Positions 1 through 64,000 of a stretch of DNA of 64,000 nucleotides are shown piece after piece (the stretch's first letter is position 1; each line of letters starts with the position of its first letter). The translations under genes and the position numbers were made by a program. The notes under the pieces are model-generated. The model did no database searches. It worked only from the letters and a program-made list of their open reading frames with translations, and was not told where the DNA came from. This DNA comes from Neoscytalidium dimidiatum (taxonomy: Eukaryota; Ascomycota; Dothideomycetes; Botryosphaeriales; Botryosphaeriaceae). Where the stretch lies: positions 2,356,001 to 2,420,000 of the forward strand of contig CM074701.1 in NCBI GenBank assembly GCA_037367355.1, written 5' to 3'.

Positions 1-428
1 TACTCGGGGACTACGAGGATGCACAGTTCGACCAGGTAAGGTACGACGATATGGACATGCTTGCTGTGATTGGCGTCGAGAATATCACGGAAGAGAGCTT
101 TGCGGACGATTCTCTCTCTTGCCGAATCTCGATCCGAATGGGCGATATATGCTCTCATGAGCTTACTGTCGTTTTCGGAGTGTTACTCACCGTGGGACTC
201 GTTACTGGGGCTAGCGTGATGGGTTGGAATGTTACCGGGCAACTCCTCTGCAATGTTCCCCCCGGCATTATTGAATCGTTTTTCACTATGATTCTAATTA
301 CGGGTCACAATATGGGGGAGGCTAAGAGAAGGATCGACTTTTCCAATCTGTACTTGCGGAGACTAAGGCTTATCTCGTACGTCGATTTAACCAACAAAGC
401 TGACCGAGCTATCGAGATCTGTGATTAG
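1..428 (+). CDS. Low-affinity iron permease (Fet4-type), 3' end only
   Basis: The frame is open from base 3 to a TAG at 426-428, about 141 residues, and the 5' part lies outside the window. The piece has two hydrophobic stretches. Between and after them is the hallmark end of the low-affinity iron permease family (PF04120): a LLCN-P-IIE segment followed by LITGHN and then the cytoplasmic YLRRLRLISY region. Family members are plasma-membrane transporters that take up Fe2+ and other divalent metals when the high-affinity system is off. I chose the reading frame because it is open to the window edge and carries all these motifs. The exact subfamily (iron or zinc) cannot be told from this fragment. 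Confidence 0.75.
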   Translation, partial: LGDYEDAQFDQVRYDDMDMLAVIGVENITEESFADDSLSCRISIRMGDICSHELTVVFGVLLTVGLVTGASVMGWNVTGQLLCNVPPGIIESFFTMILITGHNMGEAKRRIDFSNLYLRRLRLISYVDLTNKADRAIEICD

Positions 429-1139
429 TAAACACAAGAGTTCTACCAATATAGAGATATCTCAAAAGTTTTGATGGGCGATCAGTGCGCCTGAAAGGAT
501 GAGGACTGTTTTTTTTTTGTGTGTGTGAGGGAGCGTATCTAGCTATCGAATATAGAACGGAGTGGTACCAGACAACCGGCCTAGTCTTATCAGTGGAAGG
601 CAGCAGTAGGAAACAGTAGGCAACTATATGCGCAGACGCCCACATCTCGAGGAAGTCAAAAAGGTATATACTAATTAGTTCAGGCTTGCTAATCGTCAGG
701 TTCACGAGTCGGTTGATGAGTTGCCTGACGAATCATCAATAATTTGAATTCTTTACTCAATGAACTATCAAAAGGATGCTTTAATCGTACATATGAAAGA
801 TCCAGTAGGACGCGATGGGAGCTATCTTTTCACATTTTTGATCATTGAAGGAAGACTGAGCTTATCATAGGCCAATGATCTGACGTGCCAAGCCGAGGGT
901 AACCTCAAAGGGTGCAGATGCTGTCCCGGCAAGCCTCCAGCATGTATGGCGGACGAATGCAAGGCTGGATAAGGCAAGGGAAAGTGCACCGTCGAGAAGC
1001 TTGAGGGCTGCTCCTGCAGGTACTCGGTTGATGAATTCACGCCACTTATCAATCTCTATGGTCGGGCTCCACCAACCGAGTAAGAGGTCTTCTCCGCTGC
1101 TGCCCGTGCATTCATGTCAATTTGGGGAGCCAATCATAA
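429..1139. other. Intergenic stretch, no gene seen
   Basis: This holds the downstream side of the permease gene. I see only short open stretches without family motifs, codon structure or paired splice signals on either strand, and no tRNA-like folds. Confidence 0.5.
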
Positions 1140-2445
1140 CATTATCCCAGGTTATCCAGATGCAGTAACATCTACAGCAAGATCATGGTGCCTGCACGGG
1201 TGAGTCCCGGAATTCACCTCATTTAAGCTGGAACTTCGCACCGTCCTGAATCATTCATTTGGGTGGTGCAGCACCAAGGGCAAGTCGAGAGCCTAACAGT
1301 ACTGCCAGTGCGGTGACAACTACACGACGATATATTCGACCGCATCTGGCACAAACCCTTGTCCATTCAATCCCACTTCGACTGATGCACTCGTTAGTTG
1401 GTCGATGCCCACGACAGCGGCGTCCTGGACGATGACCACAGCAATGCATGCGGCGCCCACTATATCTGTCGATGCTCCGCCGTGTGGAGTGCGGGATTTG
1501 ATCCCCTGCCACCCCCACCGTACACCATGGCTCTGAGCCGCCATGGTATCGTCAAAGCGTGCCAATGTGAGTCCATCCACGATCATACGGAGTCGATGCC
1601 GCTCACAAACGTCATTTTAGCATTCTGCAAAGACCTCAGCAAGAAGGATGTCAAGAACGGCATCAGCGAAATATACGGACCCACCGGCGAGGACTACCAC
1701 GCCAATCAAAGAAAAAGCTATCAAATATCGTGCTCCACACCCGGTCCGATGAATCCTGCATTATCACGAAGGACCAGTGCCTCGACGGTTTTGCGGTATT
1801 GACGGACGGCTGCAGGATAAAATCCATGTTGAACTTGAAGAGGGCGAAAGCATCGCGCGCGGTTGCGCGCAGCTTGACCTCACTGGCTTGGGCGGCGCCA
1901 ACCAGTATAAGGTTCATTTCCGGCAGCGCGTTCACGCAGTTGATGGGAAAGCTTCAGGCTCTGAGCTCTTGTGAGTGCTAATCTTCCCTCTTCTTTCAAG
2001 TCCGTTCTGTACTTCGTCAGCCATCATTTCACAAGAGCAGAGCAGTAATAGATATGTTATTGATTCTGGATACTGGTGGACGATATATGGCTCCGATGAA
2101 AAGCAACTCGGCGGCCCGAGCTCGAATTATGATCACGGGAAAATTTCAGGACTTTTCCCCTATCCGCTGGTCGTAAGAGTCAAGGATCCGGAATCTACCG
2201 GCTTGACGAGGATGGATTTCCATTACGGTGCGGCCGGTAAGTAGAAATGATGGTATACGGGGACGTTCCAAGTGAAATATGGCGCTTACAACGCCAACAT
2301 GTACTTCTGTGATGATGTCGTCGACCAGAAGGGACCCGGGGCGTGGAGAGAGCTTGACGGTGGCGGCCATGAGAGAAAGTGTAACTGTTACTTCGCCGGG
2401 TGGAAAGATTCAGATGAGGTCTGGTACTGGGAATATAAGCAATGA
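1140..2445 (+). pseudogene. Decayed multi-exon secreted-protein gene with Cys-rich module
   Basis: Several protein-like pieces lie in order on the plus strand but do not join into one frame. From 1297 a Cys-x-Cys start (YCQCGDN) leads into a Thr/Ser/Pro linker. At 1567-1620 there is a convincing 54-bp intron (GTGAGT, CTCAC, TAG). It is followed in frame by an FC-KDLSKKD segment, then in another frame by DESC-ITKDQCLD-TDGC, a spacing that resembles the last Cys module of the neighbouring protein at 4181-8938. A further frame (about 1970-2445) has Trp/Tyr/Cys-rich sequence ending WEYKQ at 2443-2445, but is cut by TAG (2242-2244) and TGA (2248-2250). Frame changes plus two close stops suggest a broken paralogue of a secreted surface protein. 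A real gene with introns I misread is possible. Confidence 0.35.
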
Positions 2446-4107
2446 TTCATAAGTTGAAGCTGAGTACCTTGTTCGTATTGCTAAAACAGCTTGGCAAAGG
2501 AAAATTCGCTCAAAGATAAAATACCTTGGCGCTCTTCACGCGAGCGTCGTACCGTATAGAAGACCTTGCTTTCTAGAGAAACATGGATACATTGAGCGTA
2601 TTTCATTTTACACTATTGAGCAGCGTATTGGCTGTACAGCCCGGTTGAGCTTACCTAATCCCACCTGAACCCATAAATGGTTGCATAGTTTCGCTGAAAA
2701 TTGCTCCTCGAGTGGACGAGACACTCATCACATTTTAGACTGTACATTAGCGCCTGAAATAAATGTAAGATTACAGCTACCGCAGAGAGTTGCTTTGCAG
2801 TAGCGCAACTGGACATCACTGTTGTTCTCGGTGGCTGCACGGTACGGGCCGGAGTGGAATCCGTGTAGTGTAAGCAGCCAAAACGATAGGATCTATTATT
2901 GCGCACTTATCAAGATAATTCAGCTGGGCTAAAGGATAGATGTAGGGATTAAAGGCTAACCTCGCGAATTAGGAAGGAGCCACGGAGTTCACATGGTCGC
3001 CGCGTTCTTTGTGGGGGCATGCGAGAGGCCCCTTGTGGGCAAAACTACCAGGCGAGCTATGGTACTGCAGTAGAGTTGCTGCCATCTGTGCAGTGTCGGA
3101 GCGGACACAGCGGAGATACCTGGCTGGTAGGTGAAAGTGATGGAGCAAGGCAAGAGGTATGGATCAGAGTAAAGTACGATGGGTGCTGTGCCGGTAGATG
3201 CAGACGGGTAGAAGTGCACGGAGGATGACTAAGGCCGCACAGACCACCAGAGCCGAGTCCAAGAGAGCGGCTGCACCTGGCTCTCCCGCAACACCACAAC
3301 CCTCTCCTTCACTGCCACGAGTACAGCCCAGTCGGCGTTCTGCTGACGAATTATCGAAGCAATGTACACTCGTTTCCAGCGCCGGCTGGCTTGTTGGCGT
3401 TCAGAGGCCTCAGTACGCCGACCTCTGTCACGCTCATTCCTTCCGCCTTCCAGTTGGGCACCGGAATCTCTCCTATTCTGCACGTAAGGATTCCCAGCTA
3501 TCCGTATTTCCCTACTGGTGTCTTGCGGCCCTGAGGATTAAAGCGGCCCCCTTACCGTCGACAGCATGAACCAGCTCTTCGATTTTAGGGCTGCCAAATC
3601 CGAGAACAACCCAAGCCCAATGACAACCGCGCTGATGTCGACCATTACGTCGTGGATGTGTGGGGTGACTCAGCAGCGAAATCTTTTCGAAGATCCCAAA
3701 AGACGAATAATAGGCCCTTAGTCCAACGATAGATCCTGTGTTATACGTGTCTTCTTCAGCTAGGCCCGCTCATGTAAGATCATGTGATTCATCTCGACGT
3801 GCCACCCATCAAGGCCAAGCCAATCAAACTGTTCAATGCAGAACACTCAGGTCTCCTTCACAGATCAAGATGTGACTTCATATCCTTTGATTTATCAGGC
3901 CAAGCCAAATTGGAATCCTGATCAAATTACGATGGTCCAATCACCACTTTTGACCACCAGCTACCATGGAGCGAAGTCTAGTTCCGTGTATCGGAATCCG
4001 TGGTAAGTGCATGTGCACACCCCAGTCATTTAACTTTGAACTAATTGGTCCATGGCACAGGCAGTCTGCTTTGCAAAACTCGCCAGTCAGATCTAATCGT
4101 TGGAAAG
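2446..4107. other. Gene-poor stretch upstream of the mosaic protein gene
   Basis: No open frame here shows family motifs. Around 3200-3570 there are Ser/Thr-rich pieces in two plus-strand frames interrupted by stops, which may be further debris of the decayed locus to the left. I see nothing else I can support. Confidence 0.4.
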
Positions 4108-4114
4108 TATATAA
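4108..4114 (+). promoter_or_regulatory. Possible TATA box of the mosaic protein gene
   Basis: TATATAA lies 66 bp before the ATG at 4181. The spacing suits a highly expressed fungal gene with a short leader. The assignment rests on motif and position only. Confidence 0.35.
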
Positions 4115-4180
4115 CATGATGGGGATCCCTCCTGTGTTTCCCGACCACTCTCCCAGCGCCGCTCTGACCTAGCTATCAGG

Positions 4181-7100
4181 ATGCGATTCCACAGCTCCCT
4201 TGCGGTCTTGACCGCTTTAGGTCTCGGTGCTCCTTCCGGAGCGAATGTCACCTCCACGTCCGCGTCCACTGAGAGTGGCCTTGAAACCCACTCTTTGCTT
4301 CCCACCGCGACTCTCTCGGCCCACTTCGACGAATTTGTCTCTCCATACGAATTTGTCCCTCCCAGGAAAATTCCACCCATGGGGCCTTTTCATCATGATG
4401 ATGAACTCCCTCCTCTGCCTCCCCCCGACCCGCAGACAACAACCACTGTTACGATCCACTTCGCTATTCCGCATGCCCCTTCCCCGACTTCCACGACTCT
4501 GGCTACCACTATAACGAGTTTTTTCACCGTTTACCGTGGCTGGACTCCAATTCCCACGATTCTGGCTACCACTACAACGAAATTTTTCACCGTTTATCGT
4601 GACTGGACTCCAATTCCCACGACTTCGACGGCCGCACCTTCCGTAGCTTCTCAGACTTTGGAGGTGACCCTTTCGATCACAAGTTCGTCAAGCATCACCC
4701 CCACAACAGCTGCTTCCACTTCTGCCGCTACATCAGCTACCGCTACCCATTTCCCTTCGACGTCGACCACCAGCTCGGCCAATACCACCTCCTCGGTCAC
4801 CAGCTCAACGATGACGGCCAATATGACTTTTCCGGTCACCTCTTCTGCCGTGACGTCCAGTCTAACCTCGGTCACCACCTCAATGATGACGGCCAATCTA
4901 ACTTCCTCGGCCAGTCTAAACTCCTCGGTCACCATCTCAATGATGACAGCCAATCTGACCTCCTCGGTCACCACCTCAATAATGACGGCCAATCTGACTT
5001 CCTCGGTCACCCCTTCTGCCGTGACGGCCAATCTGACCTCCTCGGTCACCACCTCGACGGTGACGGCCAGTCCGACCTCCTCGATCACCACCTCGACGGT
5101 GACGGCCAGTCCGACCTCCTCGATCACCACCTCGACGGTGACGGCCAGTCCGACCTCCTCGGTCACCACCTCAACGATGACGGCCACGCCGACGGTGGAG
5201 CTTACACCACCTCTGATGCCCAACGTCCCGCCTTTCGAGATGACCAATTCCACCAAGCCCGCCTCGATGCTCGGGCTGCTCAAATACCTCAAGGACCCGC
5301 GCAACTCGACCCCGATGAACATGACGGGCATGGCGCCGCTGAAAGTCCAACGGCTACCCCCCGACGCTACCGAATGGTCGTACGTGGATCTCATGAAGAA
5401 CGAACAAGCCGCCAGGGTTTTGGCTAAAGACCAGTCCGACAAAGATGACAAAGATGACAACGACCACGACGACGACGACGACGACGACCACCACCACCAC
5501 CACCACCACAACAGCGCCATCGGATTCGGCCTGGGCCTGGGCCTCGGACTGGGCCTGCCCATCCTGGGCGGCGCCAACCTGGCGCTCGCCTATTCCATGC
5601 GCAGCGCGCGCGCCCTCGGGCTCAACGAGTTCAACGCGGTCCGGTCGCTCAACCTCCCGCAGATGCTGCGGACCGAGCAGCTCATCAGCGCCGCGCAGCG
5701 GTACGGCGTCCCGGACCTGTCGTCCGTGGCCGATCCTGTCGCCGCTGCGATGCAGTGGGCGAAGTCGATTCCGGAGAGTGCGATCGGAGGGGTTGGTGGT
5801 GGTGATGGTGGTGGAGGCGGAGGCGGAGGCGGAGGGAGGCAGTCTGATCCGGGGGAGGGCCCTTCGAATGGAGACAACCCTTCGAATCAGGACGACCCTT
5901 CGAATAGGGACGACTCCTCGAATAAGGATGACTCTTCGAATAAAGATGACCCTTCGAATAAGGATGACCCTTCGAATAAGGACGACTCTTCGAATCAAGA
6001 TGACTCTTCGAACAAGGATGACCCTTCGAATGATGACGACTCTTCGAATAAGGATGACCCTTCGAACAACGATGACCCTTCGAATGATGACGACCCCTCG
6101 AATAAAGACGACCCTTCGAATGAGAACGACTCTTCCAATAAGGACGACTCTTCCAATAAGGATGACCCTTCGACTGATGACGAACCCTCAAATAAGGACG
6201 ACCCTTCGAATGAGAACGACCCTTCGAACGAGCACGACTCCATGACTGAGTACGACTATTCGACTGAGGACGACCGTTGCCTTTCGTGCGGTCAGGATGG
6301 CGTTGCCGATACCGTGGTTGACTCACTGGCGGACGTCGCCTCAAACGTCGCGATTGATCCGGGCCAGCTAGAGGATGCTCCCGTGAATGAGGGAATAAGC
6401 ATCGAGGACGCCGCGATGCTACTGGATGCGCCGTATATGCCCAAATCTATTCGCCGCATCAGCGAGGGCCTCCGGCTTTCAGTAGCTGGCACGCACGATC
6501 GGTGGCCGCAGCTGGCACAGGGATTGCAGCAGATGGCCCAAGCGGCTGCCGCTCGTGGCACCGTGATCAATCCGGAAGCTGTCTCCGTCATGGATGAGAT
6601 CATCACCGTGTGCTCTCGTCCTTTTGCCCGTCAGCTCATGCTCACAGATCTCGCAGGAGTAGTGCACAGGACGGGCCTTAGGATGCCTACGCACTGGCTT
6701 GAAGAGACGTTCGAGAAAAGTGAATACGAGTCAGAACTCGTCGAAGTCGTGTGGAGAGCGGTGAAGCAAGTCCTAAAGGGGCGCGATACTTCCGTGTTGA
6801 AGAAGTATCGGAACATGGCCTACAAATACTCTGGGCAAAACTCTTGGCTGACGCCTCCAATAATGGGACAGGGAAGCAATGCCCGGAACATTCTCGACGT
6901 TTTGGACAAGTTGTACGAGCCGGCCACCACCGTCGCCATGGATCCCGACAGCTGGAACCCGGGCGGGAACGTATACTCCGACTTCGTCAACAACCCTACG
7001 ATAAATGGGATGACTGCCCCGGAAATGAACGACTTACCGGACTGGGGCTCCGAACCGGACCTCTGCGGCTCCCACAACGACCTACAAGGGACGGGGTTGA

Positions 7101-8938
7101 CCCGACTTGACCAGACGCTCGAGCGTATACGCCGCGAACGGCCAATGACAGCGAAAGAGTGGATGGACACATACAATATACGGCAGCCTCAACCCAAGCC
7201 AGAACCTGATCGCCAGCCCCGCGATTTCTGTGATCCAGCGGGCTGGGTCAGGAAATTCAGGCAGAAGATGCGGAAGTTGTCTAAGAAGCAGTCTCCGACC
7301 CTGGCGCCGCCCGCAGGCGCCAGCGCTACGGGTATTCCAGGACTGGATGCGCCTCCTGGACCAGATGCGCCTCCTGGATCGGATGGAATTCCTGGGTCGA
7401 ATGATGCGCCTGGTTCGAATGACGCGCCTGGTTCGAATGACGCGCCTGGGTCCAATGACGCGCCTGGGTCCAATGACGCGCCTGGATCAAATAACCCATC
7501 TGGATCGAATAACCCATCTGGATCGAATACCCCATCTGGATCGAATACTCCATCTGGATCGAATACCCCGTCTGAATCGAATGACGCATCTGGAGGAAAT
7601 GGACAGCCCGAAGCAACTGGTGGGCCTACAAACCCCAAGGATCACCAGGGCACGGGTTACAGCAGGCCACAAGCAACATGCGGGGCGCAGCAGTTCACAA
7701 ATCTAGCCGCAGAGTACAAGCATCCTCAGGTTGTTCTGGAACCGGGTTCAGCTACTGCAGGCATCACCGCTCTGCTGCGCGGAATGTTCCAGGACAACAC
7801 AACCGATGCCAACAAAGTCACAAAAGATGGCTTTCTTCTCCTCCGCGAGCCCATCGAAATAGATACCTTTTCGGACAGGGAGGTTCTCAAGCAGTTGACT
7901 TGGGTTCACATGGCACTGACGAACACGCCTGGCGACCCCAAGCTCACCGAGGCGCAGCTACAGCTAGATGACGCGATGCCCCTCCAGTACATCATCGAAG
8001 ACTGCAGCGCCAGCACGGGCGGACTCGATGCTCAGGGAATCATCGACATGCCCGACGGCCGGCGCTGGGGATTGTTCGCCACCGCGTGGTTGCCTGGGGA
8101 CGTGAAGATGCTGCATGAAGAGCCACAGGCTCAGTGCGGCATGGATCAGTTCCGGAGTGTCGCTGCGATGAAGGACCGGACTCAATTACCCCTCCCCGGA
8201 GATAAAGCTGTCTCGGGCCTTACCTATCTGCATAAGTTCTTTGACAACCGGGAGGATATGCCAATGGTTGACCTCGATGTTGTGCCAGGGGCCATGAGTG
8301 CGCGCATACCGATTCAGAGTGGCGATATCTTGTACGGATGGGTCAACATGCTCGTTTCCAATCCTCCAGGAAACGATATTGAGAGCGAGGAAAGCATCGT
8401 CAACATACCGGGCGATTACGGACCTCTGATGCAAATCGTAAACGACTGCGGCGGCTCCGGGGCCAGCGACGTGTCCGGCCGCATCGACGTGGGCGGCCGC
8501 CGCTACGCGCTGTACGGGACGGAGTTCACACAGCAGGACAACGACGCCCTGCTGGCGCCGTACGTCGACCGGCTGCTGATGGATAGTTACTCCGTCATAT
8601 GCTACGACAGCGGGCAGATGCTCCACCGCAAGCACCTTATCAAGTCTATCGATGGCTTCTGCGCAAATAATGCCGGCCAGACCATCCAGCCTGGCTACTA
8701 CATTAAGGAACAGACCTCTTACTTCAAGGGTATTGCCCGCATCTTCGTCCAGACAGGCATCGCCGTTCTGGACGACGGCCCTCCGTGGACCGTCAACGAG
8801 ATGTCGTGCAGAGAGAACCTCCGCGCCATCGTCGACAGTTGCGACACTACGAGCGAGGCACATAAGCAAGGCGGCCGCATGTTCAGGGACAACGTCGTCT
8901 TCCGGATTGACCCGCAGGCCTACAGGAGTAATGGATAG
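4181..8938 (+). CDS. Very large secreted repeat-rich mosaic protein (1585 aa)
   Basis: A single uninterrupted frame starting with a signal peptide (MRFHSSLAVLTALGLG) and ending TAG. In order it shows a Pro/Thr-rich N-terminus, a mucin-like Thr/Ser tract with a 13-residue repeat (about residues 200-337), an Asp7-His7 tract (about 430-443), a (GL)n-rich hydrophobic segment and Ala/Leu helix (about 447-500), a glycine run (about 545), 21 hexapeptide units of type PSN-x-DD (561-686), a mid domain with a CLSCG pair, then 11 hexapeptides of type PGSNDA (1071-1136). The C-terminus has two related modules (about 1165-1315 and 1320-1465), both starting CG-x-x-QF and ending DC...G-x-ID...GRR, and a final Cys-rich module (about 1470-1585). 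I recognise no catalytic family. It is likely exported to the cell wall or medium. The start is the first ATG, 66 bp after a TATA-like motif. Confidence 0.85.
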   Translation: MRFHSSLAVLTALGLGAPSGANVTSTSASTESGLETHSLLPTATLSAHFDEFVSPYEFVPPRKIPPMGPFHHDDELPPLPPPDPQTTTTVTIHFAIPHAPSPTSTTLATTITSFFTVYRGWTPIPTILATTTTKFFTVYRDWTPIPTTSTAAPSVASQTLEVTLSITSSSSITPTTAASTSAATSATATHFPSTSTTSSANTTSSVTSSTMTANMTFPVTSSAVTSSLTSVTTSMMTANLTSSASLNSSVTISMMTANLTSSVTTSIMTANLTSSVTPSAVTANLTSSVTTSTVTASPTSSITTSTVTASPTSSITTSTVTASPTSSVTTSTMTATPTVELTPPLMPNVPPFEMTNSTKPASMLGLLKYLKDPRNSTPMNMTGMAPLKVQRLPPDATEWSYVDLMKNEQAARVLAKDQSDKDDKDDNDHDDDDDDDHHHHHHHNSAIGFGLGLGLGLGLPILGGANLALAYSMRSARALGLNEFNAVRSLNLPQMLRTEQLISAAQRYGVPDLSSVADPVAAAMQWAKSIPESAIGGVGGGDGGGGGGGGGGRQSDPGEGPSNGDNPSNQDDPSNRDDSSNKDDSSNKDDPSNKDDPSNKDDSSNQDDSSNKDDPSNDDDSSNKDDPSNNDDPSNDDDPSNKDDPSNENDSSNKDDSSNKDDPSTDDEPSNKDDPSNENDPSNEHDSMTEYDYSTEDDRCLSCGQDGVADTVVDSLADVASNVAIDPGQLEDAPVNEGISIEDAAMLLDAPYMPKSIRRISEGLRLSVAGTHDRWPQLAQGLQQMAQAAAARGTVINPEAVSVMDEIITVCSRPFARQLMLTDLAGVVHRTGLRMPTHWLEETFEKSEYESELVEVVWRAVKQVLKGRDTSVLKKYRNMAYKYSGQNSWLTPPIMGQGSNARNILDVLDKLYEPATTVAMDPDSWNPGGNVYSDFVNNPTINGMTAPEMNDLPDWGSEPDLCGSHNDLQGTGLTRLDQTLERIRRERPMTAKEWMDTYNIRQPQPKPEPDRQPRDFCDPAGWVRKFRQKMRKLSKKQSPTLAPPAGASATGIPGLDAPPGPDAPPGSDGIPGSNDAPGSNDAPGSNDAPGSNDAPGSNDAPGSNNPSGSNNPSGSNTPSGSNTPSGSNTPSESNDASGGNGQPEATGGPTNPKDHQGTGYSRPQATCGAQQFTNLAAEYKHPQVVLEPGSATAGITALLRGMFQDNTTDANKVTKDGFLLLREPIEIDTFSDREVLKQLTWVHMALTNTPGDPKLTEAQLQLDDAMPLQYIIEDCSASTGGLDAQGIIDMPDGRRWGLFATAWLPGDVKMLHEEPQAQCGMDQFRSVAAMKDRTQLPLPGDKAVSGLTYLHKFFDNREDMPMVDLDVVPGAMSARIPIQSGDILYGWVNMLVSNPPGNDIESEESIVNIPGDYGPLMQIVNDCGGSGASDVSGRIDVGGRRYALYGTEFTQQDNDALLAPYVDRLLMDSYSVICYDSGQMLHRKHLIKSIDGFCANNAGQTIQPGYYIKEQTSYFKGIARIFVQTGIAVLDDGPPWTVNEMSCRENLRAIVDSCDTTSEAHKQGGRMFRDNVVFRIDPQAYRSNG
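5051..5167 (+). repeat. Three 39-bp tandem repeats in the Thr/Ser tract
   Basis: Three near-identical 39-bp units encode the 13-residue repeat TSTVTASPTSSIT inside the secreted mosaic protein. More diverged copies of the same period extend back to about 4790, so the tract grew by local duplication. Confidence 0.85.
5861..6238 (+). repeat. Twenty-one 18-bp tandem repeats (PSNxDD)
   Basis: The stretch is exactly 378 bp, 21 units of 18 bp with core CCTTCGAATAAGGATGAC. Each unit encodes six residues with a fixed Ser-Asn and an acidic pair. Because the unit is a multiple of three, several frames on both strands stay open across it; those are shadows. Confidence 0.9.
7391..7588 (+). repeat. Eleven 18-bp tandem repeats (PGSNDA)
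   Basis: The stretch is 198 bp, 11 units of 18 bp with core CCTGGTTCGAATGACGCG drifting to TCTGGATCGAATACCCCA. It encodes a second Ser-Asn hexapeptide array in the same secreted protein, separated from the first by about 1.1 kb of unique sequence. Confidence 0.9.
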
Positions 8939-11266
8939 GTGGTATCTACTCTTCGAGGTTTTCTTTTCCAACTACTGTTTACTCGTAAGCTCAGGCAGAG
9001 TGGCTGCTTGATGCTTTCGTTGATGCTTTGGGCTATGAACCATCTCGCCGCATTCACCACCGGGTCGGTTACTCAATTCGCAAGCATATATTTGTGCATG
9101 GATCACGTACTCGTGTACTACCTAGCTTCGTAAATATACCAATATATTTTTTTTAAAAAAAAAGAAAAAAAAAACAGGGCAGCGTAGGGTGGGAGCTGAG
9201 TGCTGGTGACAGCCGACAACTCTAAACTACATGTGCTACCTAAACGACGACTGCAAGAAAACAAAAATGTCGACGCCAAATTATCACGGCGCAGGAGAGA
9301 CGTCTGCCTGCCATCAACCAAACTCACTCCTTCACAGTATCAGGATCCCCACCTCAAGCTGAAATAATCTAGCACATTCGCGACTTTTGACTGATATCAG
9401 TCATCCCAGATTCAGGGCCCAAACTCCATAGATCCCCAATACCCGACCGTTTCAGATTTCATGGAAGAATATTACAGATGCTTTATAAGGCCCTCTCGTT
9501 CTTTACAACTTTATACACTCTCAATACCACCTCTGGCTGTGCCCCAACGTACCACAAATATCCACAAGGAGTCTCACAACCACCCTCTCAGCCGCTCTTG
9601 AAATCGATGCTGTCCCCACCCAACTCCCTCCATCTAGCACTATCTTTCCCAGCCGCTGCCACTCTCTACTACTACCACTACCACCACCACCACCATCTTA
9701 CCCACGGTCATTAAGGCCCCTTCGATTCCGCCGCTTCAACTCATCGTCAGACCCCGCATAGGCGCATTCCATGGACGTAATGACTGTGATATGCCCTAAT
9801 AAGAGATACCTAAGGATTCGTACGCGGTGCATGCGGATTCCTTCCAACATGTCTTTGCGGTGGAGGGGCGTGAGATTGATGCATCGCCTCGTGGGGTTGC
9901 TAGTGTGGAGGTGAGGATGGCTTAGGCGAGAGTGAAAAGATCCGCAAGAGAGTCGCCGTTGCGTATGGTTTTTCAGATATGGGGAGGAAGGCATAGAGGA
10001 CTAAAGATCTGGGACGCGTGAATACGGATGGGGATCACAGGTACGGTGAGATGGGAATATGGATTGGCTGTGGAGAGATATTGAGGGCTGCGGTGGGACA
10101 GTATGGGGGAGACTGATGAGGTCATTTTGAGAGACTATATTATGGATTACCCACTGCAGCACCTGGCTCAATCTGCCCTAGTCGTTGAAGAAGACACGTA
10201 TGTGCTGATATAATGTACCGTAACGTGAAGTTCTCCACCCTCTGCATTTCAATGCAGGCAACCAGCGGAATGAGGAGCGATAGTTGAGATGATTAAAGAA
10301 GGACATTAATGTAAAGTAACATGATGAGTGTGTCGAGAGAACGACAAGAGCGAAATGCAGCCATTTCGCGGCCGAAAGCTAATACCAACAACATTGCGGC
10401 GTAAGTGCTTGTTATCGCATCACTATTGCTGTGCCGCATCCTTCACTCGAGAAAGCCTAAAAATATGGCGGTCTGATTGGGCGTTGGACCAACGGAGTTG
10501 AAGACCTATCCGTCGGGGTGGAGGTCGCGCGGCTAGGCAGCGCGCTCGCACACCTAGAACTAGGCAGCGGGAGAGCCAAACGCAAAGCATTATCGCGAAA
10601 GAAACGAAGAATTCAAAAGGCGAGAGTTTTTGAGAGGCACTGGAACTCGTCTTGGCATGATGAAGTTCAGAGTATTTCTGTGGCGTCTCCGGATAGAATG
10701 CTGAGGAGCGCTGTGTTCGAAAGCGCGTCCGAAAGATTGCGACGCGTGCGGGGATCGGCGGCTGCGTCCTCCAATGCGTGCGCGCAGAGGAAGGGATCTG
10801 CCAGGGTGTGAGGACGTCAAATGAGCATCAGCTGGGTGATCAGGAAGTGCGGCTTTATATCTCCTTGAGCTCATGAAGCCTTAGCTGCGTGAGCTCGAAC
10901 TCGTGCAAGACCGAGCATACGCTATGCGTTTCACAGGCCGGGAAGCCTCTGCGCCAGACCTCAGATAGGCTCGGATTCCGGGATCCGTCCGCGGCAGAGC
11001 GAATTCTTGACGCAAGGACGAAGCTGTGCCGCACGTGCCGGACGGCTGTACCGGCACGTACTAACCGCAACCAGCCGCGAGTACGCAATGCTCGTAAGGC
11101 CGACCCAGCGCCGTACAACGGTAAAGGCCCGCCATTTGCACCTTGCTGCGTAATTGGCAGCCGTCTCCTCTGAGCCCCGTACAGACATGTACCTTCAGAA
11201 CTTGGAACGCGCGGCTCACCCCATCCAAAGACCTTTGCTGCTCTTCGAGACTTCGAGCAGGAAACC
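8939..11266. other. Gene-poor region, 2.3 kb
   Basis: This contains the 3' flank of the mosaic protein and the 5' flank of the GT25 gene. There are A/T homopolymers near 9146-9175 and a short CAC run near 9678. Longer open frames (about 10518-11268) are on both strands in GC-richer DNA and have Arg/Ser-rich, non-protein-like composition. No RNA gene was recognised. Confidence 0.45.
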
Positions 11267-12505
11267 ATGCTCGTGCCGAAGAAATACGTCCAGCTGCTCT
11301 GCTTTTCCTTCTTCTTCTCGAGCCTCTACGTCTACTGCAGGGCCTCATTCCACTCCTACCAAATACCGATACCCATTGCACATGACATAGGGCTAGCAAG
11401 CTACAGGGATGCTAATGTTGACCCCGATCCTGGACCCGCAAACTCAACCTTGGGCTTCGGCGCAGTGTATGCCGTCTCGGCGTTGGATTCGCCCCGGAGA
11501 GCAAGACTGATCCAAGCTGCAAATGTCACCGAGATAAACCTCACTATTCCGGACCTACCTGAGTGGACCGAGGATGATGAAATCAACTTCCGAGCCGGGT
11601 TGAAGGAGGAGGACCACGATGCTGGACGTGGGTCCATACTGGCCTGGCTATCCCACGTTCACATTTTACAACTGTAAGCTGACCGTATACACCGAAGACG
11701 GAGAGCGACTTGGCTGACTTCGGAATGCAGGTTCTTAGAGTCAGACTTGCAGACTGCTCTGATTCTGGAAGATGATGTTGATTGGGACGTTCGCCTCCGT
11801 ACAACTCAGATCCCTCGGGCAGCAGCCGCAACCCGAACTCTCTTCCGGTCGCAGGCCGACTACTACGGCAATACTTCTGCCTGGGATCTTCTCTGGCTGG
11901 GTCATTGCGGTGATTGGTTCCAAACCATCGATAAAGGAATAGGGCCCGGACACCACTTCCCATCCAATTTGAGCGTTTTGGAACACAAGATATTCCGAGA
12001 TGACACGCTTCCCGACCGTCCGGACCTTCATCCGTATACCAAAGATTTCTTGGACGCCTTGGAGATCCCAGAGAAAGCCCGTGTCATCCATAGGTCTCGG
12101 CTGCCGCTCTGTACATTCGGTTATGCTGTTACTCGAGCATCGGCCAAGTGGATAATTGACGAGCTTGCATCCATCAAGAGCCCTCCTGACCCGGCGTATG
12201 ATATGGCGGTGATGCACGGTTGTCGGAGAAGAGGATTGAGATGCTACACAATCAATCCGGAGCTATTCCACCATGTCCTAGGTGATAGCCTCATAGCCGT
12301 AGCAGACGCGAGCGAGGATGTACATCTTCCTCCTGTGGATGCAGAAGCGTTGGCGCAGAGTATGAGCAGGAACGAAACGAGTAACATCGGTTGTGGATTT
12401 TGGAGTGGTGACTTCCAATTCGAAGATCAACAGCGATTAAGCATGCTAAGAGAGGAGGTGGGGCGAAAGGGGAAATGCTTGAAGCCCGGACGACATCAGG
12501 AGTAG
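11267..12505 (+). CDS. Fungal glycosyltransferase family 25 protein
   Basis: Two exons, 11267-11673 and 11731-12505 (57-bp intron, GTAAGC to CAG), give 393 residues. A short N-terminal basic end and one hydrophobic segment (about residues 7-24) suggest a type II Golgi membrane protein. Family marks are the VYAVSALDSPRR substrate-side motif, GSILAWLSHVHIL (the usual GC-ASH helix), and the metal-binding ALILEDDVDWD motif right after the intron. A C-terminal segment with PPDPAYDMAVMHGC follows. GT25 enzymes transfer galactose or other sugars to glycans; the fungal acceptor is unknown. The ATG is followed at once by the membrane segment, which supports it as the start. Confidence 0.85.
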
Positions 12506-13310
12506 AACGGGTTAAACGTATATAATTGAGATTTTTTTTTTTTTCTTTTCCAGCGCTGGTTCGAGAATACGTTCTCGTGTGTCTCAGTCAAGTGGCTTAC
12601 GACGCTGTCTGATGTGGTGTTACTCGCACGCCATCCGTTGCGAAGTCGATGTAACACAGACAAGTTACTCGCGAATCAATGGACTGATATGTGGCACGGC
12701 CGGCAGCGGTCCGGTAGGATCTGGGCATCTGGCTACAGTAGGCATGTTCCTGTGGAGTACAAGTTTCGGCTCGTCTTACGCCAGTCTGCAGATCAGAGTA
12801 CGGGCCACAACCCTCCTCCTATCCAGTGGTTCGACATGATGAATTCGCATACTCGACTACGCTGAGCATTCGGCTAGTAGGTGATAGAATATACCCTGTT
12901 GATATGACATCATATGATCATGTGGGCTTGTGTGTGGACATCATGGAAAAGTGTGAACAGGAGGCAAGAGGCGATGTTGAGTGTGATGCAGCGTGAGGTA
13001 GCTGGAGGGGGATCGGCAGCGATGCCAGAAGAAGCAGGCCGCCCTGCAGGAAAGCGGGCGCCTCGTGGCGTGAAACGGGGCGGACCAAGGGACCCTGAGA
13101 CAAAAGGGAGTCGGACGGAAGCCCAGCTTATATTGGCTGATTGCTGATTGGCTGGTGTCAGTTCGACACAGTTTTACCGAGAATATGACGATGGTCCCGT
13201 CGGCCGCGGGTAAGGATTACAAACACCATCAAAGCCGCCGCACTTCCACAACTCAACCCTCCACCTCCCATCACCACCCTCCGTGCCTGACCGTACCACC
13301 AGCCGCCAAC
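12506..13310. other. Intergenic stretch between GT25 and ISA1 genes
   Basis: A T-run with one C (12532-12548) follows the GT25 stop. The rest has no supported gene. An in-frame ATG at 13184 precedes the chosen ISA1 start, but its translation lacks mitochondrial presequence character. Confidence 0.5.
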
Positions 13311-14124
13311 ATGCCATTCTCGCGCTCTGCAACCAGCGCAATCACTACTGCGCCCTCCCTCTTCCGTTTCGCCACCTCGACGTCATTCGCCGCATCGAGA
13401 AGATGTCCCCAGTGCTTCCGCTCCATGTCATCCGCCAGGCAGACCCGCCATCTGCAGACCGCGAGCGCATACCAACCGCAAACTCTGCAGCCCCCGCCTG
13501 CTCCGCCGAGGAACAGTGGCATTCCAGACACATCCATTGCTGGCGGCAAGCCCGAGGTCAACGAGACTCGGCCTCCGCGGCTGACCGAGCAGCGCGGAAG
13601 CCACGTTGCTGCCAGCAGCGACAAGAAGAGCAGTGTCAGCGTGACTGAGGGTGAAGCACAGAAGTCGAAGCCTGCGCTCAACACTGAGCCTGCACCGTCT
13701 CCGGCCCCGTCCCAGAGACCGAGTCGCTTCAAGTTCAAGCCGAAGAAGGCCGCCATGACCCTTACTCCCGCCGCCGTTTCCGCTCTGCGCGAACTTCTAG
13801 ACCAACCCGAGCCCAAATTGATTCGCGTCGGAACTAAGAATAAGGGTTGCTCCGGCCTGGCATACCATCTCGAATACGTCGATAAGCCTGGCAAGTTTGA
13901 CGACGCTGTCGAACAGGATGGTGTCAAAGTTTTGATTGATTCAAAGGCCCTCATCCACATCCTTGGCAGCGAGATGGACTGGGTTGAGGACAAGCTTAGC
14001 CGGAGATTCGTTTTCAGGAACCCCAACATCAGTATGGTTGCCACGTTCATTAAATGTATGGTACAATGCTAATAAACGCACAGCTGAGCAATGCGGATGT
14101 GGCGAGTCTTTCAGTGTCAACTGA
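13311..14124 (+). CDS. ISA1: Mitochondrial A-type Fe-S cluster assembly protein Isa1
   Basis: Exons 13311-14031 and 14084-14124 (52-bp intron) give 253 residues. The N-terminus (MPFSRSATSAITTAPSLFRF) is rich in Ser, Arg and hydrophobic residues, as expected for mitochondrial import. A long Pro/Ser-rich, poorly ordered linker follows. The A-type domain starts near residue 149 (MTLTPAAVSAL) and carries the three conserved cysteines: one in GCSGLAY and two in CGCGESF, the latter encoded by the tiny last exon. Isa proteins bind iron or [2Fe-2S] clusters and help make [4Fe-4S] clusters for aconitase and lipoate synthase. Without the intron the C-terminal Cys pair would be lost, so the join is well supported. 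Confidence 0.92.
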
Positions 14125-14262
14125 GCATTCAAACACGCAATCCTTTCATTCATTCTACATCACGAACGGCGTTGCATCGTAAGGCGTTTCAGCGGTCAAT
14201 AGAGGTTGACTGAACGGTCATTATTTTGGATCTACGGAATATCGGATATATCCCCTTGGTGA

Positions 14263-14704
14263 TTAGAACACTCCCGGCTCGAAGTCAACCACCCGAATCG
14301 TTTGAACCAAGCCCCCTACAAGTTTTATAAAATCCTGGTGCGCCGGATCTTTCTCCAGGTAGTACTTCCGGTCCTCCTCGTTATCGAATTCGGAAACAAA
14401 GATGTGCGTGACACCACCCTGGTGGGGCGCACGCGGTCAGATCGATGGGGGGTAGAATGGCACATTTGCACAGCTCACCTGGAAACCCTCTGGGCTCTTG
14501 TCCTTTCCGCCAGTGGCAGACTTGATATAAGGCTTCTGAGAGGTGGGGTGGATACAGTTTTCCTTAAGAGCAAGCATGCGGCGCACCACCTAAATGAATT
14601 CTTAGATACTGTACATAATTGTAGAGATTTGTACGGACATCATCAATTTGCGCCTCCGAGACCTCGGGCTTGAAGCCAAACTGAACAATGTGGACGATAG
14701 GCAT
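14263..14704 (-). CDS. Stress-responsive alpha/beta-barrel (Dabb) domain protein
   Basis: Exons 14639-14704, 14479-14589 and 14263-14418 (introns 49 and 60 bp) join in phase to 110 residues. Start and end fit the single-domain Dabb family (PF07876): N-terminal MPIVHIVQFGFKP strand, middle CIHPTSQKPYI with GGKDKSPEGFQ, then GGVTHIFVSEF and KDPAHQDF. These small dimeric barrel proteins are induced by stress in plants and fungi, and some act in polyketide cyclisation or dehalogenation; no precise role can be given here. The gene is convergent with ISA1 and divergent from DSC3, with only 287 bp between start codons. Confidence 0.9.
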
Positions 14705-14991
14705 GGTCGGCGAGTTGTGAAGTGTCTCACGCCAAACGACAAACTGTTAAGGTAAGTGAATTGATAGAAATTTGTTGATGCGGCGGGGTTAGGATGCTTA
14801 TGAATCCAGCAGTAACGCTGCGGGACCGTGCTCCACCCCGGGCACCCGCAAGTCTTATCGGCAGGGACCCGGAGCTTCACTTAGCCGACATCATGCTACA
14901 ACAGCCACGAGCTCTGTCTCTCAACCCTACCCAACAACCCGAGTACGACAACTCTCTCTTCCCTCCCCCCGCATCCACAGCAATAGACACG

Positions 14992-16038
14992 ATGGCAGAA
15001 GATCGGCCTCCCCCGTCGTCCCCCACCACAACCCCGGCGGTCCTCCTCATCGTCCGCTTCACGGCCGACATCCCGGACCTGCCGCTGCCGATCGCCAACC
15101 CGAAAACGACGACCACGCTCTCGCTCAAGCAGCTCATCCGCGCGCGCATCCCCGCCGCCCACGCCGCCAGCCGCCTCCGCCTCATCCACGCCGGCAAGGT
15201 CCTCGCCGACACCGCGCCCCTGACCTCCAGCCTCGGCCTCCCGCCGCCGCCGCCGCCCCGCGCAAGACCACCCGAGAGCGACGCCAAGGGCAAGGGCAAG
15301 CAGCGCGCCCGCGAGGAAGATGCCGACGGCGCGGAGCCGAGGCGGGTCTACATACACTGCTCGATCGGCGACGCGCTCACGCCGTCCGCGCTCGCGGCCG
15401 AGGCCAGCGCCGCGGCGAGCGCGGAGGCGGCCCTCGCGAGCGCGTTCGCCTCCGCCTCCTCGCAAAAGCCCGGCGGCGGTGCGGGACGCGGCCCGTCTTC
15501 CTCTGGGCTCCCTGCGGACGGAGCGGCGGGGAGCAGTGCTGGTGCCGGTGCCGGTGCTGGTGCTGGCGGTGGGTCGCGCAGCACCACGCAGGCGCCGCAG
15601 GGCTTCGACCGCCTGCTGAGCGCGGGCTTCACGGCCGCCGAGGTCCAGCAGCTGCGCTCGCAGTTCAGGGCGAATCTGTCGTTCACGCACACGCCCGACA
15701 CGATGCCCTCGGCGGATGAGATTCGCGTGCTGGAGGATCGGTGGCTGGACAACGATAACATGGGTGGGGGGAGGCCCGGGGCGGCGGTGGGAGAGGAGGG
15801 CGGAGAGGCGGGTGGTGGCGGTGCTGGGGCGGCCGGGGGTTGGGGCACGGCGACGTGGTCGGACAATGGCGGGTTGGATGACATGCTGTACGGGAATGTG
15901 GTGGGGTTCTTTTGGCCGCTGGGCGCGTTGGGCTGGGGGTTTAGAGAGGAGGGCGTGTGGAGTCGAAGGAGGCAGATTGCGGTGTTGACGGGGTTTTTGC
16001 TGAATGTTATTTTCGGATTTTTAAGGCTGTCGGGGTGA
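14992..16038 (+). CDS. dsc3: Dsc E3 ubiquitin ligase complex subunit 3
   Basis: Single exon, 348 residues. Residues about 15-130 form a ubiquitin-like domain (VLLIVRFTADIPDLPLPI, TLSLKQLIRARIP, RLIHAGKVLAD) ending in VYIHCSIGD; the C-terminal DUF2407 part has GFDRLLSAGFTAAEV and an EIRVLEDRWLD helix, followed by two membrane segments around VVGFFWPLGALGWG and IAVLTGFLLNVIFGFL. In fungi Dsc3 is part of the Golgi/endosome Dsc complex that ubiquitinates membrane proteins and activates SREBP, linking it to sterol and hypoxia responses. An in-frame ATG at 14794 would add 66 unlike residues and lie 90 bp from the Dabb start, so I prefer 14992. The gene is very GC-rich. Confidence 0.85.
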   Translation: MAEDRPPPSSPTTTPAVLLIVRFTADIPDLPLPIANPKTTTTLSLKQLIRARIPAAHAASRLRLIHAGKVLADTAPLTSSLGLPPPPPPRARPPESDAKGKGKQRAREEDADGAEPRRVYIHCSIGDALTPSALAAEASAAASAEAALASAFASASSQKPGGGAGRGPSSSGLPADGAAGSSAGAGAGAGAGGGSRSTTQAPQGFDRLLSAGFTAAEVQQLRSQFRANLSFTHTPDTMPSADEIRVLEDRWLDNDNMGGGRPGAAVGEEGGEAGGGGAGAAGGWGTATWSDNGGLDDMLYGNVVGFFWPLGALGWGFREEGVWSRRRQIAVLTGFLLNVIFGFLRLSG

Positions 16039-16441
16039 GAGAAGGTAGTGGATTGTCACGGTTAAAGGAGACGGGTTTGTGGGATTATTCGATTGCTTTG
16101 TGATACCCCTGCTGTTTCTGCAGCTTTAATGTTTTTTTTTTTTTTTATAAAAAGTACATCTTAGACTAAAATGGGCACGCGCATGTATAGAGATGATGGA
16201 ACTATGTATGGAATATTTACCGGCTCTTCAAATGAGCACTAGTATAATGTGAAGCTTACTATGGTGACAACACGTGAGACAATCGAGAATGTAGAGTGAG
16301 CGAAGATTGATCCCCCAAAGCTATGAAAGAGTCTCTGCTAATAGCGAACCCATTCTGTCGTGTCCTAATCTTCCATCTATATTCTTCAATGCGAGTGACA
16401 TTGCGGTCTATATATTGTCATGCATCATAGTATCTCATTTA
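16039..16441. other. Convergent 3' ends of DSC3 and NRK1
   Basis: A 14-base T run lies at about 16133-16146, with AT-rich sequence after it, as expected for the polyadenylation regions of the two facing genes. No coding signal is seen. Confidence 0.5.
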
Positions 16442-17335
16442 TCAATTTGTTGCCTTTCCTAATTCGTCTATTATCACCTCTGTAGCCCAGTTAAGGACTT
16501 TACCCATATCCTCAGCAGCATCCTTTGGCATGGTCTTTACACCTATCTCATTGCAGACATCCTCATTCAACTCACCCTCCACATCCTCATTCTTAAACAA
16601 GAATTTGTGGTCCTTCACATAATTCGGCCACACGATATCATCCACATAACCTGGCGGGTCTTCCCAGAAGCCTTCCAGCGTGACATATCCTGTCCGAGCT
16701 TCTCTCCGCCTCTTCGCCGTCTGGTACGACGTGCGCAGGAACAGCTTCACGTCGAACAGTTCCCGTATCCCCAGCTCAGCCATCTCCTTTGAGTACAGTA
16801 AGAACCCGTCTATAATCGCTATCCGGCGCCCACCCCACTTCTCCCTAACCCCGGGCTTGTTGAAGAACGCATCCACTCTAGCCCTACACGCTTCGACCAC
16901 ATCACCGCTGATCCCGCAGTCGCCAACCGCATTCTTGTCCTCTTTACTCACGAAGTCTGCCGGCGGCTCTCCGTGCGCGCGGATGTGTGCAAGCGCAGTG
17001 CGCAACGCAGGCACGTCGATGGCCTCCAGGCAGTCCCAGTCCTGGACGCCAGCGGAATTCACGGGGATCTGCGAGTCTTGCTTATAGAAGTCGTCGAGAT
17101 GCAGGATGTATGTGTTGGGCAGGATGTCGCGCAGCAGGCGCGCCAGCGTCGTCTTGCCGCTGCTGGACGGGCCGGAGAGGGCGAGTAGGAGGACGGGAGG
17201 AGACGAAGAGGGGCTCGAGAGGTCGAAGGTGCCGGGTCCCGGCGCATCGGTCTGCGCGATCTGTGCCATCTGGGCAGCGGAGGCGTGGGCGGGCGGTGAG
17301 GTACGGTGCGCGGTGGGGTGGTTGTGCGAGACCAT
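16442..17335 (-). CDS. NRK1: Nicotinamide riboside kinase
   Basis: Single exon, 297 residues. After an about 45-residue Pro/Ser-rich head comes the P-loop GPSSSGKTTLARLL (about 55-68), then LHLDDFYK with the catalytic Asp region, QDWDCLEAID, IAIIDGFLLY and a lid with TAKRRREARTGY. This order is that of the NRK/uridine kinase-like fold (Nrk1 type), which phosphorylates nicotinamide riboside to NMN in the NAD+ salvage pathway. Inner Met codons near residue 23 could also start translation, since the head is not conserved in the family. It is divergent from the ARMH3-like gene over 392 bp. Confidence 0.88.
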   Translation of the reverse strand: MVSHNHPTAHRTSPPAHASAAQMAQIAQTDAPGPGTFDLSSPSSSPPVLLLALSGPSSSGKTTLARLLRDILPNTYILHLDDFYKQDSQIPVNSAGVQDWDCLEAIDVPALRTALAHIRAHGEPPADFVSKEDKNAVGDCGISGDVVEACRARVDAFFNKPGVREKWGGRRIAIIDGFLLYSKEMAELGIRELFDVKLFLRTSYQTAKRRREARTGYVTLEGFWEDPPGYVDDIVWPNYVKDHKFLFKNEDVEGELNEDVCNEIGVKTMPKDAAEDMGKVLNWATEVIIDELGKATN

Positions 17336-17727
17336 GATGCGGCGAATTCGGATGGATTGTTTCTAGGCGCGCCTCCGACGGGCGCGTGGCGGCCCCGGAG
17401 CTGTACTCAAGGCCCTGGAACGCGGTCGCAGAAGGGTCCGCGGTGGAGGCAGGGGAAAGACAGTCCTCCCCTTTCCGCAATTGATGACAGGTGTGGCAGA
17501 AATAGAGGGGCAGCGCAATATACTTGGCGGATGGGCCCCGCGCGTGGGGGGCCCTTGGCCCTAGCGGCGTATGACGATCGGGGCTTGCTGGCTTCTCTGC
17601 CGCTGCCGCCGATCTGGCGCGGAAATTGGGGGAGTACACACCCGCGTGTCCTTGTCTCCAGAAAACGAAAAAGCGAAACAATCCTCCGCCCTACTACCTC
17701 GCCTGCGCCTCTCTCACTCTCTCGCAT
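17336..17727. promoter_or_regulatory. Shared promoter region of NRK1 and the ARMH3-like gene
   Basis: The region lies between two start codons pointing away from each other. It is GC-rich with CT-rich patches just before the plus-strand ATG (17691-17724), as is common in fungal leaders. No specific binding site is claimed. Confidence 0.4.
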
Positions 17728-20090
17728 ATGGAGCCGTCGCCGCTGACCCAGGTGTCTCGCCCGGAGACATTCCAGCCAAAGATTGTCCAGCTGTACGAAG
17801 CTCTGTTCCACCCGCCCGACCTCACCGAAGAGCACGACCATGAGCAGTCCGAGGGCTTTTGGCAGGAGTTCTTCCTGCTCAAGCCCGACCCGCCCAGCTT
17901 GCGGCGCGTGCTGCAGAGCCTGAGTCCTGACCAGATGTTGCACCTCCAGGTAGTACCCAGCTCAAACATGGCTTTCCCCTCCAGCTGGCGCCGCGCATTG
18001 AGCTTACTCCCGCAACCACGAACAAAAGGTCCCCGCCCAACAGCTATTTTCGCGCGCAATTGATCGCGTGCAGGCCGCCAAAGCTCCGTCCGACGAAATC
18101 GCGCTCGATGTAAGACCAACCGTGCCCGCCGCCTTTGCTTCTCCCCTTCGCCGCTTGTTGCCGCCTTTTGTTGCTCCAAAAAGCCCGCCGACTTACGAAC
18201 TAGACTTTGACAGTCTTCTTAGGCGCCGTGTTGAGCAAGAAGTACACCAATCCTAGCTCTGATATTTTGTCCGTACTTGCCGGCCTCGACGATGCAGATG
18301 CCGTACTCTCCGAGCTTGTGGCTGCTTTGGACAACATCATCCGTAGTGGAAGGAGCAGTGAGTCTCCACATAAGCCGCGCTGGGATTTGAGCGGCCAGCC
18401 GATCTGTCCGGCAAGAAGAGTTATGATGACATGAAGGCAGTACAAATTCGCAAGAAGGCTATCCGGGTCGCTCTCTCAATCACATCAGGAGCATACACCA
18501 CCGGCCTGATATCATATTTCACACACAGGGACTTGTTCCCATCACTGATGAAGGTAACGTTGAATACTGGCCAAATTTGCGCACATTGCTTATACTTTCC
18601 AGTTTGTGCAAGACTCCGAATCTTCTGCCGACATCTCCGAGCCCTTCATCCTCCTGGGGCTCCTGGCCAATTACAACAAATTCGAATTTCAAAATCCTTA
18701 CCGGCTACGTCTCGATGATTTCGTTAACGACGTTGCAATCAAGAAGACGGTCCAATGCGTAGGGAACACTTGTCGCGATCTCAGGGATAAATACGTTGCC
18801 GTACAGGATGACACCCCTGAGGCTTGGTCACTTGGCACTGCGCTCAGTTACGTCGGCCTGGGAGCTCTTACTGGCTCCAGACCTGCATCCCCAGCTCCAA
18901 CCCCGGAAGAGGCCCAGACTCTGTTCACTACCCTGTACGTCATTTCCCAATTTCAGTCAATGACGATCAAACTGACGATCCCTGCAGGCCCGGTCCGGAA
19001 GCAGCCATCCTTCTTTCAGCCTACGATTTCGCAAATGCCAACAAGTTGTTCTGTTTCAATCTGGTCAACCTTCCAGCGGCAAGCAAGACGGATATTACTC
19101 CTTTCAGCGCTTTCCTTTCTCTCACTTCCTACCTCTTCCAACATGCCCATCGTTCGGCAAGAACAGCGCTCTATACCCATGTCAATCTCTACATCTTGCA
19201 GGTTATCATCGAAGACCCTGCTCTTGCAAAGCGACTATGCAGCGACGAGAGCAGAACCCCTGTGAGACTCTGCAGGCAGAGACAACCCTACTTGCCAGTT
19301 GTGCGCACGGAAAGGGTTTTAGCAGCGTACATTCTCGACACAATGGTTGACGGCATAAACCATAATTTGCGACGCCGCCTGGATACAGAGTTCTACATGT
19401 ATGAGGAAAAGCGCCAAATTTGTGAGAACAAAGACTAATGTGCCGCAGTCTGTGCATAGGAATCATATTACGAATCATCTCCTTTTTGGGCAGATCTCGG
19501 ATAAGATTTGGTAAGTGTTACTATTCTTATCCACCCGAGAGTCCTTGTGCTGACGGAAATCAGCCTACCACTGGTCGGAGTTGTGGCGGTCCCTCCTCTC
19601 CTTCATCCGGTTCCTGACCACGTACGCCAACGACATCAAATCCCTCAGGGAATCGGACCGCCTGATCGACAGCACTGTGAACCTCATCGCACTGTCATTA
19701 TCCGCTGGTGAATCTTTCCTGCCGGATGCTGCGGCGTACGACGATCTCTTCTACAAGCTTGTCGAGACCGGCGATATCCTGACCAAGTTCCGCGACGCCT
19801 ACGACCTCTCCAAGCAGTCTAGCTCCAACTCTATTGAGACTCTGATCAGCGTCTCCAGCCACTACCATTCACTTCTGGAAGGTGACGAAAAGGGGAAGGT
19901 TAAGAGCAAAAATCTTAGCCCAAGGGAGGTCAGTAAGGTCATCAAACAAGGGTACGAGACCCTGTCCATCCAGGCCAGAGAGGACTTGGACCACTGGGAG
20001 AGATATCGTGAGGCGGATCACAAGGTCGTGCTGAAGAAGGTCTCGAGAGCAGCGGTCGAGGATGCGAAGGCACTGGTTTCTGAGAAATGA
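17728..20090 (+). CDS. ARMH3/C10orf76-like armadillo-fold protein (DUF1741)
   Basis: Eight exons: 17728-17949, 18029-18109, 18204-18357, 18441-18553, 18603-18934, 18988-19398, 19449-19510, 19564-20090, all in phase, giving 633 residues. Recognisable conserved blocks are FWQEFFLLKPD, TLTVFLGAVLSKKYTNPSSD, IRKKAIRVALSITSGAY with YFTHRDLFPSL, the hydrophobic LCIGIILRIISFL and the AYHWSELWRSLLSFIRFLTTY block. This is the eukaryotic UPF0588/DUF1741 family. In animals ARMH3 works at the Golgi with GBF1 and PI4KB; the fungal role is largely unstudied. The 18110-18203 intron acceptor was chosen because it restores the conserved TLTVFLGAVL; a downstream TTAG is an alternative. Confidence 0.85.
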
Positions 20091-20770
20091 TGAGATGCTT
20101 AGGATGATGATTTCCGTGTCCAAATGTACAGTGCTGTGGAGGGGTTGTACTGGAAAAGGCATTTAGATGGAAATGAATGTTTCAGGATCAGGGGGTGGTG
20201 CTACATGTGAAGGACTGGTTCCGAGAAAACGAGTTATTTTCAGATTCTGGGTCCAGAAGAAAATTGCGCAGGCTAATGTGCAATAGATCGAAGCGATCTC
20301 TGAACGCATGCCGTACCGGTTGGTTGAGCTGCTAGTGAGGACGACGATGTAGTCATGAGCGGCTTCTCACAGAACAGCTGGAGCATAGGTTAATCTCTTG
20401 AACATCTAAATGTATTTTCTGAGCTCCAAGTTCTCCAATAGGAAGATGGAATGCGGTGGCGAGATACGAAACTGAAGAGCAATACTGCTTAACAGGGGAA
20501 CAGGCCTGCATAAATCTAGCTGGAACCGACAGCTTCACCTCGGAAACCATTATTGACAATCAGAACCCTAACTCAACAAAGCTTATCACTCTAAGCGCAA
20601 ACGGCGCTAGTACTGAACACTCATTGGACCCTTGGTTCGCAACCCTCTACGATTGTTGAACGATGGCGTTATTCGTTCTTGCTGAGTATCCGTTTCTTCT
20701 TGGTTCAACTTTCTCGACGATTTCCAGGCAACGACAAGTGATATGGACTTACGGTTGACTCACGGCTGAG
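20091..20770. other. Intergenic stretch, no gene seen
   Basis: No open frame with protein character and no RNA fold was found between the ARMH3-like gene and the following unknown gene, both on the plus strand. Confidence 0.5.
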
Positions 20771-22813
20771 ATGGAGCAAATATCGAGGCTCGGTGCTCTG
20801 CACGGTCCAGCAGACCTCGACCGTGACTTCGACGACAAGACGGCATCGCAAACGGATGAGGATGACAAGAGGTCTTTCTCGGACTGGGAACTTGACACCC
20901 AGCTGTTGACGCGCAAGTTGGAGGACTATCAGAATCAGGCCAGTGAAGAATTATTGTCAGAGAAGGATAAAGTGGACGAAGAACATGAAGATGAGAAGGC
21001 TGTGTCGACGCCTGACTGTATCCTCCAGGATGCCGGTATGCAAGGGCATGAAATCAACCCCGAGCAAGACCTCGCATGGCTATCTGACTTCAAGGATGCT
21101 TATGATGATGAACTTCAAGCTTCCAGAGTGTCTATTCCGTCTACTTCGGGAGCCAGTGAGGATACCAACCACCAACCAACGGAAGACAGAAGCGAATCGC
21201 CACAGTCGAGTGGACTCGAACACGATTTCACATTTACCGCCCGCAAGGTCATCATCATCAAAGCAGTTTCCGAACACAACCTTGCTCAAACGTGTAAAGA
21301 ACCCGAACGAACGTCGACTCCTCCACGCGTCTCAATCACCCGCGGCCGCAACGGCGAGCAATGGGTCGACCGCCCCTCGCACGACTACTTCCCTTTCATC
21401 GACACCAGCGACGGCGACGACCCCCATCCGCGAAGCCCACCAGCAGCCGACCAGAAAGACGAGCGCCACCCCCAAACCATCCACCACCACCACCCCTCCA
21501 TCCTCCGCCGCACCAACAGCCTCACCCTCGACAACCTCACCGCCCTCAACCGCCGCGCCCAGGCCCTCCCCGGCCGCGGCACCGCCTCCACCTCCCGCGC
21601 CCACGGCATCGGCAGCCGCCCGCTCCTCCCCCGTCACCCCCGCTCCGTCCGCTTCTCCCCAGCCACCGAGCCCGACGACGATCCCCTCCCTCCTCCGTCC
21701 CCTCCCCCTTCCACCGGCCCCCCGGAAAACACCCCATCCGCCCCCGTCGTCCGCCCCCTCAGCCCCTCCCTCCCCCACCTCGGCGCCACGCCCGCGCAGG
21801 CCCGTCTCCTCGCCACCCTCTCCGTCCCGCCCGCCTCCGCCCCGGCCGTCGACGACCTCCTCCGCGCGCACGCCCTCGACCCGGCCGCCGTCGGCGCGCT
21901 CGGCCGCAACCTCGTGTGGGCGCTGCTGCGGGCGGCGCGCAGCGAGGGCGCGGAGAGGAGCGGGCTGGACGCGGGCGCGGACGCGCGGGGCGGGGCGGTG
22001 CGGCTGCTGGGCGCGCCGGGCGGGGAGGCGGTGGACGTGACGGCGTGGGGGGTGCTGCGGATGCTGAGGGACGGAGGGGGAGGGGGCGCGGGCGGGGCGG
22101 CCGAGGCGAAGGCGATCGAGCTGCTGGACGTGCCGGACGACGGCGCGGTCGGCGGCGATCCGGTCGCCGTGCGGTGGGCGTTGCTGCTGAGGCTGCTGGG
22201 CCGGGACGGGTTCGAGGTCGGGGACGTGTCGGAGGCGCAGATGGAGGAGTGGATCCGGACGCCGGTGCGGGAGGCGGAGCGGTTTTTCGAGACGCACATG
22301 CGGGAGGTGTTGAGGAGGAAGAGGCGGGCGAGGGCGGGGAGGAGGGCGGAGGGCGAGGTGGCGGAGGGGAGCGGGATGAGTGCGGAGGAGAGGGTGAGGA
22401 TGCATCGGGAGTGGACTTATAGGCAGCTGACGGGAAGTTGGGTCGGTGGGGAGAGGGGGGACGATGCGGAATTCGCGCCGGCGGATGATGTGGGGAATCT
22501 GGAGAGGATACGAAGTGGGCGGAGGGCGAGGTTTTCGCACAAGAAAAGTGGAGGGGAAGAGAGGGGCGAGGTTCGGTCTGGTTCGGTGCGCAATGCTGGT
22601 GAGAACTTCCGATGTGATGGGATGAGAATGGATTTGGAATTGGGAGCAGAGAATGCGAGTCAACACAGTACGGTTCCGCCTAAGAAAGCCAAGGTAGGGA
22701 AGTACATCAAGTGGATCGCTTGCATTGTCCTCGTCGTGGCTATCGTTTTTGGTGTAGTGTACGGGGTAGTATCACAGAGGACGGCGGAGGTGAACAAATT
22801 AAGGCAGTATTGA
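20771..22813 (+). CDS. Unknown 680-aa protein with a single C-terminal membrane anchor
   Basis: One long exon. The first about 190 residues are acidic and polar with normal codon use. Residues about 195-560 are encoded by extremely GC-rich DNA and are rich in Pro, Ala and Arg; a helical block with LGRNLVWALLRAARSEG and ALLLRLLGRDGFEV suggests a folded part. A basic stretch (PPKKAKVGKYIKW) precedes one hydrophobic helix (about 645-667, IACIVLVVAIVFGVVYGVV) only about 13 residues from the end, the layout of a tail-anchored protein facing the cytosol. There is no signal peptide. I recognise no family. Very long open frames on the other strand and in a second plus frame here are GC artefacts. Confidence 0.65.
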   Translation: MEQISRLGALHGPADLDRDFDDKTASQTDEDDKRSFSDWELDTQLLTRKLEDYQNQASEELLSEKDKVDEEHEDEKAVSTPDCILQDAGMQGHEINPEQDLAWLSDFKDAYDDELQASRVSIPSTSGASEDTNHQPTEDRSESPQSSGLEHDFTFTARKVIIIKAVSEHNLAQTCKEPERTSTPPRVSITRGRNGEQWVDRPSHDYFPFIDTSDGDDPHPRSPPAADQKDERHPQTIHHHHPSILRRTNSLTLDNLTALNRRAQALPGRGTASTSRAHGIGSRPLLPRHPRSVRFSPATEPDDDPLPPPSPPPSTGPPENTPSAPVVRPLSPSLPHLGATPAQARLLATLSVPPASAPAVDDLLRAHALDPAAVGALGRNLVWALLRAARSEGAERSGLDAGADARGGAVRLLGAPGGEAVDVTAWGVLRMLRDGGGGGAGGAAEAKAIELLDVPDDGAVGGDPVAVRWALLLRLLGRDGFEVGDVSEAQMEEWIRTPVREAERFFETHMREVLRRKRRARAGRRAEGEVAEGSGMSAEERVRMHREWTYRQLTGSWVGGERGDDAEFAPADDVGNLERIRSGRRARFSHKKSGGEERGEVRSGSVRNAGENFRCDGMRMDLELGAENASQHSTVPPKKAKVGKYIKWIACIVLVVAIVFGVVYGVVSQRTAEVNKLRQY

Positions 22814-23929
22814 TTTTGTCCGGCTTGGGGTTGTGATCCTCTGCTCACGGGACTGAGTATGGCCTACGATACAAGAGAAGTTTAGAAACAAACAAAAAAA
22901 AAACCTCGCGTATCTAGGAGCACTAGTCTAAGATTAAAGTATCGTTAATGTTGATCTCAATCGAAGTGTGAAGGATGCGTAAAGGTCTCGCTGAGTTTAT
23001 AAATAGAACCATTCGCACAACACCATCATAACTCCAAAACCTCAGGGCCCGCAAGGCTGCAATAGTGCTACCGGTCCGTCCACCAGCTACGGTAAATTCA
23101 AGTTGTTTTTTCCCTTATGAATGAGCCCATCAACCTTCTCCAACAAAATCACCAGCTGCACAGTGCTGTCAAAAGCCTGTCATCACAGTAAATGTCATTC
23201 AGCAATTTATATTGGAGTTCTTGTTGGACTCGTGCGTATTGGAGGTCGTTTTGGGAGGGACGCGAGTGTACGGGAACGTGGAAAGGGGTGAGAGGAGGAC
23301 CGTGTAGATCAAGGTAGACTAGCTTGAAAGTACGTGTAGATTTGTTGTTTATTACTAGACAGCCATACAGCTGCAGCTTCTATTTTGCAGTAGTACAACG
23401 TCTACAGGGAGGTGGTGCTATTCGGTTGGCACACGGGCCGCTGGAGCAAGGGTGAAGTGTTGATTATATATTCAGATTTAGAAAGAAGGGAATGACGTGT
23501 GACAAGAGTGAAAATAATGACAAACCAGCACCGGGAAGATCAAGCGAGATAAAACTGGGGCAAAATGCCAAAGAGTGATTATGGCATGAGGCCATCCAGA
23601 CATGCCAGCAAGTCCGAAGTGGCACTGAGTCAAGGCCCGCTTATGCAAGCGGAAAAGCCTACTTCAACAACCGGTGGAAGAACCATGATTCGACATCAGA
23701 TTGTGCGCAAGAGGAGGGCCGAGTAATTTTGCAGGTCCGAAAGACGAATTTATGTACATGAGCAGAACAGACTGTTTTATGACAACATATGTACTGTTTG
23801 TCGAAACGCGTGGGGAAGCCAATTTCGAAGCGCGTACAGAGCCAAGCAAACTTCCCCAGTCGATGCGAACGCTTCTTTCGTGGAACCTCTTCATTTTACT
23901 AGCATTGATCGCTGTCGAGAGCAGCCAAG
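22814..23929. other. Convergent intergenic stretch, no gene seen
   Basis: The downstream sides of the 680-aa protein gene and the RNase gene meet here. Nothing protein-like or RNA-like is apparent; an A9 run lies near 22895-22903. Confidence 0.5.
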
Positions 23930-24468
23930 TTAAGAGGTACCAGAGCAGCCAACGAAGTTGTTGCCGCTGGCACCGGTGTGGGTAATGGCACCAGCGTACT
24001 GGCAGCTGGTGTTGATGATGACACGGTCAGGGCCAGGAGAGCCTGGCGATAAGAAACAATATAGATCAGCTTTCGAATTCTCAACTAAGACAAGGTTGGT
24101 GATAGCATACCGCCGTCATAAGCGCCACCACTGACGAGCGGGAACTCCTGGTAAGGACCGCTGACGGGGAAGTCGAAGCCCTCACGGTTGTTGTAGGTGT
24201 GAGGGTAGGTGGAGCCGCCGGCAGTGCCGCCCTGCTGGTAGTAGGAGCAGGCAGCGTTGGCGGCGGCGCGGACCTGGGCGGCGGTGTACGAGGTAGAACC
24301 GCAGGTGGTGGCAGACTGACGGACCTCGAGCGGCTTGCCCTCAGACCTCTCGATGGGGCCGGCGATGGCAAGGCTCAGAAGCGAAGCCAGAGGAACGAGG
24401 GACTGGGAGACATGTCAATACGAAGCATTGGCATTTGCTTGAGAGGCACAGACCTTGAGGACAAGCAT
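23930..24468 (-). CDS. Secreted guanyl-specific ribonuclease, RNase F1/T1 family
   Basis: Exons 24454-24468, 24111-24402 and 23930-24042 (introns 51 and 68 bp) give 139 residues. A signal peptide (about 1-19) and a short propeptide ending EVR precede a mature part starting near Gln34 (QSATTCGS), as in Fusarium RNase F1. Catalytic residues by family position are Tyr71, His73 (YPHTYNN), Glu91 (YQEFP), Arg109 (SPGPDRV) and His124 ([11 protein letters not shown]). Cysteines 39, 57, 116 and 135 can form the disulfides. The enzyme cuts single-stranded RNA after G through a cyclic phosphate and is probably a scavenging secreted nuclease. The residue matching RNase T1 Tyr45, which covers the bound guanine, is Arg78 here. 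The first exon codes only five residues. Confidence 0.93.
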
Positions 24469-24570
24469 TTTGGCGGGGTTGAGCAGAGAATTGGCTGCAA
24501 ATGAGAGAATTGACTTGGCTTGCTTCTGAAGCTGCGGCACGAAGGAGGTACCAGTCGAGCATGGCGGCGG

Positions 24571-24577
24571 TTTTATA
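24571..24577 (-). promoter_or_regulatory. Possible TATA box of the RNase gene
   Basis: TATAAAA on the minus strand lies 102 bp before the RNase start codon. Motif and spacing support a promoter role; nothing else does. Confidence 0.4.
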
Positions 24578-25386
24578 TCGCAAGGCCTTAGCCGGACTTA
24601 AGGCCGTCAGAGCTGGGGTAGGAGAGCTCCGACGTGTGGGTTCAGGGTCCGTGGTGCTATCAGGCAGGACCAATCCGATCTCGGCGAATGAGAGAGATAC
24701 GAAGATACACACACCAGGCCCTAAGACATGGCCAAGTCTGCATGACTTCGGTAGCGCCGGAGGAGGCATGTATTTGGGGCCAGGAGCGGGCGCTTGCCCG
24801 TACAACGAAGGCTGGCATCTAAACGAAGGTGGCAGGTGGTGGCTCGGCAGCAGATGATTGGGCACGGGAAATATAACGAGGAGCAGCGCAGGAAGCAGAC
24901 GGAAGAAGTCAGCAATGCTGATGGTCAGGGCACCTACTGGAAGCAGGCGCAGGGGCATGCAGGGCCAGGGCTGGCGGGCGGTACTGCATTGCGTCGCGTT
25001 GCATTGCTTGCTTTCTCGTCAGGGCCAGGAGGCAGGCCGGAGAGCAGGCAGCGGGTGCATGCGAGCGAAACGGTGGCAGCCAGTCAAACGCGAGCAGAGG
25101 AGGGTGTCGCGAGCTTGGGGCCACACAGGGCGTCGGGATCGGCAGAGGCGGAGCGGGTAGCCAAGCCGGATCGGGAAGGCGCTTGTTGTTTCATCCCGCC
25201 AGAAGAAACCTGCCCAGCTAAGCACCACAAACCCTCCAGTCCCTCCCTCCTCTGCCTCTTCCCATGTGCTGATCTATCTCTGTTGATTGGTGACTCTCCC
25301 GAGTTTCTATCGCATAAACACCCTGCCATGGCCTCGCTGCCGTCGGACCTCGCCTGGCTCGAGCTTGCTGCACCACACGACGTCAT
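24578..25386. other. Divergent upstream region of RNase and DUF3632 genes
   Basis: This is a GC-rich promoter region with a CT-rich leader-like stretch at about 25229-25275. Open frames here overlap one another on both strands and lack family motifs. Confidence 0.45.
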
Positions 25387-26393
25387 ATGATCCCCCTCCA
25401 CCGCGTCTGCCACCGACTCTTCCGCCGCCCGTCAACCCTCCCATCGGCTCTCCGGCGAACACCTATCACCCAATATTACCATCCTCGGACTGTTATCCTT
25501 CAATTGGCCTGCCCTCCCCGCCCTCACCGCGTCGGTTCTCGCCGCCATCGATTTTCCACCATGGCCCAAAGCCCGCACGAAATTACCGCTGCCCTCGTCC
25601 CCGACGCCATCTCCGTTCAGGAAGCCGCCCAGAAGCTTGCCGCCCCCGCCCGGGATGCCTTCGAGAAAGACGGCGACCTGGGCAAGGTAGAGCAGGAGCT
25701 GGACCGCCTGTGGAACGCCATCATCGCCGCCGCCGAGCAGACCCCCCACGACCAGCAGGACAAGCTGGTCGACGTCGTGCGCGCCATCAAGCAGCTGCCG
25801 CAGCCCGCACACGAGGGCAAGAAGCTCGAGATCTGGGGAGAGGAGCAGCAATGGGACCAGCTGCCGCTGTTTGGCGCTAAGGCCCGCGAGGGCCTGGACG
25901 TCGGTACGACCATCTACCACGCACGAATGCCCGGGTGATTGTGAATGCTTAATGTGAGACTTTACCAGCCCAATCAAAGTCCGACGCGAGCTTCGCCAAC
26001 ATCAACGCCTTCTTCGCCCGCTTGACCGCCGCCGACGTCTTCGACTTTAGCCTCTACGCCATCTGGATTCTCCGTGAAGCGCTCGAGGACCCGGACGAGG
26101 ATGATATCGCGAAGGACACCTCGTCGCAGCTGTTGCAGGCTTCGTCACTCTGGTTCATCTATGCAGCCGAGACGCTGTCGAAGCTTAGCAGGGAAAAGAA
26201 ACAGTTTGATGGAAAGATGGCGAGGCCTGGGAGCAGTCTGTCCATCTTCAAGGACGCCCCTGGATGGAGGGGCTTCTGTGAAGATCGGTGGGAGACTTGG
26301 ATTGATCGTCTCACCCCGCTGAAGGAGGCCGAGATCGCAACAGAAGCAAAGTCGTTGATCAGCCAGGCATTAGAAAGGGCCTCCAAAGTTTAA
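25387..26393 (+). CDS. DUF3632 family protein, possibly with mitochondrial presequence
   Basis: Exons 25387-25903 and 25969-26393 (65-bp intron, GTACGA to CAG) give 313 residues. The C-terminal two thirds matches the fungal DUF3632 pattern: DKLVDVVRAIKQLP, LEIWGEEQQWDQLPLFG, then FFARLTAADVFDFSLYAIWILREALED and WRGFCEDRWETW. The function of the family is unknown. The first 58 residues are Arg/Pro-rich with almost no acidic residues and end in RRHRFST just before an inner ATG at 25561, which looks like a mitochondrial targeting leader. Starting at 25561 gives a 255-residue cytosolic form. Which start is used cannot be decided here. Confidence 0.75.
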
Positions 26394-26627
26394 GGACCGC
26401 CATATGAATGCGGACATTTCTCAGATGCATGCTGTAAGGGAATGAGATATCCTCCTCTTCTTGTCTACTTCAAATAAAAATGAATTTTTCTGCATTGCCC
26501 TTCTCGCCTGATTCTGACTTTGTCATGGTGCTGTTCTCAACGCAGCCCGAGGCTAGCTTCAGACAAAACACCTACCCGGAGATATCCTACCTACCGCAAA
26601 CACCTTTGTCAACCAAAACAATGAACT

Positions 26628-29140
26628 CTAATAAGATCTTTTCTTTGGAGGGACGGTCTGGACGCGGTAAGTATTTGTTCCATTTCAGCAGGCCCCGAAT
26701 CAAGTTTCTTACCGGGCACTCCTTGGGGTCTAACGTGTCGAAGACGACGTTTCTGTAACCGACCCTCACATCTTCACCCACCTGCTTCTGCCATGTGAGG
26801 GAATGCTTCATCCACTCGTCATCCAATCTCTCCGGGAAGTCTTCCCTTGCATGACTTCCTCGGCTCTCTCTTCGTTCAAGCGCGCTTGCCACTGTTTGAG
26901 CAGCGCAAGTAAGCAGGTTCCGCGTCTCGAGCGTCTCGATCAGATCCGAGTTCCAGATCATCGACTTGTCCTTCACGCAAAGCCTCTTATTGAAGTCCTG
27001 TTCCACCCCTTTGACTCTTTCATAGCCGGTGTTGAGCGACTTCCCCGTCCTGAAGACAGCAGCATCAGTCTGCATGATCTTCTGCATATCGCCTCGTAGT
27101 TCGGCCGTCAACTTGTCGCCGTCAGAAGCGAGGATGGAGTCCAGCTCTGATATTGAAGCCATGCCGATATCCTCAGGCACCTTCTCGTGCGGCATTCCCT
27201 TCTCGTGCCTCTCCGCAATATCCATCGCGCACGCACGCCCGAACACGACAATGTCCAACAGTGAGTTTGCCCCCAGCCTGTTCGCACCATGCACACTCAC
27301 GCACGCCGCCTCCCCAGCCGCATAGAGCCCTGACACGACCTTCTCCTTCCCGTCCACCCCAACATCCAGCACCTGGCCTTTATAATTCGTCGGAATGCCT
27401 CCCATACAGTAATGCACAGTCGGCAGCACCGGGATCGGCTGCCTCGTCACGTCGATCCCCGCAAAAATGGCCGCCGTCTCCGCAATCCCGGGCAAGCGCT
27501 CGAGAATGATCTCCCTCGGCAAATGCGACAGCTGAAGATGTATATGGTCCTTATCGGGCCCGCAGCCCCTGCCCTCGAGGATCTCCATGTTCATGGCCCG
27601 CGACACCACGTCCCGCGACGCCAGGTCTTTCGCCGTCGGCGCGTACCGCTCCATGAAGCGCTCGCCCTGGCTGTTGAGCAGGTAGCCGCCCTCGCCGCGC
27701 GCCCCCTCGGTAATGAGCACGCCGGCGCCATAGATGCCGGACGGATGGAACTGCACGAACTCGAGGTCCTGCAGCGGCAAGCCCGCGCGCGCGACCATCG
27801 CGTTGCCGTCGCCCGTACTCGTGTGCGCCGACGTCGCCGAGAAGTACGCGCGCCCGTACCCTGCATTGCGTATCGTCATCATCATCATCATCATCAACAA
27901 CAACAAAATCCGAACGAAAGGCGAGCGAGACAAAAGAAAAAAAAAACAAAGTCAAAACAGAAAATAACAACCCACCTCCCGTCGCGATGACCGTGTTCCG
28001 CGCGAACAGCCGATGCACGCTCCCGTCCTCCATGCCCAGCGCCGTCGCGCCCACGCACCGCCCGTCGACCATCATCAGGTCCAGCGCGAAGTACTCGACC
28101 AGGAAGCGGCACGCGTGCTTCAGCGCCGCGCCGTACAGCGTGTGCAGCATCGCGTGGCCCGTCCGGTCGCCCACGCACGCCGTGCGGTACGCCTGCCCGC
28201 CCGCGCCGTAGCGGAGGGACTGCCCGCCCAGGGCGCGTTGGTACTGATCATCTCATTGTTACCTTTTTTCCCCTCCTTCCGGTGAAGAGATTTTGCTTAC
28301 AATCGTGCCGTCGGCTGTCCGCGAGAAGGGCATCCCGTAGTGCTCGAGCTCGACGACGGCCGCGACGGCCTCGCGCGTCATGTACTGGATCGCGTCTTGG
28401 TCGCCGAGCCAGTCGGAGCCTTTGACCGTGTCGTAGAAGTGCCAGCTGCGAGGAGTAAGTTGCGGGTTCAAGTACGGGCGTCGGAAATGCGCCTTTTTTT
28501 TTTTTTTTTTTGGTCTTTTCGAGCACGTCAAAAGGACGATACTCTTCCTTTTCCCTTCTCTAGGTTCGGAGTTGGGAGATCCGGACGAGCTAGAGGGAAG
28601 CAGTGGAACAGGACGAAGAGAGTGAAAGAGCCAGCGCTGCCCCCCTTACCGGTAGTCGTCCTCAGTCATGTTCCCGAGCGCTGCGTTGATTCCGCCTTGG
28701 GCTGCAACGGTGTGGGAGCGGGTAGGGAACTGCCGTGAAGCTCGTCAGCCAGTCCCCATCACTTGAGAACCCCGCTAAGACAGCCCCAGAGGAAGGAGGC
28801 AGAGTGTCAGTGAATCCCTACCAAAAAAAAAAAAAAATCAACCCACCAACTTTGTCACACACGCAGTATTCAGCCCTGCCTCCGTAAGGCCCACAGCCGC
28901 GCGCAGGCCTGCGCCACCGGCTCCAACAACAAGGGCACTACATCCAGCGTTAGTAAGTCCATAACGATATCGAAAGTTGAGGCTTGCGTACTCGTAATGG
29001 TGGTCGATCACAGGGTACTTCTTCGCAGACGCAACGGCAGCTAACCCACGGCTGCCGGCGATAGTAGCACGCGTGACCAAGCTCCGTCGTCGACCAAGCG
29101 AGCTCCAGCGCGGAGCGCGAACGCCAAAGGAAAGCCGCAT
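26628..29140 (-). CDS. SDH1: Succinate dehydrogenase flavoprotein subunit
   Basis: Seven exons: 28992-29140, 28847-28937, 28650-28729, 28301-28445, 27976-28243, 26713-27860, 26628-26657. All phases agree, giving 636 residues. An Arg-rich mitochondrial leader precedes the FAD-binding [14 protein letters not shown] motif; FAD would attach covalently at His86 in [14 protein letters not shown]. Further conserved parts are [74 protein letters not shown] and [13 protein letters not shown]. The last 30-nt exon ends in VPP-K-RSY. The protein oxidises succinate in complex II. Some residues differ from what I expect of fungal Sdh1 ([17 protein letters not shown]), so it may be a second, diverged copy. 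Introns 3, 4 and 5 (introns 2, 3 and 5 in transcript order being 117, 204 and 115 bp) carry homopolymer or trinucleotide runs. Confidence 0.93.
28494..28511 (+). repeat. T18 homopolymer inside an SDH1 intron
   Basis: Eighteen T in a row lie on the plus strand (A18 in the SDH1 transcript) within the intron 28446-28649. An A15 run at 28823-28837 sits in the neighbouring intron. Confidence 0.9.
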
Positions 29141-29725
29141 GGCTGCTCTCCGGGCTCGATTGCGAAGCGCACGAATGCCAGGCTGCGCATCTGTTGAAAG
29201 ACAGTTGCGGGGAGGGGAAAAGAGAAAGGGCTTGATTTCTTTTTTTTTTTTCGGAGATCTAGGGAGATAGACTACGCATGTTCCCCGCATGTAAAGCGAG
29301 GGTCTCGTTCCTGGGAAAAGATAGACCGGGGAGGGGGAAAGTGGGACGTCATCAGCCGAGGGGCGGGCGATGTGGTGGTGCGGGGATAATTGTGTCGCGC
29401 GTTCTATTCCCGTACTACCCTGTCCGGACTGCCGAATCAGATCAATTCTAATGCTCGTCGGGTGTCATCCATTCGTGACGTGCATCTTTCATGGCCCCTC
29501 GTATCTGGTAATGGTATTTCAAAGCCGAATTGCTTTGCAATAGCAAAGAATCTGGAATAGCAGTCCAGCATTCAGATCCCTTCATGATTGTCTCCATAGG
29601 GAGAAGTCCTCTCGACCGCCTTTCAATGTAGGCAAACCCGCCATCCCAGCAGCATCCGCGATCCGCCATCGTCGCTCAACTTCAGAAAAGACCCAGCCCC
29701 CCCTCCCATTTGATCCGACCCGTAC
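29141..29725. other. SDH1 upstream region and POP1 3' flank
   Basis: No coding signal. A T12 run lies near 29239-29250 in the SDH1 leader region. The SDH1 frame has earlier Met codons reaching to 29290, but the residues there are Lys/Pro-rich and unlike an import signal. Confidence 0.45.
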
Positions 29726-32381
29726 TCAAACAATCTCCCACCTCGCCAACCTCCCCACCGCCTCCCCCGCATTCCGCACAACGCAAACCCTCGCGCCCGC
29801 GTCCCCACCGACCCCCGCCCTCACCACCTCCACCAACCGCTTCAGCACCACGCTCCCCACAGCCGTCGCCCTGCCCTCCCCGAGATTGAAGTTCCCCGCC
29901 GTGACGAACCCGACCAGATCCTCCTCGCCGGGCACGGGCGGGTAGCCCTGCCTCCCCGGCCGCAGCGCCTCGTCATCCCCGGCCAGCAGGTTCGCCGCCA
30001 GGAAAGCGTGCTTGACGTGGTCGGCCGCATCCGGCGGAGGCGGCTTGCGCGGTAGGGACTTTGCCGCCTTCCTCTGCTTCTTCTCGGCCGGCTGCGAGGC
30101 TTGGGCGAGGAGGTCCAGCCAGCGGTCGCGGAGCGACTTGTCCTTGAGGGGCAGGCGGTAGATGCGGGCGCAGTCCTTGGGCGTGCCGCGGGCGAGCATG
30201 GTGACGCTGACGTTCGCGAGGGCGTTGTCGTCCATGTCTGTGATGGTGTTGTCGGTGTCGCGGGCGCTGAAGGCGTCGTCCGCGAGGGTCAGGGGGAGTT
30301 GGTAGAAGGGTGGGCGGTCCTCTGTCTGCGGGTTAGCATTATGAAGTGATTATCGTTAGTGTGGATTCGGGGAGGGTGATTGAGTTGGACGTACTTGGTT
30401 CAACGCCGCCACCACCGCCCTCTTGCAGCGCCTCCCAGTCACAGGCCCACCCCTTGCCCACCTCGCCTCTCCTGCCCTCCGCCAGCTGCAAGCTGTCGAA
30501 CTCGATCCTCCTCCCCCTCGGCCGCCTCTCCCACTCCTCCTTCCGCCGCCCGTTCTCCCGCTCGTTCCACTCCCTCCCCGCCTTCGTGCCTGGGAAGTCG
30601 GCCGGGAAGAACGGCACGCCGGCTTCGAACGCGAGCTGCCGCTTCTGGTTCAGCCCGCCCAGACGCACGTTCGCGCCCGTCGACAGCGGGTAGTACATCA
30701 GCGAGTTCCACACCGGGGAGACGCACTTCCACGGCAGGAGCAGCGTCCACGTTCCGCTGCCGGGGCCGGGCGTGCGCGTTGCGAACAGGAGCACCGGGAT
30801 GGCGGGATCGGTCGCGCGAGGCTCGGGGTAGGCGTTCGGCATCGCGGCCGCCTTGCGGCGGTTGATGGATTTCTGGCTGGGGAGGGAGCGCGAGGCATCG
30901 AGGCGCTTCTTGCGGCTGAAGAGGGATGGTGCGCCCTGCGTGCGGTCAGGGGCCCAGGTGGCCAGGGTGTTTACCAGGCGAGAGTGTGCCGCGCTGTCGG
31001 TGGGGATGTCGACGGTGCGGGGCGGGTGGTGTAGTCTAGGGTCCGAGATCTCGAAGCCTAGGACTGGATTGGCTGGGAGAGTGCCTAGGTTCGTAACAGG
31101 TGCGAGCTGCTTCCATATACTGCTCGGGCTACCGTCCGTGTCATCTGAAGCGATGGGCCATAGGACACCGCGCAGGGCTTCCGTCGCTCCTGGTCCAGTG
31201 ATCTCAATGCTACCAATCTCCCAACGGAGGTCTTCCATGGTGACTGGTGGGTTGAGCTTCCGGAATGCGTCCCACAGCTCTAGGAACGCTGAGGGATGGA
31301 TCCGTATCAATACGTGCCGCCTTTCCTTCTGCTTTGACGAAGCGCTACCGCCAGCTGCGTCCTCCATTTCCACGTCCTCTGTCTTTGGCTTTGCGCACCA
31401 GATCACCGTGACGGGTGCAATGGGCTTTGTGGGCCATCTGCCCTTCTCATACAGCCAGCCCTCCCATGTCCTGGCCCCATCTCTCCATTTCTGGCCCCTC
31501 TTGTCCCAATTATCAACGCCGAAATCTTTCAGGAGCTTTGCCAAGTGCTCTTCCGATCCATGCAAGCCAATGGTCGACATGTAGCTCATATCCCACGCCA
31601 CAGCTCCCCGAGCCGTACTTGCTCTATGCGTCGGGCGGTAGCACTTCATCGTCGGGGCCAACGGAATCGCGAACCGCCATAACGGCTCGAGTGGCGGCGT
31701 CATATGCGCGCGCTTCGCGTGATACATATGGGTCGGAAGCCACTGCTTGTTCATCTGGCGCTTGCGAAACTTAGCCGGCGGCGCGGGCGGATTCTTCAGC
31801 TTCGACGTCTTGACGCGGGCCTTCCTCGTGCTGATAGCATCGTCCACAGGCTCGACCCGCACATCCCCGTCCCTCTCCCCGTCCTTCTTCCCCTCCTCCC
31901 CCGTCCTCGCCCGCGCCTCCGCCTTCTTCCGCTCCCTCAAGACCCTCAACCGCTGCAACCTCCTCGCGTTCTCGACGCGCACCCACCTCCTCCCCTCGAC
32001 CTTCCGCCGCCGCGCCGTCACCGTCGGCGTGTTGTCCTCGGCCATCTCGCACGCCGCGCGGCGCCGCAGCCGCTTCGGCACGCGCTTGACGTTGTGGCTG
32101 GCCGTGCGGCGCCGCAGCTCCTTGGGCACGCTCTGGAAGGCGCGCGTCGTGAGCCCGTGGCGCGCCCGCCGCATGCCCGCCTCCAGCGCCCGGATCTCGA
32201 ACTCGCGCGCGCGCACGAACTTGTCCACGTCGACCTCGCCGTTGCGGAAGGCCGTGCCCGCGCTCTGCGTCGCGATCGCGCGGGCGTCGCGCGTCTTGGC
32301 GCGCTTGCGGTCGCGGCCATTCTGTGCCTGGGGTTTTGACGATGAGGAGGAAGCGGGCGGCTGTTTGCGTTTGTCCGCCAT
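29726..32381 (-). CDS. POP1: RNase P/MRP subunit Pop1
   Basis: Exons 30395-32381 and 29726-30321 (73-bp intron) give 860 residues. The N-terminus has the Pop1 domain: ARAIATQSAGTAFRNG, VDKFVRAREFEIRALE and the very basic RRRTASHNVKRVPKRLRRRA. The middle holds WLPTHMYHAKRAHM and the POPLD-type region (WDMSYMSTIGLHG). The C-terminal exon has FYQLPLTLADDAF and GFVTAGNFNLGEGRA near the end. Pop1 is the largest protein of RNase P and RNase MRP, needed for tRNA 5' maturation and rRNA processing in the nucleus. The acceptor was placed at ACAG/AGG to keep phase; the site a few bases upstream would break the frame. It is divergent from the WBP11-like gene. Confidence 0.93.
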
Positions 32382-32846
32382 TGTGTTGATGGTGGTGGTG
32401 GTGGTGGTGGTGTGGGTTCGATAGCGGGGTTTGGTCGTGTTGCGGGGTGAGAGCTTGAGCTGACGGATGGAAATTTCCTTGGGTGGTGACGCGCGACGGG
32501 GACGAGGGTGCGCGTCTGCACGTGCAAAAGAACCTAGAAAGTGAAGTCATCGCTCGCCCCGACCCCGACGTCGCTCCGCTCAGTCTGCTGTCGAGCTTGA
32601 CACCAGCACAACCTACAAACCCTTTTTTTCCCTCGAACCACTGCCACCAATTGCCGGCCGAACGCCGTCAGCCCACTCTACCGTCGCAGCCCTCGATCAT
32701 CACCACACCTCGACTCCCAAGAAACAAAAACCTCAACCCCAACCATCCCGCACGCAGCCACGTCCACCTACGCCCCAACGACCTCTCCGCGAAAACCCGC
32801 CACCCGCACACACCTATATATATATAAAAAAAAAGAGAGAGAGACC
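32382..32846. promoter_or_regulatory. Shared POP1 / WBP11-like promoter region
   Basis: The 465 bp lie between two divergent starts. It holds a GTG/GGT trinucleotide run just before POP1 (32388-32412) and TATATATATATA plus A9 at 32816-32835, close to the WBP11-like ATG. The latter is near enough to be in the leader, so calling it a TATA box would be speculative. Confidence 0.4.
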
Positions 32847-33833
32847 ATGGCCAAAGACAAATCCCTCAACCCGGCCGCCGCCCAGCACAAAGCCGACAAG
32901 GCGCGCGCCCTCAAAAAGTCCAAAGCGGCCGTCGCGCAGCAGCGCGCGGAGCGGCTGGCCAAGCGCAACCCGGAGCGCCTGCAGCGCCAGATCGACGAGC
33001 TGCGCGCGGCGCAGGAGCGCGGCGAGCCGCTGCGCCCGCGCGACCGCGAGGCCCTGCAGAACCTGGAGAAGGAGGTGCGCGCGATCAGGAAGGCGCGCGA
33101 GGCGCTGGGCGAGCGGGCGCCGAGCTTTCGGGAGGCGCCCAGGGGCGGGGATGGAGGGAGTGGTGGGGGGGTTCTGGGCAAGAGGAGGAGGGGAGGGGGA
33201 GGGGGAGGGGTTGGGGTTAGGGGCGGCAGGGGCGGTGAGGATGGTGGTGGTGGTGGTGGTGGTGGCGAGAGTTCCGAGACGGATGAGGATGTCAGGGATA
33301 TCCCCATGCCGCGCGATACGCCGCCGCCGGTGCCGAGGAGGGAGCGGAGGAGAGGCGGCGCTGTGCAGGGCGAGGGCGAGGGCGAGGGCGAGGCGAGGAG
33401 CGGGCCGCATCCGCTGCCTGCTAAGCCCGGAGGCGCTGCTGCCGCGCCGGTGGAGGCGAAGACGGTGTACAGTGCTGCTCCCGTCCATCGCGATCTGCGG
33501 AAGGAGGCGACGTCGCGGTTCGTGCCGGCGGCCGTGGCGCAGAAGCTGAGCGCCGCGAAGGGGAAGACGCCGGGGAAGCTGTTGGAGCCGGAGGAATTGG
33601 ATAAGCTCGAGCAACAAGGGTACGGACAGAAGAAGGCCGAGATAACGAAGGAGGGAATGGAAGACGCAGAGCAGGCCGCCGAAGCGGCTGTGCAGGAGGC
33701 GGAATACAGGATGATGAACGCCGAGGCGGCGGCGGGTGAGGACGTCGACATCGATGAGGAGGCTGCCAGGTTTGAGCGGGAGTTAAAGCACGTTGAGATG
33801 GAAGAGGTTGAGGACGAGGCATTCACAGGATGA
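32847..33833 (+). CDS. WBP11/Saf1-type splicing-associated protein
   Basis: Single exon, 328 residues. The start MAKDKSLNPAAAQHKADKARALKKSKAAV followed by RAERLAKRNPERLQRQIDEL is the Wbp11 N-terminal domain (PF09429), a charged helix found in spliceosome-associated WW-binding proteins. A Gly-rich, Arg-rich linker (about 90-150) leads to Pro-rich DIPMPRDTPPPVP, then a conserved-looking block with ATSRFVPAAVAQKL and an acidic helical tail. Homologues sit in the spliceosome and bind WW-domain splicing factors. The call rests mainly on the N-terminal domain. The gene shares its promoter with POP1, also an RNA-processing gene. Confidence 0.82.
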   Translation: MAKDKSLNPAAAQHKADKARALKKSKAAVAQQRAERLAKRNPERLQRQIDELRAAQERGEPLRPRDREALQNLEKEVRAIRKAREALGERAPSFREAPRGGDGGSGGGVLGKRRRGGGGGGVGVRGGRGGEDGGGGGGGGESSETDEDVRDIPMPRDTPPPVPRRERRRGGAVQGEGEGEGEARSGPHPLPAKPGGAAAAPVEAKTVYSAAPVHRDLRKEATSRFVPAAVAQKLSAAKGKTPGKLLEPEELDKLEQQGYGQKKAEITKEGMEDAEQAAEAAVQEAEYRMMNAEAAAGEDVDIDEEAARFERELKHVEMEEVEDEAFTG

Positions 33834-34134
33834 ACCGGCCCGGCCACTCTATTCCATAGCTCTAGAGATCAAAGAGCTTGCGGGGCTGGATGGAACTATA
33901 ATGGTGAAAAGAGAATAACCTCAGTGTCAAGGCATTTGCCCATACGTCATGAGCACACTTTAAGCATGCAGGGCTGCGCCGTAGATTTCTCCAAGGAAGC
34001 CAACACACGGAAATACAGTTTTCAATTTTCTACATCTAATACCAGTCATTCGAAAAAGAACCCCTCTCTCCTCTCCAACCCTCTTCCTATGCATATGCTT
34101 GCTGCACTGTCCCCTCGCATCAGATATCATAAAA

Positions 34135-36043
34135 TCATGCCTTGTACAAGGTATCCAAGAACCCCTTCGCCAACTCCACTACAACGCTCTTATTCGGCAA
34201 GCTCCCAGCAACACCATACAGCGCCGCCGCATCGCCCTTGACAGCCCCCTTCGCGCCCTTGCCCTCCGCCAACCTCTTCCGCTCCGCCTCGCGCACGCCT
34301 TCCACAACATCCACCAAGTCGGAAACCAGCTGATCAGCGGCCGCGACGATAGGCAGGGTAACGGCGACGTGGATGGCGGGCGGGTTCTGGAGGGCGTTGA
34401 GGTGCCAGCCGCGGGCCGACATGCCGTCCGCGATGTCGTAGATGTCGAGCGAATTGCTGGTGAAGGCGACGACGGAGACGAGCGGCTTGCCGATGACCTT
34501 CAGGTCCGTGGCAAGGGCGGGGTTGGCGCGCAGCTCGCTCTCGATGCGCTTCGCGGCGCCGACGATCTTGTGGCAGGCGTCGACGTAGCCGCTCTCGCCC
34601 TGCGCCATCAGGCTGGCCCAACAGCCCGCGATGAGGGCGCCCGGGCGCGAGCCCGCGATGCTGGGCGACGCGTAGACGCCGCCGGACCAGTCGGGCGAGA
34701 TGAAATACTGGTAGCTGCGCAGGGAATCGGTGCGGTAGAGGACGGTGCTGTTGCCCTTGGGCGCGAAGCCGTACTTGTGGGTGTCGCACGAGATGCTGGT
34801 GACGCCCTTGAGGCGGAAGTCGAAGGGCTCGCTCTCGAAGCCGGCTTTCTCGAGGAAGGGGACGAGGAAGGAGCCCAGGCAGCAGTCGACGTGGAGAGGG
34901 ATGTTTTTGCGCTGGGCGATACGCGAGAGCCCGCTAATGTCGTCGATGATACCGTGCGGGAAGTTGGGCGCGGAGCCGACGAGAAGGACGGTGTTGGGGT
35001 TGATGAGGCGGGAGACGCCACGGAGGTCGACTCTGTAGGAGGGCGCTTTGCAGGCGACGAGGTGGACCTTGATCTTGAAGTATTCACCAGCCTTGCGGAA
35101 AGCGGTATGGGCTGTTTCGGGGAGGATCCTTGGGGGCTGTCAGTTTCCTGGGAAGCTGGTAGAAAGGTTGAGTGGCAGTACATCTCTGGTTCCGTAATTC
35201 CGCGCTCTGCATATGCCTTGTTCCTCGCACTCAAACATGCCATCAAGATAGACTCGGTGCCTCCGCTCGTCGAACAACCGGCGGCGCCCTCAGGGGCATT
35301 GAACAGAGACAGAACCTGCGCAAGCTGTCAACTTCAAGCCCATTAGATGGGAACAGACATTCAGCATGCACTCACCATAGCCACGACCTCGGCCTCCATT
35401 TTTCTTACGGCAGGAAATACGTCGGGGTGAATTGGGTTCGAGACGGTGAACTTTCCGAAAGCCTCGGTCTGCAACTTCACGAGCTCATCACCGCCATGGT
35501 AGACAGCGCCGGAGACACGGCCATCCTCCCAACGGGTATGTGCCATCTCGCTCAGCTTCACCAGCTCTTCCCGCACGCGATCCTCACCCCATCCCTCCTG
35601 CGGGAGGCGCACATGACGGTCAACGCCCGGGCCGGAGGGCACCAGCTTCTGCTCGAGCTTGCCAATGGCCTCGGAGACCTGGCTCTGGACTTTCGTACGC
35701 ACGCCGGGCAGGCGCAGGAAGTAGCCGTACAAGATGCGGCGAGCGGCGACGCAAAAGTCGACGGTGGAGCCAACGATGCCTCGGCCCTTGAGCTGGTAGA
35801 AGGCCTTGCGAGTCCAGCGGAGGAGGAAGAGGATGAAGATGAGGTTGCGGATACTGTTGTGTAACGTGGTGCGTCAGCGTGCATTCAGACAGTCCCAACT
35901 GTGGGCAGTTCGCAATTTCTCGTCGGGTGGGGATGCTCGTACATGTCGAGATTCAAGGCCAACAGCTGGCCGCGCGGGGTGGCACGGCGCTGGGCCTGGA
36001 AGGTGTCGCGCAGGCTGACGGGAAGCCTGGACGAGCCCGGCAT
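34135..36043 (-). CDS. DPL1: Sphingosine-1-phosphate lyase
   Basis: Exons 35943-36043, 35376-35853, 35182-35315 and 34135-35128 (introns 89, 60, 53 bp) give 568 residues. Residues about 33-50 (IIRNLIFILFLLRW) form the N-terminal ER membrane anchor. The PLP-dependent fold follows, with GRVSGAVYHGG, GGTESILMACLSARNKA, HVDCCLGSF and SCDTHKYGFAPKG. Lys356 in the last motif is the predicted Schiff-base lysine. The enzyme cleaves long-chain base phosphates to phosphoethanolamine and a fatty aldehyde, the exit step of sphingolipid metabolism. Length and order are usual for fungal Dpl1; no catalytic change is seen. Confidence 0.95.
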
Positions 36044-39000
36044 GTTGTTGGTGGTGTGGCTCGGGGACTGACGCGGAGAGCAGGCGGGTGCAGCGGAATG
36101 GAGAGGTGAGCGGCGGGCATGGTATGTATAGATGACGGGGATGCCGTCACATGCCGAGACCCGAGAGATGTCCAAACGGATTTGCTACGTGACGGCCTCC
36201 TCCATGCGGTAGCAACCGCGCGGGCTGATGCTATGCGAGATAAAATTTTAGCCGCCATAGTCGGCCAGCTAATATGCCAAAACCATAGCGGATACAGTCA
36301 AGGCAGCCACCGCATTGCTTGACCGCATAAAGACTCCCGAGCTCCTGCGCGTGCAAGCGACGACGGATCGTCGCCAGCTCGTTCCCGAACGGGAAGGAAA
36401 TGCGCGAACAAGTCGTTGCCGCTCTCCAAGCCCGGGAGCTATGACATTATTTTTTCGCCGTATTCTTACTGCATCCTCGTCCTCGTTCACTTAAACACTC
36501 GATCTTTACTTTGACATCAGCGCCACCCTGCTTTCCATTGTTTCAGCGGATCGAGCAAGTCACTCCCTTCAGCCGACCCGAGGCTGTTGACGTGCAGCAT
36601 CTTTGAACGCCAGACGACCAAGTTACCGAGTCGCTGCGCATTGCGTCAGCCAGAACACGAACGTGCTCAGCCGCTCTCCGCAACGGCCTCGCCGCCACCT
36701 GCAAATCAAAACAAGCTTTAAGGCGTATACAACCGCATATGGTAATCTGCAACTGGCTGGTTCGAGTCACAAGCTCCGCGATTCCTCGACCCCACGTCTG
36801 CTGTCTTTATTAACCAACATTGAACATCACCTCTTTTCTGAGCGTGACCTCTCAACCTGCGCACCGAACAACAATATCAATACCGGACTATGAATTCAAG
36901 GCAGCGTACACTGTGCTCCAGGAGCATACTGAATTTTTTTTTTTTTTTTCCTCCGTGATAGCGCCTACCACCGCAAAGGCTTTCATCTCACAGTCATCGG
37001 TTTCCCCCTCGGGAGATATGCCGATAAAGCAACATCCATCTGGTCCTCTTCCGATGCTCTCTCCACCATACCCGGAGAGTTTGGCAAAACTCCTCGAGAA
37101 CTCATGAGCAATATACGTCTATGGCTAGACATGACATCTCTATTTCTTTTCCCACGATCAATCTTCGAGCAAGGCAGGCTGTCAATTCATCTCTCGAATA
37201 CTAGGTCATTGCTAGCAACACGCTAGAATACCTCCGGAAACGTGCTCCAGAACTCCGAGTCGCTGATTTCTCAGCATTCAAGCGGGTTTACCAACTGTTA
37301 AATAAATCATTTATAGGGCTTCAGACGCTTAGGGTCCTTCCAGGGGCCTATTCGATGGAAGAGAAAACGCGCCCGTACCAGCGGAACATCGTGTCTAGTT
37401 CTGGGCTAAGGACGATGTAGAACTGCCTCCTGAAAAAAATCAGCTCTCTTAATACGTGACCTACCCTTGCCTTTATGGCGTGTTGTGCCGAGCCGAGCCG
37501 AGACCCACGCAGTGGCAAAATCCAGAATGGCGTCTCTTGTGTTGACTGCTACTTGCTGCAGAATTCTGGACTTGTACCAATACGACTTATTCCGTAGGTA
37601 ATTCTGGTGAAGCCATCTGCTCCATGAAGGCCTTCTCAGTTATGTGGAATGGTACGCAGGGACTCAGCTTCTGTATTTGTCGAGTAAAAACGGGGCGATT
37701 CGTCCCTGGAATTACCTATATAGCCATATCAAGATGACTTCTTTGACTGTAGAAAACGAACGGTTGCAGTTCCCAAAAGTGCACCTTGTCAATCATCTCG
37801 GGTTCCAGAGATCATTTTCCGATGACACAGAAATACTTCTTCGGTGCTTCAACGTTACAATCACAGGGCCAGAACTGCATACGGTTCCGTACTGGAGCTT
37901 AAGAAAAAAAAAAAGTCTCCTGTACTGAAATCAGTTTAACCTCCAGGGGAGAAAGCCTCTCTGTCTCTTTTATTTCTTTTGGCTGACATTTACTCGCCTT
38001 ACATATCCGAAACTGAAGCCCTTTCTTAAACGGTCGTAGTAAAGCGCAGATATCTGTAACGGCATTTATTTGAATGCAAAAGTTGCTTACTAAAAGACAA
38101 GACATGGCGCTTAGTAAATGCAAATTATATGAAACGCGGGGCCACTTGCCTTAAAGCTTGTCACATAATTACGTTACTTTTTCTACGCTCTTAACCTTGC
38201 GTGAGAAAGCCCTAGCTCAACAAGACAGTTTATGGGGTTTCTACAGTTCCTTACTGTCATTATCTCAACTTTAACAGCGAAGTGAGCAGTTGCTTCAACT
38301 TCTGCAAGTTGTGTATCTTTTGCTTTTGTATCCTTGATATGCTGTAACCCTTTTTTTAAGGCATTGTTCATTTATTAGTTCCTTTCTGGATTTGCGGCCC
38401 GTATTGTAGATTGAACATACCAATGATTTACAACACCTGAAAGACCCTGACTTCATGACAAAAAAAAAAGAAGAGAGAAACCTAGACGAATCAAACCTCC
38501 GAAAAGCCATTCTTTCACCTTGACCTCATCTCTCTTACGCAAAACAGATTTCCACCCGTCAAACGACTCGCTCACGAACACGGCGCAGCTATTATCACGC
38601 CTCATTTCTCTTGACGGCAGTTGAAGATGCCAACGAAGGCAAACTACGTGATAGTCGCTGCCGTTCGAGATCTTGGTCCCGCCGTTGCTGCTCCTGGGGC
38701 CACGCATCATCTAACGATGCTTTTAGCGCCACCATCATCTTTGGCTTTTCCGTAGTGCCGAAGAGAGGTCTCCGTTGTGGCTCAAATCACCCGCTTCTCC
38801 TCGGAAACTGCCGCACATCGTGAGCAAAACCCACAGTTTACCGGCTTCTTCAGAGACACCGTGCCGCTGTTCTGACGCCGTGCTTCCCGGGGCACGAGCG
38901 CCAAGTATGCGGTAGAGGGCTGTAGTTCGTGCCGGAGTTGGTCGAATAAGTGTGAATGCGTATCAGGGACTGCGGAGGGAGTTGTATGGTCCGTGGTAAG

Positions 39001-39585
39001 GGGGGTTGGTGAGGAGCCGAGGAGGGCAGGGATGGGGAGGTTGAGAGAGCAGTTGGTGAATGCTTTCCAGCCAGGAACGGTGGCTTCTAGTGTCAAATAG
39101 GTGCCTTAGGATGAGGAGTGAGACGTTTCAATGGAGAAAGCAACTGTAACGACTTCAAATAGCATTGTATGTGTGTGTGTGTGTGTGTGTGTGTGCTGGA
39201 TTTGAAAGACTTGGAGGCCGCCATACCGAAGAGAGGATGATGGTGTAGTCCAGCCTCATAGGTCCGGCGAAGAGAAGAACAGCCTCCGCGTTATTGTACC
39301 ACGCAAGACTAGACCAGGACCCAAAGCGGAAAAGCATCCAACACAGAGCAATCAGCCGCGTTCACCCCCCACACTCATGCATACCATCACGCGCTCCCCC
39401 AGCAACCGCACACCCTCCTCATCTACACCTTCAAACCCACGGCCCCAGCCGTTTCCCACCACGGGCTCTACCAATCCACCTCTTCCCCGACTCGACCCAC
39501 TTCCGCAGAGCCAAAACCCAATGCCGCCTCCTGGCCCCTCACATGACCGCCTCCCAGCGGTCCGACAACATTACGGAAACCCCAA
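36044..39585. other. Gene-poor region, AT-rich in its middle
   Basis: No gene is supported over 3.5 kb. From about 36900 to 38600 the sequence is visibly richer in A and T than its neighbours and carries short Lys/Leu/Ile-rich frames on the minus strand (37899-38123, 38183-38371, 38295-38510) broken by frame changes, the look of a decayed coding element. No terminal repeats or transposase motifs could be recognised. A microsatellite follows at 39171-39194. Confidence 0.45.
39171..39194. repeat. (GT)12 microsatellite
   Basis: Twelve perfect GT dinucleotides in non-coding DNA. Confidence 0.95.
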
Positions 39586-39657
39586 GCCCCTTTAGCTCAG
39601 TGGTAGAGCGCGACACTAGTAATGTCGAGGCCATCGGTTCGACTCCGATAGGGGGCA
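39586..39657 (+). tRNA. tRNA-Thr (anticodon AGT)
   Basis: A 72-nt cloverleaf without intron. Acceptor arms GCCCCTT and AGGGGGC pair fully (one G-T); D-stem GCTC/GAGC; anticodon stem CGACA/TGTCG with loop CTAGTAA, so positions 34-36 are AGT and read ACU after deamination; T-stem ATCGG/CCGAT with loop TTCGACT; discriminator A. The A box lies in the D-arm and the B box is GGTTCGACTCC. Confidence 0.95.
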
Positions 39658-39738
39658 GAACAGCAGTTGAGTGGTTGTCCACCGACGAGGGGGTGGTTAT
39701 TATTCTTGCGTTTGGGGGGTTGAGGAGCTGCGAGACCC

Positions 39739-39753
39739 TTTTTTTTTTTTTTT
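39739..39753 (+). terminator. Possible Pol III terminator of tRNA-Thr
   Basis: T15 is the first run of four or more T downstream of the tRNA, 82 nt past its 3' end. This is farther than usual, so the primary transcript would have a long trailer. Confidence 0.4.
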
Positions 39754-40436
39754 GGCTGTGGGCTGCGCCGGAAGTGGGTCGGGGCGGGGCGAGCCGTGCG
39801 TTGTGCATGGGGGAGAGGGCGATTAGAAGACGGCGATGGGGTGAAATGGAGGGATGGGGAGGAAGAGGGATATTAGTGGGTGAGGGCCAGAGAACGGGAA
39901 GAGAGAGAGAGAGAGAAAGATGAGGGGTTTTTCTTTTCCTTCCGGGACAACGGGCAAGTGCACTTGGAGTAAGATCAAAAACAGGCTACGAAAGCATTGC
40001 AGCATGCGTGAACTCGGCGAAGTGCATACTGAAGAGTAGTTGGGGGACAAAAAAAAATTGCAGGGATGTAGCTACTAAAGGACCGAGGCACACGTTCCAC
40101 AAAACGACCCGGGACCGCACAACGAGAACAGAGGGGAAAAAAAAAAAAGCCAGACGCTTCACCGTCGGTGAAAATGTCCCGGTGCCTGCAAAGAAAGATT
40201 GCAAGGTAGTTCGAAACTGGGTGCTTGCGCTCTAATAGAGTTGAGTTTGCTACACCAAGGCTGAACCGTCAGGGTCCCCAATATCTGACTCAAAAAGGAA
40301 GGCAGCCACACGACCTCGCCGTCAGCAGTACGACGCAACCAATCGGCACAGGCGATTCTTCGGTTCGGAACAGAGAGAAACAGCTTGAGTCATCATCCTA
40401 AACGCACGAACTGCTTGGGTGGAGAAAGAAAATGCC
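39754..40436. other. Stretch between the two tRNA genes
   Basis: It contains GA-rich (about 39900-39920) and A-rich runs but no supported gene. Open frames here have low-complexity translations. Confidence 0.5.
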
Positions 40437-40450
40437 AAAAAAAAAAAAAA
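40437..40450 (-). terminator. Pol III terminator of the initiator tRNA
   Basis: T14 on the minus strand begins 9 nt after the discriminator base of the initiator tRNA, the expected position and form of an RNA polymerase III stop. It argues that the gene is a working transcription unit. Confidence 0.8.
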
Positions 40451-40459
40451 GGAAAGCAT

Positions 40460-40588
40460 TAGCTGCGAATGGTTTCGATCCATTGTCCTCCGGGTTATGA
40501 GCCCGGCGCTATTAAGGTTGTTAGTGAACCGTAACGACTGGTTCTGGACTGTTGAAATGACTTACCGCTTCCGCTGCGCCACGCAGCT
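40460..40588 (-). tRNA. Initiator tRNA-Met (CAT), split in the D-stem by an intron-like insert
   Basis: The two parts are 40566-40588 (23 nt) and 40460-40508 (49 nt). Joined they make a perfect 72-nt initiator: acceptor AGCTGCG/CGCAGCT with the A1-U72 pair special to eukaryotic initiators, D-stem GCGC/GCGC, anticodon stem CCGGG/CCCGG with three G-C pairs below loop CTCATAA, T-stem AATGG/CCATT, T-loop ATCGAAA (A54 and A60, as in initiators) and discriminator A. The order matches yeast tRNA-iMet arm by arm. The A box lies in the first part and the B box (GGATCGAAACC) in the second. Unusually, 57 nt interrupt the 3' strand of the D-stem between its third and fourth base. The Pol III terminator follows 9 nt downstream. 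Confidence 0.93.
40509..40565 (-). other. 57-nt spliceosomal-type intron inside the initiator tRNA gene
   Basis: Read on the minus strand the insert starts GTAAGT, has CACTAAC with a typical branch A about 13 nt before the end, and finishes AATAG. Its length and signals match the protein-gene introns of this window (many are 49-62 nt). A canonical eukaryotic tRNA intron would sit one base after the anticodon, where this gene has none. The longest T run inside is three, so it would not stop Pol III. The left border can slide by one base, since G occurs at both ends. Confidence 0.8.
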
Positions 40589-40929
40589 TTTTGATGCTGA
40601 CTTGTAGCTACTCGTTGCTGTTTTTCTTTATATCTTTGGTTCATTGTGCACCGGAGCAGTCAGGAATGAAGATCTAACTAAATTGAGAACGACAACAAAA
40701 GAGGAGGTTTTTGTGCGACTACACATCATACATTTCTGAGGGATAAGAGGCAAGAAACCAAACCAGAGGACGGAAAGTACCATATACAAATGCATCTACT
40801 GTACGGCGCCGGTCCGATGCAGCAAACCGTATGTCGCAGCAGCAGCAGCAGCCAAAACGACGCGCAAAATATATTACTTCCGCGATGGCAGACAGACAGA
40901 CAGCAGCAGTTGTCGAACAGGAGAATCAA
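40589..40929. other. Upstream of the initiator tRNA and 3' flank of CRY-DASH
   Basis: No gene. Short CAG-type repeats occur around 40837-40851 and 40890-40907. Confidence 0.5.
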
Positions 40930-43014
40930 CTAAGCATCCTGCCCCTGTGAGGACTGCGCCTCATCGACAGCAGTCCCTTGCTTCGCGGCCCTCTCCATCT
41001 CACCCAACCTCCTCGGCCTCCCGCCGCCCCTCCCCCTCCCTCTAAACCCCCTCCCACCTCTTCCGCCAGCCCTCCTGCTATCTCCACCGGGGCCCCCTCC
41101 TCCTCCTCCACCACCACCACCACCACCCCCCCTATTCCCCACCGCGAACGGAATGCGAATCAGCGGCCGCTCGACCCAATCGACGCCCTTCAAGCGCAAG
41201 CGCTCCTTCTCGCGCTCGGGCAGCCTCCACGCCTGGAACAAGCCCATCAGCATCTCCTCGCCCCTGCGGCCGCCGTCCTGCGCGCCGTCGACGTCCACGT
41301 CGCGCAGCTCGGGCACCCAGGCCTTGATGTAGGCGCCGCCGCGGTCGTAGTCGAGCGCCTGCTTGACCGGGTTGAACTTGCGGCCCTGGCGCGGATCGTT
41401 GCCGACGCCGGCGACATACTGCCAGTTGCCCCAGTTGTTGCTGAGGTCGTAGTCCGTCAGCGCGCACTCGTACCACTCGGCGCCCACGCGCCAGTCGATG
41501 CCCAGGTGCGACGCCAGGAACGACGCCACGTTCTGCCGCGCCCGGTTCGACGTGTACCCCGTCAGGAAGAGCTCGCGCTGCGACGCGTCGATGAGCCCGA
41601 CGCCGGTGCGCCCCGCCCGGAAGCGCTCGATCGCCTGGCGCGTCTTCGCCGGGTCGTCGCCGGTGCCGCTGCTGCGGTCGAGGTAGCGCCACCTCTTCTT
41701 GCCGGCGTCCGGGTTTTCTGGCGAGGGAGTGGCGGCGGCGGCGGCGGCGGCGTTGTCGTCTGACCGGAAGCCGTCGACGTTGAATAGTCGAGGCCCGAAC
41801 TTGCGCGTGCAGAGGCGCATGTAGTCACGCCACAGCAGCTCGAAGCGTACCGCCGCCGTGCCCGCATTCTCGCCTTGGCCGTATCCAGGCGCCGCTTTCC
41901 ATGATTCGGGAACGCTCGTGCTTCCATCCTCATATGCGACCAGTGAGGCGTGGACTTGGCGGGCGGTCACGCAGCCTAGGGCCAGCCAAGACGATAGCTT
42001 CGTGCTGTAGTCTTCACCGAGGAGCCCGTTACGCGTGTCCTTGTAGTTGGCCATGGCTCCCGAGGAAATGAGATGCGATAATCTTTCCTGGCCCGCCTTT
42101 TCCCCTCCTGAAAATGGATGCGCTGACTTTGCCCCTGATGGCCATTGGGGCGGGTTTTCTAAACCCTCGGCGAGATCCAGAGGCTTTTTCAGGGAGTCGA
42201 CCATCGACGAGAGGGATTCTGGCGACGTGAATGGATCGGCCTGAGGCGGTATCGATGATGCGGAAGGAAGTGGTGGCAAAGATGCGGGAGCAGGCGTGGT
42301 TTCTCGTGGTCGAGAGCGGAGCGGCTCTAAAGATTTGCGGAAAGTGGTGTAGACGTCGGGAAGATCCTTGATGTCCGTGAATGGGAGGTCGCGGCTGAGG
42401 TGAGCAACGGTCAGCGTGGGGTATACGCGAGCTTCGCTTCTGACTTACTCATCGACGAAGTACTTCTCGTCAGTCCAGAGCTTGAAGTCCACTCCGTTGG
42501 CAGCGGCGGCCTTTCTTGCGTCTCTTTCCTCTCTCTTCTCCTCTACACCTTCCTCTGATGTCATCCATATGGCCGATATAGTTCCCTTCTTCCCGCTCCC
42601 GTCATCTCCGTTTGCTGAACCACCATCACTTCCATACCATGAGAGCATCTCTTGTAGAACATCTCCCACCATACCCACCCGGATAACAAGGTCACTGCTG
42701 ATTTTCATCAACGACTCCTTCAGGTCCCATACGCTCTCGGCGATAAACTGAGCCCTGTGAGGGCCGCATCTCCAAAAACCGGCGACCTGGCTGCGAGCTT
42801 CGGGATATGGACTCCTTGCGTCGGGCTTCAGGAAGCCGGAGACCTCGATCTGGTTGGCAGGAATGACATATACGGGGAGGACATGAGTGAAAGACTGGGA
42901 GCTCGAGCTCGAAGCGGCTTGTTGGCCTAGATGGTGAAAGATGGGATTATCGGCGAGGCGAAGGTCTCGCCTTAGTAAGTATATCAGGATTCGAGGGGCC
43001 GAAGAAGAAGACAT
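40930..43014 (-). CDS. DASH-type cryptochrome
   Basis: Exons 42449-43014 and 40930-42394 (54-bp intron, GTAAGT to CAG) give 676 residues. The N-terminal Rossmann-type part starts ILIYLLRRDLRLADNPIFHHL and ends LWTDEKYFVDD-RDLPFTDIKDLPDVYTTFRK across the splice. The FAD-binding part has YSTKLSSWLALGCVTARQV, FELLWRDYMR, FLTGYTSNRARQNVASFLA, DWRVGAEWYE and the DASH-type DLSNNWGNWQYVAGVGNDP. CRY-DASH proteins bind FAD and MTHF, sense blue/UV-A light and can repair cyclobutane dimers in single-stranded DNA. The C-terminal about 75 residues add a glycine run and an RGG-rich tail (RRAGGRGGRGFRGRGRGGG) that is likely to bind RNA or DNA. Confidence 0.94.
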
Positions 43015-46008
43015 TTTGAGAAGCGTAGATCTATAGGGAAGTTACAGTGGGGGAGCTGGTGCGGCAGGTATTGAGTGAGGTGTATGCAGGTACACACAGC
43101 GCTAGGTGGGGGCGGGAATGGTCAGGATTTATTTCTGCAGGGCGCAGATGCTGTGCCGCGTGGACAGGTCTTGGGTTATGTATGCGTTGGCGGGCGGCTG
43201 GAACAGAGCGTGTGGTCGTCTCCCGGGACAGGAAGGAGCTGCAGATGGTCGCGGATCAGTTCGCAGTGAGCGAAGACACAGGCGGATCAGCGAGTCGGGA
43301 GGCGTGAGGAAAGGCGCATGTAAGTTTGCGCATTTTGAGAAGTGCCGGCAGGAAGATGCTGAGCGTCATCAGGGTTCATTAGGAGAGCTAGCGGGTTAGA
43401 GGCCGATGAGCTTGCAGGACGCCAGTGGTTGGGCATAATACGAGCTTGGCCGTGTCGGCGGGGGAGCAGGGGGCGGATGTCTGGGACCGGAGGGCAGTTG
43501 GAGCCAGGAACGGGCGCGCGGCTGAAGGCTGTGGGGGGTTGTGAGAGGGCGATGACGGGGTCGATTAGGGCGCAGAGTAGTCGAGTCGTAGATCGAGCGC
43601 GTATGTGTGGATGGACAGGCGCAGAGTCGGGCTAGCCAGGTGCCAGCAGCAGGACAGGCTGCTGCACCCACCCACCCACCCACTCACCCACCCATCCAGC
43701 TGCACCTGCGCCTGCACAGATCGCCGGCAGCCAACAGGGAAGCAGCCGATGGCAGTCCCTTGCCCGTCCCTCTCGCTAATCTCGCGGCCCCGAGCCTGAC
43801 GCGCGCCCGCGAGGCCTGAACCCGCACGCAAGCCGCAAGCCCGCCCCGGCCGTGTGCCTCTCAAGCATCGCGGACGTCGGCACGCCGCCCGCCGCCCATG
43901 TCTGTGGATTCGCGCAGCCCGGCCAGACCATTCCAGAGCTCTCCCAGCGCCGCTCGGCCCCGCCGCCCTGCTCGACATGACGTCGAGCCGCCGGTGCGGC
44001 ATCGCGTCGTCTCACTAACGCCAACGCCAACGCCCCTCCCTGCCCGCGCCCCGGTCGGCTGCACTGGAGGCACAGCGAGCGCGCGCGCGCGCGCGGCGGC
44101 GAGATGAGCCAATATTCAGGCATTGGTTCGCGTAGGCGGTGGGCGGTGCTGGGACGGACGGCGCGCTAGGGCGGGATGGCCGGCGTGCACATCGTCATCA
44201 CTGAGGGCTGGAGCATTTCCCGTTTGGTCTGTTGCAGAGGCCGCATACGGCAAGACAGCGCTACAACGGCGCCCCCACACGGCTCCTGAAGGGCAAGGCC
44301 CTCGGCCTCTCCCACGTGCCTGTCAAGCCGACAGGGCCTAAACCACTGTGCCGGGCAGCCCAAGGGCGTTATATGCACCTCGCCCGTTCCCCGTCACTGT
44401 CCCTCGCCCACCCGTCCTTCTACCGCGCCCGGCCCTCTGCTGCCCGTCCGCGCTTCGCCGACGCCTCCGCAGCCCGCCGCGACTTGTCCGCCATCGCCCG
44501 CCCGCTCTGGCCGCCGTCGGTGTTGAAGTGAATCGGACGCAGCACCGACCGTTGTTCGAATCGGGCAGCCGGAGCAGAAAAGCAGCGTGCATTCGTGTAA
44601 CCTCGAGCTCGACGCACGCCACACGCAATTTCCCGACTGCGCCTCAGTTGCACCACAGCCTTCGCCGCCGTGACCACCTACCCTTCGCTCCCTACCTGCG
44701 TTCCGTTTCCCTAGCCTTAAGATCTGCACCGCCTTTCCTATAGCTCGCCCGATATAGGTCCTTGCCGGTGCTTCCCTTGTGCACGAGCACCCGACATCTG
44801 CCCTATGCACCTGCATTTTCCTTTGCTGGCCGTGATCACTGCGCGCTTAGCCTGAGCTTGCCTGATCCAGCCTCTAATTTATCTAGCACCACCGCGTGAT
44901 ATCTGACTCCCCGTCCATCACTCATCAACATACTTTGCTTTCCGAATCTCAACTGCGATCTTCGCACCAAGCCCTTCACCAGCGACGACGTCTCCGACTC
45001 GAGCTGCCTCTTTTTTCTTCTCGCCCCTGTGGCGTTCTCACCGTATCCACTAAGCTCCTCCGTCGGCTGAATACTACTGTGCGTCGATTCTTGCGCGGGA
45101 CGGCAATCCGAGCCACGTGATGCAGACATAATGGCTCGAATCATATATCTAAAACCCGCGAGATCTTGCATGCAATCCGCCACGCCTGCTGTCCGTCTCG
45201 GCGACAAGCGCCGTTGCGAACGCATCTTAACTCTCCTCGTACCACCGACTATCGCAACCATGCAAAGTGCAGAAACATCATGTGTTGCGTTAATCCAACT
45301 CGTACCCAGCACATCTGTCACACTTGCTTTTTTCTCCCATCAGCCCCGAAATGAAACCAGGACCCATCCTCTTTCACGGTCCGGCCCGAACCGATTGTAA
45401 GCCCTGCGAAATATCCCCACGATCGCCGGCGCAGTCCGAAGAGAATACGAAAAAGAAACCAGAAATTGCTGATGTTCTGCATCTTCTTCAGTGGTTACAC
45501 CGGCTGTCTCCGAAACATGGTGGTGCTCCGTTCTCCCAAAACGCGCGTCTGCTGAGCAGGTTTCCGCTTCGGGCAGCCCGAGATGGCCTTTGGCCGGACC
45601 AATAACCGATGCAGGCATCGATCTCCGATTCTTGAACAACTGTCGACATGTCACGGTTCTGCACGTCATATATCTAAGCCTCTACACTTACTATGAATAA
45701 ATTACGCTGCCTCACAGGGTCTGGCCCTCCAGGGCACTCGCCTGCGTAGGATCACGTACGAATGCACTTTTCCAATATTCTGAAGGTCAAGCTGTGCATC
45801 ATTAATTGCCAATACCAACAACGGCTTTAACATACGCATTCCCCTCCCTGTCCGATGGAAACCGGAAAGTAGAGACCTGCCCAACCATTGGTCACACCTA
45901 TGTGCACACTCACGCTTCAGTTCACACCATCCTAGTTTCTCTCGTCCATGCGGGACTCCCCGTTGCCCTGCTGTACACGATCGCACAAAATCGGCTTTCC
46001 ATCTCCCA
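43015..46008. other. Gene-poor region, about 3 kb
   Basis: No family motif or convincing exon chain was found. The right-hand side of CRY-DASH serves as its promoter. A CCCA-rich minisatellite-like run lies at about 43668-43698, and a GC alternation near 44078-44094. Open frames are short and overlap on both strands. Confidence 0.4.
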
Positions 46009-46272
46009 TCAATGCAGCACGCTCGGCAATCCCGAAGAGCTCTCCTCGGGAAAGTAGGGCCTGGTAACAACGTGCTCCCACATGAAGATTCCATTCACCG
46101 TGAGCACAAGATACCCCTCAATCACATACACCGCGGGCATCGAAAGAGCATCACGTCCGCATGCCGTTTCGCGCACTCGTCCCTTAACATCCCCGACCAT
46201 CCTCCCGTTTAGCCACGGACCGATATTATTGTACAGAGGCGCGGTTCCATCACCCAGAAAAACATTGCCCAT
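46009..46272 (-). CDS. Possible terminal exon of an unrecognised gene
   Basis: An 87-residue frame with balanced, protein-like composition: DGTAPLYNNIGPWLNGR, ETACGRDALSMPAVYVIEG, LVLTVNGIFMWEHVVTRPYFPEE. The frame stays open upstream to a CAG near 46300, so it could be the last exon of a minus-strand gene whose earlier exons lie between about 46512 and 47036, where another frame has RFVHGLRDRNAPIG and IIITPLPNVPFSTNVP. I recognise no family and cannot join the parts with confidence. Confidence 0.25.
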   Translation of the reverse strand: MGNVFLGDGTAPLYNNIGPWLNGRMVGDVKGRVRETACGRDALSMPAVYVIEGYLVLTVNGIFMWEHVVTRPYFPEESSSGLPSVLH

Positions 46273-47505
46273 GGAGCGCCTCGCGCACTGGGCAGCAGGC
46301 GCTCTCCGAGCTATCGATTTGCAGATCGTCCGACACAGAGAGAGAGAAGGCGAGAGAGAGAGAGAGGCCGGGCCACCGCAGCGTTCGACGACTGCAGCTC
46401 CGGAGAAGCGTCCTGCTGTTGGACCGGTCGTATGACGCTAGTACGGTTCCGAATTCCGTTCGTGGAAAACATCGATCCTCGCGTTGCTCGCTCGATAAAA
46501 CCTCTGAGCTACTACTGCCCCCTCGACGAGGGGAATCCGTTCTCTAGCGCCGATTCTCGGTTGCACACGACACCCTGCAGGAAGCACGAGCACGAGGGCC
46601 GCAAAAGCGTGGAAGAGCCGAGATTGGGTCGGTCGCTGTGGGGAACGTTCGTGGAGAACGGGACGTTGGGCAGTGGGGTGATGATGATGGCTGTGCATTT
46701 CCCGATGGGGGCGTTGCGATCGCGGAGACCGTGCACGAAGCGGGAGATCGTTGTCGAATTAAGATGAAATAATATATAAGGAACGACGACGGCGTTGGTG
46801 AATGGTCTGGGCAGACTTGTAGACAACACATGCCCGGGCGTTCTGGGCCGACGGGTCTGCGTGATGGTCGGGAAGAAGTAGCGGCGCGGGCGCGTACGTA
46901 CGGCTAGCCAGGCGTGATGCCGATTGCAGCGGAGAGAAGCATACGGGATACGTGAGCGTGCTAGACCCGATGCAGTGCCTCTTTTTCTCAACCGAAATGG
47001 AGACTTGTGGGGGGGCTGTGCGTCCTGCTCTCGCATGGAAGCGAAAAAAGAGATAAAAAGCGGCCTGGAGGATCATAAGCGATATCGAACGCTCTCGCCG
47101 GAAGCAGGCACGGGCAAGTTTACGCGCAGCGTACGATGCAATGGTACGTGGCGAAGTTCGTTGGCTGCTGACGCGAGAATTGATTGGCAATTGTTTTCCG
47201 GATTTGTTCTTGCGGACTGAAGAGAAATGAATGTGATAGAAGGAGACCTGGAAAATATAAGGCGGTAAACGCCGCGGAGATAAGGAGGTTCTCACCCGGG
47301 AGCCATTTGGCTTGTTCAACAGCGAATGAATTTTTTTCTCTCTCTCTCTTCGAACCCATCGTGTCTGGAACGTGACATCGTCCGTACCGGTATCCCAGAC
47401 CTGTATCCAAGCCCTTCTGGAGATGAAGGATAACGCCAAACTCAAGTCATATGTAACGTCCATAGCTTCAGTTGATCATAGCTACATCTGGAAACTTTTT
47501 TAACC
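46273..47505. other. Flank of the possible exon and 3' side of the Zn2Cys6 gene
   Basis: It contains GA microsatellite sequence at 46339-46368 and CT at 47337-47350. Apart from the possible upstream exon noted for 46009-46272, nothing is supported. Confidence 0.4.
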
Positions 47506-49983
47506 CTATAGAAGCAGCGAATCCCAGGTATTCGCATTATTGGGGTCGTCTTCTGGAGCGAGATCCGGAATTTGGTTCATGCTATTAATCCAGAAAGATG
47601 AATCAAAATCATGAGTGTTATCCCAGAAAGCCATCGACGTGATATCCTCCTCCGGAAGTGCCAGTGTATCGGCTAGCCCGGTCGAGAGCTCTGGTACCGT
47701 GCCGACTTGAGCGTGTGACTCAGGATCTGCCAGTGTGCTGCTTGACCAGGTAGTGTCTGCCGATGAAACGGTCCCAGTTGATCCCGCACCCTCTGGTTTG
47801 AGAATATCTTTGACCTTACCGTAACATGTGCGTACCACTTCTGCCCCTGAGCTTGCTGTGGGATTGCTCTTGGCCATGATATCGAGACGCTTGATTGCTT
47901 TCACCAGTGCGTCATTTATCCGCTTTTTGACCTCCTCATCTTTCGGGGGATACATGAGAACGATAGCCGACAGCATGATCCCGGAATCGATAGTGTAGAA
48001 AGTGAGACCGAAAAGCTTGTAGTGGTACGGTTCAGTCATATGGAAAAAGCGTTCCTGTGCATCCAAGGCGTTGAGTGCACCTTGTACCGCTGCTTTCCGG
48101 CTTTCAACGTGCCTGGCCATATGAGGACGATGAAGGACCATGAACAGACCGTTTGCGACACTGATAATCTGTTCCCGCTTCTTTGGCAATAGCGGGTACT
48201 TCTTGTCAAGGGATGTGTCCGGATTGTGCATCCTGTAGTAGGGCGGTGCGTTGTCCAGCACGGAAAGGATCTGCTTATGGAAGTTCCAGACGATATTATA
48301 GTCTCTTGTATATGGTTTGTCTGCGAACATTTCTCGCATCTCGTGGACTTTCTTCGAGAGCTCGTATTGCACCAGCGAGCCGGAAAACATGGATGGCATC
48401 TCGTCATCGTCCGTCACTGGCGTTGCTAACGGAATCTTCTTCGAGGGATCATCTGGTATGTTGCAGTCCATTGGTGTTCTGATGTCGCAGTCACTCATGT
48501 TGATTGTTCGTGGGCGACCTAGTACGAAGGCCATGAAGCTAGGTACATTAGCTTGGAATGAAAGACGGGAAGCGGGCAACGTACCTGTTCCAACTGAACA
48601 AAACAACCCAAAGCCTTCGTTTGTGCTCATCGAACCACAACTGCCTTAATGTGTCTTCCAGACAAGCTGATTGCTGGATCTCAGCTTGGCGATGCAAACC
48701 TATTTCTTGGGCTTGCCTAAGGAGTCGTTAGAAAGCCAGGATTGACAAAACGAAGCAGCTGATTACCTGATTGAATCATTGAGAGCATGCCACGCCTCCG
48801 TTCCTCGTGAAGAGTTTTTGAGCCAGACAGCTCTGAGAAAGTCTGTCTGGACAGCACTGAGAGTAGGATCATGTCTCCCAAGTACATTCATTATCTCCAT
48901 GGCGATGTCGCTCATCTTCTGTGAGAGTCGATCACGGGCCGTCGCGTTCGTCAGCGAAAGCTCCTGCAAGCATTTTGCGGTTGGTGGAATGAGCTGCAAA
49001 GCCACTGAACACATTTGGAAAAGCAAAGCCCCAAAGTATTGAAGATCACGGGGGAGACCTCTGGGCCCTGTGTAGCGAGTGGTAGCGGGGTTAAGAGCAA
49101 CCCATTTCGTCCATATTTCGTTAAAGAAGGGTCGTTCTAGGGCTGGATAGGCCCAATTGCTCTCCTCAAAATAAACATCAATGAGCTCCTCCAGGTTATG
49201 TCGAGCCGGAAGCTTCTTTATGAAGCCGATATACTTGGCTTCAGCTTCATCCGCGTACTGTGTCTTGTTGTTGTTCGACGTAGCAGCGCGGAAGAAATTA
49301 TCCCCTTCCAGGAGCTGTTTTCGTTAGATAGCTGGCTTTCGACTCAGACTTGCCTACATACTTTCTTTAAGTCGCCGAAGGCGGTGGCGCCATCCAGGGC
49401 AGAGTAGCCCATCAAATCCTGTTTGCCGGTACTTTTAGGGATTAGCTCAGCGGCTTCGTTCCTGTTGCTGGTACTTAGCAAAGATAGAACTAGATCTTCT
49501 CTCTCGTATTCAGAGCGAATGGGTGGTTTAGCGTATACTGGGGAGCGATCGAAGGATAGTGTGATGATTGCATCGGACAACCGCTCCGACAGCATAGAGG
49601 CAGCGTTCATTCTCGGCGCTATCAACGTGGCAAACGGTATGAACAAACCGGGGCCAACTAGGGCCATCAAATGCTCACGTACTCGCCACGGTACTGATGC
49701 AGTAGACCAACTCAATAAAAAGGAATGACATACGGTGGATCGCCATAGGAACACTTCTCTGGCACCTCACGGGCTAGGCAAACGTTACATGGCTTCTTGC
49801 GGTCGCACTGAAGATAGGTCAGGCCAGAGGACACGGAAGATGAAGATCACGCCACAAAGAAAATACCTTTTGCTTCCGTCGATGGCATTCATGACAGGCT
49901 GTCACTACGCGTCTTCGTTTGGTTTGTTGTTGAGGTTGCGGCTGCTGCTGCTGCTGCTGCTGCTGTTGTTCTCGGGTGTCCAT
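47506..49983 (-). CDS. Zn2Cys6 fungal transcription factor
   Basis: Six exons: 49867-49983, 49734-49807, 49362-49611, 48767-49314, 48585-48716, 47506-48538, giving 717 residues. A nine-residue Gln run (encoded by CTG repeats on the plus strand) and a KRRR patch precede the binuclear cluster: CHECHRRKQK, split by intron 1, then CDRKKPCNVC and EKCSY, the Cys spacing of Gal4-type regulators. The middle-homology domain (fungal_trans type) has LEELIDVYFEESNWAYPALERPFF, LQYFGALLFQMCSVALQL, QEIGLHRQAE, LWFDEHKRRLWVVLFSWNS and FMAFVLGRPRTINMSDCD. All joins keep phase, but the second intron's acceptor (GAG at 49612-49614) has a poor pyrimidine tract and is uncertain. Targets are unknown; the divergent neighbour is a secreted acid phosphatase. 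Confidence 0.85.
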
Positions 49984-50891
49984 AGCAAAAGGCGTGATTG
50001 GGTAGTCTTAGAGGATGTTAACTTGATTTAGAGGGGTGGGAAAGGATGGGTGGAGGTTTAGGGAAGAGACGGGGGAAGCAAAAAAGGCTGTGGCTATAGA
50101 CGCAAGGAGGGAGGTAGCGGCGGAATTAGCACAAACTCCGCCCTAAAACGCGCAAGGTAAAGTGGCTGTGGGAAAGTTCTAATTTGCGGGTCGCGTACGA
50201 GTGCGACAGTAGTCCTTGGGGTTCTTTGCTACGTCACTGGTCGTAGTAGTTGGCTTGATTGTGGCTCAATCAAGGGCGCGTTGTCCGACCCGGGCACACA
50301 AAGCTTATGCATGCATGTACTGAGTAGATGGCGGAGTTTGTGCACTGCACGACCGGCATCATCGGCAGCGGATCAGCACAGGCGGTGCTTCCCCGGACCG
50401 TGGGGCAGATCGCTCGCGCCGAACACCGCAACGCGCTGCAGTAAGCCGAAAAGCTGAGCAGTGAGCAGCATCGCGCGTGATGCTTGGTGGTGTTGGTGGC
50501 GGCACGCTCTCCGAAAACGCACTTGCGCTCATGCGGCCCGACTGTCTGGCCCAAGGGCTCCCGTCCCAGCGCCCACGTGTCGGTGATCTCCCGCAGGCGC
50601 TCCCTTTTCCTGTTGATGTCACATGCCGCCTTTCTGCTTCGGTCGCCTACCACCTTCACCACGCCCTTCTCCCTGGTCTCCCTATCGTGGCCCATCGTCA
50701 GGCGTCACCGCTGTCGCTCGTTCATGCTCGCAACGTGCCGATGCACCCATAGCCTGCATACCACCAGTGGCGTCCCGCATTGACGGCCTTTAATTTCCTA
50801 TCCGTCTTCGACTTTTCTTCATCAGAGGTACCGCCTGTCGTCTGCGGATCTCATATACCCTGGTCCATCCCGGCACACCTATACAACTACA
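49984..50891. promoter_or_regulatory. Shared upstream region of the Zn2Cys6 and acid phosphatase genes
   Basis: The 908 bp separate two divergent starts. The open frames at 50270-50790 overlap on both strands and have no motifs. No specific operator could be assigned. Confidence 0.4.
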
Positions 50892-52728
50892 ATGGCTGGC
50901 CCTCTCGCTGTCGCGCTCTCTGCTGTTGTCGCGCTGGTCTTGGCGCTTTGGGCAGCAAATCAGACCGGCGCTGCCTCGTCTTTTCAGCTGCCTTTCATTC
51001 ACCCGGAATGCCACGACCCCGGCTCTTTTTCCGGAAATTCAGCATCAGCACCCTATTCTTCGAGCTGGAAAAGCTGGTGGAATAAGAATGGGCACGTATT
51101 TGCTGCGGATGGAACCGATGTGGGCACGACGAGTAGAGGTCAAGGAGGCGGAACCATCAGCAAAGACTGGAATATTCTTTACCACCTTGGAGGCAATGGG
51201 CCTTGGGTCGAGAAAGTCGACGGTGTTTTTTCTGGAGGGATTGCGGTGCCCGAGGGCTGTACGGTCGATCAGGTACATATGGTAAGTCTGAGAGGGATCA
51301 TGAGACTGTTGATCACCTTGACCCTGCACTTGGGAACATGCGATGGGTCTTCAGCACTGACAGGCGTTGATTCAAGATGTCAAGACATCACGCAAGACTT
51401 CCCACCTTCAAAGCCGGCGGCAGTATGTAATAGCAAAATCTTCTCGGAAAGCATGCGACTGATTCGATGGTTCGTAGAGCAGATCGAATTGTTGAACCGA
51501 ATCAAGACCAAGAACATCACATTGAAAGGTGATCTCGCTTTCGTCAACAACTGGGAGTACTTTACTTCGGGTAAGCAGGCCTGATCGTCTCCAACAATTT
51601 CAACACGTCAGCTCACGGATGACCAGACCCACAGCGGGAGTTTGAACAACTTACAAACACCGGCCCTTTCTCCGGGGTTCTCGGTGCTTTTACAACCGGA
51701 ATTCGACTCCGCACTCGCTACAGCCATCTGCTACCGCCAAGAGGCAAAACAAATTTCTGGGCAGGAGACTCTCCTCGTGTCATTGACACCGCCCGTTACT
51801 TTGCCGCCGGTTTCTTCGGCCTCAACTGGGAAGATTCGTCCACTTTGCACATCATCCCAGAGACTGCCGAGCTGGGTGCGGATACGCTAACGCCTGGTGA
51901 CACTTGCCTCGCCTACGTCGAAGACCTGGAATACGGTCATGACTACGGCGCGCGCATGCTCGCCGAATATCGTGCAACATACCTTGGAGAAATCCGAAAG
52001 CGATTGCTGAAGCAGAATCCGCACGTCGAGTTCAGCGACACCGAGATCTGGTCCATGCAGGAAATGTGTGGGTTTGAGACCACTGTGCGCGGTAGCAGCG
52101 CCTGGTGTGATGTCTTCACCAAGGACGAGTGGCTGAACTTCGAGTATGCGCGAGACGTCATTCACTTCTATCGTGCTGGCCCTGGAAACAGGTTCGGCGC
52201 ATTGATGGGGTGGCTGTGGTTGAACGCCACGACGAACCTCCTCATTGAAGGACCGCCCGCAGGGCCATTCTTCTTCAGCTTGTATATTTGTCCATACCTC
52301 TATGTTGGATTACGCCAGTCGTGCTGATCTTTTTCTGGAATAGTGTTCACGATGGCGACATCGTCCCAATGCTGGCTGCGTTCGACCTGTTCCATGATGA
52401 TGAGTTGCTGCCGGTAACACATCGGGTGGACAACCGCGCCTGGAAGACTTCGCAAGTGACGCCGATGGGAGGTCGCATCGTACTTGAAAGACTGTCATGC
52501 GCGTCGGCCGCGTCGGACAATAAATCATCGCCCGAGGTTTACGTGCGCGTCAACATCAATGATGGCATCGTGCCGGTGCCGGGCTGTGACAATGGCCCAG
52601 GCGGAAGCTGCCCTTTGGAAAGGTTTGCGCGAAGAATTAAGGAAAGGGGTACCGAGCTGGGAGACTTCAGGGAAAAGTGTGGTCTCGGCGAGGACATGCC
52701 GGACAGGATCACGTTTCTGCACCAGTGA
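50892..52728 (+). CDS. Secreted histidine acid phosphatase (phytase-like)
   Basis: Exons 50892-51281, 51377-51422, 51478-51570, 51627-52281 and 52344-52728 (introns 95, 55, 56, 62 bp), 522 residues, all in phase. A signal peptide (about 1-28) precedes DWNILYHLGGNGPWVEK and GCTVDQVHM. The 46-nt second exon carries the active-site motif as RHHARLP, where the family consensus is RHGxRxP. GDLAFVNNWEYFTSDPQ, RTRYSHLLPP, NFWAGDSPRVIDTARYFAAGFFG and the proton-donor region FVHDGDIVPM follow. The family cleaves phosphomonoesters, including phytate, at acid pH through a phosphohistidine. Without the second exon the protein would lack its nucleophile; the phase and the conserved flanks support it. N-glycosylation sites are present. 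Confidence 0.9.
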
Positions 52729-53656
52729 TCAGCATGAGAAGGTGTGCGTATGTGGCGCAAACGCGTGAAAGCCTCCCCTTATTTTTAACTCTACATAGAC
52801 ATTCTGCCAGAACGCAGCTGTCCCAGCTTCCCTCGCCTGTGTCTTCCGACGGCCCCTCGCTTGCGAGTCGAATAGCGGTTTCATAGGGGGTTAGGGAGGC
52901 CACCGGTGTCGCAACTTGTTGACGGGGCCTTGGTGGACGAGTCAGGCAGATGGCAGCGCAGGTCGCCCGCGGCCACGACCTCATGCACCGCGCAGAGTCA
53001 TGCATCCACGCTGCCTCCACCTGATATTTCACTTGCCTTCTAGACGCCCGGCAGAATGAAACAAAAAACAACCTTGACGTGCAGCCGCTCAAATGCCGTA
53101 GCGGCTTGCGCAGGGTCAGAGGTAAATTGCCGGCGGCCACCGGACCGTACTGTTATTAACCGCCGCACAACGGCCCTAAGCAACCCCGCGCAAAAAGTTT
53201 ATTTGGCGCTTTTGATGCTGAGCTCCACTTCAGATTGGTGGAGCTCGACCATCCCAGCTTGGCCTGGCCTGTGCAGATCGCTCATCCGCCCCCTTGCAAA
53301 TATCTGTCCTGCTGGGAGTTCGGAGGATACGAGCCCATAGCTCCTGTTTCGAACACTTCTGTCATCGGACGGGAGCCTCCGGGCTGGGTTCAACCTACTC
53401 ATGCCATTGTACAATGCACCAAGAGTCAGGCTGGGTGTTTCTGGACCCATAGGTCCCATCATTAAGCAAGACCCTCTGGGAACCTTACAATATAAACGCC
53501 CTCCCATACCAGTGTTTCTCCCGGTGCACTTCACTGTCCTTTCGTTCTGCAGACTGCTAAGCAGCTGAACTTCCGTTCCTTTCTGTGTATAAGCTTGACG
53601 CTTTTTGAGTGTTTAACCTTCATTCATTCCCCACATCAACAGCAAGCCTAGCCAAA
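52729..53656. other. Intergenic between phosphatase and GH131 genes
   Basis: Both neighbours are on the plus strand. Apart from the TATA motif listed below and a CT/CA-rich leader near 53530-53656 I see nothing. Confidence 0.45.
53491..53496 (+). promoter_or_regulatory. Possible TATA box of the GH131 gene
   Basis: TATAAA lies 160 bp before the ATG at 53657, followed by a pyrimidine-rich leader. Such an arrangement is common in strongly induced secreted-enzyme genes. Confidence 0.4.
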
Positions 53657-54811
53657 ATGTCTTCGCTCCTTGTCCTCCTCACTGCGCTGGCGTGCACTTC
53701 CGTCGCCGCACCGTCCCGCCCCTCGTACGCCCAAAGCTTCGGCTCTGGTGGCCCTCGCCACCGCCAGATCAACACCACGCAGTGCCCGGTCCTTCTCGAC
53801 GGCCGCGTCCCCTCCAACGCCACCCTCGCCTCCTTCGACACCGAGAACGGCATCTTCAACCCCGACTACGTCAAGGGCAACAACATCACCTGGTCGCAGA
53901 TCCTGCAGGAGCCTGCCGTCCTGCCCTCCAAGTTCGACGTGCCGGACTACAAGGCGATCGAAGTGACCATCAATGACGACTCCATCTTCCAGAAGCAGTA
54001 CGGCTTCCGGCGCGCGGGCCTGCAGTTCGCCGCCGACAGCAGCAACGACACGAGCGACAGCGGCATCGTCACGCTGCACTGGAGCGTCAAGCAGGATGCG
54101 CAGAAGCCGCTGAACCTGAGCCACGAGTACCTGGTAAGTTGTTCCCTTTTTTCTTGTTTGTTTGGTGTTCTTTCGCGATGCAAGCCGCGCAACCTCAAAA
54201 CAAGGCGAGGGAGATGGGCGTTGTTGAAACCGCAGATCCGCTGATCCCGCTTCTCTCCTTCCCTAGAACGTCTGGCACGAGGCTGCCGACTACAGCTCCA
54301 ACCAGTTCAACTTCAACACCGGCTACCGCATCGGCACCAACGGCACCGACAAGGAGTCGTGGCAGCTGCTCGGCCGCGACTCTAACCTCCTCTGGTCGAC
54401 CCCCATCGATTTCGAGAACTGGCAGAACTTCGCCCTGACCCTGGACTACACCGCCAAGTAAGTGCACTCGAATCCCACAATATCCCTTCTCTCCTGATTC
54501 CTGCTTCGCACTGGGTATGAACTGCTCGGGGGCATTGCACGTATGAAGTCGGGCGTAAGCTTTAAACTGACGTTAACTTTAGCACTCTCACCATCTACAC
54601 CTCTAAGAACGCAGAGCCGCTCCAGAAGGCGGGTGGTCCGTTCACAAACGACAACTCCGGCGCCGGTCAGTTCCAGATCGGTATCCTCAAGAAGCCTACT
54701 GGCACCGACGATGTTGTCAACAGCGGTTTCCAGGAGAGCAACTTCCTTGAAGGCCAGATCTACGGCGGCATCTTCGTTGAGAACAGCGCAGGTGGCTGCG
54801 TCTCTCTGTAA
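53657..54811 (+). CDS. Glycoside hydrolase family 131 beta-glucanase
   Basis: Exons 53657-54133, 54267-54457 and 54583-54811 (introns 133 and 125 bp, longer than the local norm) give 298 residues. A signal peptide (about 1-18) precedes CPVLLDGRVPSNATLASFD, FNPDYVKGNNITWSQIL, DDSIFQKQYGFRRAGLQF, LNLSHEYL-NVWHEAADYSSNQFNF, FALTLDY and QIGILKKPTGTDDVVNSGFQES, ending GGIFVENSAGGCVSL. These blocks span the whole single-domain GH131 family, known from plant-degrading fungi as endo-/exo-glucanases acting on beta-1,3/1,6/1,4-glucans. No cellulose-binding module is attached. The ATG directly before the signal peptide was preferred to an in-frame ATG 48 bp upstream. Confidence 0.92.
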
Positions 54812-55218
54812 GCTTCTTCCGAGCTAGGTGAAGTAGTAGTTGAAGCTTAATTTCGTCCCGGCGTCGGTACTACGCTGGTTTATTGAGAAATCCATGTTTT
54901 GCTATGCAGTTAGTGCCAAATAGTGAGACGAGTGCGGATAGAGTTAAGGTGACTAGCGACATGCTTAATCCTAGATGGACAACACGATCGACAGAATAGT
55001 ATGAATATTATGGATTTTGTGCTCGTTGGCTTCTATTGTCGATGATTTCAGTTGTTTCGTGCCACATGACATCTGCGCTCCCGCTATAGTCGACTCGCTG
55101 ATATCGTCGACAGTCTCCATGATGTCGCCTCTTGTTTGACCGCATATTCCTGCAGCTGCGGGCACTTGTCCTTGCCCACACTGATGTTGTAGGTGCATCC
55201 ACCATGTTGTTTGGCCTT
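54812..55218. other. Convergent 3' ends of GH131 and ARPC4 genes
   Basis: An AT-rich untranslated region with no coding signal. Confidence 0.5.
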
Positions 55219-55984
55219 TCAGTCGAACTGCAGGATCCGTCAGTATGTCTCTTCTAGCGGGGGGCGCAGGCGAAGCACATACGGGAGTCAAGAAAGACTC
55301 AGCCACGAAACGTGCCCGAGCGTTAAGCTGAAAATTGTTAGCCCATGCTCAAGAAGATGGACGTCTGCTCCACAAAGATCGACTGCAGCCGCATCCAGCC
55401 GATGCCACTTACGAAGAGCTTCATCTCCGAAATCTCCTTATCAACCTCCTCCATGAATTGAATAATGAAATCGACCAGCTTGTGCTTCAACATCTCCTCA
55501 GTGTGGAAGTTGGTAATCAAGAAAGAAATGTCGTATCCCTAAAAGACGTCAACTCCATCGCCCTGGAGGCAGCACAGGGGCAAGATCCGAACCTTGATGG
55601 GCTTCCTCCGCAGAATGAAGAACGACTCGGCTCTCTGGGTAAGGAACCTTGTGAACTTATGGACCAGGATATGTTCAATCTCGTCGGCCTGCTTGATCTT
55701 GATGCTAATGCGCACACTGTTGATACTTGGCTCGATGAACACACGCTCATTCTCGTTGCGGGACACGGTCAAGGGGTTCAGGAGGACTTCGGGAGATGTC
55801 TGAGCCTCGATTTCGGGAACATTATGCCTCTCGGATGCCTGCGAGGCGAAGTTGGACAACGACAGCGCCGCGGTGAGTGAGGAGCGCACGCATTGGAGGT
55901 ACGGCCGGAGGGATTGCGACTATCGGTAGGCGTCAGTGAGCTGCGGCGGTGATTTCGGACCTGTCGAAGGGGTAATTTTACCAT
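55219..55984 (-). CDS. ARC19: Arp2/3 complex subunit 4 (ARPC4/Arc19)
   Basis: Five exons: 55982-55984, 55593-55919, 55413-55538, 55283-55327 and 55219-55227, with introns of 62, 54, 85 and 55 bp, giving 169 residues, the exact family length. The protein is highly conserved: [89 protein letters not shown], then [21 protein letters not shown] and [19 protein letters not shown]4 is a core subunit holding ARPC2 and the daughter actin filament in the branch-forming Arp2/3 complex at endocytic actin patches. The first exon is only the ATG and the last is TTC GAC TGA, so gene finders could miss both. It is divergent from UBP6. Confidence 0.95.
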
Positions 55985-56353
55985 CTTGACGGGGCGCAAT
56001 CGGCGGGCAGGACCGGGGCGATTGTGGTGGTTGGATGGAAGCTTCGGCGGGCGGGTACGGAGGAGCTCCCTGGACCTGGGGGAGGTATGATGTGGTGAGG
56101 CGGGGGCCCTTGGGCGGTGATGCGCGGGCGCAGGCACGGGCCTGGGCCCGGCTGCCTTCCGAAGAAGCTCCGGCCCAGGCAGGCACGCAGCCCGCATTCT
56201 TGGCGTGGTGAGCTAATCGCCGTGCAACTCTCCATCCACCACCTTCCATCCGCCGCTTTCGCCGCTCCCTGTGCCCGCCGCTGCCAACCTACCTCCAGGG
56301 CAAATCCCCGCGTTCCCATCTACCAACTCCATATTTCTCGTCTATCCGTAAAG
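55985..56353. promoter_or_regulatory. Shared ARPC4 / UBP6 promoter region
   Basis: A 369-bp GC-rich gap between divergent starts of two conserved housekeeping genes. No single element is assigned. Confidence 0.4.
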
Positions 56354-58473
56354 ATGGAGCCCATTCCAGGTAAGAGACCCCGCCATCGTCTATATGTTCG
56401 CGTTCGAGAGGTCGTGGTGGCGCGTATCCCCGTCGGACATTTGAAGCATCCGCCAGTCAAGGCCACACACGTGGCTAGAGAATTTCTGTATACTCTAGTG
56501 TTCTCTTTAATCTTGTACTCTTACATACTTACTTCACTACCTGTCCACCATCATATTCATGGCTCGGCGGGAAACGTCACTGACTTGCGCTGCCAGTGGT
56601 TGTTAAGCATCAGGGAAAGAAATACGATGTCGAACTCGACCCTTCAAGTACCGGCGAGACTTTCAAGTTCCAGCTCTATTCCCTCACCGGTGTCGAGCCC
56701 GAGCGCCAGAAGATCCTGGTCAAGGGTGGTCAACTCAAGGATGACACCGACCTCTCGAAGCTTAACGTCAAGCCCGGCCACACCTTCATGATGATGGGTA
56801 CGCCCTCAGGAGATAGCAAGGGTCAGATCGAACGCCCCAAGGAAAAGATTCGCTTCTTGGAGGACATGACCGAGGCCGAGGCTGCGCAGTCCGCTGGCGC
56901 GATACCAGCTGGTCTGCAGAACCTAGGAAACACTTGCTACATGAACTCCACTTTGCAGACGTTGAAGGCCATTCCAGAACTTAGGGACGAGTTGGCGAGG
57001 TATAAGCCAAGGTGGGATATTACTTTCGGAGTCGCAGTAGACGTCATGATTGCTAACAATGTGAGCAGCGCTTCCGGTGCCGCTGGTCCTAGTGATTTCA
57101 GAGCTTTCGGTCTCGGTGGTCTCGGTGCCTCGACTGACCTTACTGAAGCTCTCCGCGACCTCTTCAAGCAAATGTCCGAGACCCAAGAAGGCTTCCCGCC
57201 CATGATGTTTCTTAACGCACTACGGACCGCTTTCCCCCAATTCGCCCAGAAAGCCAAGGATGGACATGGCTATGCCCAACAGGATGCTGAAGAGGCGTGG
57301 TCGCAGATCATCTCGCAGCTGCGCCAGAAGCTTAAGATCAATGGCTCGGAAGGCGATGCATCTCAACAGGCCGCGGAATCCTTCATCGACAAGTACCTGT
57401 CCGGAAAGTTCGAGACGGTCATGGAATGCGACGAGGCAGCTGCGAAGGATGGTGGAGAGCAGCCTGTGAAGGGCGAGGATACCTTCTTCAAGTTGAACTG
57501 CCACATCACGGCTGAGGTCAACCACCTTCGTGAAGGTCTTACCGCAGGCATGCAGGAGAAGATTGAGAAGAACTCCGAAGTTCTAGGCCGCAACGCAGTT
57601 TACACAAAGACTTCTCGCATCACGCGGCTACCAAAATATCTTCCTGTCCACTTCATGCGCTTTGACTGGCGAAAGGATACCAGTAAGAAGGCAAAGATTA
57701 TGAGGAAGGTCACTTTCCCTCAGGAGCTGGATGTCGTTGAGTTCTGTTCCGAAGACCTGAAGAAGCTTCTCATCCCTGTCCGTGATAAGATCAGGGAGAT
57801 CAGGAAGGAGGAGGAAGATGTCGAGCGCGCTAGGAAGCGCAGAAAGCGCATCCAGTTGGGTGAGGATGTTGAGACTGCGTCTGAGGCGAAGGGAAAGGGC
57901 CCTGCAAATGAGAAGGAGCTCGCCAAAGACAAGAAAGATGAGAAGCAGAAGGCATCAGGCAGTGGTGGAGACGTCGACATGCAAGACGTCGAGTATAAGA
58001 CGGATGCTCAAATCGAGGCTGAACGTGCTGCTTCGATTCTGAAAGCCAAGAAGGAGCTTCTCGAGTTGGTGGATAGTAAGCTTAATGCAGATGAGGGCTG
58101 CAACAAGACTGGTCTTTACGAGCTCCGTGGTGTCATTACTCACCAGGGTGCAACCGCCGACAGTGGTCATTACACTGCGTTTGTCAAGAAGGAGGGCCAG
58201 AAAGACCCGGTCACCGGGAAGCGTAGGGAAGAGGATGGTAAATGGTGGTGGTTTAACGACGACAAGGTCTCGGAGGTTGACAGTGATAGAATCGAGACCT
58301 TGTCTGGCGGTGGTGAGTTCATTACTTTTCTGGCAGCCTAGATGACGTGCTAACTTTGACCAGGCCAGAGTCACTCTGCTTTGATCCTGCTCTATCGCGC
58401 TGTGGCTCTTCCTAGCAAGGAGGATCTCGCTGAGGCGGAGGAAGCAGTAAAGGCCAAGGAAGCTGCAGCTTAA
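56354..58473 (+). CDS. UBP6: Proteasome-associated ubiquitin hydrolase Ubp6/USP14
   Basis: Exons 56354-56369, 56597-58312 and 58364-58473 (introns 227 and 51 bp) give 613 residues. An N-terminal ubiquitin-like domain (VVKHQGKKYDVELDPSS, ERQKILVKGGQLKDD, TFMMMGT) docks the enzyme on the proteasome. The USP domain has the Cys box GLQNLGNTCYMNST (Cys119), QQDAEEAWSQI, LPVHFMRFDWRKD, the His box DSGHYTAFVKK (His530) and WWWFNDDKV. A charged insert (about 415-480) between the catalytic boxes is Lys/Glu-rich and makes the protein longer than yeast Ubp6. It removes ubiquitin from proteasome substrates. The last intron is needed: reading through it stops after FITFLAA and loses the conserved SALILLYRA end. 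Confidence 0.94.
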
Positions 58474-58912
58474 GCTGACATCTTGGCAATCTGATCTCTT
58501 TACAATTATCTTATGATAGGTTGGATGAAGATCATAGACGGCGGATTGTACGAGTTACGAAGCATAGCGCGATGGGTTCATAGATTCCGTTTACTCTCAG
58601 CATAGCATAAGAGCGGCGGTACCTCATGAGCTTGAAAGAAATCAGAAAAATACATTCCATGCTCACAAGGTTCTTGCGCTTGATCGCGTCGTGTGTTGAA
58701 AGTCGCGCTTACCATGTTGACGCGTCTCTCTCGTGGCGCCGTTTCCTTCTATCTATCTACTCAGCACCACCACCTCACTTTGCGGCGTCATCGCGCTACG
58801 GCATTAATTCATTCTACCTGATCACACCAAACTTCTCCACTCAATTGTCGCATTCCATCGTCCTCTTGTCACTTTTTTATCGCTGTGTTATGCCGTAACC
58901 TGTATCATCAAA
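58474..58912. other. UBP6 3' flank and REC8 upstream region
   Basis: No gene seen; the sequence near 58730-58912 is pyrimidine-rich, as in a fungal leader. Confidence 0.45.
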
Positions 58913-61319
58913 ATGTTCTACAGCCACGAAGGTGAGGAAGAATTCAACCACCTCAATATAAGGCTCATGCTGACGGCGCTATAGTTCTCACGAACCGTAA
59001 GTACGGTGTTGCGACCGTCTGGTAAGTGACACCGATTCGCATTCGCGTACATTGTCCACTGAAATCAGTAGGCTGGTGGCGACGCTGGGCTCTAAAACCA
59101 CCACCACGAAGAAGGTGACTCGCAAGGCCATTCTCAATGTTGATGTCTCGAAGGCTTGCGAGACTATCCTCGAGCCGGAAGTGCCGCTCGCTCTTCGCCT
59201 TCAGAGCAGTCTCCTGTAAGCTCACTTCCCTCCCATTGCTCTGCTATCGAGCGAAGTTTTCTGACCCGTCTTCGAAGCTATGGCGTCTCAAAGGTCTACT
59301 CCCAACAGTGTAGTTACGTCCTATCCGATGCGAAAAGCATGCAGAATCACGTCCGCGCCGCAATGATGCAGATCGCTAGGGGCGCTGAGCTCGACCCTGA
59401 GGCCGGACGTGCTAGGTGAGCGCATCTACTACCGCGATGGCATGGAGCTCATCCGAACCTCTTGCCAGACCCGACCAGCTTCTTCTCGAGGACGATCCGA
59501 CATTCCTTCCAGACTTCGCTCTTCAGCCTCTCGACTTCGACGCTGACCTGGAATTTCCGCCCCTCACACGTTCTAGCAGCCTGTCCTCGCCTCGCCGCTT
59601 CCGCAACCCACGCCGTAGCATTGCACTAGAGGAACAGGAAGGTGGCCCAGTCTTCGGGCTTCAGATTCCAAGCTCTGATAGTGGTGGATTCACCGACATA
59701 GGAGGCTTCGCTGTTCCCGGCGATGAAGGCCCTGGCTCAACAGTCATCGGTGGAAGTGCACTGAACATCGAGGATGACGGCTTCGAGCCGGGTGTGGATT
59801 TTGTCTTCGACTCTGAGGGAAACATTATTGATCACGCCTCTACCGACAAGGTGCAACTGACGCCGTCCACTACCGCGAGGCCGGGTTTGCCAAGTAGCTC
59901 CGCTGCCAGTGCCAGGGCCAGGCAGGAACATGAGGAAGCCCGGCAGCTAGCTGGAAATGTGAGTACTTCGTGTTGTTCCAGCATACTGGCAGCGCTTACC
60001 TGTTTTCATAGTATGGCGATCAGATGAACTTCAATATGCCTTTGCTCGATGATGATGGACTTAGTCTCCTCCCCGAAGCCGAACCCTTTCCTTCCAATCA
60101 TAAGCAGCCGAGCTCTCCGCCTGGACAACCTCCGGCCGATGAGGAATTTGTGGCGTCATCACCCGTCGTTCAGGTTCCGGTGCGTCGCAAACCTACAAAG
60201 CGGATCATCCAGATGGACCAGACCGTGGAACTCCGCAACGCAGACCTAGCAGCCTGGATGAACGGCTATCTCGATAACATGGCCGAGGCGGGAAAGCACA
60301 AAACTACCCTTCGTATTGCTGCCCGGGCAAAGAAGAATGCTGAGTACTGGGTTCTGGGCATGGGTATCGGCGGAGTGGGCGCTCTTATCGGAAACACTGG
60401 CCTCGCGGGCCCTCTCGATAAGTTCAGGGGTGACGCTCTTCTTCTTTCCCTCGGTATTGATCGCAAGGCCCACAAGAAACGGGAAGCTGAAGACGGTCCG
60501 GAGGGAGATAGGTCTGATGATGATGGAAGGCGTGTACGTCCGCGCTCGGAAGAAGATGAGATCGGCCGCGGCGACATGGATATGGATGACGAAGGCGTCA
60601 CTATTGCCGAAGAAGAGGAGGATGTGGAGGTTCCTCGCGAAGCTGAACCCGAGCGGGAAGAGCGTGAGCTCTCTCAGATGTTTCCATGGAACGTAACTGC
60701 ATCCGTCCGCGACTCGTCTCTGGCTCCCAGTGCCCGCCGTGCGCTGGGACTCGGCGGTTCTGTCATTTCATCCGCTGGTGGTCCAAGTTCGTTCGGCGGT
60801 GCGGCTGGCCTCGGCCGTAGGAATCGCCTTGTCAGCGAGAGCCCGCTTCATGGCCGTGGACAACAAGGGAAGCTCCAGCCTCTTCCTAGCTCCGAGACAG
60901 GAGAGATGGGTGACGACACTCTCGGTGGCACGGGTCACGAAGTTGTCCTTGGTGCTGATGACGAATTCGAGCTGTTCAGTCCCGCTGCTGCTGTTGATAC
61001 TCAAACGGCCAATGAGTCTCAGTTCGCTCGCATCGCTTTCGCAAAGGAGATGGAGAACTTCGGCATGTTCGTCTTCGATACGTTGAAGCGAAAGGAAGAG
61101 GCTGCTGCTGCGGAGGGTGGCGAGTCCGAGGGTATCAACGAGATCTTGTTCAAGGACGCTCTGCCTCCGGATTCGACTACCAGGATCGTTGCTGCCCAGG
61201 GCTTCATGCATCTGCTCGCCCTTGCGAGCCTGGGCCGTGTTGCTGCTCGCCAGGACGAACCTTTTGGCGAGATCGGCATGAGCTTGCCTCATGCCGGCGA
61301 GGTTGAGAGCGTTCAGTGA
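58913..61319 (+). CDS. REC8: Meiotic cohesin kleisin Rec8
   Basis: Six exons: 58913-58931, 58985-59021, 59072-59215, 59278-59415, 59469-59958 and 60012-61319, with introns of 50-62 bp, giving 711 residues. The N-terminal Rad21/Rec8 domain is split over the first four exons: MFYSHEVLTNRKYGVATVW, LVATLGSKTT, ILEPEVPLALRLQSSLLYG and VSKVYSQQCSYVLSDA. PTFLPDFALQP and a Ser/Glu-rich linker follow. The C-terminal winged-helix part shows FDTLKRKEEAA, TTRIVAAQGFMHLLALASLGRV and QDEPFGEIGMSL. YGVATVW rather than the mitotic Rad21 start supports Rec8. It bridges Smc1-Smc3 along meiotic chromosomes and is cut by separase; EE-x-x-R-like sites occur in the linker. Expression in vegetative hyphae is likely low. 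Confidence 0.9.
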
Positions 61320-61913
61320 AGGCCTCACTCAGGTTTTCGTGGTCAAGTACATTTCGAAAGTCACATTGCTATTATTTCTTTCTTATCGGACCATGGGATC
61401 AGGAACATGAATATCGAGATGATGCGCGATAGGATTAAAAATAGTTTACGGCATCTTCTAAAAGGTCTTGCTACTTCCTGTTATTTATTTCTCTGTTCGA
61501 TAAATTCTGTAAAAAGTCCGAGTAAATAGACAGCTTAGTATAACGCGTAGGGCTATATAATTCCTGATCATTGAACTCGTAATTCACTCATTTGGTGCTA
61601 TGTTAGTCCTTCGCATAATGTTCCTCATTCAAGTATATCTCGAAGAAACAGAAGAACGGGTATTCTGCCCCTTTTGCGCTGCCCAAAATAAGACGTATGC
61701 TAACACAAATGAGCGCCGGAACCCCATCATCCAGGAAAGACAAAGCCATGTAGCTCGATCTAACATGCAACGACATAACCCGCAGGTGTTCCCACCATAG
61801 AACGATATCAAACGCCCACGCTGCAAGTACGACAGCCACGCACCAACGCGGCAACACAACAACAATCACAGCAGATCACACATCTATCCTACACCCCTCC
61901 TCTACACCTTCAC
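61320..61913. other. Convergent 3' ends of REC8 and SEC6
   Basis: AT-rich, with several possible polyadenylation signals. The short frames at 61600-61869 on both strands mirror each other and lack motifs. Confidence 0.5.
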
Positions 61914-64000
61914 TTATTTCACCTTGCTCATGATCGTCTCCATTCCTCTCTCGACCTCCACCTGCCCCGCCCTGGCCTTAACTTCGCGGATCATACTCCT
62001 ATCCGAATCGTCCCTAGCCCTGAGCACCGCCTCGACCCAACCGACGTTGACGTCCCAGTACTCGATCTTGAATTGCTCGAAGACGTCTGGCACGGCGGCC
62101 TTGTCGCTCTCGAGCAGCTGGACGAACTTCTCGACGACGCGCCACTTCTGGCGGATGTCCGGGCCGGCGGCGAAGTTGCCGAAGAAGTCGAAGACGGCGA
62201 GGACGTCGTCGCGGATCTTGTCGACGAAGGGGTCGGTGCGGCGGAACTTGGCGCCCTTGTTGCGCACGCTCGACAGGTAGCGGACCAGCAGCTCGTCGGC
62301 GAGCTCCTCGACGAGCACGTCGCGCAGCGACGGGTGCAGGACGGACTCGTAGTCGTTGAGGTAGTCCTGGAAGGTCGACACGATCTGCCCGACGCGCTTT
62401 TGCGAGTACCAGGCCGGCGTGAAGAACTCGGGCAGGATGGTGCGGAAGTCGACGTCGAAGATGAGGCGGACGAAGACGGTGAGGCAGTGCGTGCCCAGGT
62501 CGACGTAGCCGTCGCGGAGCAAGTCGATCTGCTGGGAGGCCGAGGCTGAGTATTGCGGGGAAGTGAGGGGGAGGGCGTCGCGGCTGAAGCGCGACAGGTA
62601 TGAGCCGCCGGTTTGCGCTTCGTCCTCGCCGTCGTCGATGCAGGCGATCTGGTCGTTGGCAATGGCAACGAGCCAGTCTTGGAGAGGTTGGAGACCATCC
62701 GGGTCGCCGACGCCCTGCACGTACTTGTCCAGCTCGATGTCGACGAGCTCTTCCCAGAGGCGCTGGCGTGATGAGAGCGCCTTGAACATAGCGTCAATAA
62801 CGCCCTCGGCCACGTCGTGCCGGTTGCTGTTACCGGCGACGGCCAGCTGCTCGCGCAACATCGACCACATGTCGCCTAGTGTCTTTGTGCGGAAGCAGCC
62901 GTTGATGTCTGTGTCGAGTGAGTTCTCGGAGCGGGTGAGGAACTCCGATTTGTCAGTGTCGGACATGCGGGCCATCCATTCCTCGACGGCCTTGATGATG
63001 AGTTGGCGGTACTCGCGAACCAGTTCCGCTCCGCGGTTGTCGATCAGGTGCGGTGTTATATCCTCCTCTGGCACGCCCAGCTTCAACATCTTCTTGTAGT
63101 ACTTCTCTTCCCACTGCACGATGGCTAACATTTCTATGGGCTTGAGATCCGGGTCGTCGATATGCGCAACCAGCCAGTCGTGCATCAGCTTATGGTAGAT
63201 GCTGACGTACGTCTTGAAGACCTTCCACTTACGCGGCATAAGGTTCACCATGCCGAGCTTAACTGTATTCAGGTCGTTGAAGTACCAGCGAACGCTCTTC
63301 TCCAACCTGTCCGGATCTTCTCTGAAGGCCTGGTCCGTCTCCTCAATCTTACTTTGCGCGGACAGCTCGATGGCCTTGAGGAATTTCTCCTTGTAGCCAC
63401 GCAATTCCTTGGGTCCAGTCGCGATGGATTTGAAGCGTGATGCCAACTCTTTGTATTCTCTTTGGGCATCTTGTAGTGCCTGGACCTTCTTGTCGACCTT
63501 CTCTTCCTCCTCAATAATCAATGCCAGGCGCACCACCATGCCATTATTACCAGTGACCACCAATTGGATGAGATTCATGCAAGCCACGCCGACATGTTCA
63601 TCGAACAGCTCGATAACGCGGTCGAGACGGTCAAAGTAGTCCTGCAGCGTTGCGCCCGACTCGAGCTGGAGATTGTTCACCAGCTCCAAGCTCAGCGTCT
63701 CGTCCTCCGCGCTCTTAATCTGATCCATCGCCTCGTCTCTAATATTCCTCAGCTTGCTGAGCCCATAATGCACCCGCAGCAAGTTCGGCTGATTCTCCAG
63801 GTCCTGCTCATCCTCATCCAACAGCATCTCGAGTTCGCCGAGCTGTTGCTCGAAGCCGTCAATATCCTGCTTCATCTTCTGGACCGCCTCGAAATTCCGA
63901 TGCGTCTGCGCAACCAGATTGATATGCGGGAAGTCGCGGATCATCTGCTGCGCCTCCGCGCAGAGGCGGTCGATTGTCATCATCTCATCCTTGATAGCGT
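61914..64000 (-). CDS. SEC6: Exocyst complex subunit Sec6, 5' part outside the window
   Basis: The frame runs from the TAA at 61914-61916 to the right edge without a stop; about 694 codons are inside. Two Met codons at 63978-63983 are not the true start, because upstream codons (AIKDE) continue the family pattern and the usual Sec6 has roughly 60 more N-terminal residues. Recognisable blocks are HRNFEAVQKMKQDIDGF, ENQPNLLRVHYGLSKLR, IRDEAMDQIKSAED, MNLIQLVVTGNNGMVVRLALI, RGYKEKFLKAIE, WYFNDLNTVKLGMVNLMPRKWKVFKTYVSIYHKLMHDWL, VQWEEKYYKKMLKLG and IIKAVEEWMARM. Sec6 is part of the octameric exocyst that tethers secretory vesicles to the plasma membrane at hyphal tips and septa. Confidence 0.93.
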   Translation of the reverse strand, partial: AIKDEMMTIDRLCAEAQQMIRDFPHINLVAQTHRNFEAVQKMKQDIDGFEQQLGELEMLLDEDEQDLENQPNLLRVHYGLSKLRNIRDEAMDQIKSAEDETLSLELVNNLQLESGATLQDYFDRLDRVIELFDEHVGVACMNLIQLVVTGNNGMVVRLALIIEEEEKVDKKVQALQDAQREYKELASRFKSIATGPKELRGYKEKFLKAIELSAQSKIEETDQAFREDPDRLEKSVRWYFNDLNTVKLGMVNLMPRKWKVFKTYVSIYHKLMHDWLVAHIDDPDLKPIEMLAIVQWEEKYYKKMLKLGVPEEDITPHLIDNRGAELVREYRQLIIKAVEEWMARMSDTDKSEFLTRSENSLDTDINGCFRTKTLGDMWSMLREQLAVAGNSNRHDVAEGVIDAMFKALSSRQRLWEELVDIELDKYVQGVGDPDGLQPLQDWLVAIANDQIACIDDGEDEAQTGGSYLSRFSRDALPLTSPQYSASASQQIDLLRDGYVDLGTHCLTVFVRLIFDVDFRTILPEFFTPAWYSQKRVGQIVSTFQDYLNDYESVLHPSLRDVLVEELADELLVRYLSSVRNKGAKFRRTDPFVDKIRDDVLAVFDFFGNFAAGPDIRQKWRVVEKFVQLLESDKAAVPDVFEQFKIEYWDVNVGWVEAVLRARDDSDRSMIREVKARAGQVEVERGMETIMSKVK

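Follow-up and report, generated by a model that had tools for sequence, protein, structure and literature searches.

The question raised by this locus is whether an initiator tRNA-Met (iMet) gene whose D-stem is interrupted by 57 nt can be a working gene and, if so, by which machinery the interruption is removed. The introns of nuclear tRNAs are taken as the task of a dedicated endonuclease, and the only Pol III RNAs known to lose an intron through the spliceosome are, to our knowledge, oddities such as U6. The gene lies on contig C7 of the Neoscytalidium dimidiatum genome, in a stretch of 64,000 nucleotides that was analysed as a whole (the window), and is made up of the following parts:

40588-40460, minus strand: initiator tRNA-Met gene, whole, anticodon CAU
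40566..40588, minus strand: 5' exon of 23 nt, tRNA positions 1-24, with the Pol III A box inside (from the sequence)
40571..40581, minus strand: Pol III A box, TGGCGCAGCGG (from the sequence, by its consensus)
40509..40565, minus strand: intron of spliceosomal type, 57 nt, GTAAGT...CACTAAC...AATAG, separating tRNA positions 24 and 25 in the D-stem
40520..40524, minus strand: CTAAC, branch-site motif that starts 16 nt before the 3' splice site
40460..40508, minus strand: 3' exon of 49 nt, with the anticodon CAU, the T-arm and the 3' strand of the acceptor stem
40471..40481, minus strand: Pol III B box, GGATCGAAACC, intact (from the sequence, by its consensus)
40437..40450, minus strand: T14 run, presumed Pol III terminator, 9 nt past the tRNA 3' end

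Initiator tRNAs are marked by A1-U72, A54, A60 and three G-C pairs in the anticodon stem. When the two exons are joined, a 72-nt tRNA with A1-U72, A54, A60 and G29-G31:C39-C41 is obtained, which ARAGORN calls as tRNA-Met(cat), in agreement with a first-pass annotation of this DNA; marks and cloverleaf are those of a functional initiator tRNA-Met gene. The T14 run and the GTAAGT, CACTAAC and terminal TAG signals of the insert had been described in the same annotation and were found where it had placed them. The position of the cut is ambiguous by 1 nt, since exon and intron both end in G; the cut may sit one base to the left in every gene described here, and the GT-AG register is the chosen reading. 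It had also been expected that an insert in the D-stem would break the tRNA fold, and this holds only in part: of the four D-stem pairs only 10-25 is lost, and the remaining three would still be able to form. In the ViennaRNA minimum-energy fold of the spliced molecule, the D and anticodon arms deviate from the textbook cloverleaf.

ARAGORN seeks introns in the anticodon loop only. At default settings it misses the unspliced gene, its call in the window being tRNA-Thr alone; in the comparison of the gene before and after removal of the insert, the unspliced form is given as a false tRNA-SeC. Rfam at the gathering score misses the gene as well, with the tRNA-Thr as its sole match in the window; at a relaxed threshold the unspliced gene reaches 22.1 bits, against a cut-off of 29. 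The tRNA-Thr(AGT) gene is intact and intronless (window positions 39586-39657); it is encoded on the opposite strand, with about 0.8 kb between it and the interrupted iMet gene. A POP1 gene, coding for a protein subunit of RNase P/MRP, is found in the same window (30339-32381), probably by coincidence.

Copy number had been named as the fact that would decide how the locus should be read. The genome searched comprises 43,759,583 bases in 40 contigs (one assembly). A Sec6 protein encoded at the end of the window gives its top match, at 93%, to an unnamed cluster, followed among named genera by Phyllosticta (83%), Aplosporella (82%) and Saccharata (76%); the families of these genera belong to the Botryosphaeriales (Dothideomycetes), the order to which protein similarity assigns the genome. 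A pattern covering the stretch from the anticodon loop to the T-loop of iMet, with two mismatches allowed, gave 11 matches genome-wide (15 in the reversed control), three of them exact: the window gene on C7 and one each on C4 and C3. The other eight have one or two mismatches, and their printed letters, judged without flanks, are unlike an initiator tRNA. BLAST with the whole iMet gene detected four loci, namely the same three and one on C12, and in 4/4 the insert lies between positions 24 and 25 (57 nt on C7, 56 on C4, 54 on C3 and 54 on C12). No uninterrupted copy was found genome-wide by either pattern search or BLAST; every copy found is interrupted, which favours function. The C12 copy (C12:1574907-1574958) looks like a decayed initiator gene, since GT is replaced by GC, the branch box by CACTAC and A60 by G, and the pair 4:69 has become a C-A mismatch.

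Comparison of the three intact copies has been informative about the age of the insert, which is here judged from divergence between copies inside one genome. The genes on C7 and C4 have identical 72-nt exons, and their introns are 57% identical over the alignment (50% when shuffled); the C7-C3 and C4-C3 introns are 60 and 59% identical (shuffled, 50 and 52%). The exons, taken with three leader nucleotides, are 91% identical between C7 and C3, 89% between C4 and C3 and 89-99% over all three pairs, and the flanks only 44-60%. What is kept in the three introns is the GTANGY start, YACTAAY (with CTAAY 16 nt from the end) and AG; little is preserved beyond these splice signals. Near-identical exons around nearly randomised intron interiors point to old, functional splicing. 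Two proposals of the first-pass annotation, a recently disabled copy and a recent gain of the intron, find no support in this divergence. In addition, three two-sided compensatory changes separate the C3 gene from that of the window, at 6:67 and 7:66 in the acceptor stem and at 50:64 in the T-stem. The first two join the exons across the intron, so that selection appears to have seen the joined molecule.

These comparisons also bear on the possibility that the interrupted genes are pseudogenes, the intact tRNAs being encoded elsewhere and either missed or outside the assembly. Arm inserts in eukaryotic tRNA genes mostly mark pseudogenes, usually one of many synonymous genes, according to the part of a review that was accessible (PMC4090602); a decayed-looking copy does exist on C12, and only 63 of 1020 general tRNA candidates in this genome were scored. 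The argument of the review, however, concerns single members of larger sets, whereas here all copies found carry inserts, including the three exact iMet pattern matches and ten loci of four further families, detected by BLAST with joined exons and described below. Moreover, the iMet exons have not drifted like their flanks, and they have been kept, with compensatory pairs across the intron, while the introns diverged. We regard the pseudogene explanation as scarcely credible.

The feature extends beyond the initiator. A splice-signal pattern (GTAAG...CTAAY...B box) gave 12 matches, against 15 in the reversed control, and one of them is a true tRNA gene, Arg(CCG) on C2, with the insert GTACGT...CTAAT...GCAG after position 26. 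Searches that made no assumption about splice signals, and asked only for an A box and a B box spaced 76-106 apart, yielded 57, 20, 48 and 11 matches, mostly at chance level (37, 38, 49 and 32 in the reversed control). Among these 136 matches, five were recognised as interrupted genes: Trp_C1a, ArgCCT_C7a, ArgCCT_C7b, ArgCCG and ProAGG_C3. Longer sequence was inspected for nine of the matches, giving the four interrupted genes other than ArgCCG, one tRNA-His with an anticodon-loop intron and four chance-like matches; the remainder were judged from 80 printed letters each. The box searches missed two Trp and two Pro genes (presumably because of spacing), a third Arg(CCT) gene (split B box) and iMet (other B box).

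The four joined mature tRNAs, used as BLAST queries, matched 17 times, at 10 loci in all, and 10/10 are interrupted: Trp(CCA) 3/3, Pro(AGG) 3/3, Arg(CCG) 1/1 and Arg(CCT) 3/3. For two Trp genes and two Pro genes, discovery came in this way through exon similarity, with splice signals playing no part. Two Arg(CCT) genes are interrupted at 28/29, and the third (C1:1496178+) has no D-arm insert and carries GTAGGC...CTGAC...ACAG in the T-loop, at 57/58. In total, and leaving the C12 copy apart, 13 interrupted genes have been found on seven contigs, in at least five tRNA families; the number is a minimum, given a survey that worked from consensus boxes and their spacing. The inserts are located in the D-stem, just 3' of the D-stem, in the anticodon stem and, once, in the T-loop. 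As the 13 introns share descent within families they are not independent, and they represent six combinations of family and site:

iMet, 24/25
Trp, 24/25
Pro, 23/24
Arg(CCG), 26/27
Arg(CCT), 28/29
Arg(CCT), 57/58

An assembly or sequencing artefact has nothing that we found in its favour; an error could hardly put differing inserts at defined sites in 13 loci spread over seven contigs, and the probability of such an origin is negligible. A separate observation from the genome concerns contig C40 (308 kb), in which a mitochondrial genome of about 177 kb is apparently repeated, as tRNA matches recur along it at a near-constant offset; it is probably an assembly dimer. Its reading frames resemble those of a fungal mitochondrial genome with homing-endonuclease introns. 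A plastid origin of C40 was rejected because RuBisCO is absent and the reading frames look fungal-mitochondrial.

Removal of the insert alone was sufficient for ARAGORN to give the expected tRNA and anticodon in 13/13 genes: Met(cat) in three, Trp(cca) in three, Pro(agg) in three, Arg(cct) in three and Arg(ccg) in one. The ten non-initiator genes then still retain an intron of 11-38 nt in the anticodon loop, and each contains two classes of intron. Unspliced, four genes receive no call and seven are given a different identity or anticodon, and Pro(agg) is called for two Pro genes, but with a misplaced 68-nt intron; the intron was correctly placed in 0/13. After removal, standard pairs are formed at 91/91 positions in the acceptor stems, 65/65 in the T-stems and 49/52 in the D-stems. 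In its acceptor and anticodon stems the third Arg(CCT) gene is unlike the other two; even so, its acceptor is 7/7 Watson-Crick. A sliding-cut control, with shifts of up to 8 nt, had no power to discriminate, as most cuts off by a few bases also gave an ARAGORN tRNA call.

The inserts themselves, 51-64 nt in length, carry the signals of U2-type introns. GTRNGY is found at the start and AG at the end in 13/13, as at U2-type 5' and 3' splice sites, and the exon base preceding the intron is G in all 13. A CTRAY box lies 13-19 nt from the 3' end in 11 of the 13; when the interiors were shuffled, 2000 rounds gave 0.59 on average and never more than 4. The exceptions are ArgCCT_C7b, with TTAAC, and ArgCCT_C7a, with CTAAG. 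An introner-like common sequence was not found among the 78 interior pairs, those within families included (best z 1.9). The first-pass observation that the insert in the window is of the same size as local mRNA introns also proved sound: eight frame-joining candidate mRNA introns in the window measure 47, 50, 51, 53, 54, 57, 69 and 105 nt (that is, 47-69 nt in seven of eight), with branch motifs starting 11-25 nt from the 3' end. The search for these unconfirmed candidates itself demanded GTRNGY and CTRAY, and only their lengths and distances are informative. A group I or group II intron is ruled out by the length of the inserts, as compared with a catalytic core of hundreds of nucleotides.

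Ordinary Sen-type introns, which lie between positions 37 and 38, are present in this genome, even in the same Trp, Pro and Arg genes, but they differ from the inserts both in position and in sequence. In fact, the control set of 18 introns among 38 other tRNA genes of the genome (10-76 nt) contains none that starts with GTRNGY (0/18) and none with GT-AG (0/18), as placed by ARAGORN, which makes the control approximate because the program may put an end wrong by a few bases. An alternative view would treat the inserts as ectopic introns cut out by the Sen endonuclease or by a relative of relaxed specificity, which is the proposal made for the red alga Cyanidioschyzon merolae. Endonuclease-linked ectopic introns in the D-arm are described for this alga, along with nucleomorph ectopic introns of unknown removal, in the available portions of two papers (PMC4090602, PMC3978253), and a bulge-helix-bulge-like pairing (GGAAG/CTTCC) can be drawn in one of the three intact iMet copies, that on C3 (5 bp; 4 bp in another test). 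This pairing has a chance level of 8%; only 3 bp are obtained in the window copy (chance 43%) and none in the copy on C4. The test, which covered the three intact iMet genes, is itself weak, as only 2/12 ordinary introns of the genome scored well. Furthermore, recognition by the endonuclease predicts neither GTRNGY in 13/13 nor CTRAY at a near-fixed distance in 11/13, and the ordinary introns called here lack such signals. We consider removal by Sen very unlikely.

With respect to transcription, the A box is intact in 13/13 genes and the B box in 12/13, the exception being the T-loop Arg(CCT) gene, where the insert splits it. Runs of at least four T follow all 13 genes, within 20 nt in 11 of them, at about 33 nt in Arg(CCG) and at about 40 nt in ArgCCT_C7b, and the T-loop Arg(CCT) gene is followed by a T12 run despite its split B box. 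For 12 of the 13 genes, these three elements together suggest transcription by Pol III. Alternatively, the inserts could be spliced from capped Pol II host transcripts, from which RNase P and RNase Z would cut out the tRNA. This arrangement would avoid the need to splice an uncapped Pol III RNA and would account for the T-loop copy with the split B box. Against it stand the conserved Pol III elements, together with the fission-yeast U6 RNA, a Pol III transcript that carries an mRNA-type intron according to the accessible text of PMC10484740. A Pol II origin therefore appears improbable.

Spliceosomal removal was weighed in the first-pass annotation beside an unusual endonuclease and a disabled copy, and was favoured there together with a recent intron gain; it has gained support from the U2-type signals kept between copies of the initiator gene and found likewise in four other tRNA families. 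We assign a probability of roughly 0.88 to the view that the insert in the window is a U2-type spliceosomal intron in a working initiator gene, and a member of a larger group of such introns spanning at least five families. The best reading of the sequence data is that Pol III pre-tRNAs are matured by the spliceosome. The signals kept in the introns are those read by U1, by U2 and by the 3' splice-site step, and, as far as we know, the tRNA endonuclease reads none of them. In the mechanism that we propose, Pol III would use the internal A and B boxes and stop at the T run, yielding a pre-tRNA of about 140-200 nt. U1 would bind GURNGY and U2 the (UA)CUAAY box, and the spliceosome would take out a lariat of 51-64 nt. 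The tRNA body could fold after this removal, and its ends would be trimmed by RNase P and RNase Z. In the case of Trp, Pro and Arg, the Sen endonuclease and a ligase would then remove the second, anticodon-loop intron. We infer this order, with the spliceosome acting before Sen, because Sen is said to use the tRNA body for positioning its cuts, with an interaction between Sen54 and the D-arm (PMC4090602).

Several known systems resemble this arrangement in part. For example, the U6 snRNA gene of Schizosaccharomyces pombe is also a Pol III-made non-coding RNA gene with a spliceosomal intron (PMC10484740, accessible text). However, U6 is a part of the spliceosome, and its intron is thought, in the same text, to derive from reverse splicing near catalytic nucleotides, whereas the hosts here are tRNAs of at least five families. 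No U6 intron was found in the N. dimidiatum genome, in which the sole U6 match above cut-off spans the whole model without interruption. Fungal nuclear rDNA provides another case of spliceosomal introns in a non-coding RNA gene transcribed by a polymerase other than Pol II (PMC11782384, as excerpted), although the host is rRNA and not tRNA. In C. merolae and in the nucleomorphs of cryptophytes and chlorarachniophytes, introns occur in the D- and T-arms of tRNA genes, sometimes several per gene (PMC4090602, PMC3978253, available portions). As far as those portions go, these introns are linked to bulge-helix-bulge motifs and the tRNA endonuclease or, in Guillardia, measure 3-24 nt and are removed in an unknown manner; the inserts of N. 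dimidiatum, by contrast, are of 51-64 nt with GT, branch and AG signals. Archaeal non-canonical introns may also be several per tRNA and occupy D- and T-arm positions (PMC4090602, same portion), but they are cut by the archaeal bulge-helix-bulge endonuclease and no spliceosome is involved.

With regard to its distribution, the Met4 and Met9 tRNA genes (CAT) of Aspergillus niger are both 72 nt long and intronless, and if either of them is the initiator, the feature is not shared by Pezizomycotina at large; the table that lists them, in the part of the paper available, is silent on this point (PMC6108506). A pattern for the iMet exon-intron junction gave no matches in viral contigs and two in prokaryote contigs, both by chance. 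In the open-access literature, as judged by titles and the starts of abstracts, no account of tRNA genes with spliceosomal introns was recognised. Such genes may have escaped notice because of the ARAGORN failures described above and because the search for non-canonical introns in tRNAscan-SE 2.0 is described, in the text available, as part of its archaeal mode (PMC8450103). Judging from the gene sequences, what is new here is the host gene class (tRNA), the spread of the introns and their apparent indispensability.

This last point is of biological significance. Since all iMet and all Trp genes found are interrupted, the spliceosomal step looks essential; the spliceosome appears to be needed for both tRNAs, and no way around it was found in the genome. 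It is probable that translation in this fungal lineage depends on the spliceosome via tRNA, every iMet and Trp gene found, together with those for Pro(AGG), Arg(CCG) and Arg(CCT), being spliced as Pol III transcripts, and several of them passing through two unrelated machines. The substrates of both the spliceosome and Sen would be natural material for studying the order of pre-tRNA processing. If this reading is true, tRNA genes can gain spliceosomal introns and keep them for a long time. Finally, splicing would be directly coupled to translation initiation in this fungus, and splicing capacity would set the supply of initiator tRNA.
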